Of a stretch of 64,000 bases of DNA, positions 1 through 64,000 are shown piece after piece. The translations under genes and the position numbers were made by a program. The number at the start of each line of letters is the position of its first letter. The stretch's first letter is position 1. The notes under the pieces were generated by a model. That model searched no databases and had not been told where the DNA came from. It was given only the letters and a program-made list of their open reading frames with translations. The stretch is from the NCBI GenBank assembly GCA_004299555.1, contig SCQU01000025.1:1-64000 (forward strand). Direction: 5' to 3'. The stretch is from Rhodanobacteraceae bacterium. GTDB lineage: Bacteria > Pseudomonadota > Gammaproteobacteria > Xanthomonadales > Rhodanobacteraceae.

Positions 1-1
1 G

Positions 2-239
2 AACAACCCGCCGGTTTACTGGCACGATGCGAAGCTGGAATTGGCGATCCAGTTCCAGGATCGATTCACCCTTGGCAACTGAAACCCAACCGGCTCAGAC
101 ACAAAATAAATTACAGGCTCAGAATCAGGTGTTCAGCCTGCAACTTCCACCCGGCAAGCACTCTATCGGCGTTGATCTTGCGTACGCGACGCACCAGCCG
201 GTGGCGCCGTGGAAGTTCGTGGACTTCACGGTGAAGTGA
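2..239 (+). pseudogene. 3' end of an unidentified gene, apparently frameshifted
   Basis: The gene enters from the left edge. Frame 2 reads protein-like sequence (NNPPVYWHDAKLELAIQF and on) to a TGA at 80-82. Frame 3 then carries an equally protein-like tail, ending HSIGVDLAYATHQP...FVDFTVK at the TGA 237-239. Frame 3 has no good start after 82. Dropping one base near 80 joins the halves smoothly (FTLGN-ETQPAQTQ). The stop lies 9 bp before the next gene, so this looks like the end of an upstream operon member. I do not recognise the family. The shift could be a real mutation or a sequencing or assembly error. Confidence 0.5.
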
Positions 240-248
240 GGCGCCGGC

Positions 249-956
249 ATGGATAGCGCGACGCTGCCGCGGCATGGCCGCGGCGTTCGCATGCTGCATG
301 GCATCAACGCGCTGGTGGTCCTGATCCTGCTGGTGACTGGCCTGGCGCTGGGCGGCCTGCTGCCCGGGCGCGCCGTCGCGCTGTTGGGCGGGCACCTCGG
401 CACGGATGCGGCGCATCGGCTGCTGGGCCTCGCGTTCGCCGTGGCCCTGGTGGTGCTGGTTGCGACGTTGCCGCGCCGGGCGGGCCGCCTGTTGCGCGAT
501 GTCGTGCGGTTCCGGCACGGTGACTGGCGCTGGCCGCTGCGCTTTCTGGCGTTTTACGGCGCGCGGCGGGGTGGCCGCGCCCCCTTTCACGACGGTCGTT
601 TCGACCCGGCGCAACGCATCGTGTTCATGGGCCTGGTCCTTGCCGTCGCAGCGGTGGCTGCGAGCGGCGTGTACCTGTATTTCTGGACACCCGCGTTTCC
701 GCTCGGCCAGGCCTCGCTGGCCTTCGCCATCCGCGTCCACGTCGCGGCCGCGTGGCTGCTGATCGCGTGCCTGTGCCTGCACGTCATCGCCGGCAGCGGC
801 CTGCCATGGACGCATCGCGGCCTGGTGGCGGCCATGTTCGGCAATGGCCGGGTTCCGGCCGTTCTTGCGCACACGTTGTGGCCGGGCTGGGCCAGCCGGA
901 TGGTCGCGGATACGCGCCAGCGGCCGTCAATTGACCGCGACCATCGCGACGCGTGA
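249..956 (+). CDS. Cytochrome b, formate dehydrogenase gamma/b561-like membrane subunit
   Basis: A 235-residue integral membrane protein with four predicted helices, at about residues 17-40, 52-75, 122-146 and 158-182. Histidines lie at 17, 56, 164 and 178, the pattern of di-haem cytochrome b subunits of the FdnI/hydrogenase class. The loop before helix 3 (FDPAQRIVF) resembles the equivalent FdnI segment. Such subunits pass electrons between a periplasmic or membrane oxidoreductase and quinone in the inner membrane. Its partner is probably upstream, outside the window. The start has a GAGG ribosome site and lies 9 bp after the preceding stop. The fold is fairly sure; the exact partner enzyme is unknown. 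Confidence 0.8.
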   Translation: MDSATLPRHGRGVRMLHGINALVVLILLVTGLALGGLLPGRAVALLGGHLGTDAAHRLLGLAFAVALVVLVATLPRRAGRLLRDVVRFRHGDWRWPLRFLAFYGARRGGRAPFHDGRFDPAQRIVFMGLVLAVAAVAASGVYLYFWTPAFPLGQASLAFAIRVHVAAAWLLIACLCLHVIAGSGLPWTHRGLVAAMFGNGRVPAVLAHTLWPGWASRMVADTRQRPSIDRDHRDA

Positions 957-1004
957 ACGCTTGGCGCCGGACCGCGCGCGGCGTCATGGGTGCGCCGGAA
1001 ACGT

Positions 1005-1676
1005 TCAGGCGTGCAGGTACCGCTGCAGGAATGCGATGCTGCGCTGCCAGGCGAGCTTGGCGCAATCTGCAGCGTAGAAATCCCAGTCCTCGTTGAAGAA
1101 CGCGTGCTTGGCGTCGTAGCGGTAGCACTCGTGGACCACGTGACCGGTCACCAGCTTTTGTTCGAGGGCGTCGGCCGATGCGATCGGGAAAAACTGATCG
1201 TGCAGCGCAAAGTGGCACTGCAGGGGAATCTTGATGCCCGCCGGATCGCCGGCAGCGGCGGGCGGTATGCCATACCAGGATACGGCCGCGTCGGCTTCCG
1301 GAACGTGCATTGCGGCGAGAACCGCAAGCACGCCGCCCATGCAGAATCCGAGTACGCCGACGTGTCGGGTCGACCGTTTGAGGTGCTGCACCGCGCCGCG
1401 GATGTCCTGGCCCGCGGCGTCCGCAAAGTCGAGCCCGTCCATTTTGTGCTGGGCTTCGGCGGCATCCAGCGCGGCGTCGCCGCGGTACAGATTGGGAATC
1501 AGCACCCGGTAGCCGGCGTCGGCCAGGCGCTGGCCCACGCGCTGGATCTGTGCGTTGATGCCCCACCACTCCTGGATCAGCACGACGCCTGGCGCACCCT
1601 GCGGCCTGGTTGGCAGCAGTTCGACGGCGGGCGTCGTCTTGCCATCCGGGCGGGTAACCTGGATTGTGTCTGGCAC
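1005..1676 (-). CDS. Dienelactone hydrolase family protein
   Basis: An alpha/beta hydrolase of about 223 residues. With the GTG start at 1676 (AGGAGAG five bases upstream) the triad falls at Cys112 (GFCMGG), Asp160 (ALHDQF) and His191 (DAKHAFF). The spacings of 48 and 31 residues equal those of the classical dienelactone hydrolase triad (Cys123/Asp171/His202). The EWWG oxyanion-region motif is at 36-39. The protein is cytoplasmic, with no signal peptide. Family members hydrolyse dienelactone in chlorocatechol degradation or other small esters; no other aromatic degradation gene is nearby, so the substrate is not predicted. An upstream ATG at 1691 is in frame but less well placed. Confidence 0.88.
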   Translation of the reverse strand: MPDTIQVTRPDGKTTPAVELLPTRPQGAPGVVLIQEWWGINAQIQRVGQRLADAGYRVLIPNLYRGDAALDAAEAQHKMDGLDFADAAGQDIRGAVQHLKRSTRHVGVLGFCMGGVLAVLAAMHVPEADAAVSWYGIPPAAAGDPAGIKIPLQCHFALHDQFFPIASADALEQKLVTGHVVHECYRYDAKHAFFNEDWDFYAADCAKLAWQRSIAFLQRYLHA

Positions 1677-1861
1677 GGCGGCTCTCCTCATTCCAATGGC
1701 ACGGGTGGCACGCCGCGGGGGTGCGTGTGCGGGACCCGGCCTCCATTGTGCCCGCCAACGGCGCGCCATCCAAGGCTCCGGCTGGCACCCGGGTCCGGCG
1801 CAGTCAATCGCGACGAAGCCGGCGACCGCGCCGGTCAGCGGGTACCGGCTCCGGTTGTGCG

Positions 1862-2329
1862 TTACAGGCCGAGCTTGCTCAGGCCCGGCTGGTCATCCGG
1901 CCGGCGTCCGCGTGGCCAGTGGAACAGGCGGTCGGCTTCCTTGATCGGGACGTCGTTGATGCTGGCGTGGCGCACCGCGCACAGCCCTTCCGTGTCGAAT
2001 TGCCAGTTCTCGTTGCCGTAGGAGCGATACCACTGTCCGCCATCGTCGTGCCATTCGTAGGCGAAGCGCACGGCGATCACGTTGTCGCGGAATGCCCACA
2101 TTTCCTTGATGAGCCGGTAGTCGAGTTCGTGGCTCCACTTGCGCAGCAGGAACGCGTGGATCTGCTCGCGACCGGTAATGAACTCCGCGCGGTTGCGCCA
2201 ACGGCTGTTGGCCGAGTAACCGAGCACGACCCGATCGGCGTCGTGTGAATTCCATGCGTCCTCGGCGCCGCGTACCTTCTGTATGGCCGTCTCGGCGGTG
2301 AACGGCGGCACGATCTTCTGGTTTGGCAT
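1862..2329 (-). CDS. DUF1348 / SnoaL-like (NTF2-fold) protein
   Basis: A 155-residue protein matching the DUF1348 group of NTF2-like folds. It has [13 protein letters not shown] near the start, then RWRNRAEF and the tryptophan-rich [12 protein letters not shown] and NENWQFD blocks. The length is typical. The start has GGAG seven bases upstream. Some NTF2-like proteins are small enzymes and others bind ligands; no function can be assigned here. It is transcribed away from the initiator tRNA operon and in the same direction as the dienelactone hydrolase, 185 bp from it. Confidence 0.8.
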
Positions 2330-2550
2330 TGCACGTACTCCAGCTAATGTATGTAGGCATTATAGGCTTGCAAATGGCTATAGGCACGGGCGTGCACGCA
2401 CGCGGCTGCCCGGCGCGGTTCGATCGCCATGCGGTGCAGCGCTTGAGGGCGCGGCCGCCCGGCCAGGGCGCGCCGGGCAATGCAGCCCATTGCCGATGCC
2501 CGCGGGGGCGGGCGGCCACCCGCCAGGCGCCGGGGCGTCCCCTGCTTACA

Positions 2551-2579
2551 TTGCGCTGCAGCACGAAGTCCTTTAGAAT
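2551..2579 (+). promoter_or_regulatory. Probable sigma70 promoter of the tRNA-fMet/rimP operon
   Basis: TTGCGC (2551-2556) and TAGAAT (2574-2579) are 17 bp apart. Transcription would begin near 2586, just before the tRNA at 2594. The -35 match is weak, so this is a position-based inference. Confidence 0.45.
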
Positions 2580-2593
2580 CCTTCGTTCCCTGT

Positions 2594-2670
2594 TGCGGGG
2601 TGGAGCAGTCTGGCAGCTCGTCGGGCTCATAACCCGAAGGTCGCAGGTTCAAATCCTGCCCCCGCTACCA
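2594..2670 (+). tRNA. Initiator tRNA-fMet (CAT)
   Basis: A 77-base cloverleaf with encoded CCA and anticodon CAT at 2628-2630. The anticodon stem has the three consecutive G-C pairs (GGG/CCC) that mark initiator tRNA. Acceptor pairing runs from base 2; base 1 (T) faces T at position 72, so the hallmark unpaired 1-72 is kept, but as U-U rather than the usual C-A. Its place just before rimP-nusA-infB matches metY of Escherichia coli. Confidence 0.96.
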
Positions 2671-2761
2671 GGCCTTGTTGGGAAGCCCGGCTGCTCGGGT
2701 TTCCCGGATCCGCATGGATGCGGTGCGCCGACTACTGGAAGTGAAAACGGCGGACGTAAGG

Positions 2762-2784
2762 AATGGGCCTCGTGCCCATTTTTT
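2762..2784 (+). terminator. Hairpin with T tract in the rimP leader (attenuator-like)
   Basis: Seven base pairs, AATGGGC (2762-2768) with GCCCATT (2774-2780), a five-base loop and a T run to 2784. It sits between the tRNA and rimP, 22 bp before the rimP start. It can release the tRNA transcript and attenuate the downstream operon. A leader hairpin at this place is common upstream of rimP in proteobacteria (known); regulation here is inferred. Confidence 0.75.
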
Positions 2785-2805
2785 ATTTGCAAATTCTGGA
2801 ACGCC

Positions 2806-3348
2806 ATGGAGACCGAAGCAATTGCGGCACGCGTGGCACCTGTCCTGGCAGAGTTGGGGCTTGAGTGCCTTGGCGTGGAATGGAACGCCAGCGCTGGTGG
2901 CGGATTGCTGCGCGTGTACATCGACCGGCCGGCGGCTGCCGCGGGCGGCGCCGACGCGGTGGGTGTGGACGATTGCGAGGCGGCGAGCCGCGAGATTTCC
3001 GCCCTGCTCGACGTGGACGATCCGATCCCGGCGCGCTACACGCTGGAAGTGTCGTCGCCCGGGCTCGAACGGCCGTTGTTCAGCGCCGCGCAGTTTGCGC
3101 GTTTCATCGGTGCCGAGGCCAAGGTGACGCTGAAGCTGCCGCGCGACGGGCGCCGGCGGTTGCGCGGCACGATCGCCGAGGTCGATGGCAGCCGCGTGGG
3201 CATGGACGTTGACGGCGTGCGGGTGGAAGTCATGGACGGTGAGATCGAGAGCGCGCATCTGGTGCCCGATTGGGCCGCGCTGGGGTATGCGCCCAAGCCC
3301 AGGCCGGGCAAGGGTGCGAAGGGTTCACCGAAGGCGCGCAGGCGTTGA
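2806..3348 (+). CDS. rimP: Ribosome maturation factor RimP
   Basis: A 180-residue protein needed for 30S subunit maturation in the cytoplasm. The N-terminal alpha/beta domain (about 1-90) has the family block [12 protein letters not shown], and the C-terminal SH3-like domain (about 95-150) ends [13 protein letters not shown]. The tail is basic ([14 protein letters not shown]). The ATG at 2806 is chosen because the family begins directly with this helix; the open frame runs much further upstream through the tRNA. It is the first gene of the rimP-nusA-infB-rbfA-truB transcription and translation operon. Confidence 0.96.
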
Positions 3349-3437
3349 GGTTGCGGTAATGGATTCCGTCCGTTTGGGCGGGTGGTGTTGAGAGACAACG
3401 AAGCGTGCAAACGCATGGCTTCGACGGAGCAAACAGC

Positions 3438-4946
3438 ATGAACCACGACTTGTTGATGATTGTGGATACCGTGGCCGCCGAGAAGGCGGTGCCGCGCGAC
3501 GTGATTTTCGGCGCCCTGGAGGCGGCACTCGCGACCGCGGCCAAGAAACGCTATCCCGACGAAGAGCCCGAAATCCGCGTCGCCATCGACCAGGAAACGG
3601 GCGAGTATGAAACCTTCCGCCGCTGGCAGGTGATCGCCGACGATGGCGAGATGGAATCGCCCGACTGGCAGCTGCGCCTGATGGATGCGGTCGACGAGCG
3701 CGCCGATGCCGAGGTTGGCCAGTACATCGAGCAGCCAATCGAAAACCCCGAGTTCGGCCGCATTACCGCGCAGGCCGCCAAACAGGTCATCGTGCAGCGC
3801 ATCCGCGAAGCGGAACGTGCGCAGGTGGTCGAGGCATGGACCGAGCGCGTGGGCGAGCTGGTCAACGGTATCGCCAAGCGCGTCGAGCGCGGCAACATCT
3901 ACATCGACCTTGGCGGCAATGCCGAGGCGTTCATCCCGCGCGACAAGGCCATCCCGCGCGAAGCGGTGCGCGTCGGTGACCGCGTGCGCGGTTATCTGTA
4001 CGAAGTGCGTTCCGAGCCACGCGGCCCGCAGCTGTTCGTGTCGCGGACGGCGCCCGAGTTCATGATGGAACTGTTCAAGCTCGAAGTGCCGGAAGTGGGT
4101 CAGGGCATCGTCGAGATCCGCGCCTGTGCGCGCGATGCCGGCGATCGCGCCAAGATCGCGGTCGAGGCGCACGACAAGCGCACCGATCCGATCGGCGCCT
4201 GCATCGGCATGCGCGGTTCGCGGGTGCAGGCGGTCTCCAATGAGTTGAATGGCGAGCGCATCGACATCGTGCTGTGGAACGACGCGCCGGCGCAGTTCGT
4301 GATCAATGCGATGGCGCCCGCCGAGGTGCAGTCGATCATCGTCGATGAAGACAAGCACTCGATGGACATCGCGGTGGCCGAGGACAAGCTGTCGCAGGCG
4401 ATTGGCCGGGGCGGCCAGAACGTACGCCTGGCCAGCAAGCTGTCCGGCTGGGATTTGAAGGTGATGACCCAGGACCAGGTCGTCGCCAAGAGCGAAGCCG
4501 AACAGGAAACCGCGCGCAAGTTGTTCATGGACAAGCTCGAAGTCGACCAGGAAATCTCCAACATCCTGGTGCAGGAAGGCTTCTCGACCATCGAGGAAAT
4601 TGCCTATGTGCCGTCCGGCGAGCTGCTGGCGGTAGAGGGTTTTGACGAGGACATCGTCGAAGAGCTTCGCACCCGCGCCAAGGATGCGCTGCTGACCGAG
4701 GCGCTGGCGGTCGAGGAGGACCTCGACGAGCACGCGCCGTCCGCGGAACTGCTGGCGCTGGAAGGCATGGATGAGGAAACCGCATACGCATTGGCCGAGC
4801 GTGGCATCATTACGCCGGATGATTTGGCCGACCAGGCGGTGGATGACCTGATTGACATGGAAGGCATGGACGAGGAGCGCGCCGGTGCCCTGATCATGGC
4901 CGCGCGGGCGCCAATGTTGGCGCGGATGGAGCAGGCGGCGGAGTAA
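3438..4946 (+). CDS. nusA: Transcription termination/antitermination factor NusA
   Basis: A 502-residue RNA polymerase-binding elongation factor. The N-terminal polymerase-binding domain is at about 1-125. The S1 domain (about 130-200) includes RGNIYIDLGGNAEAF. Two KH domains (about 230-345) carry GACIGMRGSRVQ and the GRGGQNVRLAS loop. Two C-terminal acidic helix-hairpin-helix repeats (LLAVEGFDE and LLALEGMDE) complete the usual gammaproteobacterial architecture. The start ATG at 3438 has GGAG eight bases upstream; an in-frame ATG 33 bp earlier is unlikely. It acts with RimP and IF2 in one operon, the last gene 113 bp downstream. Confidence 0.97.
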   Translation: MNHDLLMIVDTVAAEKAVPRDVIFGALEAALATAAKKRYPDEEPEIRVAIDQETGEYETFRRWQVIADDGEMESPDWQLRLMDAVDERADAEVGQYIEQPIENPEFGRITAQAAKQVIVQRIREAERAQVVEAWTERVGELVNGIAKRVERGNIYIDLGGNAEAFIPRDKAIPREAVRVGDRVRGYLYEVRSEPRGPQLFVSRTAPEFMMELFKLEVPEVGQGIVEIRACARDAGDRAKIAVEAHDKRTDPIGACIGMRGSRVQAVSNELNGERIDIVLWNDAPAQFVINAMAPAEVQSIIVDEDKHSMDIAVAEDKLSQAIGRGGQNVRLASKLSGWDLKVMTQDQVVAKSEAEQETARKLFMDKLEVDQEISNILVQEGFSTIEEIAYVPSGELLAVEGFDEDIVEELRTRAKDALLTEALAVEEDLDEHAPSAELLALEGMDEETAYALAERGIITPDDLADQAVDDLIDMEGMDEERAGALIMAARAPMLARMEQAAE

Positions 4947-5058
4947 GAATCCCGGAGTGGTGGTTGTGGTTGTTCCGGTTTTTGAATGCCGCCGCAGCAG
5001 GCTTGGCACGCGCATCTGGATGCGCGGCAAGCGGTGAAGACACTAGAGGTTTGACACG

Positions 5059-7650
5059 ATGGCGGAAATCACGATCAAGCAATTGGCGGGCATGGTGGGG
5101 ACGCCCGAGGACAAGCTGCTGGCACAGCTTGCCGAGGCCGGCATGCGCTTCGAAGGGCCCAACCAGGTCATCAGCAAGAGCGAAAAGGCCAAGCTGCTTG
5201 ATTTTCTTCGCCGCAACCATGGCAAGCAGGAGGGCGGGGTCGCCGCCGCGCCGAAGCAAATTACCCTCAAGCGGCGCAAGGTCAGCGAGATCACCGTTGC
5301 CGGCGGCCGCGGATCCAGCGCCAAGACCGTGAACGTCGAGGTGCGCGCGCACCGCACCTACGTCAAGCGCGCCGTGATCGCGACACCCGGCACGGGTGAC
5401 AGCGAGCGTGAAGAAGCGTTGCGCAAGCTGAAGGAATCGCAGGAACAGCAGGAACGCGAGCTGGCCGCACTGGCCGAGCAGGACCGCAAGCGCAAGGAAG
5501 AACAGCAGCGCCTGGAGGTCGCCGAGGCGGAACGCAAGCGCGCCGAAGAGGCGCGCGTCAAGGCCGAGGCCGACGCGGCAGCGGCGGCACGAGCCGCCGA
5601 AAAGACCGTCGGCGCGAAGGGTGACACCGGGCCCGCGGCGCCGCACCGGCACGAAGCGCCGAAACCCGCCCATGGCAAGGACGCTGCCAGCCACGGCAAG
5701 CCAAAGCGTGCGCGCGGTTCGCACCGCATGCACGACGACGATGTCGGCGGACGTTTCCCCGGCGGTGGCGAACTGCACCTGACCGACGCCGAGCGCGCAC
5801 GGCGCACCACACGCCGCCGCAGCAAGTCCAGGGTTGACCTGTCCGACATCACGGGCCAGCACGGTTTTTCCCGCCCGGTTGCACCGATGATGCGCGAAAT
5901 CCCGATTGGTGAAACCGTGGTGGTTTCCGATCTGGCGCAGAAGATGGCGGTCAATGGATCGGAAGTGGTCAAGGCGCTGTTCAAGATGGGCACCATGGTG
6001 ACCATCAACCAGACAATTGACCACGACACCGCTGCACTGGTGGTGGAAGAATTGGGCCACAAGCCGGTGGATGCCGCGGAAAAGACCGCTGAAACCGTAC
6101 TTGCCGCGCACGTCGGCATCGACGTTGCCGAAGGCGAGAAGGTTTCGCGGCCGCCGGTCGTGACCATCATGGGCCACGTCGATCACGGCAAGACGTCACT
6201 GCTCGATTACATCCGGCGTACCAAGGTCGCTTCGGGCGAAGCCGGCGGCATTACCCAGCACATCGGTGCCTACCATGTAAAAACCGCCAAGGGCGTCATC
6301 ACGTTCCTGGACACCCCCGGCCATGCGGCGTTCACCGCGATGCGTGCGCGGGGCGCGCAGGCGACCGACATCGTGGTGCTGGTGGTCGCGGCTGACGACG
6401 GCGTGATGCCGCAGACCGTTGAGGCCATCGAGCACGCGCGGGCGGCCAAGGTGCCGCTCATCGTCGCGGTCAACAAGATGGACAAGCCCGGCGCCAACCC
6501 GGACAACGTGCGCCAGGGCCTGGCCAAGCACGAGGTGATTCCGGAAGACTGGGGCGGTGATACGCAGTTTGTCCAGGTGTCGGCCAAGACGGGCATGGGC
6601 GTTGACAACCTGTTGGACGCCATCAACCTGCAGGCCGAGGTGATGGAACTGAAGGCCGTGCCGGATGGCCGCGCCCTGGGCGTGGTCATCGAGTCCAGCC
6701 TTGACAAGGGCCGCGGCCCGGTGGCAACGGTGCTGGTGCAGCAAGGCCTGCTCAAGCGCGGTGACTACGTCGTATGCGGCGTCGAGTATGGCCGCGTGCG
6801 GGCCTTGTTTGACGCGACCGGCAAGCAGGTGGAAAACGCCGGCCCGTCGATCCCGGTGCAGATGCTGGGCCTGTCCGGCGTGCCGGATGCGGGCGACGAG
6901 TTCGTGGTCGCGGCCGATGAAAAGCTCGCGCGCAACGTGGTGTCCGAGCGCGAGGACCTGCGGCGTGAAAAGCGCATGGTCACGCCGAGCAACCGGCTTG
7001 AAGACATCATGGCACAGATGGGCAAGAGCGACGCCCAGCAGACCCTGAACATCCTGATCAAGGCCGACGTCCAGGGCTCGGCCGAGGCGCTGCGCGACTC
7101 GCTGTCGGCGATCAGCAATGACCTCGTCAAGGTCAATGTGATCGCGTCGGGCGTGGGCGGCATCACCGAGTCCGATGCCACCTTTGCCTCGGCGTCCAAG
7201 GCGCTGTTGATCGGTTTCAACGTGCGCGCGGACGCGTCGGCGCGCAAGGTGGTCGAACGCGATGGCGTGGATATGCGGTACTTCTCGATCATCTATGACG
7301 TGATCGACCAGGTGAAACAGGCCGCGTCGGGCCTGCTCGGCGTGGAAGTCCGCGAGGAAATCATTGGCGTGGCCGAAGTGCGCGAAGTGTTCCGCTCGTC
7401 GAAGTTCGGCGCGGTCGCCGGCTGCATGGTCATTGAAGGGAGCGTGCAGCGGCACAAGCCGATCCGCGTATTGCGCGATGACGTGGTGGTCTTCGAAGGC
7501 GAGCTCGAATCGTTGCGCCACTTCAAGGAAAATGTGGACGAAGCCAAGAACGGCACCGAGTGCGGCATTGGCGTCAAGCAGTACAACGACGTGAAGCCCG
7601 GCGACCGTATCGAGTGCTTTGAACGCATCGAAGTCGCGCGGACGCTGTAG
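5059..7650 (+). CDS. infB: Translation initiation factor IF-2
   Basis: An 863-residue GTPase that places fMet-tRNA in the 30S P site. The IF2_N domain is at 1-50, a charged Ala/Glu/Lys/Arg-rich helical linker at about 110-180, and a second IF2_N-type segment before the G domain. G motifs: GHVDHGKT (372-379), DTPGH (418-422) and NKMD (472-475). Domains II to IV follow, with the C-terminal fMet-tRNA-binding barrel. The length is normal for gammaproteobacteria. The ATG has no perfect Shine-Dalgarno sequence, only AGAGGT at some distance. The gene product partners the initiator tRNA encoded at the head of the same operon. Confidence 0.98.
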
Positions 7651-7690
7651 TATTCGGGGCGCGCCATACCACCGGACGATCCACGTCATT

Positions 7691-7828
7691 GTCATTCCGG
7701 ACGGCACGCGGCGGCGATCCGGAATCGGTGTTCATCGATCGAGGTGCCCGACTCGAACCGTCCACGTGCCACATGGCGTGTACCGATTCCGGGTTCCACC
7801 GCGCTAGAGCCGGTGGCCCTGTAATGAC
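7691..7828. repeat. Small interspersed element with GTCATT inverted ends
   Basis: The infB-rbfA gap (216 bp) is filled by a 138-bp segment that begins GTCATTCC and ends AATGAC. Inside its left end is the inverted pair ATTCCGGA (7694-7701) and TCCGGAAT (7718-7725). It looks like a REP- or MITE-type intergenic element and shares its end type with the element at 11384-11534. No coding capacity is seen. Confidence 0.5.
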
Positions 7829-7866
7829 GAAGCAACAATTCCCTTCCTGCCGCCGGTTTCCCGTTC

Positions 7867-8232
7867 ATGTCCACGCGCGCCTTCCATCGCACCGATCGCC
7901 TCAACGCGGAACTTCGCCGTGAGGTGGGGTTGCTGGTACACGCGGCGGTGCGCGACCACGCACTGCCGCAGGCCAGCGTGGTCGACGTCGATGCCAGTCG
8001 TGAACTCGATGTGGCGACGGTATGGGTGACGGTACTGCAGCCCGAACGTGCCGTCGAAGCCGTCAAGGCACTGAAAGCGCTCGCCAGGGAATTTCGCCAC
8101 CAGCTGGCCCAAACCCTGCGCCTGCGCCGGGTTCCCGAGTTGCGTTTCAAGTACGACGATTCGATCGACAGGGGCGAGCGGATCGATCAGCTGCTGCGCG
8201 ACGAGGCAGGGTCGGATCACCCAGGTGCCTGA
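7867..8232 (+). CDS. rbfA: 30S ribosome-binding factor RbfA
   Basis: A 121-residue KH-fold protein that binds the 16S rRNA 5' region during late 30S assembly and cold adaptation. The order is family-typical: an N-terminal HRTDRLNAELRREV helix, a central strand pair with VWVTVL, and a C-terminal RRVPELRFKYDDSIDRGERI block. The start is the only sensible ATG; its ribosome site is weak. The stop overlaps a possible GTG of truB at 8225. Confidence 0.95.
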   Translation: MSTRAFHRTDRLNAELRREVGLLVHAAVRDHALPQASVVDVDASRELDVATVWVTVLQPERAVEAVKALKALAREFRHQLAQTLRLRRVPELRFKYDDSIDRGERIDQLLRDEAGSDHPGA

Positions 8233-8287
8233 ATACCCGCTTCCAACGGAAGGGGGCCGCGCGGAGGATGGCCGGCACCGCCGGGAG

Positions 8288-9220
8288 ATGGCCATTTCCC
8301 GCGGGCGTGTCGCTTCCGGGCGAACGCAGGCAAAAGCCGTCACCGGCATTTTGTTGCTCGACAAACCATCGGGGATGTCATCCAACCGTGCGCTGCAGCA
8401 GGCCAAGTGCCTGTTCAACGCGGCCAAGGCGGGGCACACTGGTAGCTTGGATCCGCTGGCGACCGGACTGCTGCCCGTCTGCTTTGGTGAAGCCACCAAG
8501 ATTGCCGGTTACCTGCTGGGCGCGCGCAAGGCGTATGCGGCGGAGTGCCGCCTCGGGCTGACGACCGATACGCTGGATGCGGACGGCACGGTACTGCAAA
8601 CGCGCCCGGTGCCGGCGCTCGATGCGGCGTTGATCGGCGCGGCGCTCGCACGCCTGACCGGCCACATCGTGCAGGTACCACCGGTGTATTCGGCGCTGAA
8701 ACAGGGCGGCGTGCCGCTGTACAAGCGGGCGCGACGGGGTGAAGAGGTCACCGTACCGCCGCGGGAAGTCGATGTGTATCGTCTTGACCTCGTCGGCCGC
8801 GCTGACACCGCATTGAAGCTGCATGTGGAGTGCGGCTCGGGCACTTATGTGCGTAGTCTCGTGCGCGACCTCGGCGAGCTGCTTGGTTGCGGCGCGCACC
8901 TGACCGCCTTGCGGCGCCTGTGGGTGGACCCGTTTCGTGCGCCGTGCATGTTCACGCTCGATGGATTGGGTGACTTGTCCGCGCGCAAAGGCGCAGCGGC
9001 GCTGGCTGCCTGCCTGTTGCCCATCGAGGCCGGTCTTGCCGGCTGGCCCGCACTGGCGCTGGACGCGGAAGGTACGGACGCGGTGGCGCACGGGCGGGCG
9101 TTGCCGGTTGGAAGCGCGCCGGGCCGGTACCTGGCGCGGGCGCCTTCCGGCCGCCTGCTCGCGATCGGCGAAGTCGATTCGTTTGGTGTGTTCAAGGTGC
9201 TGCGCGGGTTTGCGGGCTGA
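8288..9220 (+). CDS. truB: tRNA pseudouridine-55 synthase TruB
   Basis: A 310-residue enzyme converting U55 of the tRNA T-loop to pseudouridine. The catalytic Asp lies in GHTGSLDPLATG, after LLDKPSGMSSN. Later blocks (VPPVYSALKQGG, CGSGTYVRSLVRDLG) are conserved, and a C-terminal PUA-type region follows. The start is uncertain: ATG 8288 gives the usual N-terminus, while the in-frame GTG at 8225 overlaps the rbfA stop and would add 21 residues with translational coupling. Confidence 0.95.
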   Translation: MAISRGRVASGRTQAKAVTGILLLDKPSGMSSNRALQQAKCLFNAAKAGHTGSLDPLATGLLPVCFGEATKIAGYLLGARKAYAAECRLGLTTDTLDADGTVLQTRPVPALDAALIGAALARLTGHIVQVPPVYSALKQGGVPLYKRARRGEEVTVPPREVDVYRLDLVGRADTALKLHVECGSGTYVRSLVRDLGELLGCGAHLTALRRLWVDPFRAPCMFTLDGLGDLSARKGAAALAACLLPIEAGLAGWPALALDAEGTDAVAHGRALPVGSAPGRYLARAPSGRLLAIGEVDSFGVFKVLRGFAG

Positions 9221-9349
9221 GTCCTGCGGCATCCGCGGCGCGCCGGCAACGCTCGCTTTTTCTCGCCGATCCCCATACAATTGCCGGTTTCCACGCCCCG
9301 GGGCTGCCTGTGACCGGCCCGTGGCCGTTCCAATCGGAGTCAATTGATC

Positions 9350-9613
9350 ATGGTAAGGATTCGTCTTTCGCGCGCCGGCGCCCGTGGCAGGCCGTTTTAC
9401 CACGTGGTGGTGACCGACCAGCGCAACGCCCGCGATGGCCGCGGCATTGAACGCCTGGGCTACTTCAATCCGGGTGCGGCGGGTGAGCACGACCAGCGCC
9501 TGGTGCTCGACGTCGAAAAGCTGAACGCCTGGGTCGCCAAGGGTGCGCAGTGCTCGGCCAAGGTTGCCATGCTGGCGAAAGAAGCCGCCAAGCAGGCAGT
9601 TGCCGCTGGGTGA
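9350..9613 (+). CDS. rpsP: 30S ribosomal protein bS16
   Basis: An 87-residue ribosomal protein starting [20 protein letters not shown], the standard bS16 N-terminus, with [12 protein letters not shown] next. GGAG lies ten bases before the ATG. It is the first gene of the rpsP-rimM-trmD-rplS operon and is spaced 4 bp from rimM. Confidence 0.97.
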
Positions 9614-9617
9614 TGCG

Positions 9618-10130
9618 ATGAACGAGCGGCGGGTGCTGCTCGGACGCATCGTGGGTGTGCATGGTGTCCACGGTGCGGTGAAGGTGGAGTCCTACACCGA
9701 GCCGCGGCTGGCCATATTCGGGTATACGCCGTGGCTGCTGGAACGAGAGCCCGGCCGTTTCGATGCCATTGAAGGTGCGCACGGACACGCGCAAGGCAAG
9801 GGCATCGCGGCGATGTTGCCGGGGGTCGCTGACCGCGACGTCGCGGCGGGGTTGGTGGGCGCAAACGTGTGGGTCTCGCGCGCCGCGCTGCCGGAGCTGC
9901 CGCCCGGCGAGTTTTACCAGACGGATCTGGAGGGATTGCAGGTGGTGGATACGGCGGGAGTGGACCTCGGCCGGGTCACCGAGCTGTTCGACAATGGCGC
10001 GCACATGGTGTTGGCAACGCGCGACGCGGGTGGACGGGAACGCCTCATACCCTATGTGGCCGGCGTGTATGTGCAGTCGGTCGATCTGGATGCCGGGCGC
10101 ATCACGGTCGATTGGAATCCGGACGATTGA
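9618..10130 (+). CDS. rimM: 16S rRNA processing protein RimM
   Basis: A 170-residue 30S assembly factor that binds uS19 and the 16S 3' domain. The N-terminal RimM barrel opens [17 protein letters not shown]. The C-terminal PRC-barrel includes EFYQTDLEG and [10 protein letters not shown]. The ATG at 9618 lies 4 bp after the rpsP stop, and the gene ends 5 bp before trmD, so the operon is tightly packed. Confidence 0.96.
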
Positions 10131-10135
10131 GTGCC

Positions 10136-10897
10136 ATGCGCGTCGACGTCGTGACGCTGTTTCCGGAGTTTGTGCGCCAGTGCGCTGGCTTCGGGGTGGT
10201 CGGACGCGCGGTTGAACGCGGGTTGCTGGAACTGGAAGCGTGGAATCCGCGCGACCGGGCCGAAGGTGGCTACCGCCGGGTGGATGACACGGCGTGCGGT
10301 GGCGGCCCCGGGATGGTGCTGTTGATTGAGCCGCTGCGAAAAACGTTGGCGGCGGCAAGGCAGGCGGCGGCGACACCGGCGCCGGTGATTTTTTTGAGCC
10401 CGCAGGGACGGCGGCTGAACCAGGACAAGGTGCGGCAGTTGGCGGCATTGCCGCGGATGATTTTGTTGTGCGGGCGCTACGAAGGAATCGACCAGCGCCT
10501 GATCGAACACGAGGTCGATGAGGAACTGTCGATCGGCGATTATGTGTTGTCGGGCGGCGAGTTGGCCGCGGCAGTCGTGATCGACGCGATCGGAAGATTG
10601 CAGGAAGGCGCGTTGGGTGATGCGGAATCGGCCGCGCAGGATTCGTTTTCGGACGGCCTGCTCGATTGCCCGCACTACACGCGGCCGGTAGTGCATGAAT
10701 TTGGTGCCGTGCCGGCGGTGTTGGTGTCTGGCGACCACGCCGCCATCAAGCGCTGGCGCCGGCAGCAGTCGCTTGGCCGCACCTGGTTGCGCCGCCCGGA
10801 GTTGCTGGAACCATTGCTGTTGAACGCCGACGACCAGCGGTTGCTGGATGAATTCAAACTGGAACACAAGGGCCACCCCCATGAACAAGATCATTGA
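10136..10897 (+). CDS. trmD: tRNA (guanine-37-N1)-methyltransferase TrmD
   Basis: A 253-residue SPOUT methyltransferase that makes m1G37 and prevents frameshifting. It starts [12 protein letters not shown]. The trefoil-knot S-adenosylmethionine site is visible as [12 protein letters not shown] and [10 protein letters not shown], and [13 protein letters not shown] is the conserved early block. The C-terminal domain supplies the catalytic Asp region (PHYTRP onward). The 3' end overlaps the rplS start by 17 bp. Confidence 0.97.
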
Positions 10898-11261
10898 AGA
10901 ATTTGAAACCGCGCAGATGGGCCGCAAGTTGCCGCCGTTCGCGGCGGGCGACACCATCGTTGTCAATGTAAAGGTCACCGAAGGCACGCACGAGCGCGTG
11001 CAGGCGTTTGAAGGCGTGGTCATCGCGCGCCGCAACCGCGGCCTGCACTCGGCGTTCACCGTGCGCAAGATGTCGCACGGTACCGGCGTCGAGCGCGTGT
11101 TCCAGTCCTACAGCCCGGCGATTGCCTCGGTCGAGGTCAAGCGCCACGGCAAGGTACGCGGCGCCAAGCTGTATTACCTGCGCGGGCTGGAAGGCAAGGC
11201 GGCGCGCATCACGGAAGACCTGGCCGCACGCGGCAAGAGCGCGGAATCGCGCGTCAAGTAA
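10881..11261 (+). CDS. rplS: 50S ribosomal protein bL19
   Basis: A 126-residue ribosomal protein at the 30S/50S interface. Family blocks: [29 protein letters not shown], and [19 protein letters not shown]. The start ATG at 10881 gives the normal N-terminus (MNKIIEEFE) and lies inside trmD, so translation is probably coupled to it. The terminator directly after closes the operon. Confidence 0.97.
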
Positions 11262-11286
11262 CTCCGGCTGCAAGCGCAACATCGAA

Positions 11287-11316
11287 AGCCGCGCAGGGCA
11301 ACCCGCGCGGCTTTTT
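11287..11316 (+). terminator. Rho-independent terminator of the rpsP-rplS operon
   Basis: An eight-pair GC stem, AGCCGCGC (11287-11294) with GCGCGGCT (11305-11312), a ten-base loop and a T run. It lies 25 bp after the rplS stop. Confidence 0.92.
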
Positions 11317-11383
11317 GGTCGATGGGCGTCCTGATTTGTACATGAGCGTCCTGAAACGGCGCCTCGAGAAACCGATTTTGATC

Positions 11384-11534
11384 GTCATCCCCGCGTAGGC
11401 GGGGATCCAGTGACTCAAAGGCGGGAAATCAAAAGATACTGGGTTGACTCAAAGCATCCTGGCTTGCCCTCCGGGCTGCCGTCGGCGTTCGCGTTGACAG
11501 TCCTGCCAACGCAGTCCGTTTACGTGGGAATGAC
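11384..11534. repeat. Small interspersed element with GTCATCCCC inverted ends
   Basis: A 151-bp segment beginning GTCATCCCCGC and ending GTGGGAATGAC, so its ends are imperfect inverted repeats. The left end folds on itself (CCCCGCGTAGGCGGGG). It fills most of the 325-bp gap between the rplS terminator and the araC-type gene. The type resembles the abundant intergenic repeats of xanthomonads. No open frame is convincing. Confidence 0.55.
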
Positions 11535-11641
11535 GGGCTGTTTTTCGAGGTTCCATTCAAGGGCACAAAATGGACCGGCGTGGCGCGGCGTACAATCGTG
11601 CGCAAGCGCGCTGTCGCGCTGGCTCTCACAGGGGGCGTCGG

Positions 11642-12658
11642 ATGGACGGTTCGGTGGTGCCAACGGTGTCGAAGGCCGGTGTGGTTGGCGTGCCGACGGT
11701 TGGCATCTGGCAGCGCCGCTCGTCCGCTGAAGTCGCCAAGGCCGGCCGTTTCGAGTTTTTCCGCGGGTTGCCCGTGGGCTCGCACCTTGAGCGTCCGCTG
11801 GATACGCGTGACGATTTTGCGGCCGAGTTCGATTACACCGTGGCGCCGGATGGCACTGCGTTTGCCGAAATCAACATCGATCCGTGCATGTCGCGTTTTG
11901 GCCCCGGCGGGGATGATTCCCGGGTTGACGTTGGCCTGGTCAACGCCGGCACCATGCGCATTCGTCACGGACGTGACCAGACGCTGGTGTTGAACGCCGG
12001 CGCAGGGCTGGCGTTGTTTGATGCCGCGCGACCGATGACCACGCGCACGTCACGCATTGATGTGAGCTACCTCAGTCTGTCGCGCGCGGCCGTGGTGGCC
12101 GCCATCGGCGCCGCCACGGTGCCGCGCGGTGTGGCCGTGCGTTTCTTGGCGCCAGGGGTGCTGACCGCGGAACTGGTGGCGTGCCTGCGCGGATTGCACC
12201 ACGCAGTCGGCCACGACACGCCTTTCGTCGGTGCAGCCCTGCGCACCGCCGAGGCGCTGGCGCTGGTCATCCTGGCCAACCTGCGCGGGGCTGGCCACCA
12301 CTGGCCCGGTGAGCTGGATGCGGCGCTGTACGGCGCAGCCTGCCACCAGCTGTCGCTGCGCGTGGCCGATCCGCGGACGACGGTCACTGCCGTGGCGGCC
12401 ATGCTGGGCTGCTCGCGGGCGCAGTTGTACCGCGTGTTTTCTGCGCGTGGCCAGACCCTTGCGGGGCGTCTGTATGAACTGCGCATGCAGCGGGCTGCGA
12501 CGGTATTGGGTAAGTGCCAGCTGGCTGTCAGTGCGGTCTCGCTGCTGTGTGGTTACAGCGAGCCGATCGTGTTTGACCGCGCGTTTCGGCGCCGTTTTGG
12601 GATGACGCCCAGCGACTGGCGTGCGGAACGGGTCGCGTCCGGCAACGCTGCGACCTGA
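11642..12658 (+). CDS. AraC family transcriptional regulator
   Basis: A 338-residue regulator. The N-terminal half (about 30-200) resembles the AraC-type ligand or cupin domain (EFFRGLPVGSHLERPL; FAEINIDPCMSRFG). The C-terminal two-helix-turn-helix DNA-binding domain (about 235-330) has AAMLGCSRAQLYRVFSARG and LLCGYSEPIVFDRAFRRRFG. The ATG at 11642 follows a GGGGG ribosome site. It lies 180 bp before the giant autotransporter gene on the same strand and is its most obvious regulator candidate, which is inference from position only. The ligand is unknown. Confidence 0.85.
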   Translation: MDGSVVPTVSKAGVVGVPTVGIWQRRSSAEVAKAGRFEFFRGLPVGSHLERPLDTRDDFAAEFDYTVAPDGTAFAEINIDPCMSRFGPGGDDSRVDVGLVNAGTMRIRHGRDQTLVLNAGAGLALFDAARPMTTRTSRIDVSYLSLSRAAVVAAIGAATVPRGVAVRFLAPGVLTAELVACLRGLHHAVGHDTPFVGAALRTAEALALVILANLRGAGHHWPGELDAALYGAACHQLSLRVADPRTTVTAVAAMLGCSRAQLYRVFSARGQTLAGRLYELRMQRAATVLGKCQLAVSAVSLLCGYSEPIVFDRAFRRRFGMTPSDWRAERVASGNAAT

Positions 12659-12838
12659 TCGCGCTCGTTGCCGGTACCAACAATTACCTGCAATTGAGAC
12701 GATTCGTTTAGCGCTTCGCGCGTTCATGAATCCATCATGTGCACTGCGTCCCGCTTTGGGTCGCCGTGATGTGTGCCCTTGTGCGGAGCGTATCCGCCGG
12801 CGCCGTCCTGTCCCACCTGAAATACAGGGGATCATTGC

Positions 12839-15800
12839 ATGAACCGCATCTACAGCCTGGTCTGGAACCGCGCGCTGCGCGCTGTGCAGGTCGCGTCCGA
12901 ATTGGCCACATCGGCCGGCGGCGGCAACGCCGCGGCCGGAACGGGTTCGAACCGTCGGCGACGAAATCCGATGGCACTGGCTTGCGCCGCCGCGCTGGCA
13001 CTGGGCGCATTTGCGCTGCCGGCGTGGTCGGCGACGTGTCCGGCGGGCGCGGTTGTGATCGCACCCCCCGACTTGGCCGGAACTGCTGGCGTCAGTGGCA
13101 CCACGGGAACGTCTAATGGCAACGACGGTGGTGCAGGCGGAACGGCATATGGCGATACGGACGGCACACACGTGTGCGTGAATGGCGCCATGGTCATCGG
13201 AGGCGATGGCGGGGTCGGCGGATCGGGTGCATATGGCGCCTCTGGACAAAACGACGTGGGGTCGTCAGGTGGTGCTGGCGGCGCCGGCGGCGCCGGCGTC
13301 GACGGCTCCAACTTCGCACTGGTGAATGCTGCGGGGAGTGTGATTGCCGGCGGTACGGGCGGTGCCGGTGGCACGGGCAGCGTGCCCGTTGGCAGTGTGA
13401 GCCTCGTCCCGCCGCTCGTCGGACATGCGGCGTTGGATGGAGGTTACGGGGGGGCGGGCGGTACGGGTGGTGCTGGTGTGAGCGGCACCCAGTTCAGCTT
13501 GGAGAACAGCGCAAACATTGACGGCGGTGCAGGAGGCGTTGGTGGTGCTGGTGGCGCCGGGGGCGCGGGGACGACCGGCTATATGGCAGATGCGTTTGGT
13601 GGCTATGGCGGCATCGGTCGTAGCGGTGGTTCCGGCGGTACTGGTGTCAGCGGCAATGGATTTACTGTCGACATCACGGCGCAAGGTAGCATCGTCGGCG
13701 GTGCGGGTGGCGACGGCGGCGTTGGTGGCCGCGGCGGCGACGCGGCCGCGGAGCCCGCCGGGCCCGGCGGATCCGGCGGTGCGGGCGGGCCCGGCGGTGC
13801 CGGCGTCAGCGGTAGCAGTTTTACGCTGACCGACGCAGGCAGCATCCGCGGTGGCGCGGGGGGCATCGGCGGAGCGGCTGGTGCCAATGGCACCAGCCCG
13901 AACGGCGCGCTCATACCGGTCAATCAGAGTCGTATACCCGTTGCCGGCGGCGACGGTTCCGGCGGCGCTGGCGTCGTGTCAACCAGCGGCGGCGTGGTCA
14001 CGGTCAAAAGCGGCGGCAGCATCACGGGCGGCCTGTCAGGGGATGGTGTGACGCGTGCTGTAGCCGTGAGTTTCTCGGGCGGCAGCAATAGCCTTACGAT
14101 CGAATCCGGAGCGCAGGTTGTTGGCGCCGTGGTCAGCAACAGTGGCGGCGGAAGCAACGGCGACATCCTGAATCTTGATGCAGCGGCGGCTTCCACTCTC
14201 GCATTCGATCTCTCTGTGGCGCCCGTATCCGGCTTCGCGCAGGCCAACACGACCGACATGGGCACCGTCGCCTTCACGGGTACGGGTGGTGCTCAGGACT
14301 GGGTCGTGCAATCGGGCACCCTGCAGGTGGGTGCCGGCGCGTCCAGCGGCACGGTGCATGGATCCGTTGGTGCGGCGGGCAGCCAAGGCGGCGTTTACGG
14401 CTTTTATACCGGCGTGAACATAAACGGCGGCAATGGCGGCAATGGCGAAACCACCGTCACGTTGTCGGCTGGTGCCCAGCTCAACGTGCGACAGGGCAGC
14501 GCTGTCGCAGGTGGCGGGGCCGGGGCAGGTGGCGATGGCGGGGTCGAATTCTTTTACGGTTCTCCGCCAATAGATGGGGCCGGTGGCAATGGTGGCAACG
14601 GTGGTCTCGCCGTAAGCAGTGGCGCGGGCGGGGCGGCGGGCGCTGTTTCCAATGACGGGAGCATTTATGGCGCCGGCGGTGCCGCCGGCGGTTCTTCCTT
14701 CAATCCGACAGCCTCGGGGAACGGCGGCAAGGGTGGTACGGCCATTCAAGGCAGCGGCGTCGGTGCGCATCTTTTCGCCATCACGAACAGCGGTCAGATC
14801 GTCGGCGGCAACGGTGGGGCGGGCGGAAATCCTTCCGACCGTGACAGCGGGCGTGGCCAGGGTGGTGCAGGTGTTGCCGGCTCCTATTTGGCGTTGGACA
14901 ACGACGGGTCGATCACTGGCGGCAGTGGAAGCATAGGTGGCGCGGCCGTCGTCTCGACCGGAGGCAGCACCGTCACGAATGCGGGCAGCATCGTTGGTGG
15001 GTCGTCGGTGGGTGGTGCGCAAGTGGATGCGGTCGACTTCTCTGGCGGCGCCAACACGCTGACGCTGGAAAACGGCTATTCGTTCATCGGCAACGTCGTC
15101 TCCACCAGTGGCGCAACCAACGGCGGCGACACGCTGGCGCTCGGCGGCGATGTGACCGGCACCGGTGCGACAGGCAACGGCACGTTCAACGTACCCGGCA
15201 TCGTGCCAACCCTGCCAGCGAGCCCCGTAGCGGCTACAACGTATTACGTCGGGTTCAACCAGTTTGCCAAAACCGGCAGCAGCACTTGGACGCTGACGGG
15301 TAGCACCACCGCGGTGACGCCGTGGACGATTGGCGCCGGCACGTTGTCGGTTTCCAGCGATGGCAACCTGGGTAGCGTGAGCGGCGGCGTGACGATCAAC
15401 GGCGGCACTCTGCAAGCGGGCGGATCGTTTGCCTCGTCACGGCCGTTCACGATCACGAATTACGGTTACATCGATACCAACGGTTACAACCTGTCGCTCG
15501 GCGGGTCAATCCAGCAAGGGACGGCTGGCAACGGCCAGGTTTATGGCGTTCTCTTCAAGCAGGGGGCGGGCACGCTCACGATCACGGGCAGTGGCAATTC
15601 GCTTGATACTGCGGAGGTCGACGTGGGCACGTTGGCGCTGTCTGGCGGGGGCGCGCTCAGTCTCACGGCATTGGACGTTGCCAGCGGTGCGATTTTCGAC
15701 ATTTCACAAACTGACAATGGCGCCAGCATAGGCACGCTTGGCGGCAACGGGACGGTGGCGCTCGGCGCGCAGACCCTCTCCGTCAATTTACCCAATTCAA

Positions 15801-18800
15801 CGTGGACTTACGCTGGCGTCCTGACCGACGGTGGCATCGCGGGTGGCACCGGCGGCAGTCTGGTGCTGGACGACAGCCCTGCAACCATGACCCTCACCGG
15901 TTTGAACACCTTTACCGGCAGCACTACCCTCGACGGTGGCACGTTGGCGCTGTACGGCGCGGGCAGCATCGCCGATTCCAGTGATCTGAATCTCGCCGCC
16001 GGAACCACTTTCGACACTTCGGCTACGACCAACGCTGTGTCGATCCAATCCGTGCAGGGGGCCGGTTCGATCAACGTCGGCGCACAACCGTTGACGGTGA
16101 CGAATGCCAACCCGGCCACCACGTTCGACGGTGGTCTTGCGGGCAGCGGCAGCCTGTCGTTGACCGGCGGCACACTGATCCTGGACGGCAACAACAATAG
16201 TTTTACCGGCGGTACTACCGTGCAGGCGGGCACTTTGATCGTCGGTGATGACAGCCACGCGACGGCGGCGCTGGGCGGCAATGTTACGGTGGATAACGGC
16301 GCCACGCTGGGTGGCGACGGGAGTGTTGGCGGCGCCGGCACGAGCGTCGAGGTCAAGCAGGACGGCATCCTGGCGCCCGGCGATTCCATTGGCACGCTGA
16401 CGGTCGGCGGAGGTCTGACGCTGGATTCGGGCAGCGTGCTGGATTACGACTTGGGCGCACCGGACGCGGGTAACCCGTTTACGACGGCCGGCGCCAGTGA
16501 CAGCATCAACGTCGCCGGCACACTGATGTTCGATGGCGGTTCGGTCTTGAACCTCAGCGATGCAGGCGGCATGGGGCCGGGCCTGTACAACATTGCGAGC
16601 TATGGCTCGCTGGCGACACCCACATGTTCGTTCGGTGGCGGCACCGCGTGCATGACGCTCGGTACGGTGCCGAGTGGCACACAGACGTCGTGGTTCACTT
16701 TGGTCAACAACACGGCCGGTCAGCAAATCGACCTGTACAACTCCGCCGGCCAGACGCTGAGCATCTGGGATCCATTGCACAACGCCAGTCCTTTTGGCGG
16801 CAGCGGTACCTGGACGGCAACTTCGGCGACGTGGACCGATCCCAACGGTGACACGCCCGGACCGATGCTGCCGGCAAACGGGTTTGCCATCTTCCAGGGC
16901 ACGCCGGGCACGGTGACGGTGGATGACAGTACCGGCAATGTCAGCGTCACCGGCATGCAGTTTGCGGTGGATGGTTACACCCTGACGGGTGACCCGTTGA
17001 CGCTGGTGGATGATTCGGCGGGCAATGTGCCCACGATCGAAGTGGGTGATGGTTCCAGCAACAGTGCCAACATGACGGCGACCATCGAAAATGGGCTTGA
17101 CACGACCGGTGCCGGTTTCAACAAGACCGGCACTGGCACCCTGGTCCTTGATGGCGGCTTTGGCGGCACGCTGGTCAATGGCACGGTCGGGGTGCTAGGC
17201 GGCACGCTGCAGCTTGGCACAGGCGGCACCACGCAGGTGCTTCACTCGGCACTGGTCATGTCCAGCGGGACGAACCTGCTGTTGAGCAATGGCGCGATCG
17301 AAAACGCCAACAACTACAGCGGCGCGGTGGTATCCGGTCAGAACTTCAACGTAACCTTGCAGACCACCGGCAGCACCGGTCTCAGCGCGATTGGCTCAGC
17401 GTTTTCGGTGCGCGGGATGACGGCGATCCAGGGTACAAGTTTCACGTTGACGATGAGCGGCAATAGCTATGTAGCAGGTGGCTATGGCGCGAGCGGTGCC
17501 GGTGCGGCCGGTGCCGGTGGCGCGGGCGTCACTGGAACCGGGTTTACGGTCAACAACAGCAGCGCTGGTGCCGGTCCCGGCGGGTATGGCAATGGCATCT
17601 ACGGTGGTGCTGGTGGAAACACTGGCACCACGGGTGCCGGTGGCGCGGGCGGGGTTGCCATCGGCGGCTCGGGCTTCACCGTGATCAACAGCGGCAACGT
17701 TCTTGGCGGGTATGGCGGATCGGTCTATACCGGCAATACCTCGCTGCCGGGCTTGGGTGGTGCAGGTATCAGCGGCTCAGGTTTTACCTTGACCAATACC
17801 GGCACCGTTGCGGGTGGCATGGGCGGATACGTCGCCTCGTTCGCAGGATCGACCGGAGGCGTCGCCGGCGGTGCGGGTGTGTACTCGACGGGTGGCGCGA
17901 CCGTCATCAACGAAGGCACGATCAGCGGCGGTTTGACCGGTACGCAACCTGGCGATCCGCCGATCACGACGTACGCCGACGCGATCGACTTCACCGGGGG
18001 CGGCAACACGCTGGAACTGGTGGCGGGTCATCCGGGTACATTCAACGGCGCGATTGTCGTCACGCGCGCGGCGGGCGACCCGGCCGACACGCTGGAACTG
18101 GGCGGCGATACCGGCAGCGATACGTTCGATGTCGACACGCTGGCAAGCGGCGGCGAGTTCGATGGCTTCAATGCCGAGGCAAAATCCGGCGGCAGCACCT
18201 GGACCCTGACGGGCGCGGGGTCATTGAGCGAGAACTGGACGATCGAAGGCGGCATGCTTGAAGGCGATGCCACGGCGTTCCAGGGCAGCCTTGTGTTTGC
18301 CCCGGCGGCGGGCGCAACGGCCGCGGTGGTGTTCGACCAGGGCAGCGGCAATACCAACAGCACGCCCGACGCCACCTATGCCGGTGTGATCAGTGGCGAT
18401 GGGGCCTTCACCAAGACCGGCGACGGCACGTTGACCTTGTCCGGCACGAACACGTTTGTCGGTGGCGTCAATGTCGATGCTGGCACGCTGGCGGTGGCAC
18501 GCGACGCCAATCTCGGTGCGGCGGCGAATGCCGTCACGCTGGATGGCGGCACGCTTGCAAACACCGCCGCGTTCACAACCGCGCGCAGCATCGCCCTGGC
18601 GGGTGCGGGCACGCTGCAGACCGCTGCGGATTTGACGGACAGCGGTGTGATCTCAGGCGCCGGCGCGTTGACCAAAACCGGTGCGGGAGCATTGATCCTG
18701 CTGGGTGCCAACACCTGGACGGGTACAACGACGATCAGCACTGGCACGTTGCAGGTTGGCAACGGCGGCACGAGTGGTGCGCTCGGTACGGGCGCGATCA

Positions 18801-20473
18801 TCGACAACGGCACGCTGGTGTTCGATCGCAGCGATGCGGTCGCGCTGCCGGCGGGTTTGACCGGCACGGGCGCGTTGATCCAACAAGGTTCCGGCACGTT
18901 CACCGTCAATGGTGACGACAGCGGCTTTGCGGGTACCACGACCGTCAAGGCGGGCATCGCAACGGTCGGCGATGACAACCACGCCAGTGCCAGGCTAGGC
19001 GGCATGGTGACGGTGGCCAAGGGCGCGACGTTGAACGGTATCGGCACCATCGGTGGCCTCGACGCGTTCGGCACCGTGAGCCCCGGTGGCTCGATCGGTA
19101 CCTTCCATGTGATCGGGGACGCGATGTTCGAGTCGGGCTCGACGTTCAACGTCGAAGCCAATGCAAATGGCACGGCCGATCAGTTGGCGGTGGGTGGCAA
19201 GACCACGATCAAGGGCGGCAATACGGTCGTCCTGTCCCAACCGGGCAACTGGAGCCCGTCGACGAGCTACACGATCATCACTTCGGGTGCTGGCGTTACG
19301 GGTACGTTTGCGGGTGTCAGCGATGACCAGGTCTTCCTGACACCGACGCTCGCCTATGGAACCGATGACGTCACCCTGACCTTGGCGCGCAACAACATCA
19401 ACTTCGGATCCGTGGCGCAGAACCCGAATCAGCAGGGATCAGCCGGCGGCATCGAAGGCATCGGGTTTGGCAACGCGCTGTACGACGCAGTGGTGAAGTT
19501 GAACGCTGCGGATGCGCAGACAGCGTTCGAGCAAACCGCGGGTGAATATCACGCGAGCCAGCAGACGGCGCGGGTGGAGGATTCGCGCTACATCCGCGAA
19601 GCCATGAACCAGCGGTTGCGAAATGGCGACCACGACACTGAAGCGGCCAAGGTTGGCGATACGAAGCTGACCGCGTGGGCCCACGGCTGGGGCCACTGGG
19701 GCACGGTGGATTCAGACGGCAACGCCGCGAAGCTGGCCGACAACGGCGATGGTTTGCTGGTCGGTGCCGATATGCCGGTGGGTGCAGCACGCGTCGGCGT
19801 GGCCGGTGGCGCAAGCCGCAACTCCTTGAGCCTCAACGACCGCGCTTCGTGGGGTCGCGAGACTTCAACGTGGTTGGGCGCGTTCGCGGGTGTTGATGTC
19901 AACGCCTTCAGTTTGCGCGGTGGCTTCGCCTACGCGTGGGATCGGATTCCGAGCAACCGCGAAATCAACTTCCCCGGTTACACGGATCGACTGTCCGGTA
20001 ATGCCAGCGGCGACACGTTGACGGGATTCATTGAAGGGTCGTGGACGTTCCACTTTGCAAGCGGAACGGTGTCGCCATTCTTGAACGTCGCACACACCAA
20101 AGTCGAGACCGACGCCAGCACAGAAGCGGGTGGTGCCGCGGCATTGCACAGTTACGACAACACAGCCAACGTCAGTTTCAGCACGCTGGGTGCACGCGGT
20201 GCAATCAACTTCGCGCACAACCTCAACCTGCATGGTGAGCTGGGTTGGCAGCACGCGTTCGGTGATACGACCCCGGGAGCCAACCTGCAGTTCGTGGCGG
20301 GTGGCCCGGCGTTCACCGAGTACGGCGTGCCGGGAGCAAAGAACGCCGGTCTCGGCCGGATCGGCATCGGTTGGCACCAAGGCAACGTCGCGCTCGATGC
20401 CGACTACGAAGGCCTGGCCGGCAACGGCGTAAAGGATCAAGCCGCCAAGGTCAGCGTCAGCGTGACGTTCTGA
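12839..20473 (+). CDS. Giant type V autotransporter with Gly-rich passenger
   Basis: A 2544-residue secreted protein. The N-terminus is an extended signal peptide: an ESPR-type leader (MNRIYSLVWNRALRAVQVAS), then a basic and hydrophobic core to about residue 65 (ALPAWSA). The passenger is Gly/Ser/Thr/Asn-rich with dozens of degenerate GGAGGAGG and autotransporter-associated beta-strand repeats (for example GTLTLSGTNTF), so a long beta-helix is expected. A linker starts near 2200, and the outer-membrane beta-barrel spans about 2278-2544 (AWAHGWGHWG onward), ending in Phe. AGGGG precedes the ATG. Adhesion or aggregation at the cell surface is the likely role; no protease or lipase motif was noticed. 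Confidence 0.92.
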   Translation: MNRIYSLVWNRALRAVQVASELATSAGGGNAAAGTGSNRRRRNPMALACAAALALGAFALPAWSATCPAGAVVIAPPDLAGTAGVSGTTGTSNGNDGGAGGTAYGDTDGTHVCVNGAMVIGGDGGVGGSGAYGASGQNDVGSSGGAGGAGGAGVDGSNFALVNAAGSVIAGGTGGAGGTGSVPVGSVSLVPPLVGHAALDGGYGGAGGTGGAGVSGTQFSLENSANIDGGAGGVGGAGGAGGAGTTGYMADAFGGYGGIGRSGGSGGTGVSGNGFTVDITAQGSIVGGAGGDGGVGGRGGDAAAEPAGPGGSGGAGGPGGAGVSGSSFTLTDAGSIRGGAGGIGGAAGANGTSPNGALIPVNQSRIPVAGGDGSGGAGVVSTSGGVVTVKSGGSITGGLSGDGVTRAVAVSFSGGSNSLTIESGAQVVGAVVSNSGGGSNGDILNLDAAAASTLAFDLSVAPVSGFAQANTTDMGTVAFTGTGGAQDWVVQSGTLQVGAGASSGTVHGSVGAAGSQGGVYGFYTGVNINGGNGGNGETTVTLSAGAQLNVRQGSAVAGGGAGAGGDGGVEFFYGSPPIDGAGGNGGNGGLAVSSGAGGAAGAVSNDGSIYGAGGAAGGSSFNPTASGNGGKGGTAIQGSGVGAHLFAITNSGQIVGGNGGAGGNPSDRDSGRGQGGAGVAGSYLALDNDGSITGGSGSIGGAAVVSTGGSTVTNAGSIVGGSSVGGAQVDAVDFSGGANTLTLENGYSFIGNVVSTSGATNGGDTLALGGDVTGTGATGNGTFNVPGIVPTLPASPVAATTYYVGFNQFAKTGSSTWTLTGSTTAVTPWTIGAGTLSVSSDGNLGSVSGGVTINGGTLQAGGSFASSRPFTITNYGYIDTNGYNLSLGGSIQQGTAGNGQVYGVLFKQGAGTLTITGSGNSLDTAEVDVGTLALSGGGALSLTALDVASGAIFDISQTDNGASIGTLGGNGTVALGAQTLSVNLPNSTWTYAGVLTDGGIAGGTGGSLVLDDSPATMTLTGLNTFTGSTTLDGGTLALYGAGSIADSSDLNLAAGTTFDTSATTNAVSIQSVQGAGSINVGAQPLTVTNANPATTFDGGLAGSGSLSLTGGTLILDGNNNSFTGGTTVQAGTLIVGDDSHATAALGGNVTVDNGATLGGDGSVGGAGTSVEVKQDGILAPGDSIGTLTVGGGLTLDSGSVLDYDLGAPDAGNPFTTAGASDSINVAGTLMFDGGSVLNLSDAGGMGPGLYNIASYGSLATPTCSFGGGTACMTLGTVPSGTQTSWFTLVNNTAGQQIDLYNSAGQTLSIWDPLHNASPFGGSGTWTATSATWTDPNGDTPGPMLPANGFAIFQGTPGTVTVDDSTGNVSVTGMQFAVDGYTLTGDPLTLVDDSAGNVPTIEVGDGSSNSANMTATIENGLDTTGAGFNKTGTGTLVLDGGFGGTLVNGTVGVLGGTLQLGTGGTTQVLHSALVMSSGTNLLLSNGAIENANNYSGAVVSGQNFNVTLQTTGSTGLSAIGSAFSVRGMTAIQGTSFTLTMSGNSYVAGGYGASGAGAAGAGGAGVTGTGFTVNNSSAGAGPGGYGNGIYGGAGGNTGTTGAGGAGGVAIGGSGFTVINSGNVLGGYGGSVYTGNTSLPGLGGAGISGSGFTLTNTGTVAGGMGGYVASFAGSTGGVAGGAGVYSTGGATVINEGTISGGLTGTQPGDPPITTYADAIDFTGGGNTLELVAGHPGTFNGAIVVTRAAGDPADTLELGGDTGSDTFDVDTLASGGEFDGFNAEAKSGGSTWTLTGAGSLSENWTIEGGMLEGDATAFQGSLVFAPAAGATAAVVFDQGSGNTNSTPDATYAGVISGDGAFTKTGDGTLTLSGTNTFVGGVNVDAGTLAVARDANLGAAANAVTLDGGTLANTAAFTTARSIALAGAGTLQTAADLTDSGVISGAGALTKTGAGALILLGANTWTGTTTISTGTLQVGNGGTSGALGTGAIIDNGTLVFDRSDAVALPAGLTGTGALIQQGSGTFTVNGDDSGFAGTTTVKAGIATVGDDNHASARLGGMVTVAKGATLNGIGTIGGLDAFGTVSPGGSIGTFHVIGDAMFESGSTFNVEANANGTADQLAVGGKTTIKGGNTVVLSQPGNWSPSTSYTIITSGAGVTGTFAGVSDDQVFLTPTLAYGTDDVTLTLARNNINFGSVAQNPNQQGSAGGIEGIGFGNALYDAVVKLNAADAQTAFEQTAGEYHASQQTARVEDSRYIREAMNQRLRNGDHDTEAAKVGDTKLTAWAHGWGHWGTVDSDGNAAKLADNGDGLLVGADMPVGAARVGVAGGASRNSLSLNDRASWGRETSTWLGAFAGVDVNAFSLRGGFAYAWDRIPSNREINFPGYTDRLSGNASGDTLTGFIEGSWTFHFASGTVSPFLNVAHTKVETDASTEAGGAAALHSYDNTANVSFSTLGARGAINFAHNLNLHGELGWQHAFGDTTPGANLQFVAGGPAFTEYGVPGAKNAGLGRIGIGWHQGNVALDADYEGLAGNGVKDQAAKVSVSVTF

Positions 20474-20485
20474 AGCAAGCAAGCA

Positions 20486-20512
20486 GGCAGGGCGGGCCAC
20501 GCCTGCCCTGCC
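20486..20512. terminator. Hairpin between convergent genes
   Basis: GGCAGGGC (20486-20493) pairs with GCCCTGCC (20505-20512). There is no T tract on either side. It lies 12 bp after the autotransporter stop and 69 bp before the end of the convergent molybdenum hydroxylase gene, so it may end transcription from both sides weakly. Confidence 0.5.
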
Positions 20513-20581
20513 GCATGACGCGTGGCGGATGGTGTTCGCTCCACGCAGAAGCGGGGTGCGCACTACCCGCCCCATCACGCG

Positions 20582-22822
20582 TCACAGCAAACGCATGAAC
20601 TCGGGCCAGATCGGCATCTGGCGCACGCGTACGGTGGTGCCGGCAAAGAGCGCGTTGGCGAGCGCCGGCGCAGCCGATGGGAAGCCCATCGCGAACGCGC
20701 CGGCCGGGGATTGTGTCGACGGCACCAGGATCACCTGTACCGCGCGCGGCATTTCCGCCATCGTGGCAAGCGGGTAGTCGTTGAAGCCGCGCTGGGCGAT
20801 GTGGCCATCCTTGACGGTGATCTGTTGGTGCAACGCCGTCGAGAAACCGTCCAGGGTCGCGCCCACCAGCGCCGCGCGCGCGCCCAGCGGGTTGACGACG
20901 CGGCCGATGTCGGCCGCGCACACGACGTTGTGGATGATGAGCCGGGTGCCTTCCATGGACAGCTCGACCGCGTGCGCGACGTAGCCGCCGAAAGTGAAGT
21001 GGCAGGCCAGCCCGAAGCCATGTCCGTGCGTGTGCGGCCTGCTCCAGCCGATCGCGTCGGCGGCGAGCTTCAATACGTAGGCGAGGCGACCGGTATCCAG
21101 TACCGGCCCGCCGTGCCCGCGGTAGGGCAGTTGGCGCGGCGCGCCGAGCAGGGTGAGGCGAAACTGCAAGGCGTCCTGCTTCAGGTTGTGGGCTATTTCG
21201 TCGATGAAGCATTCCGTTGCGAACGCGTTGACCGCGTGCGCGCTTGCGCGGTAGCTGCCGCGCGGCAAGCTGGAATCGAGCGCGTACCAGGCGTATTGCA
21301 AATTGTCGATCAGGCCGGCGGGCAGATCGTCGGGATGCATTTCCGACAGCCACCAGCGCGGGCGCGGCTCGCGGCCGGCCAGGCGTGAGGTGCTGGCGAT
21401 ACGGTGCTGCCAACCGGTCAGCTTGCGCTTGCGATCTGCGCAGGCTTGCAGGCGGTGGACTGAAAATGGCCTGTAGGTGTCGTGCGCAAAGGCGTCGGCG
21501 CGCGTCCACATGAGCTTGAGCGGCTTGCCGGCAGCCTTTGCCAGCAGCACGGCCTCGGCGACGTAGTCGGTTTCCAGAAAGCGCCCGAAGCCGCCGCCGG
21601 CACGCGGCAACTGGATCTCGATCTGGTCGGGATCCAGTCCCGTCAATCGGCGAACGGTCTCGAACGTCGCGCGCGGGTTTTGCACCGGCGCGATGACGAC
21701 GGCGCGCTGGTCGTCCACCTGCACCAGCGCGTTGGGTGGTTCGAGTTCCGCGTGGGCGATGGTCGCGAACCGGTATTCGGCCTGGAAGTTGTAGCGCGCG
21801 CGCTTTGCCGTGTGTGCGAAATCGCCGTCGCTGCGTACGGCTTCGGTCGGGTCGCCCTGAAGGACGGCGGCCGCGGACTGCGCCAGGGTGTCGTCGCCGT
21901 GTGCCGCCGTAGCGCCGGGTTGCCAGCGTAGGTCAAGTTTCGCAACGCCCTGCAATGCCGACCAGGTGTCGTGCGCCAGCACGGCGACACCCGCCGCCAG
22001 CTGCTGGGTGCCGGTCGCGCGTGCCGCGCTCGGCGCGGGGATCGTCATGACCTTGCTGACGCCCTTGACCTTGAGTGTGCGTGCGTCATCCAGGTGTGCG
22101 AGTTTGCCGCCGGGGTAGGGGCAGCGCGCAACCACCGCGACCAGCGTGTCGCCGCGCCAGTCGTCGATGGCGAAGTGCTGGTGGCCGGTGACGATGTCGT
22201 GGGCATCAACGTCACCCGCGTCCTGGCCGACGAGCAGGTACTGCGAGGGCGATTTCAGCGCGGGGGCGATGGCCGCAGGCGTCAACGCCGCGGCGGCCTG
22301 CGCGAGCTCGCCATAGCCGAGTTTGCGGCCATCGGCTGCGGTCACCACGCCACGCAGGGTGCGCAGACTCGCGACGTTGACGCCCCAGCGCTGCGCGGCC
22401 GCCCGCAGCAGCAGTTGGCGCGCCGCCGCGCCGACCGCGCGCAGGTCGTTCCACGCCGCCGGCACGCTGTTGCTGCCCCACGCCATTTGATGGTTGTAGA
22501 TCCAGTGCGGCTCGCCGCCGGCGTTGGTGACACCAAGCGCCATCGGCGCGGCGACCACATGGTTCCAGTCGGCGTCCAGCTCCTCGGCAAGGATGCGGGT
22601 CTCCGCGGTGCGGATGCCCTGGCCCACTTCCGGGTCGCGCGCGCCGATGACGGTGGTGCCGTCAGGCTCGATCCGCAGGTATGGATTCAGGCGGATCAGG
22701 TTCTGGCCCAGCAGCTGGTCGGGCGTCCACGCGAATGCCGGCAGGCCGACCACCAGTGCCCCGGAAGCGGTGCCGAGGATCTGCAGGAAGCGCCGGCGCG
22801 CCGGGTCGTGACCGGCGGTCAC
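20582..22822 (-). CDS. Molybdopterin-binding subunit of a xanthine dehydrogenase-family enzyme (IorB-like)
   Basis: A 746-residue molybdenum hydroxylase large subunit like isoquinoline 1-oxidoreductase beta. A twin-arginine signal opens it (ARRRFLQILG, residues 8-17) and a hydrophobic stretch follows, so the enzyme is exported folded. Cofactor-region blocks include DPEVGQGIRTAE, RAGGGFGRFLE and LPRGSYRA. The GTG start at 22822 overlaps the stop of the 2Fe-2S gene by 4 bp, giving translational coupling. It should oxidise an aldehyde or N-heterocycle with the iron-sulphur partner; the electron acceptor is not encoded nearby. The substrate is unknown. An in-frame extension upstream is possible but would remove the Tat motif from the N-terminus. 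Confidence 0.88.
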   Translation of the reverse strand: MTAGHDPARRRFLQILGTASGALVVGLPAFAWTPDQLLGQNLIRLNPYLRIEPDGTTVIGARDPEVGQGIRTAETRILAEELDADWNHVVAAPMALGVTNAGGEPHWIYNHQMAWGSNSVPAAWNDLRAVGAAARQLLLRAAAQRWGVNVASLRTLRGVVTAADGRKLGYGELAQAAAALTPAAIAPALKSPSQYLLVGQDAGDVDAHDIVTGHQHFAIDDWRGDTLVAVVARCPYPGGKLAHLDDARTLKVKGVSKVMTIPAPSAARATGTQQLAAGVAVLAHDTWSALQGVAKLDLRWQPGATAAHGDDTLAQSAAAVLQGDPTEAVRSDGDFAHTAKRARYNFQAEYRFATIAHAELEPPNALVQVDDQRAVVIAPVQNPRATFETVRRLTGLDPDQIEIQLPRAGGGFGRFLETDYVAEAVLLAKAAGKPLKLMWTRADAFAHDTYRPFSVHRLQACADRKRKLTGWQHRIASTSRLAGREPRPRWWLSEMHPDDLPAGLIDNLQYAWYALDSSLPRGSYRASAHAVNAFATECFIDEIAHNLKQDALQFRLTLLGAPRQLPYRGHGGPVLDTGRLAYVLKLAADAIGWSRPHTHGHGFGLACHFTFGGYVAHAVELSMEGTRLIIHNVVCAADIGRVVNPLGARAALVGATLDGFSTALHQQITVKDGHIAQRGFNDYPLATMAEMPRAVQVILVPSTQSPAGAFAMGFPSAAPALANALFAGTTVRVRQMPIWPEFMRLL

Positions 22823-23343
22823 CTGGAACGCCCCTGCACCGTTTTGGCCGCGCGCTTGATCGCACGCCGGATGCGTGGGTAGCTGCCGCAGCGGCACAGG
22901 TTGGTGATGCCGTCGATATCGGCGTCGGTGGGTTGCGGTTTGCGTCCCAACAGGTCGACCGCCGCCATGATTTGCCCGGCCTGGCAATAGCCGCACAGGA
23001 TCGCATCTTCGTCGATCCACGCCTGCTGCACCGGGTGCAGCTTGCCATCGGGACCGGCCAGCCCTTCGACCGTGGTGATGGCGGCGTTGGCAACGTCATG
23101 CATCGTGAGGGCGCAGGCCCTCCCAAGCTTGCCGTTGACGATGACGCTGCAGGCACCGCAACTGTGGTCGTCGCAGCCGTATTTGCAGCCGGTCAGGCGC
23201 AGCACGTCACGCAAATACCACAGCAGCGGCAGGTCAGGGTCGCCGGTGTGGCGGAAGTGTTGGCCGTTGATCGCGACGTCGATACCGCTGCGGATGGGCT
23301 GGGGGGTGATCGGAGCTGATGGGTTGGGTATGCGTTGTGGCAT
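22819..23343 (-). CDS. (2Fe-2S)-binding subunit of the molybdenum hydroxylase (IorA-like)
   Basis: A 174-residue electron-transfer subunit. The N-terminal plant-ferredoxin-type cluster motif is CKYGCDDHSCGAC plus a later Cys (GRAC). The C-terminal [2Fe-2S]-binding domain has CGYCQAGQIM and CRCGSYPRIRRA. It passes electrons from the molybdenum centre of the downstream-encoded partner; the genes overlap by 4 bp. It lacks its own signal and would be carried by the Tat partner. The start ATG at 23343 is chosen over longer frames because the ferredoxin fold begins at about residue 20. Confidence 0.9.
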   Translation of the reverse strand: MPQRIPNPSAPITPQPIRSGIDVAINGQHFRHTGDPDLPLLWYLRDVLRLTGCKYGCDDHSCGACSVIVNGKLGRACALTMHDVANAAITTVEGLAGPDGKLHPVQQAWIDEDAILCGYCQAGQIMAAVDLLGRKPQPTDADIDGITNLCRCGSYPRIRRAIKRAAKTVQGRSR

Positions 23344-23559
23344 CCGCAGATTGTATGCGCGGACAGGCGCGCTGCGCCCGAACTGCCTCCAGGTTTGGGT
23401 GGCCGGGTCAAGCCAAGCGCGTGCCGCGCCGGTTGCGGTACCGCAGGCAGCGCCAGCATGCGCCCTTGGCGTGGGCCGCCGGATTGCGTTTTGGCCGTGC
23501 GCAAGCAACACTTGCGAGCCTTGCCCGCGCTCTGGCGCGCCGTGTTTGCGTGCGTTTTG

Positions 23560-26160
23560 ATGACTGCTCCCGTGCAGGTACCGCTTGCTCCCGATGCGCC
23601 GTGGGTGGTGCTGAAGTTTGGCGGCACCAGTGTTGCCAGCGTCAAATGCTGGCGCACGATTCTGGCCTTGGCGTCGCGGCGCCGCGAGGAGGGCATGCGG
23701 GTGCTGGTGGTGGTATCGGCGTTGGCCGGGGTCACCGATGCCCTGAAGGCGCTGTGCGCGTACGCACCCGCCGCACGCGCGGACGCGCTTGCCGAGATCG
23801 TTGCACGGCATCGGCAGCTTGCAGCCGACATGCGGCTCGCCCGGTTGCCGCTGCTGGAGCAGTGGATCGCCTCACTGCAAGCGCTCGTGGCCGGTGCGGT
23901 ACCGGAGCGGCTGGCGTGGCGTGCCGCGGTACAGGGCCACGGCGAACTGCTTTCCAGCGCGCTCGGCGCCGCGTTCATGAGCGCGAACGGCCTGCCGACG
24001 CGGTGGCTGGACGCACGCGATGCCCTGCAGGCGCGCGAGTTGCCATTCCTCAATCAGCGCGCGCGCGCATTGTCGGCCCAGGTGCAGGCGGAGCCCGATC
24101 CGGCGTGGGCGGCGCGGCTGGCGGGCACGGGCGAGGTGTTCATCACGCAAGGCTTCATTGCCCGCAACGCCAACGGCGATACGGTGCTGCTGGGGCGCGG
24201 CGGTTCGGATACCTCAGCCGCGTACATGGGCGCGCGGCTGCGCGCCGCGCGCGTGGAGATCTGGACCGACGTCGCGGGCATGTTCACGGCTGACCCGCGC
24301 CAGGTGCCCGGTGCTCGCTTGCTGCAGCGCCTCGATTACGACGAGGCGCAGGAAATCGCGACGACCGGAGCCAAGGTGCTGCATGCGCGCTGCATTTCCC
24401 CGTGCCGGCGGACGCGCGTACCGCTGTGGATCAAGGACACCCGGTTTCCCGACCTTGCCGGCACCGTGATTGCGCCACAGCCGCCCGAGGCCGTTCCCAG
24501 CGTCAAGGCAATCAGCTCGCGGCGCGGGATCACGCTGGTGTCGATGGAAACCTCGGGCATGTGGCAGCAGGTCGGCTTCCTGGCCGATGTGTTCGCGCTG
24601 TTCAAGAAGCATGGCCTGTCGGTGGATTTGATCGGTTCGGCGGAAACCAATGTCACGGTTTCGCTCGACCCGAGTGAAAACCTGCTGGATTCGGACGTGG
24701 TGGCAGCGTTGGCGAGCGATCTTGCGCAGGTCTGCCGGGTCAAGGTCATTGCGCCCTGCGCGGCGGTCACCCTGGCCGGACGCGGGATGCGCGCCATGCT
24801 GCATCGCCTTGCCGGCGTCATGGCCGAGTTTGGCCAGATGCGCGTCCACCTGATTTCGCAATCGTCCAACAACCTCAACCTGACCTTCGTGGTGGACGAG
24901 GCCAAGCTGGATGGCCTGTTGCCGCGCCTGCACGAGCTGCTGATCCGGGCCGGCGCGCTGCGTACGGACGACTCCGCCTTGTTTGGCCCAAGCTGGCAGA
25001 CCTTGTACGGCGGGACCGCGGCGCGCGCGGAAGCACCGTGGTGGCGCACCGGGCGCACGCGTTTGCTGGAGCTGGCGACGGCCACGCCGCGCTACGTTTA
25101 CCACCTGCCGACCATGCGTGCGCGGGCGCAGCGGTTGCGCGCGTTGCAGGCTGTCGACCGGGTCTACTACGCGGTCAAGGCCAATTCGCATCCCGCGATC
25201 CTGCGCGCGTTGGCCGGGGCGGGCCTTGGCTTCGAATGCGTGTCACCCGGCGAACTGGATGCGGTCGACGCGATTGCCGAAGCCCGGTCGGCGCCGCACC
25301 TCTTCACGCCCAACTTCGCGCCGCGCACCGATTACGCGCAGGCGTTGCAGCGCGGCGTGCTCCTGACGCTGGATGCGCTGCACCCTTTGCAGCACTGGCC
25401 CGAGTTGTTCGCCGATCGCGAGGTGCTGTTGCGGGTGGATCTGGGGCATGGCTATGGCCACCACGCCAAGGTGCGCACGGGTGGTGCCGCCAGCAAGTTC
25501 GGGCTGCCGTTGGAGCAACTGGACGTATGCCTGGAGTTGGCCCGCGCCAACCGCGTGCGGGTGGTGGGGTTGCACGCGCATTTGGGTTCCGGCGTCCTGG
25601 ACGCGACGCACTGGGCGGCCGTGTGCAACCAGTTGGCGAGCCTGGCCGACCGCGTTGGCGGCGTCCGGATCCTCAATCTTGGCGGTGGCCTGGGTGTGCC
25701 CTCGCACCCGGGCGAAGCCGCGCTTGACCTTGGGGTGCTGGATGCCGCGTTGCTGGAAGTGAAACGTGCGTATCCGCAATACGAGCTGTGGCTCGAACCC
25801 GGGCGCTGGCTGGTCGCGGACGGCGGTGTGTTGCTCGCGCATGTGACGCAAGCCAAGCGCAAGGGAGGGCGCGACTACCTTGGCTGCGATGCCGGCATGC
25901 ACGTCCTGATCCGGCCCGCGCTGTACGATGCGTGGCACGAAATCGTAAACCTGTCGCGGTTGGATGTGCCGGCTGACGTGCTGTATCAGGTGGTCGGGCC
26001 GATCTGCGAATCGGGCGACGTGCTTGGCGCCGATCGCCATCTGCCGCGCGGCGAAGAGGGTGACGTGTTGTTGATTGCGCAGGCGGGTGCGTACGGAGAA
26101 TCGATGGCCTCGCACTACAACCTGCGGCCGCTGGCGGAATCCGCGGTGATCGACGCATGA
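23560..26160 (+). CDS. lysA: Bifunctional aspartate kinase / diaminopimelate decarboxylase
   Basis: An 866-residue fusion covering the first and last steps of the DAP/lysine pathway. The aspartokinase half (about 1-475) has KFGGTS at 19-24, a DEAQEIA segment and two ACT regulatory repeats (VSMETSGMWQQVGFLADV; AGVMAEFGQMRVHL). The decarboxylase half (about 490-866) is a fold-type III PLP enzyme with Lys540 in YYAVKANSH, HLGSG, LEPGRW and CESGDVLG. The order kinase-decarboxylase is characteristic of Xanthomonadales. The ATG at 23560 removes a long unlikely upstream extension. The stop overlaps murL by 4 bp (ATGA). Feedback by lysine through the ACT repeats is expected from the family. Confidence 0.96.
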   Translation: MTAPVQVPLAPDAPWVVLKFGGTSVASVKCWRTILALASRRREEGMRVLVVVSALAGVTDALKALCAYAPAARADALAEIVARHRQLAADMRLARLPLLEQWIASLQALVAGAVPERLAWRAAVQGHGELLSSALGAAFMSANGLPTRWLDARDALQARELPFLNQRARALSAQVQAEPDPAWAARLAGTGEVFITQGFIARNANGDTVLLGRGGSDTSAAYMGARLRAARVEIWTDVAGMFTADPRQVPGARLLQRLDYDEAQEIATTGAKVLHARCISPCRRTRVPLWIKDTRFPDLAGTVIAPQPPEAVPSVKAISSRRGITLVSMETSGMWQQVGFLADVFALFKKHGLSVDLIGSAETNVTVSLDPSENLLDSDVVAALASDLAQVCRVKVIAPCAAVTLAGRGMRAMLHRLAGVMAEFGQMRVHLISQSSNNLNLTFVVDEAKLDGLLPRLHELLIRAGALRTDDSALFGPSWQTLYGGTAARAEAPWWRTGRTRLLELATATPRYVYHLPTMRARAQRLRALQAVDRVYYAVKANSHPAILRALAGAGLGFECVSPGELDAVDAIAEARSAPHLFTPNFAPRTDYAQALQRGVLLTLDALHPLQHWPELFADREVLLRVDLGHGYGHHAKVRTGGAASKFGLPLEQLDVCLELARANRVRVVGLHAHLGSGVLDATHWAAVCNQLASLADRVGGVRILNLGGGLGVPSHPGEAALDLGVLDAALLEVKRAYPQYELWLEPGRWLVADGGVLLAHVTQAKRKGGRDYLGCDAGMHVLIRPALYDAWHEIVNLSRLDVPADVLYQVVGPICESGDVLGADRHLPRGEEGDVLLIAQAGAYGESMASHYNLRPLAESAVIDA

Positions 26161-27515
26161 ACGCGATCGCCGATCCGCGGCGGGCACGGGTATTCCGATT
26201 CGTGCGCTGCACTTGCGTTCGCGGTGATGCCGAGCTCGTGTACGCGTTCGATGGCGGTCCGGAACTGATCGAGCGCATCCATTTTCCGGCAGCACCCGCG
26301 CTTCCCGCAGCGCGCAGGTTGGCCTTCAACGCGGCACTGCGGTGGCTGCACCTGGTGGCCGGGATCAGTTACTTCAAGGCGGGAATACCACCGTGCATCG
26401 AGGTTGAGCCGGGGGCGCTGGACGGCGCGACGGCGGACCTGCTGGATGACCTGTATCTCAACGGGCTGGGCGAGTTCGCGTACCGCAACGGCGTGGAACT
26501 GCGCGGGCGGATCGCGTTTCCGCGTGCGGTGGCGCGTCAGAGCGAGCCGGTATCGCGTGCACTCGATTTACCACGGCGCGTATTGGTGCCCATTGGCGGC
26601 GGCAAGGATTCACTGGTGGTGGCTGAAGCGCTGAAGTCGATCGGCGCTGCGGCAACCGCGGCCTGGGTGGGCGCCTCGCCGCTGATCGCGGCGGTTGCCG
26701 CGCGTACCGGCTTGCCGACGCTCAACATTGGACGCGAACTGTCGCCGACGTTGTTTGAATACAACCGGATGGGCGCTTGGAATGGCCACATTCCGGTAAC
26801 CGCAATCAATTCGGCGCTCCTCGTGTGCGCGGCCATCCTGTATGGTTTCGATGCCGTGGCGTTTGCCAACGAACGCTCCGCATCCGCAGCGACGCTGGAA
26901 TACGCGGGGCGCGCGGTCAATCACCAGTGGAGCAAGGGCTGGGCCTTCGAGCAGGCGTTTGCGGGCTGGGTTCGCTCGCACGTCGGGGCCGACCTTGACT
27001 ACTTTTCGCTGCTGCGTCGGTGTTCCGAACTGGCGGTGACGCGCGCATTCGCGCGCACGGGGACGGCGTACTTCGACGTATTCTCAAGCTGCAACCGGAA
27101 TTTCAAGCTGCTGGGGCCAAAGCCGGTGGACCGCTGGTGTGGACACTGCCCCAAGTGCCATTTCGTGTTCCTGGCGCTCGCGCCATTTTTGCCCAAACCG
27201 CGGCTGCTGCAGATTTTTGGGCGCAACCTGCTGGATGATGAAACCCAGGCGGCCGGGTTTGATGCGTTGATCGAATATCACGAGCACAAGCCGTTCGAAT
27301 GCGTGGGCGAAGCCAGCGAGGCGCGGGCCGCGCTGGCCGCGCTGGCCGCGCGTCCCGAGTGGCGCGAAGACGCGCTGGTGGCGCGTTTTCACGAGCTGAT
27401 CCAGCCGCAGCTGCCAGCCGCCGGCCTGGTGCTGGATGCGTGGCTGGTGGCAGGCGGTGCGCACGGTGTGCCGGCGCGGTTTGCGGGAGCCATGGATGCG
27501 GTTTGCCGAGCTTGA
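26157..27515 (+). CDS. murL: UDP-MurNAc-L-Ala-L-Glu epimerase MurL
   Basis: A 452-residue protein matching MurL of Xanthomonas oryzae, which epimerises the terminal L-Glu of UDP-MurNAc-L-Ala-L-Glu to D-Glu using ATP. Visible motifs: PIGGGKDSLVV (145-155, a PP-loop-like ATP site), FANERSAS, a central NHQWSKGWAFE block, and a Cys cluster SSCNRNF...WCGHCPKCHF that may bind metal. It overlaps lysA by 4 bp and murD2 by 20 bp, so the three are co-translated. The pathway replaces the glutamate racemase plus ordinary MurD route. Identity rests on sequence blocks and the murD2 neighbour. Confidence 0.9.
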   Translation: MNAIADPRRARVFRFVRCTCVRGDAELVYAFDGGPELIERIHFPAAPALPAARRLAFNAALRWLHLVAGISYFKAGIPPCIEVEPGALDGATADLLDDLYLNGLGEFAYRNGVELRGRIAFPRAVARQSEPVSRALDLPRRVLVPIGGGKDSLVVAEALKSIGAAATAAWVGASPLIAAVAARTGLPTLNIGRELSPTLFEYNRMGAWNGHIPVTAINSALLVCAAILYGFDAVAFANERSASAATLEYAGRAVNHQWSKGWAFEQAFAGWVRSHVGADLDYFSLLRRCSELAVTRAFARTGTAYFDVFSSCNRNFKLLGPKPVDRWCGHCPKCHFVFLALAPFLPKPRLLQIFGRNLLDDETQAAGFDALIEYHEHKPFECVGEASEARAALAALAARPEWREDALVARFHELIQPQLPAAGLVLDAWLVAGGAHGVPARFAGAMDAVCRA

Positions 27516-28857
27516 TGGCGCCAAGGTTGCGGTCTGGGGCTACGGCCGTGAAGGGCGCAGCGTGCTTGCGGCGTTGCGCCGGCGTTACCCGTCGCTGCCG
27601 CTGACGCTTTATTGCCAGCCGGATGAGGCCGCCGTTGCGCTGGCGCGCGGCGACTCTGCGCTGCGTGTGAGCGCCGCACCGCCGGATGCGGATGCGCTGG
27701 CCACCAACACCGTCGTGGTGAAGTCTCCTGGGATCAGCGCGTACAAGCCCGAGATCCTCGCTGCGCGCGAACGTGGTACGCGGTTCACCTCGGGCACCGC
27801 CCTGTGGTTTGCTGAGAATCCGGACGCGCGTGTGGCCGGCATCACCGGCACCAAGGGCAAGAGCACGACCACCGCGCTGCTCGCACACCTCGCGCGCGCG
27901 CTCGGCGTGCGCACGGCACTGGCCGGCAACATCGGCCTGCCGCTGCTGGAGCTGGATGGCCAGCACGCCGACCTGTGGACCATCGAGCTGTCGAGTTTCC
28001 AGACCGGCGAGGCGGGGCCGCTCGAGCTTGGCGCCGTCGTCAGCCTGGGCGAGGAGCACCTCGACTGGCACGGCAGCGTCGAGCGCTATGTCACCGACAA
28101 ACTGAAACTGGCAGACGTCTCGCGCACATTGCTGGTGGACGCCGAAACGCCGGCGTTGATGCAACGCACCGCCCGGCACCCCCATCGCGTGACCTTTGGC
28201 GACACTGGCGGCTGGCATGTGGCCGCCGGCGCGATCGTGCGCGGCGGCCAGCGTGTGTTCGAGGTGGCGGCGCTGCCGCTGAAGGGCACCCACAACGCAC
28301 ACAATGCGTGTGCCGCACTGGCGGCGCTCGAATGGCTGGGGCTGGATGCGCAAGGTGCTGCGCCTGCCCTGGCAACGTTCAAGCCACTGCCGCACCGCTT
28401 GACCGCATTGGGAAGGCACGCTGGCATCGACTGGGTCGATGATTCCATCAGCACCACGCCCGATGCGGCGCTGGCGGCACTGGAGAGCCTGCCCGGGCGC
28501 AAGGTGACGCTGATCCTGGGTGGCCACGACCGCGGTCTGGACTGGACACACTTTGCAACCGTCGTGCACGCACAACCGCCGCAGGCATTGGTGGTGCAGG
28601 GCGCGGCGGGTCCGCGCATTGCGGCGACCCTGCACGCGGTCGGCGGTGGCTACCGGCTTGCGGAAACCAACGACCTGGAGGCTGCCGTTGCGCGTGCCAA
28701 GGCCTTGACACCGCCGGATGGCGTGGTGCTGCTCTCGCCGGGCGCGCCCAGCTTCGACCAGTTCAGGAACTATGTGGAACGCGGGCGCACGTTCGCCCGA
28801 CTGGCGGGGCTGGAAGGCGACGCGACCGGCGAGATCACCGGGCTCGGCATCGCCTGA
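27496..28857 (+). CDS. murD2: UDP-MurNAc-L-Ala--L-glutamate ligase MurD2
   Basis: A 453-residue Mur ligase. The N-terminal Rossmann part opens VAVWGYGREGRS. The ATP-binding domain carries GTKGKSTTT (118-126), then TIELSSFQ and LGEEHLDWHGS. The C-terminal domain has DDSISTTPDA and LSPGAPSFDQF. In the Xanthomonas pathway MurD2 adds L-Glu, not D-Glu, to UDP-MurNAc-L-Ala, and MurL then inverts it. Calling this MurD2 rests on overlap with murL. The ATG at 27496 has GGGAG six bases upstream. It is cytoplasmic. Confidence 0.9.
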   Translation: MRFAELDGAKVAVWGYGREGRSVLAALRRRYPSLPLTLYCQPDEAAVALARGDSALRVSAAPPDADALATNTVVVKSPGISAYKPEILAARERGTRFTSGTALWFAENPDARVAGITGTKGKSTTTALLAHLARALGVRTALAGNIGLPLLELDGQHADLWTIELSSFQTGEAGPLELGAVVSLGEEHLDWHGSVERYVTDKLKLADVSRTLLVDAETPALMQRTARHPHRVTFGDTGGWHVAAGAIVRGGQRVFEVAALPLKGTHNAHNACAALAALEWLGLDAQGAAPALATFKPLPHRLTALGRHAGIDWVDDSISTTPDAALAALESLPGRKVTLILGGHDRGLDWTHFATVVHAQPPQALVVQGAAGPRIAATLHAVGGGYRLAETNDLEAAVARAKALTPPDGVVLLSPGAPSFDQFRNYVERGRTFARLAGLEGDATGEITGLGIA

Positions 28858-28878
28858 GCCCGGCGGACATGGGTTGCG

Positions 28879-29379
28879 TTACTGGACGTTGTAGCCCGAC
28901 AAGCGCCACTTCTTGTCGCTGTCCAGGTGAAACGAAACCAGCTCGCGCACGGGCTTGGTCGCGCTGCCGAATTCAGTTGCGAAGTTCACGTTGACGTAGT
29001 AACCGGCGGGCAGTGCACCGCCCTTGGACACGGTGCGCGTGATCGCTGCCAGCTTGCGCGACCTGACCTTGCCGAGCTTGGTGCGGTCGGCGGTGACGGT
29101 GCTGATGAACTCCTTTTCCGGTGTCGACTTCTTCGCCACCTCGGACAGGTTTTCCCACACTTTTGCCTCTTGCCCGTTGTCGACCATCTGCGCGATGGAT
29201 TCCGCGTATTGCGACAACACCTGGTTTTGCTTTTCCAGCGCCGCGCGCTGTTCGGCGGTCAGCTGCGGCGCTGCCGCTGGTGCAGATGCCTTGGGCTGCG
29301 TTTTGGCGGGCTGGGCCTGGGCACTCGCTACGCCGGCAAAACCCACCAGCAAGGCGCAGAGGAACACACGGATGGACAT
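28879..29379 (-). CDS. Secreted DUF4019 family protein
   Basis: A 166-residue protein with a signal peptide (MSIRVFLCALLVGFAGVASA, cleavage near 20-22). A Lys/Pro/Ala-rich linker and a short helical segment come next, and then a DUF4019-type domain (KVWENLSEVAKK; GKVRSRKLA; FATEFGSATKPVRELVSFHLD) that ends LSGYNVQ. Periplasmic localisation is likely. The function of DUF4019 is unknown. It converges on murD2 with only 21 bp between the stops. Confidence 0.78.
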   Translation of the reverse strand: MSIRVFLCALLVGFAGVASAQAQPAKTQPKASAPAAAPQLTAEQRAALEKQNQVLSQYAESIAQMVDNGQEAKVWENLSEVAKKSTPEKEFISTVTADRTKLGKVRSRKLAAITRTVSKGGALPAGYYVNVNFATEFGSATKPVRELVSFHLDSDKKWRLSGYNVQ

Positions 29380-29481
29380 TGAGGCGACTCCGTAACGGGG
29401 GGACAAAGTGCGCAATCTAGCACGTTGCGACTGCAGCGTCGCCGCCCGCCATCCCTGCGACGGGCGGCGCAACGCCTGGCC

Positions 29482-31584
29482 TTACCAGATCTTTACCCGC
29501 TGGCTCGGCGGCAAATACAGCTTCGCGGCGGGCGTGACCGCGAATGCCTGGTACCACGCGTCGAGGTTGCGTACCGTTTCGGCGCGGAACTCGCCGGGCG
29601 CGTGGACGTCGGTGGCGAGCCGCTGGCGCAACGCGGCGTCGCGGATCTTGCCGCGCCACGCCTGGCCGAACGCAATGAAGAAGCGTTGGTTGCCGCCCAG
29701 GCCGTCGATGACGGGCGCCGGCCTGCCGCCCAGCGACAGGTGATACGCACGGTACGCGGCGGTCAACCCCGACACGTCGGCGATGTCCTCGCCCAGCGTC
29801 TGCTTGCCGTTCACGTACAGGCCCGGCAGGGCTTGGTAGGTGCTGTACTGCTTGGCCAGTTCGGCCGTCGCGGCTTCGAAGTGCGCAAGATCCGCCGGCG
29901 TCCACCAGTTGTGCAGGCGCCCGTGGGCGTCGAAGTCGGCGCCGGTATTGTCAAAGCTGTGGCTGATTTCGTGGCCGATGATCGCGCCAATCGCGCCGTA
30001 GTTGGCAGCGGCGTCGGCCTGCGGGTCGAAGAATGGCGGTTGCAGGATCGCGGCAGGGAAGTTCAAGGCGTTCTGCAACGGCAGGTTCACGGCGTTCACC
30101 GTCTGTGGCGTCATCCACCATTCGTTGTCGTTGATCGGGGTGCCGATCTTTGCCTTGGCGCGCGCGTACTCGAACTTGAGCGCGCGCTCGTGGTTCCCGA
30201 GTGCGTCGTCGGGCCTGATCGTGAGCGATGAATAATCGCGCCACTGGTCCGGGTAGCCGACGCCGACCTTCAGCGTGTCAAGTTTTTCCTCGGCCTTCTG
30301 CTTGGTGGCCGGCGACATCCAGGTGAGGTTCTGGATGCTGGTGCGGTAGGCCGCAATGAGGTTTGCCACCATCTTTTCGGCCGCGGCCTTGGCGGCGGCC
30401 GGGAAGTATTTCTCTGCGTACAGCTGGCCGACCGCATCGCCAAGGTCGCTGTTGGTGGCGCCGATCGCGCGCTTCCAGCGCGGACGCTGTGCGGGTGTGC
30501 CGGACAGCTCCTTGCCGTAGAAATCGAAGTTCAGCCGTTCGTACGCCGCGGGCAACAGCGGCGCGGCGGCGTTCAGGGTGTGGAATACCAGCAGGTCCTT
30601 CCAGGCATCCAGCGGTTGACTGGCCACCAGCTTGGCTTCGCCGCTGATCGCTGCCGGTTGCCAGACATCGATTTGCTTGACGTGGGCAAGACCCGCGGCG
30701 GTGAAGTATGCCTTCCAGTCGAGGCCCGGCGCCTTGGCTGCAAATTCGGCCGGTGTCCACAGGGTCGTGGCCTTGTGGATGTCTTCGCTGTCGACCAGGC
30801 TCTCCTGTGCCACCGCGATCTTGCGTTCCAGTGCGAATACGGTCTCGGCCTCCCGCGCTGCGTCCTTGATACCGGCCTGCTTCAGCAGTGCCGCCACATA
30901 GGTCTTGTAGGCGCTCCGTGCCTTGGCCATGTGCGCGTCCTGGGACAGGTAGTAGTCGCGGCTCGGCATGCCAAGGCCGCCCTGCAGCAGGTAGGGAATC
31001 TGCAGTGATGCTTCTTCCAAGCCCTTGGTGACGAACAAACCGAACAGGTGCTGGGTGTGGAAGTTGGTGTCGTTGATCGGATCGACGTCGGCGCGCAGCC
31101 GCGAGCCCAGGACGCGCGCAAGGCCGGTGCGCGTCCTGATTGCGCCAATCGCATCGAGCTCGGGCTGCAGGGGCTCAAGGCCAGCCTTGTCGATGGCTGC
31201 GGTGTCCATGTAGGCCGCGTAGTAGTCGGCGATCTTGCGGGCGTTGCTGCCCGCGGGCGGATTGTTCGCGCCGGCGTTCTGGATGAGGCTTGCCGTGTGC
31301 TGCTCGGTCCGCTTGAAAATGTCGTAGAACGCGCCCGTACTGGATCGGTCCGCGGGGATCTTTGCCGTCTTCAGCCACGCGCCGTTGGCGTATTGGAAGA
31401 AGTTGTCGCCCGGCTTGACCGCGTGGTCGATATAGGCGAGGGTGATGCCGATGTGCGGCGCGGTAGCGGCCGTCGCCGTGTGCGTGGAGGGTGCGGGCGC
31501 GGCAGTCACCGCGGCGGCTGGAAGGCTAGAAGCGCCGCACGCGCAGGCGATCGCGGCGGCAAGCAGAAGCGGTGTGCGTGACAT
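29482..31584 (-). CDS. M13 family zinc metallopeptidase (neprilysin/PepO-like)
   Basis: A 700-residue secreted endopeptidase. The signal peptide spans about 1-25, with a Cys in AIACACG that could be a lipoprotein site. The zinc motif GHEISHSFD lies around 538-542, and the third ligand is in LGEDIADVSGL downstream. The substrate-binding NAVNLP and NALNFPAAILQPPFFD blocks precede the zinc site. The C-terminus ends LPPSQRVKIW, the conserved family end. Length is typical. It cleaves oligopeptides in the periplasm or at the surface. It is divergent from hrpA with 113 bp between the starts. Confidence 0.93.
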   Translation of the reverse strand: MSRTPLLLAAAIACACGASSLPAAAVTAAPAPSTHTATAATAPHIGITLAYIDHAVKPGDNFFQYANGAWLKTAKIPADRSSTGAFYDIFKRTEQHTASLIQNAGANNPPAGSNARKIADYYAAYMDTAAIDKAGLEPLQPELDAIGAIRTRTGLARVLGSRLRADVDPINDTNFHTQHLFGLFVTKGLEEASLQIPYLLQGGLGMPSRDYYLSQDAHMAKARSAYKTYVAALLKQAGIKDAAREAETVFALERKIAVAQESLVDSEDIHKATTLWTPAEFAAKAPGLDWKAYFTAAGLAHVKQIDVWQPAAISGEAKLVASQPLDAWKDLLVFHTLNAAAPLLPAAYERLNFDFYGKELSGTPAQRPRWKRAIGATNSDLGDAVGQLYAEKYFPAAAKAAAEKMVANLIAAYRTSIQNLTWMSPATKQKAEEKLDTLKVGVGYPDQWRDYSSLTIRPDDALGNHERALKFEYARAKAKIGTPINDNEWWMTPQTVNAVNLPLQNALNFPAAILQPPFFDPQADAAANYGAIGAIIGHEISHSFDNTGADFDAHGRLHNWWTPADLAHFEAATAELAKQYSTYQALPGLYVNGKQTLGEDIADVSGLTAAYRAYHLSLGGRPAPVIDGLGGNQRFFIAFGQAWRGKIRDAALRQRLATDVHAPGEFRAETVRNLDAWYQAFAVTPAAKLYLPPSQRVKIW

Positions 31585-31697
31585 CGTGCGTCCGGAGTGT
31601 GGAAAGCGCGAATGATGCACCGTTCACCACGATTTTGCAGGTCGCACCGGCAGGTCGGTGCGTAAAGCCGTTGGCGGGTGTCCCATATCATGTGCGC

Positions 31698-34600
31698 ATG
31701 AAGTCCGAACCCCCTCCGCGCGGCCACGCCGTACCCGCACCGCGCGACCTGCAGCGCCTGCTGGAGCGCGCGCTCACCCGCGATGCCGGCCGGTTGCGCC
31801 TGCGGTTGCGCGGATTGCAGCGCAAGCACGCGGCAACGCCGGGCGCGTGGCACCAGCTGGCGCGGGACATTGCCGCTTCGGTTGCGCAGCGCGAAGCACG
31901 CGCGGCGCTGGTGCCGCCGATCACGCTGGAGGAGTCGCTGCCGATTGCGCAGCGTGCCGACGAACTGACCCGCCTGATCCGCCAGCACCAGGTGCTGGTG
32001 GTTGCCGGCGAGACCGGCTCGGGCAAGACCACGCAATTGCCCAAGCTGTGCCTCGCGGCGGGTCGCGGCGTGGCGGGCATGATCGGTTGCACCCAACCCC
32101 GGCGCCTCGCCGCGCGCGCGATGGCGCGGCGGGTTGCCACGGAACTTGGCGGCGACACCGGAGACGTCGTGGGGTTCGAGGTGCGCTTTGCCAAGCAGCT
32201 GGGCGAGCAAACGCTCGTGAAGTTCATGACCGACGGCATCCTGCTGGCGGAAATGGCGCACGATCGCCGGCTGTCGGCGTATGACACGCTGATCCTCGAC
32301 GAAGCGCACGAACGCAGCCTCAACATCGACTTCCTGCTGGGTTACCTTGCACAGCTGCTGCCGCGCCGGCCTGACCTGAAGCTGATCGTGACCTCGGCCA
32401 CCATTGATACCGCGCGCTTCGCCGAACATTTTGGCGGCGCGCCGGTGGTCACGGTCGAGGGGCGCGCGTATCCGGTGGAGATCCGCTACCGGCCGCCGGG
32501 GGAAGACAGCGGCACGACCGAACGCGTGGTGACGGCGCTCGATGACATTACGCGTGAGGACCCGCGTGGCGATGTGCTGGTATTCCTGCCCGGCGAACGC
32601 GAAATTCGCGATGCGCATCTGGCGTTGGCACGGCGGCAGTACCGCCACACCGAGGTGTTGCCGCTCTACGCGCGTTTGTCGGTGAAGGAACAGGATCGTG
32701 TGTTCAGGCCGGGTACGGCGCGGCGCATCGTGCTGGCCACCAACGTCGCGGAGACCTCGCTGACGGTGCCGCGCATTCGCTGGGTGGTCGATTCCGGCGA
32801 CGCGCGCGTCAAGCGCTATTCAAGGCGCAGCCAGATCGAGCGTTTGCGCATCGAATCGATTTCCCAGGCCGCGGCCAATCAGCGCGCCGGTCGCTGCGGC
32901 CGCGTCGGGCCGGGCATCTGCGTGCGCCTGTACGACGAGGCCGATTTCATCGCGCGGCCCGCGTACAGCGACCCGGAGATCCTGCGCAGCGCCCTCGCCG
33001 ATGTCATCCTGCGGATGCTCGATCTTGGCCTCGGCGACGTGGCGGCGTTTCCGTTCATCGATCCGCCCGATCCGCGCACGGTCAACGATGGCTGGCGGCG
33101 GCTGGCGGAGATCGGCGCCGTCGACGCCGCGCGCCGGCTGACCGCGATCGGCAGACAGCTTGCGCGGATCCCGATTGACGCGCAGCTCGCGCGGATGTTG
33201 GTGGAGGCACGCCAGCTGGGTGTGCTCGCCGATGTGTTGCCGATCGTGGCCTTCCTGGGCGTGCAGGATCCGCGCGAGCGCCCGGCGGACAAGCAGCCGC
33301 AAGCCGATGCTGCCCACGCCGGGTTCGCCGATCCGCAGTCGGACTTCGTCGGGGTAGTGAACCTGTGGCGTGCCTATGGCGCCGCGCGCGAGGAACTGGC
33401 GCAGTCGAAGTTGCGCGACTGGTGCGCGAAGCATTTCGTGTCGTTCATGCGGATGCGCGAGTGGCGCGAATTGCACCGGCAGCTGTTGCTCGAACGCCAC
33501 GGTGGAGGGCGCCACGCGGGAAGCGGCGATGCTGGTGACGGTCCGCCGGTGCCGGGCGGTGTGGCTGCCAGCGCCGATGCCTATCGGTCGATTCATCTGG
33601 CGCTGTTGGCCGGTTTGCCCGCCAACGTTGCCCGCAAGGACGAGCAGGGCGTCTACCGCGGCACCCGCGAGCGCCGCTTCAAGGTGTTTCCCGGCTCGGC
33701 GTTGGCGAAAAAACCGCCGCCGTGGCTGCTGGCCGCGCAGGTACTCGACCTTGGCGGCAAGGTGTGGGGCCTGCAGTGCGCGCGGATCGAGCCGGAATGG
33801 GTTGAACGCCAGGCGGCGCATTTGCTGCGGCGCAGTTGCAGCGACCCGCACTGGTCGCGCGCGCGCGGCGCGGTGCAGGCGTTCGAACAGGTGTCATTGT
33901 ACGGGCTGGTGCTGGTCGAGCGGCGCACCGTTGCGTTTGCCGCACAGGATCCGCCGCGCGCGCACGCGATCTTTCTGCGCGAGGCGCTGGTACGCGGCGA
34001 GATCGATTGCCGCGCCGATTTCGTCCGCGCCAACACGCGCGTGCTGGATGCGGCGCGCGAAATCGAGGCACAGCAGCGGCGCGAAGGTTTGCTGAAGCCG
34101 GAAGACGACCTGGCAGCGTTCTTTGCCGGCAAGCTGCCGGAGGAGATTTGTTCCGCACGCGGATTGGACGCCTGGTACCGGCAGGCGCCGGCGGCGGCGC
34201 GGGCGGCGCTGCGCTGGTCCCTGGCGGACGTACTGGAGCCGGGTACGCGCGGCGCGGCGGGCGCATTCCCGGAGGCCATGGAAGTCGGCAACCGGCGCCT
34301 TGCCCTCGAGTATCGCTTCGTCCCGGGCGATGACGCCGATGGTGTGACCCTGAGGGTGCCCTTGCCGCTGTTGAACGCGGTGCCCGCGGCACGCTGCGAG
34401 TGGCTGGTGCCGGGCCTGCTGGCCGACAAGGCCGCCGCCATGTTGCGCGGCCTGCCCAAGGCACTGCGGCGCAACTTCGTGCCGGCACCGGAATTTGCAC
34501 GCGCCTTCGTCGAAGCCGAGTCCGTGGCTGATGAACCGTTGGCGGCGCGCCTGGCGGCCTTCCTCACGCGCGTGACGGGCGTTGCCCTCGGCGCCGATGC

Positions 34601-35609
34601 GTTCACGGCTGACAGCGTGCCCGAACATCTCAGGATGCGCTTTGACGTGCGTGACGATGCGGGACGCACGGTGGCGGCGGGGCGTGACCTTGAAGCGCTG
34701 CGTGCGCAGTACGGGTCGCGCGCGCGGGCGGCGTTCTCGCGTGCGGCGCACGCGACGGTGGCGCGCGAGGACGTGCGCGACTGGGCATTCGATGCCATCC
34801 CGCTGGAGACGCGCGGCCACAACGGCCTGGTGGCCTATCCGGCGTTGGTCGACCTCGGCCAGGTGGTCGCGTTGCGTGTGTTCGAGACGGCGCAGGAAGC
34901 GGCCGCTGCGCACCCGCGCGGGGTGGAACGCTTGCTGCGGATCGCGCTGGCATCCGACTTCAGGCACGCGCAGAAGCAGTTGCCGTTGCAGCGAAGGTTT
35001 GCGGTGGCCTTTGCGCCGCATGGACGTGCGGAGGACTTGCGCGAGGACATCGTCGAGGGCGCATTCGCCGACGTGTTGCAGGTGCAGCGGGTGGCGGTGC
35101 GCGACCGTGCAGGCTGGCAGGCGCTGCGTGCTGGCGTGGCGCATGCGCTGTTTGCCGCAGCGATGCAGCGCATGCAGCTGGCCGAGCCAATCCTGAACGC
35201 GCTGGCCGAGCTGCAACCGTGGCTGAAGCCCGCACGCAAGGGTCACGCTGCGGCCAATTACGCCGACCTCCACGGGCAACTGGACGCCATGCTGGCGCCC
35301 GGGTTCCTGCGCGACCTGCCCCGCGCACGGCTGGCCCATTTGCCGCGTTACCTGAAGGGCATGCGGCTGCGTGCTGAAAAACTGCGCAGTGATCCGGCGC
35401 GCGACCATGCGCGCATGCAGCAGGTGTTGCCGTACTGGCGCGCGGTGCTCGACGCACGTGCGTCCGGCCATGATTCAGCGGCGGTCGACGCGTTGCGCTG
35501 GTTGGTCGAGGAATGGCGGGTGTCAGTCTTTGCCCAGGAATTGAAAACCGCCGAACCCGTATCCGGCAAGCGCATGGCGGCGGCGCTGCGTGCGCTCGGG
35601 GTGCCTTGA
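31698..35609 (+). CDS. hrpA: ATP-dependent RNA helicase HrpA
   Basis: A 1303-residue DEAH-box helicase, the size of Escherichia coli HrpA (about 1300). Motif I GETGSGKT is at 104-111, DEAH at 201-204, SAT in VTSATIDTARFAE, and motif VI QRAGRCGR near 395. Helicase-associated domains and the long HrpA C-terminal region (DUF3418-type, with WAFDAIP and PALVDLG) follow. Family members act on structured RNA and rescue collided ribosomes. The ATG at 31698 gives the normal N-terminus. Antisense frames over this gene are composition shadows. Confidence 0.96.
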   Translation: MKSEPPPRGHAVPAPRDLQRLLERALTRDAGRLRLRLRGLQRKHAATPGAWHQLARDIAASVAQREARAALVPPITLEESLPIAQRADELTRLIRQHQVLVVAGETGSGKTTQLPKLCLAAGRGVAGMIGCTQPRRLAARAMARRVATELGGDTGDVVGFEVRFAKQLGEQTLVKFMTDGILLAEMAHDRRLSAYDTLILDEAHERSLNIDFLLGYLAQLLPRRPDLKLIVTSATIDTARFAEHFGGAPVVTVEGRAYPVEIRYRPPGEDSGTTERVVTALDDITREDPRGDVLVFLPGEREIRDAHLALARRQYRHTEVLPLYARLSVKEQDRVFRPGTARRIVLATNVAETSLTVPRIRWVVDSGDARVKRYSRRSQIERLRIESISQAAANQRAGRCGRVGPGICVRLYDEADFIARPAYSDPEILRSALADVILRMLDLGLGDVAAFPFIDPPDPRTVNDGWRRLAEIGAVDAARRLTAIGRQLARIPIDAQLARMLVEARQLGVLADVLPIVAFLGVQDPRERPADKQPQADAAHAGFADPQSDFVGVVNLWRAYGAAREELAQSKLRDWCAKHFVSFMRMREWRELHRQLLLERHGGGRHAGSGDAGDGPPVPGGVAASADAYRSIHLALLAGLPANVARKDEQGVYRGTRERRFKVFPGSALAKKPPPWLLAAQVLDLGGKVWGLQCARIEPEWVERQAAHLLRRSCSDPHWSRARGAVQAFEQVSLYGLVLVERRTVAFAAQDPPRAHAIFLREALVRGEIDCRADFVRANTRVLDAAREIEAQQRREGLLKPEDDLAAFFAGKLPEEICSARGLDAWYRQAPAAARAALRWSLADVLEPGTRGAAGAFPEAMEVGNRRLALEYRFVPGDDADGVTLRVPLPLLNAVPAARCEWLVPGLLADKAAAMLRGLPKALRRNFVPAPEFARAFVEAESVADEPLAARLAAFLTRVTGVALGADAFTADSVPEHLRMRFDVRDDAGRTVAAGRDLEALRAQYGSRARAAFSRAAHATVAREDVRDWAFDAIPLETRGHNGLVAYPALVDLGQVVALRVFETAQEAAAAHPRGVERLLRIALASDFRHAQKQLPLQRRFAVAFAPHGRAEDLREDIVEGAFADVLQVQRVAVRDRAGWQALRAGVAHALFAAAMQRMQLAEPILNALAELQPWLKPARKGHAAANYADLHGQLDAMLAPGFLRDLPRARLAHLPRYLKGMRLRAEKLRSDPARDHARMQQVLPYWRAVLDARASGHDSAAVDALRWLVEEWRVSVFAQELKTAEPVSGKRMAAALRALGVP

Positions 35610-35631
35610 TCCGCGGATGCCGGCGCCGCGC

Positions 35632-37077
35632 TCAGGCGTCGCGGATCACCAGCAGGCGGCGTTCGGTCATGTCGTCGATCGCGTAGCGGATGCCTTCGCG
35701 GCCGCAACCCGACAGCTTCACGCCGCCGTAGGGCATGTTGTCGACCCTGAAGCTCGGGATGTCACCGATGATCACACCGCCTTGCACCAGCGTGTCCCAC
35801 GCCTGCATCGCGTGGGTCAGGTTGTCGGTGAAAACACCCGCCTGCAGGCCGTAGTCCGAGGCGTTGACGGTGGCCAGCGCGGCGCTGAATTCCTCGAACG
35901 GCTCCAGCAGCGCGACCGGTCCAAAGGCCTCCATGCGGTTGAGCTTGGCAGCGTGGGGTACGCCTTCGAGCACGGTCGCGCCCAGCAGGTTGCCATCGCG
36001 TTTGCCGCCGCACAGGATTTTCGCGCCCGCGGCCTTCGCTTCGGTGATCCAGCTTTCCACGCGCCTGGCGGCGGCTTCGTCGATCATCGGACCAAGGAAG
36101 GTGCCAGGGTCCTTGGGATCGCCCGTCCTGAGTTTTTTGGCGGCGGCCACGAAGCGCCGCTTCACTTCGGTGTACAGCGACGCATGGATCAGGATACGTT
36201 GCGCGCCGATGCAGCTTTGTCCCGACTGGTAGAAGCTGCCGGAGATCAGGCGTGCGACCACGAAGTCCAGGCGCGGCTGCTGGTCGGCATCGACGATGCA
36301 CGCGGCGTTGCCACCCAGTTCCAGCACGACTTTCTTTCTGCCGGCACGCGCCTTCAACTGCCAGCCGATCTGGCCGCCGGTGAACGACAGCAGCTTGATC
36401 CGCTCGTCGGTCACGAATGGATCGGCGTCCTCGATACTGCACGGCAGGATCGAAAACGCACCGCGCGGCAGGCCGGCCTCGGCCAGCACCCCGCCGATGA
36501 TCAAGGCGCCGACGGGGGTGCGTTCGGACGGCTTCAGCACAAACGGGCAGCCCGCCGCGATCGCCGGTGCGACCTTGTGCGCGACGAGGTTCAATGGAAA
36601 GTTGAAGGGGGTGATGAACGAACACGGCCCGAGGGGCACGCGCTTGACGAAACCGCGATAGCCCCGGGTACGCGCGGAAATTTCGAGGTTGACGATTTCG
36701 CCGTCGATGCGCGTCGACTCGTCGGCCGCCACCCGAAACGTGTCGATCAGGCGCTCGGCTTCGCCCTGCGCATCGCCGATCGGCTTGCCGGCTTCCACGC
36801 ACAGCGCGTAGGCAAGTTCATCCTTGCGCTTGCCGAGGCTGGCCACGCAGTGTTCCAGTACGGCACGGCGTTGGTACGGCCTCAGCGCGGCCATCGGCGC
36901 GGCGGCCTTGGCGGCGGCGCCGATCGCGGCGTCGATCGCCCTGGCATCGGCCACGGCGACGCGGGTGGCAACCGCGCCGGAATATTTGTCCAGCACCGGC
37001 AGTTGCGTGTTGGCTTGTACCGGCTGGTTGGCCAGGTAATACGGGTAGCGGGGTTTCAGTTTGGCGGTCTTGGGCAT
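35632..37077 (-). CDS. NAD(P)-dependent aldehyde dehydrogenase
   Basis: A 481-residue cytoplasmic ALDH. The catalytic Cys is in SGQSCIGAQR and the general-base Glu in LELGGNAA. The cofactor-region block is FITPFNFPLNL with KPSERTP, and the C-terminal block GIRYAIDDMTERRLL is typical. The substrate cannot be told from sequence; the overall type is like lactaldehyde or non-phosphorylating glyceraldehyde-3-phosphate dehydrogenases. The ATG at 37077 is used because the longer frame lacks family features. It converges with hrpA (22 bp between the stops) and lies downstream of xseA by 79 bp. Confidence 0.9.
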   Translation of the reverse strand: MPKTAKLKPRYPYYLANQPVQANTQLPVLDKYSGAVATRVAVADARAIDAAIGAAAKAAAPMAALRPYQRRAVLEHCVASLGKRKDELAYALCVEAGKPIGDAQGEAERLIDTFRVAADESTRIDGEIVNLEISARTRGYRGFVKRVPLGPCSFITPFNFPLNLVAHKVAPAIAAGCPFVLKPSERTPVGALIIGGVLAEAGLPRGAFSILPCSIEDADPFVTDERIKLLSFTGGQIGWQLKARAGRKKVVLELGGNAACIVDADQQPRLDFVVARLISGSFYQSGQSCIGAQRILIHASLYTEVKRRFVAAAKKLRTGDPKDPGTFLGPMIDEAAARRVESWITEAKAAGAKILCGGKRDGNLLGATVLEGVPHAAKLNRMEAFGPVALLEPFEEFSAALATVNASDYGLQAGVFTDNLTHAMQAWDTLVQGGVIIGDIPSFRVDNMPYGGVKLSGCGREGIRYAIDDMTERRLLVIRDA

Positions 37078-37156
37078 GGGGTTGCGCGGAACATGTGGAA
37101 GGAGGGGATTGTGGGCGCCGGGGTGTGTCCGGCTCGTGTACGCGCACGCGCAGCAG

Positions 37157-38509
37157 TCAATGGCCCGTTTCGACCCGCAACGGCAGTTCGCCATCGGCCA
37201 ACCGCGCGCGAATCCGCGCGCCAGGTGCGACGCCGCCGGCCTTGCGCAGGACGTCGCCAGCCTCGTCAAACAGGATCGCATAGCCGCGTTGCAGCACACC
37301 GAGTGGGCTGACCGCGTTCAGTGCGCGTGCCAGTTCCGCCAGCCTCTGGTGGCGGCGTTCGGTGGAGTATTGCCAGGCGGCGAGCAGGCGGCGCCGGAGC
37401 TCCTGGCTGCGTTGGCCGAGCGGCAGCAGGCGGGTGCGCGGGTCCTGCGCCTGCAGGCGTGCGTGGGCATCGCGCAGGCGCGCCACCGCGCGCTCGTGGA
37501 CCATGCTGGTGGCGCGCAGCAGGCGCTGGTGCAGGGCGGCCATGTGCTCGCGTCCAGTGGCAAGGCGCTGCTGGGGGCGCTGCACGTGCAGCCTGGCCGC
37601 AAGCCGGTCGAGGCGCTGCATCGCGTTCTCCGCGCGCCGGTGCCAGGCCTGTCGCGTGCGCGCGGCGTGCTGTGAGAGCGTACGCGCCAGCGCCTCGCCG
37701 TCGGGCAGGATCACCTCGGCGGCCGCGGACGGCGTAGGTGCGCGCAGGTCGGCGACAAAATCGCTGATCGAAAAATCGATTTCGTGGCCGACCGCCGATA
37801 CCACCGGTACCTCGCTCGCCGCGATGGCGCGCGCGAGCCCCTCGTCGTTGAATGCCGCAAGGTCTTCCAGCGAGCCGCCGCCGCGGGTGAGCAGCAGGAC
37901 ACCGTAGCGTCCACAATGCGCGGCCTTGCGCAGCATTGCCGTGAGCTGCGCGGGTGCGGCCGCGCCCTGTACCAGCACCGGCAGGACGTCGATCGCGGTC
38001 AAGGCGAAGCGCCGTTGCGCGACCGACAGCACGTCCCGGATCGCGGCACCGCTGGCCGAGGTGATGACGCCGATGCGGCGCGGAAAGGCTGGCAACGGGC
38101 GCTTGCGCGCCGCGTCGAACAGGCCTTCCGCCTGCAGCTTGGCCTGCAACAGTTCAAACGCGCGCCGCAGCGCGCCTTCGCCCGCGTCCTGCAGATGTTC
38201 GACAATCAGCTGGTAGCTGCCGCGCGGTTCATACAGGCTCACGCGGGCGCGCGCCAGCACCTTGGTGCCGTTGCCCGGGCGAAAGTGCAGGCGCGTGTTT
38301 TCGCGCGCGAACATCGCGCAGCGAACCTCGGCGCCGGCGTCCTTCAGCGAGAAGTACCAGTGCCCGGAGGCGGCGCGCACGAAATTGCTGATCTCGCCTT
38401 CGATCCAGATCATCGGCAGCGCGCCTTCGATCAGCTCGCGCACCAGCCGGTTGAGCGCCGAGGGCGTCAGCACCTTGCGCGGATCCGGAGGGGCGAAATC
38501 AGCGGTCAT
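37157..38509 (-). CDS. xseA: Exodeoxyribonuclease VII large subunit
   Basis: A 450-residue nuclease subunit that degrades single-stranded DNA with XseB. The N-terminal OB fold (about 20-115) includes WIEGEISNFVRAASGHWYF. The catalytic domain has RIGVITSASGAAIRD, LLTRGGGSLEDL, SAVGHEIDF and LRAPTPSAAAE. A long Arg/Gln-rich coiled coil (about 285-400) and the C-terminal GYAIL segment complete it. The start overlaps the end of the phospholipase D gene by 11 bp, so the two are coupled. xseB is not in the window. Confidence 0.95.
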   Translation of the reverse strand: MTADFAPPDPRKVLTPSALNRLVRELIEGALPMIWIEGEISNFVRAASGHWYFSLKDAGAEVRCAMFARENTRLHFRPGNGTKVLARARVSLYEPRGSYQLIVEHLQDAGEGALRRAFELLQAKLQAEGLFDAARKRPLPAFPRRIGVITSASGAAIRDVLSVAQRRFALTAIDVLPVLVQGAAAPAQLTAMLRKAAHCGRYGVLLLTRGGGSLEDLAAFNDEGLARAIAASEVPVVSAVGHEIDFSISDFVADLRAPTPSAAAEVILPDGEALARTLSQHAARTRQAWHRRAENAMQRLDRLAARLHVQRPQQRLATGREHMAALHQRLLRATSMVHERAVARLRDAHARLQAQDPRTRLLPLGQRSQELRRRLLAAWQYSTERRHQRLAELARALNAVSPLGVLQRGYAILFDEAGDVLRKAGGVAPGARIRARLADGELPLRVETGH

Positions 38510-39998
38510 CGTCGATGTGGTTGGCGGGATCGGAACGGTCAGTGTCGCACGGAGCCGGTTGCGTGACCCGATGGTGGTGCCAGCGCATCCGCAGCCAACG
38601 CGCCGCGAGGCTGACCGCAACCCACAGGGCGAGCGCCGCAAGCGGCCATGCCAGTGCGCGCGGCCACCACGCCGCGAGCGCCGCGATGGCAAGCAGCAGC
38701 GCGGCCCCGCCCAGCAAGGGGCGGGTTTCAGCGTCGCTGAGGATCCGGCGATTGCCGAGTGCCGCACCCAGCGTGGTGGCCACGCGCATGGCACCGACCG
38801 CGCCGCGCCCCGCGCTGCCGCGGTCGCGCAGGCGGTGATGCGGGTGCGCTGTCGCGGGGCGCGCGCGGTGCCGCTCGGACAACACGATTTCGGTGGCATG
38901 TTCAAGATCGCGCTCGTATTGACCGGCCAGCTGGTGCACAAACGCGGCGTTTTCGATGGCCACGTCGATTTCACAATTGCCAAGCCAGCTCGCCATGTTG
39001 AGGTTGGTCGAGCCTACCCGCGCCCAGCGGTCGTCGGCGACGGCGGTCTTGGCGTGCAGCATCGGGCCGTTCCACTCGAACACGCGAATGCCGGCTTCCA
39101 GCAGTGCGCGGTAACCGGTGCGGGACAGCGCAGCGACGACTGGGATGTCGGATGCGCCCGGTACCAGCAGGCGTACGTCCACGCCGTCGCGCGCGGCGTG
39201 GGTGAGCGCGCTGACGTAGGACGCGGCGCCGACGAAGTAGGCGTCGGTAAGCCACAGGCGCTGGTGCGCGAGCGCGGCGACCAGCTGGTCCATGCGATAG
39301 GTGCCGGCGCTGGCGGGTTGGGTTGCGATCACGCGCAGCGCCACATCGCCGGCGGGTGCGATCGTGGCCGGGTCGCTCAGTGCGTCCGCGGGCAGGGCTT
39401 CGCCGAGCGCGGCCCAGGTGTCGGCGAACGCGCGTTCGACGTCGGCTACCGCCGGTCCGCGCAGCGCGATGCCGGTGTCGCGCCACGGCTCCCTGCCGCG
39501 TGCCGGATCGCCCAGCCAGGTGGCGCTGACACAGACGCCGGAGACGAAGCCGATGCTGCCATCCACGGTCAGCAATTTGCGGTGGTCGCGGTTGATCCAG
39601 CCGAACGGACTGAGTGGATCGAACGGGTTGAAGGTGCGTACGCTGCCGCCGGCGCTGCGCAGCGGCTGCCAAAAGCGCGCACGTGATTGTCCAAGGCAGC
39701 CCAGCCAGTCGCGCAGCACGCTGACCCGGACGCCCGCGCGCGCGCGTTCGGCCAGCGCCGCGACAAAAGCGCGTCCGACGGCATCGTCGCGGAAAATGTA
39801 GTTGCCGAACAGGATGTTGCGGCGGGCGCCGGCAATGGCTTCAAGCCAGCGGTCGAAGTTGGCGCGCGCGTCGATCAACAACTCGACCTGGTTGCCGGTC
39901 GACAACGGCGCTCCCGCCGCACGCGTCAGGGCCTGCTCGGCCAGCTTGCGGAAGCTCGGGCGGACGAACTGGCTTGGAGCGTGCAGATGTTTCTCCAT
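38499..39998 (-). CDS. Phospholipase D / cardiolipin synthase family protein
   Basis: A 499-residue protein with two HKD motifs: His139-Lys141-Asp146 (DHRKLLTVD) and His315-Lys317-Asp322 (LHAKTAVADD). Cardiolipin-synthase features are present (NRDHRK, NGPMLHAKT, VGSTNLN). Unusually, the hydrophobic segments are C-terminal (about 430-475) and the N-terminus lacks the two membrane helices of ClsA. It probably makes or remodels phospholipids at the inner membrane, like ClsB/ClsC types. It overlaps xseA by 11 bp and is divergent from the PilZ-like gene. Confidence 0.85.
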   Translation of the reverse strand: MEKHLHAPSQFVRPSFRKLAEQALTRAAGAPLSTGNQVELLIDARANFDRWLEAIAGARRNILFGNYIFRDDAVGRAFVAALAERARAGVRVSVLRDWLGCLGQSRARFWQPLRSAGGSVRTFNPFDPLSPFGWINRDHRKLLTVDGSIGFVSGVCVSATWLGDPARGREPWRDTGIALRGPAVADVERAFADTWAALGEALPADALSDPATIAPAGDVALRVIATQPASAGTYRMDQLVAALAHQRLWLTDAYFVGAASYVSALTHAARDGVDVRLLVPGASDIPVVAALSRTGYRALLEAGIRVFEWNGPMLHAKTAVADDRWARVGSTNLNMASWLGNCEIDVAIENAAFVHQLAGQYERDLEHATEIVLSERHRARPATAHPHHRLRDRGSAGRGAVGAMRVATTLGAALGNRRILSDAETRPLLGGAALLLAIAALAAWWPRALAWPLAALALWVAVSLAARWLRMRWHHHRVTQPAPCDTDRSDPANHIDDDR

Positions 39999-40095
39999 GG
40001 GGGCATGTTCGGCCCGCGGCGGCTGCGGTTCAAGGCTAGAATGAACCGGCCCAGCGCAGCTACTGACCCGGGATCTGAGGGGGAGAAACGTCAGG

Positions 40096-41763
40096 ATGGA
40101 CGCTTACCAACGCCTGCTCGAAGGCCTGCCGAACCGGTTGCCGCCGGTGCGCTCGCGGCGCATGGGCGAAAAAGCCGTGCGCGATGCGATTGCGGTGGTG
40201 CCGCTCGCCAATCCCGCGCAGGCGGCGTCCGAAGTCGAGCACCTGCTGGACGCGGTGCTGGCGGCGGTCTGGAGTGGTGGCGAGCGCATGGCCGCGCTGG
40301 CGCATCTGTACGCACCGGTGGCAAGCCTGTGCCGCGACGTCGAGCACAAGCTTGGTGCCGAGTCCTATCCTTTGCCGGCGGGGAACGCGGCACGCGCGGC
40401 CTTGGCCCAGCGGCTGGAATGGAAGCTGGCCTGCGCCTGTGCGCTGGGCGTGCACGAGTGGTGCGCACCGGTGGGCAAGATTCCCCTGTTCAAGACCAAG
40501 GCGGTGGCTGCGGCATGCGTTGCCGGTCTGCTGCACGCTGGGCAGACCTTGCTGTGGGCTTATCGTCAGTACGCGGCGCCGCCGGCGGGGGCCTGGCGGC
40601 TGCTGCATGGGCTGTATGCGTTTGCGCAGGAGGCCGGGGTGGCCGACCAGGCGGTCGCCGATCCGCTGGTTGCTGGCGCGGCCACCGCTGCGCGTTCGGT
40701 GTACCTGCAGGCACTGTTGCTGGCCGCGAGCGGCCCGCAGCGCTTTTCGGCGCGCGAGCTGCGCGATGCCGAGGCGGCGATCCGCTGTGTGGCGGATGCG
40801 TGTGGGCTGGCGCCTGGGCACGGCCCTGGCCTGGGCGTGGATGCAGGCTCCGATGCCGGACCGGCGTACATCGCCGAGGACGGTTGGAGCGCCAGCACGC
40901 TGGCACTGGACGTGGCTCCTGCGGCGCGCACGTTTGATGAGTGTTGCGCGCTGCTGCCGGCGGGGGCCGAGCAGGTGGAACTGCCGCGGCCGGGCGGCGT
41001 GCAGCGCGTGCGGGTTGAATTTCTCCGGCATGTGCAGGCCGGCTGGGTGACCGCTGCGCGGAGTCACGGACGGCTCGCGGCTTCGCACAGCCTGGAAGTC
41101 GTCGTTGGCATGCATGCCTTGCACTACGTGCTGGCTGGCGGCGTCGATTTTGCAACGTTCGTGCGGCGGGTTCACAGTCAGGCCATCGCGGGCGGTCACC
41201 ACGAGCTGGCGTCGGCTTCGGCGTGGGCCGTTGGTGCCGATGGCCTTGCGCCGCCGGTGTTGCGTGCCGACGTGCTCGATCAAAGCGAAGGCGGCTATCG
41301 CCTGCGGATGCAGGTCGATGGCAGCGAAGGCGCGCGCCTGCGGGTGGGCGACATGGTCGGCCTCGCCACCGCGGCCGACAGCGCCGATGAACGGGACTGG
41401 ATGGTGGGACTCGTGCGCTGGCTCAAGCATGCGGATGCTGGCGAGCTGGTCGGCGTGGAGTTGCTGCACCGTACCGCGCGTGCTGCCGGGTTGCGGCCGG
41501 TGGGGGCCGATGGCAAGCCGCTGGTGCCGCAGCGCGCGGTCGAGTTGCCGGACAACGGGCAGGACCGCCTGTCGCTGCTGGTCGCCAGCCGTTTTGCGCG
41601 TGACGCCGCCACGGCCGAGGTGGTGTTGCCGGCGCTTGCATCGGACTGGAAAGTACCTGCCGCCGCCGGCGTCTGGCGCCTGGGCGGCGCCGAGGATCTG
41701 GGGGCTGCCTGCGTGCGGCTGACTCTGGTGCGCCAGTCGGATGCCGCGGGAGGTGCCGCGTGA
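40096..41763 (+). CDS. Uncharacterised protein with C-terminal PilZ-like region
   Basis: A 555-residue cytoplasmic protein, mostly helical and Ala/Leu-rich for the first 370 residues (for example [13 protein letters not shown] and [15 protein letters not shown]). The C-terminal part (about 395-460) carries [17 protein letters not shown] and [11 protein letters not shown], then GELVGVELL. This block resembles the beta-barrel of atypical PilZ cyclic-di-GMP proteins, but the usual RxxxR motif is not obvious, so ligand binding is doubtful. It overlaps kdsB by 4 bp. Function unknown; link to cell-envelope or surface behaviour is a guess from kdsB. Confidence 0.65.
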
Positions 41764-42542
41764 GCGGAATGCCTGGATTCGTTGTCGCGATTCCCGCGCG
41801 CTATGGTTCGACGCGGTTGCCGGGCAAGCCGCTGCGCCCGTTGGGCGGCCTGCCGCTGGTCGTGCATGTGGCGCGGCGCGCGCGCGCCGCGGGGGCGGTG
41901 CGTGTGGTCGTCGCCACCGATGATGCACGGGTCCTCGACGCGCTCGCCAGCAGCGGTGTCGAGGTGTGCATGACGCGCGCCGACCACGCCAGCGGTAGCG
42001 ACCGGCTGGCCGAGTGCGCGCGCAAGCTTGGTTGGGCCGCGGACACGGTCGTGGTCAATCTGCAGGGTGACGAGCCTTTCGCGCCCGCGGCAGGCATTCG
42101 GGCGGTGGCGGCGGCGTTGGCCGGGGACGACGCCGACATGGCGACCCTCGCGGCGCCCATTGAAACCGCGACCCAGTGGTTTGACCCCAATTGTGTCAAG
42201 GTGGTGCGCGACCTCGCCGGCCGCGCGTTGTATTTTTCGCGCGCGCCGGTGCCGTGGGCGCGCGATGCACTCGCGCACGATCGCGACGCGCTGCCGGCTG
42301 GGCTGCAGGTGTTGCGGCACATCGGCATCTACGCGTACCGGGCGGGTTTTTTGCAGGCGTTCACGCGACTGGCGCGCACGCCGCTCGAACAGGCGGAGTC
42401 GCTCGAACAGTTGCGCGCGCTCGAGCACGGCCACGCCATCGCGGTGCGCATCACGCCCGAACCGTTCCCCCCCGGCGTGGATACCGCGGCTGATCTGGCG
42501 CGCGCCGAACGGATCCTGGCCGCGCAGGCGCAGGCGGCATGA
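41760..42542 (+). CDS. kdsB: 3-deoxy-manno-octulosonate cytidylyltransferase
   Basis: A 260-residue CMP-Kdo synthetase that activates Kdo for lipopolysaccharide core. Nucleotide-binding block [16 protein letters not shown]; further family blocks [28 protein letters not shown] and HIGIYAYR. The GTG at 41760 overlaps the previous stop (GTGA); an ATG at 41769 is an equally good start. It ends ATGA with the phosphatase gene. Confidence 0.95.
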
Positions 42543-43057
42543 ACCGCCGTCCCGCCGGCGGATTGTTCGTCTGCCTCGGCAATATCTGCCGTTCGCCGAC
42601 GGCCGAGTATGTCGCGCGCGCGGTGTTCGCCCGCGCGGGCTTGCAGGTGCCGGTGGCATCGCGTGGGCTGGGTGACTGGCACGCCGGGCAGGGTGCCGAT
42701 CCACGCGCGGTGGCGGCCGCACGCGCCGCAGGCTACGACCTGTCGCCGCACCGGGCGCGTCAGTTTGACGATGACGATTTCGCGCGCTTCGCGTGGGTTC
42801 TGGCGGTCGATCGCGCGACCCTCGCCGAGCTGCAGCGGCGCGTGCCGCGCACGGCGCCCGCGCCCGAGCGGCTGCTGGTGGCCGCCGGGCTGGCGCCGGC
42901 CACGGCTGGCAGCGCCGGGGACGTGCCGGATCCCTACACCGGAACGGCCGATGATTTTCGTGCCGTGCTGGCCTTGATCACGCGTGGCGTCGAAGCCCTG
43001 GCCTTGCGCCTGACCGAACAACCCGCCACTGAGAGGTTTGCCCATGCTCCCAGGTGA
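42539..43057 (+). CDS. Low molecular weight protein-tyrosine phosphatase
   Basis: A 172-residue phosphatase. The P-loop CLGNICRS starts with the nucleophile Cys12 and has Arg18; the general-acid Asp is in the DPYTG block near residue 130. The protein is cytoplasmic. Such enzymes dephosphorylate tyrosine kinases of capsule or exopolysaccharide systems, but no kinase is adjacent. It overlaps kdsB by 4 bp and the next gene by 14 bp. Confidence 0.92.
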
Positions 43058-44504
43058 CATTCCTTTTGAAGCCGGCCGTACCCGCGCACGCGAGGCTTTC
43101 GCAGAATTCCCCGAGGCGCTGAACTGGGTGAACCGGCGCGGACGCCTGCGCCTGGCCGACCTGCGCGGCCGGGTGGTGCTGGTATTTTTCTGGAATGCCA
43201 CCGGCGCCAACAGCATGAACCTGCTAGCCGAGCTGCGGCAGCTCGAAAAAAAACATCCCGGCGCGTTTGTGCTGGTGGGCGTGCATACGCCGCGCTACGC
43301 GTCACAGCGGCCGGACCCCGCGGTGCTGAGGGCGGTGCAGCGGTGCCGGGTGCGCGCACCGGTCGCCAATGATTGCGACTGGCAGGCCTGGAAGGCGTAT
43401 TCGATTCCCGCCTGGCCGACCACCGTGCTGCTGGACGCCGATGGCGGCCTGGCGGCGCGCCTCGTGGGTGATGGCCGCAGCGACGAGATCGAGGAAGTCA
43501 TGCTGCGCCTGCAGGAGGGCTTGCCGCCGGCGCATACGCGACCCGAGATGGAGGTGCTGGAAGGCGCGCGCCTGCCCGCCGCCGGTGCGCTGGCGTTTCC
43601 CGCGCACGCGCTGGCCACGGAGCGCCGTCTCTTCATCAGCGACAGCGGTCACCACCGGGTGCTCGAATGCAGCCACGACGGTCGGGTGCTGCGGCAATTT
43701 GGTTCCGGCACGCCCGGCAACTGGGACGGGCAGGCGGCGGCTTGCGGCTTCCAGTCGCCGCAGGGGCTCGCGTTCACCGGCGGGACGCTGTACGTCGCCG
43801 ATACGGGCAATCATTGCGTGCGCCGGATCCGGCTGGAAACCGGCGAGGTGGATACCGTGCTGGGCAATGGGCGGGCGGCCTATGACGACGTCGAGACCCA
43901 GGGCTCGGGGCTGCGCGCCGCCGTCAACGCGCCGTGCGCGCTGGTGGCCGATGGCGATGTGTTGCTGGTGGCGGCTGCCGGCCAGAATCAGATCGTGCGC
44001 GTGGACCTGCGCGACGCAAGTGTCGCGACGCTGGTCGGCGACGGTCGCCGCAGCGTGCGGGATGGCATCGGCAGCCAAGCTTCGCTGGCGCAGCCGAGCG
44101 CGCTGGCGTCCTTGCCGGGGCAGTTGCTGGTGGCCGATGCCGGTGGCAACGCGGTTCGACGCGTGCGTTTCGCCGATCTTGCGGTAACCACCCTAGCGGG
44201 CTCGACGGCATGGGAACCGGGCTGCGCGGACGGCGGCGGCGACAAGGCCCGGTTTGCGTGGCCGTCGGGCCTGGCGGTGGCAGGTGAGCGCGTCTATGTG
44301 GCCGATACCTGCAACGATCGCCTGTGCGTGCTCAATCCCTACAGCGGCGACGTCCAGTCGCTGCCGGTTGCGCAGCCGCTGCACGAGCCGCAGGGCCTGT
44401 CGTTCGCGGCAGATTCGCTGTGGGTGGCCGATCGCAACGACCACGCGGTGCTGCGGGTGGATCCGGCACACGGTACCTGCGAACGGGTGGCGGTGGACGA
44501 ATAG
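43044..44504 (+). CDS. Thioredoxin-fold plus NHL-repeat protein (NHLRC2-like)
   Basis: A 486-residue protein. The N-terminal thioredoxin-like domain (about 1-150) has LRGRVVLVFFW and the cis-Pro block IPAWPTTVLLDADG. A six-bladed NHL beta-propeller follows (about 165-486; repeats such as LFISDSGHHRV, LYVADTGNHCVRRI, LLVADAGGNAVRRV, VYVADTCNDRL and LWVADRNDHAV). It matches the NHLRC2 domain order, but the redox cysteines are absent: the active site reads FWNATGANSMN. Thiol-disulphide activity is therefore unlikely and a binding role more likely. The ATG at 43044 has GAGAGG seven bases before it. Confidence 0.85.
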   Translation: MLPGDIPFEAGRTRAREAFAEFPEALNWVNRRGRLRLADLRGRVVLVFFWNATGANSMNLLAELRQLEKKHPGAFVLVGVHTPRYASQRPDPAVLRAVQRCRVRAPVANDCDWQAWKAYSIPAWPTTVLLDADGGLAARLVGDGRSDEIEEVMLRLQEGLPPAHTRPEMEVLEGARLPAAGALAFPAHALATERRLFISDSGHHRVLECSHDGRVLRQFGSGTPGNWDGQAAACGFQSPQGLAFTGGTLYVADTGNHCVRRIRLETGEVDTVLGNGRAAYDDVETQGSGLRAAVNAPCALVADGDVLLVAAAGQNQIVRVDLRDASVATLVGDGRRSVRDGIGSQASLAQPSALASLPGQLLVADAGGNAVRRVRFADLAVTTLAGSTAWEPGCADGGGDKARFAWPSGLAVAGERVYVADTCNDRLCVLNPYSGDVQSLPVAQPLHEPQGLSFAADSLWVADRNDHAVLRVDPAHGTCERVAVDE

Positions 44505-44599
44505 GGGCACGTGCGCGTTGCGGCTGGCCGCAGGGCCTGCGCGGCCGCCGGCTTGATGTTTGGCATGTCCGCGGCGCAGGCGGCCGATAAAATGCCGGC

Positions 44600-46420
44600 A
44601 TGCCCCCTACTGCTCCGATTTTCGACGGCAAGGCCTTCATCCGTACGTTGACCACGTCACCCGGCGTCTACCGGATGTTCGCGGCGGACGATTCGCTGTT
44701 GTACGTCGGCAAGGCGCGCAACCTCAAGCGGCGTGTCAGCAACTACTTCCTGAAGCCGAACCTCGAGCCGCGCATCGCGTCGATGGTGGCGCACATCGCG
44801 CGCATGGAAGTAACGCTGACGCGCACCGAGGGCGAGGCGCTGCTGCTCGAGGCGCAGCTGATCAAGTCGCTGAAGCCGCACTACAACATCATGTTGCGGG
44901 ATGACAAGAGCTACCCGTACATTTTCGTGTCGGAGGACCCGTTTCCGCGCATCGTGTTTCACCGCGGAGCCAAGCGCGAAAAGGGCCGCTATTTTGGCCC
45001 GTACCCGAGTGCCTACTCGGTACGCGAAAGCCTGAACCTGATGCAGAAGCTGTTCAAGATCCGCAACTGCACCAACAGCTTTTTCGCCAACCGCACGCGG
45101 CCCTGCCTGCAGTACCAGATCGGGCGCTGCAGCGCGCCGTGCGTCGCCCTGATCGACCCGAAGGAGTACGCCGAAGACGTGCGGCATGCGGTGATGTTCC
45201 TCGAGGGCCGCAACGATACCATCGTGACGGACCTGGCCGAGCAGATGGATGCCGCCAGCGCGCGCCAGGACTACGAACGCGCGGCGCGCCTGCGGGACCA
45301 GGTGCAGATGCTGCGCAGCCTGCAGGCGCACCACTATGTGCGCGGGGCGAGCGCCGACATGGACGTGCTGGCGTGCCGGGTCGAGGCCGGTATCGCGTGC
45401 GTGTCGGTGCTGTTTTTCCGCAACGGCATCAGCCTTGGCTCGCGCAATCACTTTCCCAAGCTGACGCTGGATGCGACGCCCGCCGATGTGCTCGGGCAGT
45501 TCATCGCGCAGTATTACCTCGATCAACCGGCGCCGGCCGAAGTCGTGTGTGACCGCGCACCCGCGGACGCGGCGGCGCTGGCCGAGGCGCTGACCACGCA
45601 GCGCGGGCACGACGTCGCGCTCAAGTGGCGCGTACGCGGGGAACGGGCGCGCTTTGTCGAATTGGCCGGGCGCAATGCCGACGCCGCATTGCTGGCGCGC
45701 CTGGCGAGCCGGCAGACCCTGCACACCCGGTTCGAGGCCTTGCGCGAGTTGCTCCAGCTCGAGACCACACCGGGGCGGCTGGAATGTTTTGACATCAGCC
45801 ACACGATGGGGGAGGCGACGGTAGCGTCCTGCGTCGTGTTTGGGCCCGAGGGCCCGCTCAAGAACCACTACCGGCGGTTCAACATTGCGGGCATCACCCC
45901 GGGTGATGACTACGCCGCCATGCAGCAGGCGCTGGAACGCCGCTTCAAGCCGCTGGCGCGCGGCGAGGGCGAGGCACCGGACATCCTGTTGATCGATGGT
46001 GGCAAGGGCCAGGTGGGCATGGCGCTCGGGGTGTTGCGCGCACTGGGTCTGGACGCGATCAATGTCGTGGGCGTCGCCAAGGGGCCGTCCCGGCGCGAGG
46101 GCGAGGAAACCCTGGTACTGGCCGACACCGGCCGGGAGCTGGAACCCGGGCCGGATTCGCCGGCGTTGCACCTGATCGATGCGGTGCGCGATGAATCGCA
46201 CCGGTTTGCGATCACCGGTCACCGCAAGCGCCGTGAGAAAGCGCGCGAGCACAGTGACCTCGAGGATGTGCCCGGCATCGGCGCCGGCCGCCGGTCGGCG
46301 TTGCTGAAGGCGTTTGGCGGTCACGCCGGCATCGCCGCTGCGGGCGTCGAGGAGCTGTGCCAGGTACGTGGCATCAACCGGGAACTGGCCGAGCGCATCC
46401 ACGCGTTCCTGCACGGCTGA
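44600..46420 (+). CDS. uvrC: UvrABC system protein C
   Basis: A 606-residue excision-repair endonuclease. The N-terminal GIY-YIG domain (PGVYRMF, LLYVGKARNLKRRVSNYF) makes the 3' cut. A UVR motif lies near residue 205-235 (QDYERAARLRDQV). The C-terminal RNase H-like domain (FDISHTMGEATVASCVVF, LLIDGGKGQV) makes the 5' cut, and a helix-hairpin-helix pair (DVPGIGAGRRSALL) ends it. Full length. It precedes pgsA, as in enterobacteria. Confidence 0.98.
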   Translation: MPPTAPIFDGKAFIRTLTTSPGVYRMFAADDSLLYVGKARNLKRRVSNYFLKPNLEPRIASMVAHIARMEVTLTRTEGEALLLEAQLIKSLKPHYNIMLRDDKSYPYIFVSEDPFPRIVFHRGAKREKGRYFGPYPSAYSVRESLNLMQKLFKIRNCTNSFFANRTRPCLQYQIGRCSAPCVALIDPKEYAEDVRHAVMFLEGRNDTIVTDLAEQMDAASARQDYERAARLRDQVQMLRSLQAHHYVRGASADMDVLACRVEAGIACVSVLFFRNGISLGSRNHFPKLTLDATPADVLGQFIAQYYLDQPAPAEVVCDRAPADAAALAEALTTQRGHDVALKWRVRGERARFVELAGRNADAALLARLASRQTLHTRFEALRELLQLETTPGRLECFDISHTMGEATVASCVVFGPEGPLKNHYRRFNIAGITPGDDYAAMQQALERRFKPLARGEGEAPDILLIDGGKGQVGMALGVLRALGLDAINVVGVAKGPSRREGEETLVLADTGRELEPGPDSPALHLIDAVRDESHRFAITGHRKRREKAREHSDLEDVPGIGAGRRSALLKAFGGHAGIAAAGVEELCQVRGINRELAERIHAFLHG

Positions 46421-46472
46421 CGGCGCCGCGTGCGTGTGCCACACTTGCGCGGATCATTCGGAGTAAACCGCC

Positions 46473-47087
46473 TTGCGCATCAATCTGCCGACCTGGCTGA
46501 CGCTGTTTCGGGTGCTGTTGTTGCCGGTGATGGTGGTGGTGTTTTACTCACACAACATGGTGCCCGCGATCCCGCTGCGTGCCGCCAATATCGCGACGGT
46601 GGTCATCTTTGCGCTGGCCTCCATCACCGATTGGGCCGATGGCTGGATCGCCCGGCGTTTCCACATGGAATCAGCGTTTGGCGCTTTCCTCGACCCCGTG
46701 GCCGACAAGCTGATGATCGCGGTAACCCTGTTCCTGCTGGTGCAGAGCCACCATACCTGGCTGCTGGCCGTTGCCAGCGCCATCATCGTCGGGCGCGAAA
46801 TTTCGGTGTCCGCACTGCGGGAATGGATGGCCTTTGTCGGTGAGCACGGGCGGGTCAAGGTCAAGTGGGTCGGCAAGTTCAAGACCGTCATGCAGATCAT
46901 TGCCATCCTGATTTTGTTGTGGGAACGCAACGTGGATGCCACGTTCCTGCGGGGCTGGTACGTGGGCGAGGTGTTGCTGGTGGTCGCGGCGATCCTGACG
47001 ATCTGGTCGGGCCTGGTGTACATGAAAGTGGCGTGGCCGGTGCTGGCCAGCAACCGCATGCCGCCCGACGACGGCCCGCAGCCGTGA
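46473..47087 (+). CDS. pgsA: CDP-diacylglycerol--glycerol-3-phosphate 3-phosphatidyltransferase
   Basis: A 204-residue inner-membrane enzyme of phosphatidylglycerol synthesis with about four to five membrane helices. The CDP-alcohol phosphotransferase motif is complete: DWADGWIAR followed by GAFLDPVADK. The start is a TTG at 46473 with GGAG nine bases upstream; no ATG fits the family N-terminus (RINLPTWLTLFR). It supplies phosphatidylglycerol, the substrate used by cardiolipin synthases. Confidence 0.96.
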   Translation: MRINLPTWLTLFRVLLLPVMVVVFYSHNMVPAIPLRAANIATVVIFALASITDWADGWIARRFHMESAFGAFLDPVADKLMIAVTLFLLVQSHHTWLLAVASAIIVGREISVSALREWMAFVGEHGRVKVKWVGKFKTVMQIIAILILLWERNVDATFLRGWYVGEVLLVVAAILTIWSGLVYMKVAWPVLASNRMPPDDGPQP

Positions 47088-47169
47088 GGCGGCCCCGCTG
47101 CGGCCGCATGGCGTGGTCGCAGCCGGGCAAGTCGATGGCGCGCGACGTGAAGCGGGCAGGCAAATCTGC

Positions 47170-47198
47170 TTGATCAATATCGCCGATCCCCGTACCAT
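47170..47198 (+). promoter_or_regulatory. Probable promoter of the tRNA-Gly/tRNA-Cys unit
   Basis: TTGATC (47170-47175) and TACCAT (47193-47198) are separated by 17 bp, placing the start of transcription about five bases before tRNA-Gly. Confidence 0.5.
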
Positions 47199-47209
47199 TG
47201 GCGGCTCGC

Positions 47210-47285
<76 letters not shown>

Positions 47286-47398
47286 GATCTGCGTGACCCC
47301 GGTACGCCGGGGTCTGTTGTACCGGAGCCGCGCAAGACGGTTTCGCGTCAGGTGTCGCGGTGGCGCCCAACGGCGCGGCCGCGAGGTTTCCAGTCACC

Positions 47399-47472
47399 GG
47401 CCAGGTGGCAGAGTGGTCATGTAGCGGACTGCAAATCCGCGTACGCCGGTTCGATTCCGACCCTGGCCTCCA
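47399..47472 (+). tRNA. tRNA-Cys (GCA)
   Basis: A 74-base cloverleaf with encoded CCA. Acceptor GGCCAGG pairs with CCTGGCC; the discriminator is T, as in all tRNA-Cys; anticodon GCA at 47431-47433. The integrase gene begins 181 bp downstream, so the 3' end of this tRNA is the probable attachment site. Confidence 0.96.
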
Positions 47473-47571
47473 TATCAGGTACTGTCAAATCCTGCAGATT
47501 CCTCTGAAGCCGCATAGCAGGGCGGTTCCACAAGGGATTGTTCCTCTAGATTTCTTCCGGATACCCTAGGC

Positions 47572-47634
47572 TACCCCCAATTCTGGGGGTATGCTTGGGG
47601 GTATCCGAGGGCGCATAAGGTCGCGTACCCCCAA
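47572..47634. promoter_or_regulatory. Cluster of TACCCCCA motifs before the integrase gene
   Basis: Four copies of TACCCCCA or its complement lie within 63 bp: 47572-47579 (+), 47584-47591 (-), 47596-47603 (-) and 47626-47633 (+). The first two form a perfect inverted repeat with a four-base spacer. Such clusters upstream of P4-type integrase genes are plausible arm-type binding or autoregulation sites for integrase or an excisionase; the role is inferred. Confidence 0.55.
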
Positions 47635-47653
47635 GTCGGATGAGGTGCACCGT

Positions 47654-48847
47654 ATGCTGACCGTCTCGAGTGTCAAAAACGCGAAGCCCAAAGCGAAGGC
47701 CTATAAGCTGGCCGACGAACGTGCGATGTATCTGCTGGTAACTCCAGCCGGTGGCAAGTTATGGCGATTCAAGTATCGCCGACCGGCCGGCCGCAGGGAG
47801 AACGTTCTGGCGCTCGGCGCATTCCCCGATGTGAGCCTTGCCCAAGCTCGCGAGCGTCGCGAAGAGGCGCGCAAGGCACTAGCGGCTGGCATTGATCCCG
47901 CGGAGCAGCGCAGGGCCGCTGCGGCCGCGGGCGTTGCGACATTCGAAGCCGTGGCGCGTGAGTACATCGCGAAAAGCGCGACCCGGTGGAGCGCCTCGAA
48001 TGCTGCCCAGGTCACGGCCCGATTGGAGCACAACGTGTTTCCGTGGATGGGCAGAAAACCTGTTGCCGATGTAACTGCGGCCGACGTACTGGCGGTTGTC
48101 CAGCGCATCGCGGGCCGAGGGGCGGTTGAAGTGGCACACCGGGTACAGGGTAGCATCGGGCAGGTACTGCGGTTTGCCATGGCGACGCAACGGGCCAGTA
48201 TGGACGTCACCGCTGCCTTGCGGGGCGCATTGCCATCAAGCACTGGCCGGCACTTCGGCACCATCACGGAGCCCGCCAAAGTGGGCGAGTTGCTGCGGGC
48301 GATCGACGGCTACAGCGGGAGCTTTGTTACCCGCGCGGCGTTGGAGCTCGCACCATTGGTGTTCGTGCGGCCGGGCGAACTGCGTGCGATGGAGTGGGCG
48401 GAGCTGGATTGGGCGGCGACCGAGTGGCGCATACCTGCCGAGCGCATGAAGATGGGTGAAGCCCATGTCGTGCCACTGGCATCGCAGGCCGTGTCGATTC
48501 TGCAGGACTTGCGGCCGCTGACGGCGGCGACACGCTATGTATTCCCCAGTGTGCGCAGCGCGCGCCGCCCTATGAGCGAGAACACCATCACGGCCGCGCT
48601 ACGACGGCTCGGCTATCCGGCCGGCAGTATGACTGGCCACGGGTTTCGCGCGATGGCGTCAACGTTACTCAACGAGCGAGGTTGGGCACCCGATGTCATT
48701 GAACGCCAATTGGCGCACAAGGAGCGCAACCTCGTACGCGCCGCGTACAACCATGCCGAGTACATGGCTGAGCGCCGCAAAATGATGCAGGCGTGGGCCG
48801 ATTATCTCGACGAGCTTCGGACGCGCAAGAGTTCCACGATCGCGTGA
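47654..48847 (+). CDS. P4-type tyrosine recombinase (integrase)
   Basis: A 397-residue site-specific recombinase. The N-terminal DUF4102-type arm-binding domain (about 1-85) has LADERAMYLLVTPAGGKLW and LGAFPDVSLAQAR. A core-binding SAM-like domain (about 100-185) follows. The catalytic domain has the Arg in RPGELRAMEW, HGFR, an H in LAHKERN and the Tyr in RAAYNHAEY. The ATG at 47654 has GAGGTG six bases upstream. Adjacent to tRNA-Cys, it should integrate an island at the tRNA 3' end. The gene is intact. Confidence 0.94.
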   Translation: MLTVSSVKNAKPKAKAYKLADERAMYLLVTPAGGKLWRFKYRRPAGRRENVLALGAFPDVSLAQARERREEARKALAAGIDPAEQRRAAAAAGVATFEAVAREYIAKSATRWSASNAAQVTARLEHNVFPWMGRKPVADVTAADVLAVVQRIAGRGAVEVAHRVQGSIGQVLRFAMATQRASMDVTAALRGALPSSTGRHFGTITEPAKVGELLRAIDGYSGSFVTRAALELAPLVFVRPGELRAMEWAELDWAATEWRIPAERMKMGEAHVVPLASQAVSILQDLRPLTAATRYVFPSVRSARRPMSENTITAALRRLGYPAGSMTGHGFRAMASTLLNERGWAPDVIERQLAHKERNLVRAAYNHAEYMAERRKMMQAWADYLDELRTRKSSTIA

Positions 48848-49206
48848 CGGTCGGGACCCTCGAAGACCGAAGGTCGTTCGCGCGCATTCCGATGGGAACG
48901 TCGGCCGGCTCGGAGAGCGAGCAGGGTGGATGGTATCCACGGGTTGATGGAATAGACCTCTGGATATCTTCAAGGCCACCAACGCCCGTGCGTTACGGTA
49001 TATGTGGCTCACAGATATCTCGAATGACGATTCCGCTACGAACGACCACCGGCGCCGTCATGCACAGTTTCTTCTATCCGGTTTAACCGCTTCCAGGCAT
49101 ATGGGGGGCTGGAAGCCCTGACTGTTTGCCCGCGTACGCGATCGTCGCGTACGCTACGCTGCCAGTGAACTTTGTCTGGCGGCTGCATCGGCGACGGAGG
49201 GATGGC
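48848..49206. other. Intergenic stretch after the integrase
   Basis: About 360 bp without a supported gene. GGAGGG at 49195-49200 is the ribosome site of the next gene. No second copy of the tRNA-Cys 3' end is visible. Confidence 0.5.
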
Positions 49207-49803
49207 ATGGACACAAGCTACGGTCGGGGAACAGCGTTGGAACGCGATGAGCGGTCGCCGACTACGGTTGCGAAGGAAGCGTTGTACACGATGGCCGACG
49301 TCTGGGGGGTTGGATTGCGTAGGCCAGGGGAAGATTTTCTACGGGTCATATTCGGCGCGTTCATGGGCAATGATGAATTGGCGCACTACGATTGCGACGA
49401 GTTTTGTAATGAGGCACGCACCGTTGCAGCCACCGATGGGCCGCAGGTTCTCGTCATCGCCTCGTTTGCGATTGGCGCGGCCTACTCGGCCTCGGCCATG
49501 AAGTCCGATAGCGCAGGGCGCCTGCACCGTGCTTGGACGTATGCGACTGACGCCGTTTGGGAGGCAGCAGGCCTAAGCGCGCGCTTGGGCGCTCAGGTCG
49601 AGCAGCGGTCGGCGCTTGGGCGCATGGGCGCGGCGGCCAGGCATGAAGAAGATCGAGCACTGAAACGCGACGCGATAGAAGCCTACTTGAATGGCTCCTA
49701 TACGTCGAAAGACGCAGCAGCGGAGGCGATAGCGGGGAAGGTAGTTCCCGCGAAGTTTCGTACGGTGCGTGCTTGGCTAGTCGGTTTGTCAACGGGCAAG
49801 TAG
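49207..49803 (+). CDS. Hypothetical island protein
   Basis: A 198-residue protein of no recognised family. The ATG at 49207 has GGAGGG six bases upstream. The middle (DGPQVLVIASFAIGAAYSASA, about 80-100) is mildly hydrophobic. The last third (ALKRDAIEAYLNGSYTSKDA and on) looks like a small helical DNA-binding region: a stretch of this kind, with AAAEAIAGKV and FRTVRAWLVG, recurs in phage and island proteins that recognise DNA. It is cargo next to the integrase; a palindrome directly after the stop may end its transcript. Function unknown. Confidence 0.6.
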   Translation: MDTSYGRGTALERDERSPTTVAKEALYTMADVWGVGLRRPGEDFLRVIFGAFMGNDELAHYDCDEFCNEARTVAATDGPQVLVIASFAIGAAYSASAMKSDSAGRLHRAWTYATDAVWEAAGLSARLGAQVEQRSALGRMGAAARHEEDRALKRDAIEAYLNGSYTSKDAAAEAIAGKVVPAKFRTVRAWLVGLSTGK

Positions 49804-49805
49804 CT

Positions 49806-49827
49806 TACGGTCTGCCGGCAGGCCGTA
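49806..49827. terminator. 22-bp palindrome after the island gene
   Basis: TACGGTCTGCC (49806-49816) and GGCAGGCCGTA (49817-49827) are inverted with one T-G wobble and no spacer. No clear T run follows (CGTTGTTG). It could be a weak terminator or a protein-binding palindrome. Confidence 0.4.
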
Positions 49828-50089
49828 CGTTGTTGCTGTAGGGCGCCTTCTCGATCAGCATGGCTTCACCGATGCTACTCACAACTCCGGCGCTGCGGCG
49901 CGGATGTTGCTGAGGCGCATATATGGGCTCTGTTAGCTTTGATCGTTATGAACCACGGCGCGTGCTTACCGAGTCAGAACTCGCCCGGCGTTGGCAGGTT
50001 TCGAAGAAGACGCTGCAGGGTTTGACCTGCTCCCCTAATGCCGTACCAGTTGTTAGTAGGTACAGTCCGCTCACCGAGAGAGGACGGAC

Positions 50090-50356
50090 ATGCGCAAGAG
50101 CAGATTCACGACCGAGCAGATCATCGGGTTCATCAAGCAAGCGGATGCCGGTCTTGCGGTCACCGAGCTGTGCCGCCAGAACGGTTTCAGCGATGCGACC
50201 TTCTACAAGTGGCGGGCGAAGTACGGCGGCATGGATGTGCCGGATGCCCGTCGCCTGAAGGCGCTGGAGTTGGAGAACGGCCGGCTCAAGAAGCTGCTGG
50301 CCGAGGCGCACCTGGACATCGAGGCGCTGAAGATCGGGTTCGGGGTAAAAAGCTAG
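50090..50356 (+). CDS. IS3-family transposase OrfA
   Basis: An 88-residue helix-turn-helix protein ([20 protein letters not shown] start; [20 protein letters not shown] recognition region), then a leucine-zipper-like tail ([18 protein letters not shown]). It binds the terminal repeats and is fused to OrfB by -1 frameshifting at the A run 50347-50351, just before its TAG at 50354. Confidence 0.93.
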
Positions 50357-51222
50357 CCCCGCTGGTGAAGCGCGCGGCGGTCGGGCGCATGCTGGAAGTG
50401 ATCAGCGAGCGCCGGGCCTGCCGGCTGGCGGGGCTCTCACGCGATGCGTTCCGGTGTCCGCCGGTGGCATCGGCGGACACGGTCGCGTTGTCGGCCAAGC
50501 TGATTGAACTGGCGCAGGCGCGGCGGCGCTTTGGCTATCGCCGCTTGCACGACCTGCTCCGGCCGGCGTTCCCCAACGTGAATCACAAACGCGTCTATCG
50601 ACTGTACCGCGAGGCCGACCTTGCCGTGCGCCGGCGCAAGAAGGCCAAGTTCCCGGCGTCACTGCGCCAGCCGCTGCAGCCAGCGCTGGCGCCGAACGAG
50701 GTGTGGAGCATGGACTTCGTATCCGATGCGCTGGCCAACGGCCGCAAGCTGCGCTGCTTGACGATCGCCGATGACTTCACCCACGAGACCGTCGACATCG
50801 TCGTCGATCACGGCATCAGCGGCGCCTACGTTGCGCGTGTACTCGACCAGGCGGCGTGCTTCCGCGGCTACCCGCAATCGATTCGTACCGACAATGGCCC
50901 CGAGTTCACATCCAAGGCGTTGTTCGCTTGGGCCGAACGGCACCACGTCCGGCACTTGCTGATCCAGCCCGGCAAACCGACCCAGAACGGCTACATCGAA
51001 AGCTTCAACGGCAAGTTCCGCGACGAGTGCTTGAACGATCACTGGTTCACGACGCTGCCGCAAGCCCGTGAGGTCATTGCCGACTGGCGGCGTGACTACA
51101 ACGAAGTGCGACCGCACAGCAGTTGCGGCCGGATCCCGCCTGCGCAGTTTGCAGCCAACTACCGACACCAACAGGAGGTCAAAGCCAAAACCCAGAGCAA
51201 CAACGAAGCACCCCTGCAGTAA
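50347..51222 (+). CDS. IS3-family transposase OrfB (catalytic part of OrfAB)
   Basis: About 291 codons in the -1 frame relative to OrfA, entered at the AAAAAG run (50347-50352) and read [11 protein letters not shown]. An HTH_21 region ([10 protein letters not shown]) precedes the rve integrase core. The DDE triad is visible: Asp in [10 protein letters not shown], Asp in [10 protein letters not shown], Glu in [13 protein letters not shown]. It is intact to the TAA at 51220. The start given is the shift point, not an initiation codon; the internal ATG of MLEVISERR is another possible start. Confidence 0.9.
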
Positions 51223-51479
51223 CCTTCAACCCACGGACTGCCTACTTATCCGTGGTACGGCAAATGGGGGCAGGTCAGGTTGGCGAGCGAAGGGCATTGG
51301 ACCGACCTTCTTGAAGCTGGGGCGGTGCGTGCGATACCCCCTGCGAAACATTGAGGCGGCTGAGAGTCGGGGCGTGCTGCCCCGCGCGCCGCCGGTATAG
51401 CAGTGAGTCTGAGCCATCGCGTTCTTACCGCGTCCGTGCGCCATGGCGAATGGTTAGTCGCTACCGCTCGATGCGATTC

Positions 51480-51836
51480 TCACGCTTTTGATCTCGTGGT
51501 CGCTTCGCACGCATGCCCGGCGGTCGTCATCCCCGCTGCCCGTGAATCCGGCGGCGTGCGCTGGCCGCGGGGACACGAAGTGGACGCGCCTTCCGGCGTG
51601 TGCCTGCATGGCTGAAGCACGCTGGTTGCACTGGTAATAAGTCGCACCGATCTGATCAGAGTTGCCGGCCGGCCCGCCCACCGGCTTTCCGGCCGGTAGG
51701 CGATAAGTCGGCCGCGCGACCGCACGGGCGGGGGCGAGGGCCGGCCGTGGGACGGCCCAGCGAGCCCCGAGCGCGGAGCGCGAGCCGCGGCGAAATCGTC
51801 GACCGGAAGGGCAGTGCGCGTCGCGGTATCCGTCAT
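51480..51836 (-). CDS. Candidate small island ORF
   Basis: A 118-residue Arg/Ala/Ser/Thr/Pro-rich frame ending HACEATTRSKA. Short proteins of this style, with a RAAGMTTAGHA-like C-terminus, recur beside integrases and insertion sequences, as I recall. There is no good ribosome site and the amino-acid composition is shadow-like. Within it the plus strand has two ATAAGTCG copies flanking a GGCCGG-rich hairpin (about 51640-51710). The call is weak and a nucleic-acid-level conserved element is equally possible. Confidence 0.3.
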   Translation of the reverse strand: MTDTATRTALPVDDFAAARAPRSGLAGPSHGRPSPPPVRSRGRLIAYRPESRWAGRPATLIRSVRLITSATSVLQPCRHTPEGASTSCPRGQRTPPDSRAAGMTTAGHACEATTRSKA

Positions 51837-51886
51837 CGCCAGATGGCTCTGGACCGGCCCAGCAGCTTTTGATTCCGCCGTGTTAC

Positions 51887-52573
51887 TCAGTCATTACATT
51901 CCGGTAGGGTGGGCTTCGGGCTGGGAATGAACCGCGGCACGGCGAAACGCGGGATGTGTAGGGTGCCGTGTGACAACACGGCCATGGTGTGAAAAAGGGC
52001 CGCCCGCTGTTGATTGATGCCCGCCATGCCCGGCCATGTGCCGAGGCGATCGATGAAACGCTGGGCGGTACGTGGATCCTGGCGCCCGGCGCCTCTGCCG
52101 GCACGGCGTGCCGCTTTCGCCAGGTGTTCGCCCTGGTCCACGTAGCGGGCCCACGCATCGGGTTTGACCCGCCAAGTCCAGTTGGTTCCATTGCCGGCCG
52201 AGACGAGGCGCACCAACTCAAAGTCACGCATGTAGATGCGATGTCCGCGGTCTGCTGCATTTTCCAACGACTCGCCCTGAAGCTTATCTTCCGTCGCCAG
52301 CAGCCACCAAGGCACGCGTTCAACCGACGCGCCCATCGGCGGCGCAAGGATTAGCAGCCGCGACCGCGGTAACCCTGCGCGCCGGCGGCTGCGTTGCTCG
52401 GACAGGCCCGCGTTGGCGCCGTGGCGCTCGTGCATCTTCGCAATGAGGGCGGGGATGCGTTCCGCGCGAACCTCACCGGATGTCCACCACGGCATCCCCC
52501 TTGCGACGGCGAGGGCTAGTCGCTGCATCAATGCGACGCGAGGCCAGGTGGCGACGGGCGACTGCTGTGTCAT
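51887..52573 (-). CDS. Hypothetical island protein
   Basis: A frame of 228 residues from ATG 52573 (in-frame ATGs at 52591 and far upstream make the start uncertain). It reads as a real protein: VALMQRLALAVARGMPWWTS, RIPALIAKMHERHG, LLILAPPMGASVERVPWWLL, then DFELVRLVSAGNGTNWTWR and AQRFIDRLGTWPGMAG. No signal peptide, membrane segment or known motif is seen. The tail is Pro-rich. It lies between the insertion sequence and the structured region, on the opposite strand to the integrase. Function unknown. Confidence 0.5.
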   Translation of the reverse strand: MTQQSPVATWPRVALMQRLALAVARGMPWWTSGEVRAERIPALIAKMHERHGANAGLSEQRSRRRAGLPRSRLLILAPPMGASVERVPWWLLATEDKLQGESLENAADRGHRIYMRDFELVRLVSAGNGTNWTWRVKPDAWARYVDQGEHLAKAARRAGRGAGRQDPRTAQRFIDRLGTWPGMAGINQQRAALFHTMAVLSHGTLHIPRFAVPRFIPSPKPTLPECND

Positions 52574-53290
52574 GCGGCTTGGATAGTACATCAAGACCGC
52601 GAATTGTTGGGTTGATGCAGTGATGTATAAGGAGATTCCAGTTGTTGCAGTTAGCCCTGATTGACCCGTGGATACCTCACGCAATAGCGCCGGTCGCACG
52701 GCGCTCCGCCTACCCAGCAAAGGTCCTGCCAGGGGCCACACCACGATGCCGCATTCGACGGCGTTCCGCGCAGCTTCACCAGCTGCGTGATCCAACCGCG
52801 ACCTACCGGTTGCGGGGATCAACCGGATGTTACGTCCGGGCATCTACTCGTCTCACATCGACACCCGTGTCAGCCAAACGCGGGTGGCGGCAGAAGCCGG
52901 ATGAGCCCAATCGCTCTTGTCCTGCTTCGCGGCCGCTGGGCTATTAGCCCCTCGAGCCAATCTGATATTTGGCGCACGTTGCACTGGTCGTAGATTGGGC
53001 GACCTGATGTAGGTGACCGTCGCGGGATTCCCAGAACGTCGGGATGAAAGGGCGGGAGCTGGTCACGAAAAGGCGGTGGAAATCCGCAGGGCGGGCGGCC
53101 GGAGACGGTCGAACGCTTCCCCACACGTGCAGTTCCGCGGGTTGGAGTAATCCAGCCAGGGCATCAAGCGAAATTCAGTGGCGATGCCGGTACCATCGGG
53201 CGCAAGCCGGGTGGATCGAACAATAGCTAGCACGTGTAACGAAACAGAGGCTTCCCTCCTCGGGTACATCCGGGAGACGCGAAGCACTGG
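52574..53290. other. Gene-poor stretch before the structured region
   Basis: No supported gene. TTGCACTGGTCGTAG (52979 onward) partly repeats a GTTGCACTGGTAAT stretch near 51626. The only long frame over its right part and beyond (minus strand, 53063-53848) has shadow-like composition. Confidence 0.4.
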
Positions 53291-54480
53291 GGCAAGTGCA
53301 AGAGCCTGTGCGCGGGGTTTGGCCCGCGTGATCGAGAGGTTGAAAGCGTTCCGCGCTGTAAGTGACGGGCTTTGGAATCTCGCCGCACTGAAAACCCGAG
53401 AGGGTGATGGCGAAAACTCGAGAGAGTTATCGCGCACGGGATGTGAGACCGCAGGCGTTCTGCACCAAAAGTACGTGACTAACCAGGTCAAGCACCCTAA
53501 CCGGGCCGCGGGTGGCACCGCGAGCGTTGCCGGAAGGGTGTGAGAGCCTCGAACAAGGATGTTGTCGTGAAGTAGGGTCAGAGGGCAGTAGGCAGACTCG
53601 ATGGATGTCGAACCCCGATCATGGAGAACCTGAAAAGCCGAGTGTGGCACCGCAGAGATGCGGTTTGATGTTGAGACGAAGTGATGTGTTCCGTGCACCC
53701 CTGGCAGGGTGTGCGGGACGGTTGCAAGCAAGTACGCCGGAGTGGTGTCCGGCTCGTAAAGAGGTGCGGCGTTCGCACCAGCAGGATGGCCGCGTTGTGC
53801 GGTCGGGGCACTATGCCCAACGGTCGCTCGATCGCAACGATCGGGCAATCAGTGAATGGTGATTCAGCCGAGATGGCTGGATCGGCACCTCGTGTGCCAG
53901 CGTATGGCGGATGCGGGTTCAGTGTGCATATGCCATACCGAATCCGGCGGTGTTACTTCCGTCCCGGTCGCAATGACCGGGTGGGTGCAACGTGTGCCGG
54001 CGGGTGGTTCGATCGCAACGATCGGACGGGTGTCCTGTGCGCCCAACGTACGGCGGGGCGGGACCTATTCTTGGTTTCCGCCGAGTTGAAGCCGATGGTG
54101 CCAATCGCACCAAACCCACTATGTGGGTTTCACGAACTGTACCCCGGAGCGCAAAGCTCCGGGGTACGCCTCGCGCGGCTAGCATCACTGGGCGCGCAGC
54201 CGGCAGGGGATGCGAAGCGCTCCGAACCACCGGGGTGGCGAAATTGATCGCACGTGCACGGGATTGGGCAAGGACCCAGCGCGATCAGCGAGGGTGGTCG
54301 CTGACACTGCGGAAACCGATCTGGCCTGGAAGCGGAATGATCCGGTCGCGTCGTCGTCAAGTGGCGCGCCGGGGTGCCGCTGCTGTCAGGTGCCAAGAGG
54401 GCCCGCCTGACGGGCGGTTGTCGACCCGAAGTTGACGCTTGAGGCAGCGGAATGAAAGACCGCTATAGAGCGGATAGCGG
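53291..54480 (+). other. Candidate large structured non-coding RNA region
   Basis: About 1.2 kb without a convincing frame but dense in hairpins on the plus strand. Examples: CCC-GAGA-GGG (53395-53404); a nested stem GCGA/TCGC with ACTC-GAGA-GAGT (53410-53433); CCGCA-GAGA-TGCGG (53650-53663); a ten-pair stem 53691-53716; GGTGCG/CGCACC (53763-53779); a 12-pair stem 54139-54167; CCGCTAT/ATAGCGG (54460-54480). Three loops are GAGA (GNRA) and four are GCAAN, which makes sense only if the plus strand is the RNA. Group II intron relic or an unnamed ornate RNA are the options; no reverse transcriptase or intron domain V was found. Confidence 0.55.
53829..54167 (+). repeat. Four hairpins with a shared GCAAN loop
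   Basis: Stems with loop GCAAC (53829-53843, CGATC/GATCG), GCAAT (53963-53981, CCCGGTC/GACCGGG), GCAAC (54010-54024, CGATC/GATCG) and GCAAA (54139-54167, twelve pairs). Between the last two is AAACCCAC-TAT-GTGGGTTT (54112-54130). Stems differ while loops agree, which points to a loop-binding constraint rather than to simple duplication. Confidence 0.6.
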
Positions 54481-54633
54481 CCAATCCAGAATCGTCGCAA
54501 GGGAGCTAGCTTGAGATCTTTCGTGAACGACAGCGCTGCTATCGTCTGGATGACGTTCACAAGTTCGGTCTGGTTGCGTCGCAGTCTTCGATCATGTGAT
54601 CAATAGGCCTCGGGGTCATCACATAGAGGCCAC

Positions 54634-55050
54634 TCAGTGATCGTGGCCGTGGCCACTCCCACCATGTCCGTGTCCACCATGTCCATGATCACGATCTTCG
54701 TCTCGCCACCAACGGTGCTGGCTACCGCCATAGCGGTGCACCACGTAGTCGTTTTGCAGGTAGGGGCGGTCGACATCCAGCGAGATGTTCACGCCGCCCA
54801 CGCGCACATAACCTTGCAGTGCCAGCGGCAAGCTGACGCCGGCCTGCCAGCCGTTGCCACCCAACCAGAACCACATGCGCGAGGCGGGCTCGTAGTACAC
54901 CTCGGCAGACGGGTAATAGACGTATTGGTGCTTGGCACGCCAGCCGTGCGCTGGCGCCCAGGAAGGCGGGTCGGCCACAGCGGCAGTGGCGACAAAACCG
55001 GCGCCGGCGATGGCCAGGGCGGCAATGACAGCAAAGCGCAGCGTTTTCAT
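54634..55050 (-). CDS. Secreted protein with His/Gly-rich tail
   Basis: A 138-residue protein with a signal peptide (MKTLRFAVIAALAIAGAG, cleavage near 26, TAAVADPP). The body has aromatic pairs (YVYYPSAEVYYEPASRMWFW), GGNGWQAGVSLP and then YVRVGGVNISL. The last 20 residues are His/Gly/Asp repeats (HGHGGHGHGG and on), a likely metal-binding tail. GAGGAG precedes the ATG. It is the last of three same-strand secreted-protein genes. Function unknown; metal or nucleic-acid binding at the surface is a guess. Confidence 0.75.
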   Translation of the reverse strand: MKTLRFAVIAALAIAGAGFVATAAVADPPSWAPAHGWRAKHQYVYYPSAEVYYEPASRMWFWLGGNGWQAGVSLPLALQGYVRVGGVNISLDVDRPYLQNDYVVHRYGGSQHRWWRDEDRDHGHGGHGHGGSGHGHDH

Positions 55051-55153
55051 CGTGATCTCCTCATGCTGGTTTGCACGCATGCGGCGGCAGGATGCTGGCT
55101 TGTGTGACCTGCATGGCGTGTCACGCTCTGGTGTGTTTCAATCGCTCGCGCTT

Positions 55154-55993
55154 TCAAAACGCGTATTGCATCGATCCGCCGACGCCCCAATCGGGGCTGC
55201 CGTCAGAAAACCCGCCGAGCACATACGCCTGCAAGCGCCAAGCGCTGCCGAAGTGATGGTTCCAATACCCGGTCAGTTCGCGGTCGGCGTAGCCGGAATC
55301 GGCAATCTTCTGGCGGAAATAGAAATAGGCGCCGATGTCGTCGCTAGCATCGAGCTTGTAGCCGGCACCGAGGTTCGCATTCCAGCCATTGTGCAAGACG
55401 ATGTACTGAGACGAACCATACCTCATGTATCCGGCACCGCCGAAGAAAGTCCACGCGCCGAAGCCCTTGTAGGCATCGAGGTTCACGCCGTAATCGTTCT
55501 GGCCGGTGCCGAGTCCCTTGTCGGCGCTGGCCGTGCCGAACTTGATTTTGCCGGTAAGGTCCAGCCCGAACTTTTCAGCGTCATTGCGCACGAGGCCATA
55601 GGTTGCCTGCGCCACAATGTCACCGAGGCCCGAAGCGGAACCCGTGGTCTCCGTGACCGGCGGAACGGGGCCGGTGTTGCCTTTGCCGTGACCACGCCCG
55701 TGCGGGTTGCTGTTCTTCACCCGGCCGATGCCGGGAAGGACGTCATTGGCGCCGCTGATGTTCACCCACGGTACGGTCAGCTTCAGCGACCAGCGGTCGC
55801 CCTGATAGCCGGCGCTGAACGGCACGTCCCAGATGTCGGTGCTGAACGGAGTGCCGTAGCTGCCACTGCTGTAATCGACGCCGGCGGAGACGGTCGCGTG
55901 TCCGGCATCGTCAGCGTACGCGGGTGCCACGCACAGGCCCAGCACCAAGGCCGGGATCAGGACCGAGAGCAGATTCTTGTTCTCATTACGCAT
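55154..55993 (-). CDS. Outer-membrane beta-barrel protein
   Basis: A 279-residue protein with a signal peptide (cleavage near 27, PAYADD). The mature chain alternates beta strands ending in aromatic residues (WSLKLTVPWVNI, AWTFFGGAGYMRYG, RELTGYWNHHFG) and finishes QYAF, with a terminal Phe as for BAM substrates. A loop around 95-115 is His/Gly/Asn-rich (NPHGRGHGKGNTG). The type resembles transporter-like barrels of the phenol MetA-pathway family. No ligand can be assigned. It lies 77 bp after the upstream gene on the same strand. Confidence 0.8.
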   Translation of the reverse strand: MRNENKNLLSVLIPALVLGLCVAPAYADDAGHATVSAGVDYSSGSYGTPFSTDIWDVPFSAGYQGDRWSLKLTVPWVNISGANDVLPGIGRVKNSNPHGRGHGKGNTGPVPPVTETTGSASGLGDIVAQATYGLVRNDAEKFGLDLTGKIKFGTASADKGLGTGQNDYGVNLDAYKGFGAWTFFGGAGYMRYGSSQYIVLHNGWNANLGAGYKLDASDDIGAYFYFRQKIADSGYADRELTGYWNHHFGSAWRLQAYVLGGFSDGSPDWGVGGSMQYAF

Positions 55994-56070
55994 CGGGCAT
56001 TATCCCCTGACAGGCATGGAAAGCGGGCGCGCGAGGCGCCTGTTGAGAGAAACGATTGGGCAGCAACCAC

Positions 56071-56793
56071 TCAACCGCCGCCCGGACGGCCTGCATGGCT
56101 GGGAATGTCGGGACGGCTGGGCACTGACGGATGCTGGGGCACCGTCGGGTGGTCCGGATGAACCGGATGCGGGGGCCGCGGCATATCCATCGGCTGCCCG
56201 TGATGGTCGGAACGGTTCGCCTGCGCGACCCCGGCTTGCGAGTGGCTGTTCTCGGCGGCGCTGACGACCGCACCCAGCTTGCCGGTACCCAGTTGCTGCG
56301 AGATTTGTCCCCAGCCCTCGCCTTGGGCGCGCAGCGCCAACACGCCTTGAAGGTTTTCGGTACTGCCGTCGGCCAAGATTACGCTGCCGCCGTTCAGTGC
56401 GGCAGCAATCTGGGTGGAAGTCGGGTCGGTGATGCCAAGCTTGTTGAGGTCTGCTTCTGCCAGCGCCAGCGCGATGTTGACGTTGCCGTAGCCCAACTTG
56501 CCAGTGGCCGGCTGGAATGTGGTGGGCGTGTTCACGGTGCTGGTGGTACCGTCGGTGTTCTTGACGATGCTGGTCGTCTCAAGCGTGATGGACGTGCCAT
56601 TGCGTAATCCATCGACCAATGCCATCGAGTTCGCATCGGAGCCGGCAAAGGTGCTGTAACGGTTGGCGAGACGGGTCGACTCGGTATTGATGGAAGTCGA
56701 CCCCGAGGTAGTTTGCGCCAGCACTGCCGTACCGAACACGGACAGCACCGCCGCGCACAGCAGCGCAAGCGCGGGACGTGTTTTCATGATCAT
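56071..56793 (-). CDS. Secreted protein with His/Pro-rich tail
   Basis: A 240-residue protein with signal peptide MIMKTRPALALLCAAVLSV (cleavage near VLAQ). The middle is Thr/Ser/Asn-rich and helical (ALALAEADLNKLGITD; GVLALRAQGEGWGQISQQLG). The C-terminal 50 residues are His/Pro-rich (HHGQPMDMPRPPHPVHPDHP). AGGAG lies seven bases before the ATG at 56793. It is the first gene of a likely three-gene unit with the barrel and the His-tailed protein. Family unknown. Confidence 0.7.
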   Translation of the reverse strand: MIMKTRPALALLCAAVLSVFGTAVLAQTTSGSTSINTESTRLANRYSTFAGSDANSMALVDGLRNGTSITLETTSIVKNTDGTTSTVNTPTTFQPATGKLGYGNVNIALALAEADLNKLGITDPTSTQIAAALNGGSVILADGSTENLQGVLALRAQGEGWGQISQQLGTGKLGAVVSAAENSHSQAGVAQANRSDHHGQPMDMPRPPHPVHPDHPTVPQHPSVPSRPDIPSHAGRPGGG

Positions 56794-57327
56794 GGTAGTT
56801 CTCCTGCGGAGGAACGGGACAGCTTTGTCACGCATGATGTTGCGTAGCAGCCATGAGCAAAACATTTGTGCGCGCGAAGCTACTACGCGTGGCCCGTGGC
56901 GACCAAGTGCCAATGCATAGACCATTCAGGCTGTATTCCTGAATACCGCGCGGCAACTGTGACGCAGCTCCCTTTTTTATGAGCCAGTACGTAGAGGTTG
57001 GCGCAGGAACCCAAGACATTCGTATGAATGTTGGCGTTTCCGGACCGCACCGGATTCCCTGGAGGCTGCTTGCCGAGAGTCACGCTGCCATGGGCGATGA
57101 ACCGTCCCGCGACGGCTGGCATTGTCGCGTGCGTTGTCTCCGGCACGACCATCCAGCATGGGCGTATTGCATGTGCACTCACGTGGTGGCCGGACGCAAG
57201 GCCTCGCTCAGCAAACCGTCCGGGTGCTGAATCGCCACGATCGCAATTCAGCGACGAGTTGATGGGGCCTGCGTAGTGTCCGGGTCATCGTGCACCCCGA
57301 CGCACGCGGCTTAATTCGGAGGACATT
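56794..57327. other. Intergenic region between divergent secreted-protein genes
   Basis: 534 bp with no supported gene. It must hold the two divergent promoters; none stands out. GGAGG at 57320 is the ribosome site of the next gene. Confidence 0.4.
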
Positions 57328-57933
57328 ATGCGCAAGACCACCCTCGCTGTTTCCATCGCTGCATCATGCTTGCTCGCCCTGCCCGCGTTTGCCCAAGTCC
57401 ACCTTGGCGCCGTGGGCCAGGTCGGAGGTGCCGTGGGAGTGAATACCGGTCGCATGATGCAAAACACCCTTCCGAACACCATGCAAAATACCCTGCAAAC
57501 TGCGAATCGACTTGAACGCACAGGCGATCGCTCCACGAGACGCGCAAAACGGAAGACTGCCGACGCTGCGGGCCAGTCGGCGCGCGCGCGCGTCGACGCC
57601 GGTCAGCAGCTCGGCGTTTCCACGGCGACTCCCGCGGGCAATGCACAAGTCACCGGTTCGGCCAACGCCGGCGCCGGACTGAATACCGCGGCCGCCGCAG
57701 GCAAGGCCGGCGACGCCGGACGAGGTGTCGGCGGGACGGTGCGCAATGCCGCCAACGCGGCGATCCAGTCCACCGACCGCACCGCAGGCTCGGTCGGCAA
57801 CGCGGTCAGCGGCATCAACGCCAGTGGTTCGGCCAATGGTTCAGCGGGCGCGCACGCGCAATCGCATTCCAACAGCCACAGCCGCCACCGCAACAGCCAA
57901 GGCAACGCCAACGATAAGGAACCGCAGCACTGA
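57328..57933 (+). CDS. Secreted Ala/Gly/Ser-rich protein
   Basis: A 201-residue protein with a signal peptide (MRKTTLAVSIAASCLLALPA; cleavage near AFAQ). The mature part is low in complexity: a basic patch (RRAKRKT, about 68-74), Ala/Gly/Asn repeats and a C-terminal His/Ser stretch (SHSNSHSRHRNS). Probably disordered and periplasmic or surface. GGAGG precedes the ATG. It is divergent from the other three secreted genes of this cluster. Function unknown. Confidence 0.7.
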   Translation: MRKTTLAVSIAASCLLALPAFAQVHLGAVGQVGGAVGVNTGRMMQNTLPNTMQNTLQTANRLERTGDRSTRRAKRKTADAAGQSARARVDAGQQLGVSTATPAGNAQVTGSANAGAGLNTAAAAGKAGDAGRGVGGTVRNAANAAIQSTDRTAGSVGNAVSGINASGSANGSAGAHAQSHSNSHSRHRNSQGNANDKEPQH

Positions 57934-58065
57934 TCGGCCGGATCATGACCGACGCGATGCGAAACACGTCACGCATGACGACCCCTGGATGACAAACGGA
58001 ACCCAACGGTCACCTTCCAGGGAAGGACCACGCATGGATGCGTAGCTTCGGCCCAGTCGATGCAG

Positions 58066-58101
58066 GATCCCCTCTCCCGCGACGGAGGAGGGGATCTTTT
58101 T
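58066..58101 (+). terminator. Strong rho-independent terminator
   Basis: GATCCCCTC (58066-58074) pairs with GAGGGGATC (58088-58096) and five T residues follow. It lies 133 bp after the Ala/Gly/Ser-rich gene and is its probable terminator. Confidence 0.88.
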
Positions 58102-58210
58102 GAAACGCGGGTCGTGGCGTATGTGATGGAAACTGCTTCTCGCATGTCTCCAGCGATTCGAGCACTGTGAGGGCCAAGCTGCGACGTCGAGCGCGGCTGC
58201 GCGGTTCCCC

Positions 58211-58430
58211 TGCAACGTTTGCCAGCCGTCGATCTTGCACAGGTGACGTGTGCGGTAGCCGGCAGCGCCCTGAACAACATGCTGACCGCCTCGGCGCACG
58301 GCAGCACGCACCGGGTCTTGATGCAGCGACGGGATCCCTCGTCCAGCCGCTCGATCGCGTGGGTGCTGCGGACCCACGGGGATGACGGATACCGCAGGAA
58401 CTTGAGCAGATCGTCACCGGCTTCTTCGGG
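58211..58430 (-). pseudogene. IS256-type transposase remnant
   Basis: On the minus strand the translation reads EEAGDDLLKFLRYPSS, WVRSTHAIERLDEGSRRCIK and, in another frame, CKIDGWQTL. These follow, in order, the C-terminal end of IS256-family (MULE-type) transposases, whose pattern is FLRYP, TTNAIERLNEEFRRR and KIDGWQTL. At least one frameshift separates the last two blocks, and the rest of the gene is missing. A non-functional fragment. TGTGAAAACC (58562 onward) may mark another decayed element end. Confidence 0.65.
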
Positions 58431-58813
58431 GCCACCGCACCTGCGCCGCTCCGTTGGGTCAGGTGTCGCAACCCAAACCCTAAACCCGAGAGCCTCCGGT
58501 GACCTCAGTTACACCACGTCAGGGGACACAACCTTGGTCAAAGGTCACTCTGCGACCCAGGCTGTGTGAAAACCTCTCCGTCGGATAAAAAGGCGCGTCG
58601 AATCGACGAGGGTCAGACGATGAGCCGATTTGTCGCCTGGTGAGTATTGCTCGACGGGTGCTGTCCGACCCGTTATAGGTAGTCCGTCCTGATCTCACTG
58701 ACGATGTCACGGCTGCCAGGTTCTCTGCTCCTCATCTTCGAGACTGACAACCATCGTCGTCGTGCGCCGCAGCAAAGTTCAACAGCGACGTTTTATCCAT
58801 CAGGCATCAGTTG
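58431..58813. other. Intergenic region with possible insertion-sequence debris
   Basis: 383 bp with no supported gene. The end of the DP-EP-like gene lies at its right edge. No terminator is clear. Confidence 0.4.
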
Positions 58814-59224
58814 CTAATTGTTCTTGATCGTCGGATCGCCGGGGTCACTACCGGCAGATGGTGGATTCGTTTCGCAAGGGGTGTCGTTAACAGTGGCGCA
58901 TAACTTATAGCTCCAGTCTCCCGTGGTACTGGCGCTGGTGTTCCAATCGGAGATCTGGATTTGGGTGCTGGAAGGTTCGGTCAAATCCTTGAAAATGTCC
59001 GTGTTCGACGGGCCATCGATCCAGGAAAAACCAGAACTCGCCGGCGAGTCGAAGGATCCTGTATCTCCACCGGTAAGTTGCAAGTCCCACAGGATAGTCT
59101 GCGGCAACGCGTTTTGAGGTACGGAGGTCTGATGGTCCAGTCGCTTGCCGTCCACCTTGAGCGACCATGGTGAGGTACTTTTGTCCACGGTGACATGTAC
59201 GGTGATGGGGTTGGGATCGGTCAT
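58814..59224 (-). CDS. Small DP-EP-like protein, partner of the TIR-TPR gene
   Basis: A 136-residue soluble protein without signal peptide. It reads as an all-beta, Asp/Ser/Thr-rich fold (MTDPNPITVHVTVDKSTSPW; ILWDLQLTGGDTGSF; FSWIDGPSNTDIF) and ends GDPTIKNN. It resembles short proteins annotated as DP-EP family in Xanthomonadales; that match is from memory. AGGAG lies before the ATG. The stop of the TIR gene is 32 bp upstream, so the two form an operon. Two Cys near residue 109-116 could pair. Function unknown. Confidence 0.65.
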   Translation of the reverse strand: MTDPNPITVHVTVDKSTSPWSLKVDGKRLDHQTSVPQNALPQTILWDLQLTGGDTGSFDSPASSGFSWIDGPSNTDIFKDLTEPSSTQIQISDWNTSASTTGDWSYKLCATVNDTPCETNPPSAGSDPGDPTIKNN

Positions 59225-59256
59225 GATGATCTCCTGTAGTTGGGGTGGGTTTATTA

Positions 59257-61500
59257 CTAATGCACTTTGACGCCCGCCTGCGACGCGGCTTCGCTGTTAT
59301 CTGCATTCGCCGCCGCAAGTAGTCTTACGTGAAAAGCTGTGTTCACCGGATACGCGATATGCTCGTGCTGCAACAACGCAACGAATTCAGGATCGCGATA
59401 ACCTTCGTTCCAAAGTTGTTTGATCAAGGGTTGCGCTTTGGCCGCGCGACCCAACGCGAGGAGTGCTTCGATCCGTAACGCGAGCAGACGCGGATCGCCG
59501 TCATCTATTTTCACGCGTTGCATGGCTTGCAACACCTCTTCGCGCTGATTCCGCGCGGCGACTGGATCATCAATCACTGCGGCAAGCAGCAACTTGGCTG
59601 TCATGGTGTCGAGCATGGTGCCGCGTTCGTCTGGCTGCTTGGCAAGGATGGGCTCAAGGATGTCAAGCGCATTTCGTGCTGACGATCGCGCTGCGTCGGC
59701 GTTACCGACGTGGTGTTGTTCAGCTGCCTGTTCGATCAGCGCCTCTGCGTATTCGCTTTGCCAGATCCGGTTGCCCGGTGTCTTTTTGATCAGTGCAACC
59801 ATAATCGCAATGGCTCTCGAGTTCGACGCAACTGCCGTCCGCATGTCGCCGTCCAACCGCTGCAATCGCGCCAATTGCGACGAGTACAATGCGAGATGAT
59901 TCTGAAAATCGGTTTCGTTCGGCTCGAATCGTGTCAACTGCGTGGCGATGTCAACCGAACGTTGCAAATCATGCTTGCCCGCCGTGGTCTCGCCAGCCAG
60001 CGACAGAGCGCGTCCCAGAATCGCATGCACCCTCAGCATGCCTTCGCGCTGATTGTTGTTGCGCGGATCACGTGCCGACAAGTTGGTCTCGATGGCATCG
60101 CTGTAGCGATATTCGAGAATCGCCGTTGCAAGATCGCCTCGTTCCAGTGCGAGCTTGCCCAAGTTGTTGCGCGCATCGCCAAGTTCCGACAGGTAGTGAG
60201 CGTCGTCCGGCTTTGCCGCTACCGCTTCTTGTATTTCGTCAAGCGTATGTTGGTAAGCGAGTTCCGCAGCTGCGAATTGCCCACGTGCTTCCAACACGTG
60301 ACCAATGTTGTTGTCAGTAGAGGACAATTGAACAAGTAGTGACGGGTCCTTCGGAGCATGCGAGAGTGAAGTTTGCAGGGTCTGATGGGCCGATTCGAAA
60401 GCGCGCTGTGCATCGTCCAGCTTGCCTTGGTTCCAATGGGTAAATCCGATGAAGGTAAGTGTGCGCGAGTAGGCGATTTGGCGCGCCACATCTCTGGGTG
60501 ACGTGGCAGCCAACTTGGAAGAAACCGCCGTGGAGCTGCGAAAAGCATCCAACGCGCCGGTAAAATTCCCCAGTTCCAAACGCACTGATCCGATTTTCTC
60601 CAACGCCTTGGCGCGTTGGGCCAGTGCCGTATCGTTGACATCGTTATTTGGCAGTGACTTGAAATATGCCAGCGCCTTGCCATCCACGGCCTGCATGATG
60701 TCAAGACGATTCACCTGCAATAGTTTGTCATTGAGATCGCCAAGCATGAAGCCGACCAGACCCTCAGCTTGTTTCTGACGGCGCTGCGCGGCTTGTTGCG
60801 CGACTACGGCTTCGTGGCGCGAGATCAGGGCGTATACGGCCAGCACGCTGGTGATGGCCATCACTCCCAGCGCCAGCGCGGCGATCGCGGTCATGCGGCG
60901 GGTGCGGCGCTGCAGCTCGCGCTGCTTCAGCGCATCGAACCCGACGCCGAGCATGCCCGCGATCAGTTTCAGCTTGGCGTTGGCCTTGCCGTCCTTGCCT
61001 TCGCGCGCGTCGGCGGCGATCGGCTCGGTGCGTTCGTTCGTGGGCCGTCCGTCCACGTCGGTGGCAAACCGCAACGCTGGACAAAAACATTCCTCGGCTG
61101 CGCGGCCGGGCAGGTCGGTGGCGTTGGGTTCACCGGCGACGATCAGGCAGAAGATGCGACCACTGCGGCCCATGCGCTTGTACGCCAGCACTTCCTCGTT
61201 GACCCAGCGCGAGGCGGCCGAGGCGGGCGAGCAGAGCACGATGAGGTTTTCGGACTTCGCCAGCGCTTCGTTGATCTTGCTGCCGAGCTCGGGCGAACTC
61301 GACAGTTCCTCGCGGTCGCGGAACACCGGGTTCAGACGGCGTGGGATGACCCCAGCGTCAGTCGGTTTCCCAACCAGCCGCGAGGGCACCCGATACGTTT
61401 CCAGCGCCTTGTGCAGCCAATCGGCCCACGCCTTGTCGCCGTGGCTGTAGCTGATGAAGGCGCGATACGTGAAGCTGGAACCGGACGACGACTCGGGCAT
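59257..61500 (-). CDS. TIR domain - transmembrane - TPR protein
   Basis: A 747-residue protein. The TIR domain (about 11-150) opens YRAFISYSHGDKAWADWLH and has SRWVNEEV (98-104), where Glu102 or Glu103 corresponds to the NADase Glu in enzymatic TIR domains. A linker with RELQRRTRR leads to one membrane helix (203-226). After it come a conserved AEGLVGFMLGDLNDKL block and TPR-like repeats (about 280-700; ALAQRAKALEKIGSVRLELG; LGDARNNLGKLALERGDLA). GGAGGT lies eight bases before the ATG at 61500. The TIR end is cytoplasmic if the helix follows the positive-inside rule. Defence or stress signalling is inferred from TIR biology; it is not shown. Confidence 0.85.
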   Translation of the reverse strand: MPESSSGSSFTYRAFISYSHGDKAWADWLHKALETYRVPSRLVGKPTDAGVIPRRLNPVFRDREELSSSPELGSKINEALAKSENLIVLCSPASAASRWVNEEVLAYKRMGRSGRIFCLIVAGEPNATDLPGRAAEECFCPALRFATDVDGRPTNERTEPIAADAREGKDGKANAKLKLIAGMLGVGFDALKQRELQRRTRRMTAIAALALGVMAITSVLAVYALISRHEAVVAQQAAQRRQKQAEGLVGFMLGDLNDKLLQVNRLDIMQAVDGKALAYFKSLPNNDVNDTALAQRAKALEKIGSVRLELGNFTGALDAFRSSTAVSSKLAATSPRDVARQIAYSRTLTFIGFTHWNQGKLDDAQRAFESAHQTLQTSLSHAPKDPSLLVQLSSTDNNIGHVLEARGQFAAAELAYQHTLDEIQEAVAAKPDDAHYLSELGDARNNLGKLALERGDLATAILEYRYSDAIETNLSARDPRNNNQREGMLRVHAILGRALSLAGETTAGKHDLQRSVDIATQLTRFEPNETDFQNHLALYSSQLARLQRLDGDMRTAVASNSRAIAIMVALIKKTPGNRIWQSEYAEALIEQAAEQHHVGNADAARSSARNALDILEPILAKQPDERGTMLDTMTAKLLLAAVIDDPVAARNQREEVLQAMQRVKIDDGDPRLLALRIEALLALGRAAKAQPLIKQLWNEGYRDPEFVALLQHEHIAYPVNTAFHVRLLAAANADNSEAASQAGVKVH

Positions 61501-62118
61501 GACCGTCACCTCCGATCGACGTTGCTGCATGCCATCCTTGGCGGGGCACGATCGTCGGGTGCGCAAGGCACCGGCGGGTCGCCCCGTTCCGGCGGCGCCA
61601 GAACGGGAAGGCAACTCTACCAAAATGTGAGCCACATCTCACATGGGTCCGCATCCGTCCGAGCGTAAGCAGACCTGCGCCAGTGATGCAGCAACGTCAA
61701 CTTTTGTCCGGTTGGCGCCTACCAGTCGGCCTGCTGCGGCGATATGGCTGGGCCGCCCCCCCCCTGATGCCGGCGGGTCATGCCTGCGGCGCCCACCGCT
61801 GCCGGCAGCGGGGAACGGCCGGTTTCGCCAGCAGCGGACGCCCGACAACACCAAGCGAACGGCTGGTGTGGGCCGGTCGCGGACGCCGGTCCCCGTCACC
61901 CCGACAGAAGCCTGCGTCGTCCGCCGCGTGCCAACCGGCTAGATGACCCACATTGATTGCGCGGTGCTCGCAGTAAGCTGGGGTTGCGTGAACGGCATCG
62001 TTGTGCCGATGGCCCCAATGCATGGCCAAGGCATGGGCACGTGGTGACGGGCGTGCGCACGGCTGTGCAACTCGAGTGAGAGTGGAGATCAAACACACCG
62101 AACCGTTGAGGCACCGCG
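61501..62118. other. Divergent intergenic region
   Basis: 618 bp between the TIR gene and the YedK-type gene, GC-rich, with no supported gene. It must hold both promoters; no clear LexA box was found. Confidence 0.4.
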
Positions 62119-62784
62119 ATGTGTGGCAGGTTTACGGGTGACAAGTCGCCGCGGCAGTGGGCAAGGTTGCTACATGCGGCGGTCGATGCGGGGACCGCCG
62201 ACCGTTTGAACGGCCTGCCCGCGGGTCCTCGCTACAACATTCCGCCGGGCACCCGCGCATGGATCGCCATGCTGGACGATGACGGCCACATCACCTTCGA
62301 TGAGTGGCTGTGGGCCTTTCCGACTTCGCGCGGAAACCGGATCAACGTTCGTAGCGAGAGCGCACATCGGGTGCCGGAGTACCGGGAACACTTCGACCAT
62401 CATCGCTGCGTCGTGCTGGCGTCCGGCTTTTATGAACCGCGTGGTGCAAAGTCGCTCAAGCACCGACCGTGGTTCTATTTCGTGCTGCGCGACGGCGCTC
62501 CGTTGTTCCTGGGCGGCATCATCAAACAGGAAGGGTTCTCGATTCTGACACGCCAACCCGTGGAGCCGGTCGCGTCCGTCCACGATCGCTCGCCCGTGAT
62601 GGTGCCTGCAGAGAACGTTGTGCCTTGGCTCGATCCGGATATCAAAGGCACCGATGCCTTGTCGCAGTTTGCGCCCGCGGCGTATGGCCGGCGCTTGGCG
62701 GGCTGGCAGGTGGGGGACGGTGCCAAGCAGGTGACCCGTGACGACGCGACGTTGATTGAACCTGTGGCAGCTGCGGGCGGTTGA
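62119..62784 (+). CDS. SOS response-associated peptidase family protein (YedK/HMCES)
   Basis: A 221-residue protein of the SRAP fold that crosslinks to abasic sites in single-stranded DNA through Cys2 (MCGRF start). The other active-site blocks are changed from the usual forms: NVRSESA (NARxE), GFYEP (GFYEW) and HDRSPVMV (HxRMP), but the Asn, Glu and His are kept. Length is normal. It acts on stalled-replication damage. GAGG precedes the ATG. It is divergent from the TIR gene. Confidence 0.92.
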   Translation: MCGRFTGDKSPRQWARLLHAAVDAGTADRLNGLPAGPRYNIPPGTRAWIAMLDDDGHITFDEWLWAFPTSRGNRINVRSESAHRVPEYREHFDHHRCVVLASGFYEPRGAKSLKHRPWFYFVLRDGAPLFLGGIIKQEGFSILTRQPVEPVASVHDRSPVMVPAENVVPWLDPDIKGTDALSQFAPAAYGRRLAGWQVGDGAKQVTRDDATLIEPVAAAGG

Positions 62785-63057
62785 TGGCCGGGGGTAAGCG
62801 AACCCGGAGGCACTTTCGTCCGCGGCTCGCGCGCAATGCGCGGTCGGGGCTCGCGTGACGGCGTCCGCCGTCCTCGCCCGCGCCAGTGCGCCCGCGGTAC
62901 AGGCCAGGCGCACCTGCATCACAAAGGCGGGTCAGCGGGGGCGGTGATGATGGAGGGCGGGAGACGCGGCGAGTACGCGTTGCGCGCCGGGTGCAGTGTG
63001 TAGCGGGTGGCGGCGCCTGGTGTGGACCCCGATCGGTGCGCAGGGTGGCGCCCGCAA
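62785..63057. other. Intergenic region
   Basis: 273 bp between convergent genes with no supported feature. GC-rich with short inverted stretches but no T tract. Confidence 0.35.
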
Positions 63058-63648
63058 TCAGCTGCGGGCTGATGCAGCACCGTGGCAATCATCGTCGCCG
63101 TCATCGAGCAGTCGTTCGCGGACCAGCAGGGCGATCACCCACGCCAGTACGAACATGCACACAACGGCAAAGCCGATCCCGAGCCAGCCATCGAGGTTGT
63201 CCGCCGTCCAGCCGTGTTGCACAAAGTTGACGACCTTGCCGGCATCGGCGGTGGGTCGCATGGGCCCGGCCCAAAGCCCAACGAGTCCCACACAGGTAGG
63301 GTGCACGTCAGTCGTGCAGACCCGCAGGCTCGAGGCTTTATTGGTGCGCTCGACGGTCAACGGCGTACCGATCGGACCGGTAAAGGCTCCCGCGACAACA
63401 AGCGTTCCCGCTGATGTCGTGATGTTCGTAACGTTGCCCGCCACGTAGAAGCGGGTGTGGACGTCAGCACCAAGCAAGGTCCCGGCGGAGCCTTGTTCAA
63501 CCACCACCGTTGGGGTGTTGGCGCGCCAGATGAGGATCGCCGCTGGCGCCGCAAGGCCTAGCAGGACGGCCAGTACGCTGAGCGCCGTAAGGAGGCGCCG
63601 GGTCCAGCGCCAGATGCGATCATCGGGTTGCGTTGCAAGAGATGTCAT
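63058..63648 (-). CDS. Hypothetical membrane protein
   Basis: A 196-residue protein with a first membrane helix at about 18-42 (LLTALSVLAVLLGLAAPAAI), an extracytoplasmic region (about 45-150, with VTNITTSAGTLVVAGAF and a Cys pair in VCTTDVHPTC), and a second helix at about 152-176 (GIGFAVVCMFVLAWVIALLV). The acidic C-terminus (DDGDDD) is cytoplasmic. No family recognised. The start is the only suitable ATG but its ribosome site is poor. Confidence 0.7.
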   Translation of the reverse strand: MTSLATQPDDRIWRWTRRLLTALSVLAVLLGLAAPAAILIWRANTPTVVVEQGSAGTLLGADVHTRFYVAGNVTNITTSAGTLVVAGAFTGPIGTPLTVERTNKASSLRVCTTDVHPTCVGLVGLWAGPMRPTADAGKVVNFVQHGWTADNLDGWLGIGFAVVCMFVLAWVIALLVRERLLDDGDDDCHGAASARS

Positions 63649-64000
63649 AAGTGTTCCATATCAGGGGGGGGCGTTGCTGGAGATACGTGCGCAGCGTCGA
63701 GGAGCTGCGTCTCAATGGCCGCGATCGCGAGCGGTGGATAACTGGCGGGCGAGTGTGCGATCGCGGTTCGGCCCAAGCGGTTGCCATGTGGCGATGCCCA
63801 TGCGCTGCATGGCGCTGCTGCGATTGGCCCCGATGTTGGCGGCGGTGCTGCGCTTGGCGGGTCGAGAGGCGCTTCGCAGCGCGCATTCCGCGGTTATCGG
63901 TGAATGGGCGGTCGGTATCAGGGGTCATGAGTTCTCTGGGTTGCGCTTACAGCAAGACGTGGTGAGGAAGATGTGTGGGTGAATGCGCGGGTCCCTTATC
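63649..64000. other. Right end of the window, no assigned gene
   Basis: 352 bp. Frames on both strands (63620-63928 minus, 63651-63965 plus) are Arg/His-rich or Arg/Trp/Cys-rich and look like composition shadows. A gene cut by the right edge cannot be excluded. Confidence 0.3.

Follow-up and report, generated by a model that had tools for sequence, protein, structure and literature searches.

The window, a 64,000-nucleotide stretch of Rhodanobacteraceae DNA, encodes a membrane-anchored TIR protein with a TPR half, followed by a small beta-sandwich partner, and this pair is one copy of a widespread and apparently unnamed signalling kit. The composition of the system is well supported, and we think it rather probable that it acts as a modular membrane signalling system in which the TPR half and the partner provide input, TIR provides output and a SLOG-SLATT protein receives the signal, likely as protection against invaders. 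The pair comprises the following features:

61505..61513, minus strand: GGAGGTGAC, ribosome-binding site ahead of the TIR gene, read from the sequence
61500..59257, minus strand: TIR-TM-TPR gene, an open reading frame with ribosome-binding site, 747 aa, with Pfam TIR_2 and TPR matches
61135..61458, minus strand: TIR domain, residues ~15-122, with W-x-x-x-E motif (Pfam TIR_2, E 1.6e-14)
60817..60897, minus strand: single predicted TM segment, residues ~202-228 (19-residue Kyte-Doolittle means above 1.6)
59341..60783, minus strand: TPR superhelix, residues ~240-720
58814..59224, minus strand: small partner of 136 aa, a beta sandwich of DP-EP-like fold, reading frame behind AGGAG
58817..58837, minus strand: tail DPTIKNN, residues 130-136 of the small partner (14-row alignment A1)

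The two reading frames lie 32 nt apart on the same strand, the TIR gene first and each with its own ribosome-binding site, as the initial annotation had described them; the TIR gene starts at the ATG at 61500, preceded by GGAGGTGAC, and ends at 59257. The membrane-anchored TIR protein with a TPR half proposed there was likewise borne out by matches to Pfam TIR_2 (above cut-off), ThsB_TIR (2.1e-8) and several TPR models, and by the one hydrophobic segment. The glutamate on which that annotation had made its NADase proposal depend is present by sequence at the conserved W+4 position in 109/109 homologous TIR proteins (98 by pattern, 11 by eye). We take this residue to be the catalytic Glu of SARM1 and plant TIRs, to the latter of which the TIR domain aligns weakly (best E 0.17). 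Judged by its sequence, the TIR domain of the window protein probably cleaves NAD+. As a separate observation, one TM segment suggests a periplasmic TPR half, and if so, partners without a signal peptide could not reach the TPR. Around the pair, the integrase, insertion sequence and YedK-type gene that had been reported are all present in the window:

47210-47472: tRNA genes
47591-48847: integrase
50038-51222: IS3 transposase
62119-62784: SRAP/YedK-type gene

"Accessory" may be the right word for the locus; "rare" would not be, given that the system occurs in 94/233 genomes of the family, the window's genome among them. The initial annotation had described the pair at this locus and missed what lies elsewhere in the same genome, namely three TIR paralogues and a SLOG-SLATT gene.

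The pairing is conserved well beyond the window. A small reading frame ending in Px[IV]xN was found just downstream of 88/109 distinct TIR-TPR genes in related genomes, compared with 11/590 controls, so that the proposed adjacency check on homologues revealed neighbours that are not random; this difference rules out chance as the cause of the pairing. A single syntenic locus as the cause is ruled out as well, by the copies that its own genome alone has on contigs C9, C21 and C27. Variant tails, recognized by eye and post hoc after the strict test, were seen at 13 further TIR-TPR genes, and no tail, strict or variant, at 8 of the 109. These tailless genes are L052, the first gene of an operon whose next TIR has a tail; L068, which at 280 aa is broken or truncated; and L085, L087, L101, L192, L195 and L199. 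A search of 360 genomes of the class with the TPR half gave matches in 5, its own genome included; one of these, G373, holds a partial TPR match with no [DN]PxIxN reading frame within its 3.7 kb. PADLOC, NCBIfam and the literature searched gave no name for a TIR-TM-TPR plus DP-EP-like system, in agreement with the earlier remark that this is not a named one.

The small partner gave no match to Pfam at E up to 1, PF08985 included, and PF08985 exceeded the Pfam cut-off in 0/61 genomes. Its AF2 model (mean pLDDT 83.5) agrees with the earlier description as beta-rich and resembles the DP-EP protein SO1698, having the DP-EP beta-sandwich fold with a C-terminal D-P strand; the guess "DP-EP-like" therefore holds at the level of the fold. 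Rows from VIA-align are a second look at Foldseek's own list. SO1698 is the founding DP-EP member, with a solved structure and, reportedly, self-cleavage at D-P, and we know of no role found for it. Profile A7, which combines C/D-type partners with two DP-EP proteins from wHTH-nSTAND1 loci, matches SO1698 at E 8.3e-7 via the SO1698 tail DPQIIN, whereas the control profile A9 (A7 without the two DP-EP rows) reaches SO1698 only at E 4.2e-4, a phage Hoc-like protein ranking ahead of it at 6e-5. Single-sequence PDB searches with the partners and a PDB search with profile A1 returned nothing relevant, and a pattern scan of genome contigs with the small protein turned up no relative. At the column of SO1698 Lys98, where the alignment is uncertain, the window protein has Ser, and Lys occurs in 5/13 rows of A7, 0/14 of A1 and 0/11 of A2.

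The initial annotation had recognized a small dedicated partner and missed its C-terminal tail, which proved to be shared. By end positions the window tail aligns with D116-P117 of SO1698, and many partner relatives have N-P in place of D-P. P131, I133, K134 and N135 are invariant in 14/14 rows of A1; these rows were mostly found through the P-x-I/V-x-N motif, and therefore only the invariance of K134 is independent of that choice, while in A1, A2, A7 and A9 that of P, I/V and N arises partly by construction. The same tail ends short proteins that come from the same operons and otherwise differ. The sole partner seen in some operons is a chain of 41-54 aa plus tail, mostly acidic and probably disordered, and 32 tail reading frames too short for the fold were sorted by a crude rule into 23 acidic, 3 PA-repeat, 3 signal-peptide-like and 3 other. 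Different reading frames within one operon have tails that are alike (x1 identity 0.58 versus 0.21, p 5e-5, 19 operons). AF2, given the partner by itself, builds the tail into the partner's own sandwich as one of its strands, and the tail could be structural only.

Several comparisons indicate which half of the TIR protein the partner goes with. Nearest neighbours by TPR have the same partner type in 90/101 operons, compared with 63/101 for nearest neighbours by TIR. For example, the window copy and the C9 paralogue are 91% identical in TIR and 39% in TPR, and their partners differ; their identity falls abruptly at about the point where the TPR proper begins, downstream of a shared block:

60601..61700, minus strand: upstream, TIR and TM block in which the window copy and the C9 paralogue are near-identical (77-97% in each 100 nt)

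When TIR is similar and TPR is not, 18/121 pairs share a partner type; when TPR is similar and TIR less so, 222/370 do. Therefore, TPR is the better, though imperfect, predictor of partner type. At 8/8 DP-EP loci looked at in other genomes, wHTH-nSTAND1 and not TIR is attached to a homologous TM-TPR half, the juxtamembrane region and the TPR half after the TM segment being common to these proteins and the window protein. By these sequence comparisons the partner belongs with the TPR half rather than with TIR, and the best reading is a sensor cassette of TM-TPR and DP-EP with an exchangeable output. This cassette evidence favours the earlier suggestion that the TPR part holds a sensor; the link of the partner to that half had been overlooked.

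A contact between tail and TPR superhelix was sought in several ways. Tail divergence tracks that of TIR-TPR (partial correlation 0.40) and not that of SLOG-SLATT (-0.05) over 82 operons, and it is tracked best by one hairpin:

60076..60195, minus strand: TPR hairpin, residues 436-475, whose divergence follows the partner tail most closely by partial rank correlation

The value for this hairpin is 0.34, a peak that reflects deep clades; none of 300 random sets of columns exceeded 0.22. Co-change on tree branches showed no enrichment for x2 (0.20 of the 40 hairpin columns versus 0.19 of 417), little for x2 with N/P (0.23 versus 0.18), and 0.17 versus 0.09 for x1. Glu/Lys at residue 471 is associated with Lys/Arg in the tail (Fisher p 1e-6), a value that ignores kinship and that we do not take as proof. 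The modelling of the complex that had been recommended took the form of a fused-chain AF2 model, which showed no docking (tail pLDDT 24-26) with two paired rows only and the small domain unfolded. Docking of the tail on the TPR superhelix is what we infer from the patterns of divergence and conservation.

The pair is not the whole system. The fetched stretches also encode, near 90/109 TIR-TPR genes, a SLOG-like protein bearing two SLATT domains. It lies on the same strand and within 1.5 kb downstream in 70/109 and is absent from the fetched stretch of 19/109, the window copy among them. In the window's own genome one copy lies on contig C27, between two TIR paralogues. A two-gene system was rejected as the whole on the strength of this third gene in relatives; the initial annotation was right in seeing an effector-type TIR with a small partner, and had missed the third component. 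SLATT/DUF4231 matches at E up to 1 were obtained for 33/34 third-gene proteins; that of the own genome matches DUF4231 at 2.8e-7 and 31.4 bits, above cut-off, and SLATT_1/SLATT_3 models below cut-off. The assignment of the N-terminus to SLOG is a weak one, suggested by low-scoring sequence matches to YAcAr (2/34, 0.0047), DprA (2/34, 0.013) and ShosA (0.037), and a PDB profile search with the third gene gave no match. In the sections of PMC7159879 and PMC9503650 that treat these domains, SLATT domains are predicted to be signal-responsive pore formers, SLOG domains to be sensors of ADPR derivatives, and TIR and SLATT genes are described as neighbours in phages.

We propose that the TM-TPR receptor half and the DP-EP-fold partner form an input cassette, in which the partner probably contacts the TPR superhelix, at least partly via its C-terminal [D/N]PxIxN tail. 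The exchangeable N-terminal domain would be the output, here TIR, which once released or clustered would probably cleave NAD+ to yield a nucleotide signal. This signal would be received by the SLOG-like protein with two SLATT domains, and the membrane would be permeabilized. The window copy, a satellite TIR/partner pair, would feed the shared SLOG-SLATT of C27 in trans. Protection against phage or another invader is the likely role, and the part of this proposal that we hold least firmly.

Other readings of the partner and its tail deserve attention. That the tail does no more than complete the DP-EP fold as its final strand, conserved for folding and with no role in TPR binding, would agree with the AF2 sandwich and the matching position in SO1698; we consider it improbable, because the same tail ends reading frames too short for the fold and because tail variants match within operons. 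It is possible, if doubtful, that the partner is an antitoxin-like inhibitor whose tail holds TIR-TPR off, its loss or cleavage freeing TIR activity. Tight downstream coupling, usually with at least one partner per TIR gene, fits this idea, a short and probably disordered chain plus tail, the only partner seen in some operons, suits a clamp better than a sensor domain, and several SO1698 entries stop at residue 116, with some mutants extending further, consistent with self-cleavage; tandem and signal-peptide-like tail reading frames, however, are unusual for antitoxins. A little less plausible in our view is a broader scheme in which DP-EP proteins are ligands of TM-TPR receptors: self-cleavage or exposure at D/N-P, or separate short and even secreted proteins, would supply a PxIxN tail that binds the TPR groove and switches the attached output, be it TIR with SLOG-SLATT or wHTH-nSTAND1. 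If true, this would amount to Gram-negative plug-and-play peptide-tail immune receptors, with orthogonal tail codes in one genome.

Rivals also concern the output and the role. TIR could merely deplete NAD+ when activated, SLOG-SLATT being an independent neighbour with no signal between them, as the 19 TIR-TPR genes with no SLOG-SLATT in the fetched stretch would allow; we regard this as unlikely given how regularly SLOG-SLATT accompanies the remainder, most often closely downstream on the same strand, and given L098 and L100, where SLOG-SLATT occurs without this TIR-TPR and the upstream gene is TPR-like with by-eye traces of TIR. A tentative alternative is a developmental or envelope-stress pathway rather than defence, the system being widespread in the family, chromosomal and often present once per genome; the homologous chassis elsewhere carries wHTH-nSTAND1, a probably transcriptional output, and one conserved gene, whose protein ends in SPVPGVSNIWR, is found close to several TIR loci. 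Against it, TIR, SLATT and nSTAND are typical of conflict systems, by general knowledge and in the relevant portions of PMC7159879 and PMC9503650, and both the TPR halves and the families of partners show strong divergence and shuffling, as an arms race predicts. Signalling from the TPR/partner cassette through TIR to SLOG-SLATT is the reading we retain. With it the DP-EP family gains a conserved partner, a genomic context and a link to TPR receptors; TIR and wHTH-nSTAND1 are seen to replace each other as output domains of a single input cassette; and a candidate pathway from TIR to SLOG-SLATT emerges, its TIR-TPR part found in 94/233 genomes of one bacterial family. The tail-to-TPR pairing yields a concrete, falsifiable prediction of specificity in a system small enough for laboratory test.

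Among known systems, Thoeris is alike in coding a TIR protein beside a SLOG-containing receiver, a likeness seen in relatives and subject to the weak SLOG assignment. According to the account of Thoeris in part of PMC9503650, the ThsB TIR makes an ADPR derivative that is read by the SLOG domain of ThsA (SLOG-Sir2). Here, in contrast, TIR is fused to TM-TPR and accompanied by a tailed partner of its own; in relatives, two SLATT domains take the place of Sir2 in the receiver. The TIR may be of ThsB type, Pfam ThsB_TIR matching above cut-off (34.9 versus 21.2 bits) and PADLOC ThsB reaching only E 0.0038; no ThsA was found among the flanking proteins scanned beside the window TIR, and the third gene of relatives is SLATT-type. 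TIR-SLATT pairs of Firmicutes phages and SLOG/SMODS-SLATT systems, predicted by Burroughs and Aravind, follow a similar TIR plus SLATT logic with a predicted pore effector; as described in the passages of PMC9503650 and PMC7159879 devoted to them, they have no TPR receptor half, DP-EP partner or tail. The DP-EP family (PF08985, DUF1888; Shewanella SO1698) shares the beta sandwich and, at the same position close to the C-terminus, D-P; the window protein differs in lying below Pfam detection and in having Ser where SO1698 has Lys98. RRNPP and other peptide-binding TPR proteins (Rap, NprR, LGN, KLC1) have a TPR superhelix of the same general shape, a likeness of fold only; here the TPR belongs to a membrane protein with TIR output, and the partner is mostly folded, without signal peptide and with a conserved C-terminal tail. 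The wHTH-nSTAND1-TM-TPR proteins, of CadC/ToxR-like layout, have DNA binding/STAND instead of TIR as output, and no SLOG-SLATT was found in their loci with DP-EP; they share with the window protein a homologous TM-TPR half and a DP-EP neighbour.

The TIR-TPR and small-partner genes of the window form the two-gene layout described in the initial annotation, with the reported 32-nt gap:

61500..59257, minus strand: TIR-TPR gene, 747 aa, with GGAGGTGAC upstream
59224..58814, minus strand: small partner gene, 136 aa, 32 nt from the TIR-TPR gene

The larger protein has Pfam matches to TIR_2, ThsB_TIR and TPR, and the small partner has no Pfam match. Elsewhere in the window, an island may begin about 10 kb from the pair: positions 47210-51222 hold genes for tRNA-Gly and tRNA-Cys, for an IS3 transposase and for an integrase that resembles PRK09692 but scores under the cut-off of that model. 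Three more TIR-TPR genes are present in the same genome, two on contig C27 and one on contig C9, and in each case a small ORF with an xPx[IV]xN-like end (the tail) comes next:

C9 partner: 115 aa, ending PPCIKNQ
C27 partner, first: 113 aa (131 aa from a longer start), ending NPTVINK
C27 partner, second: 146 aa, ending NPSIKNR

On C27 the two TIR genes flank a single SLOG-SLATT gene, which is absent from the fetched stretches around the window and C9 copies.

With the own genome included in every count, 94 of 233 family genomes have TIR-TPR matches at E 1e-60 or better, but a sample of 369 genomes from the class yielded only 4; SLOG-SLATT occurred in 5 of the 369. Named contigs of relatives belong to Rhodanobacter, Dyella, other Rhodanobacteraceae/Lysobacteraceae or broader MAG records. 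The adjacency of the two genes, which the initial annotation had proposed to check on homologues, is conserved. From the fetched loci we collected 117 distinct TIR ORFs, omitting duplicates of the same contigs, and discarded 8 that were open at a contig end or had less than 700 nt of downstream room. A small ORF that ends in Px[IV]xN, with at most 8 further residues, and has its stop within 750 nt followed 88 of the remaining 109, as compared with 11 of 590 control ORFs, each at least 200 aa long and separated from any TIR by more than 3 kb. By eye, 11 of the 21 TIR ORFs lacking the strict tail are accompanied by a short ORF with a variant end (PRIKPS, PGIKPS, SGIKPS, GAIKPS, PRIKST, TGVKNN and similar), 8 of these ORFs being more acidic than basic and 3 lysine-rich, and 2 of the same 21 by DP[VQ]I[RK]NGG ahead of a C-terminal hydrophobic stretch.

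TIR ORFs by tail of the partner and presence of SLOG-SLATT
Strict tail, with SLOG: 74
Strict tail, without SLOG: 14
Variant tail, with SLOG: 13
No tail, with SLOG: 3
No tail, no SLOG: 5

At loci L194, L197 and L192 a DPxI[RK]N-like motif (in L192 only the variant GGSIRN) directly precedes a C-terminal hydrophobic segment, as if these partners were membrane-anchored. Separately, ten fetched contigs (L019, L059, L061, L072, L074, L076, L078, L081, L083 and L086) carry, close to their TIR loci, a conserved gene whose product ends in SPVPGVSNIWR, which suggests a common chromosomal site.

Comparison of the window with the C9 locus revealed near-identical and unlike segments side by side. From about 61700 to 60600, spanning the upstream region, TIR and TM, identity is 77-97% per 100 nt, whereas beyond 60600 it falls to 47-66%, roughly the level obtained from global alignment of unlike sequence. 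Residue identity is 91% for the TIR and 39% for the TPR half, and the partners are of different types (A in the window versus B in C9). The pattern suggests gene conversion or a domain swap. Across 101 operons, 13 of which had variant tails read by hand, partner type agreed between nearest neighbours in 90 cases when neighbours were chosen by TPR distance and in 63 when TIR distance was used, with very close pairs barred as neighbours and "acidic or none" lumped as one class. These comparisons tie the partner to the TPR half. Tail distance likewise correlated with TIR-TPR distance (rho 0.48), most strongly at TIR-TPR residues 436-475 (partial 0.34; maximum of 0.22 for 300 random 40-column TPR sets), a localisation that rests on deep clades because testing the 97-row tree branch by branch gave no clear enrichment there. 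In 82 operons with SLOG-SLATT, the TIR-TPR/tail correlation persisted given SLOG (0.40), and the SLOG-SLATT/tail correlation given TIR-TPR was -0.05.

The tail is itself portable, as it also ends short ORFs at the same loci that are too small for a DP-EP fold. A crude rule sorted 32 of these (at most 75 aa, same strand as a TIR or SLOG gene) into an acidic group of 23 and groups of 3 each for PA-repeat, signal-peptide-like and other ORFs. Within 19 operons with at least two tail ORFs each, one per 85% cluster, tails agreed at the post-Pro residue (0.58 versus 0.21 expected, p 5e-5) and the pre-Asn residue (0.63 versus 0.38, p 0.001), values slightly inflated by at least one operon (L055) of tandem homologous partners.

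The TPR half and DP-EP partner also occur together without the TIR. Six of 398 phylum genomes have a match to PF08985, the DP-EP family, above its cut-off; to these we added two weaker matches, G025 (same family) and G078 (same order), picked from seven, of which G008 and G060 adjoin TIR-TPR genes and three others were left out. At all eight loci (L219-L226) the DP-EP gene lies directly downstream, at -15 to +33 nt, of a gene for a wHTH-nSTAND1-TM-TPR protein of 1,066-1,150 aa, with Pfam matches to Trans_reg_C and nSTAND1 in every case and to TPR, at E 0.01, in seven. In all eight proteins the second half is similar to the TIR-TPR protein of the window (phmmer 6e-33 to 7e-16), mainly to its residues about 192-709, and none matches its TIR part. 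SLOG-SLATT was not found in these loci (7-9.5 kb each). By eye, a PAS/GGDEF-like protein is the next gene in several, on either strand. L220 carries tandem DP-EP genes (4812-5255 and 5227-5733), both over the Pfam cut-off and each with a DPEVxN motif close to where it ends, the second having a signal-peptide-like start.

Where complete, the SLOG-SLATT protein has 554-638 aa, with an N-terminal VIGVTSHR...LSALAEGGDQLVAEEAL region followed by two SLATT-like regions. Two NCBIfam models match under their cut-offs (SLATT_1 at 2.7e-7, SLATT_3 at 1.5e-5), DUF4231 (Pfam) was detected in 33 of 34 third-gene proteins, and a PDB profile search gave no match. Two of the 34 match YAcAr and two match DprA, which weakly suggests that the N-terminus is a SLOG domain. 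In passages of PMC7159879 and PMC9503650, SLATT is predicted to form pores in response to nucleotide signals, and SLOG to read ADPR derivatives. Two loci have SLOG-SLATT without a window-type TIR-TPR gene and with a different TPR-like gene upstream:

L098, about 5459-9116, oriented: TPR-like gene (FSDGITEDIITDLG motif), then SLOG-SLATT
L100, about 5983-9505, oriented: TPR-like gene, then SLOG-SLATT

No tail ORF was seen at either; traces of a TIR-like region are visible upstream by eye, and the L098 genome has a TIR-TPR gene on a different contig.

The data show the composition and conservation of the operon and the exchange of its cassette. Beyond these, a mechanism can be proposed in which the small partner would bind the TPR superhelix, with the tail taking part. 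The superhelix model resembles the peptide-binding superhelices of LGN, KLC1 with C-terminal peptides, Rap and NprR. With a single TM, the TPR half would lie outside the cytoplasm, while by eye most partners lack a signal peptide. A fused model of locus L073 left the tail undocked (pLDDT 24-26), but it decides nothing because it had only two paired rows and the small domain was unfolded. The TIR would make an NAD-derived signal to which SLOG-SLATT would respond at the membrane, and the system may serve defence.

The initial view that the pair is not a named system stands: PADLOC and NCBIfam returned none for it, and we found no paper naming the TIR-TPR/tailed partner/SLOG-SLATT combination; Burroughs 2015, said to be the founding paper of this network, possibly mentions it. 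As far as we searched, TIR/SLOG-SLATT signalling with a DP-EP and TM-TPR input cassette is unreported, and it is this cassette that sets the system apart within TIR/SLOG-SLATT signalling.
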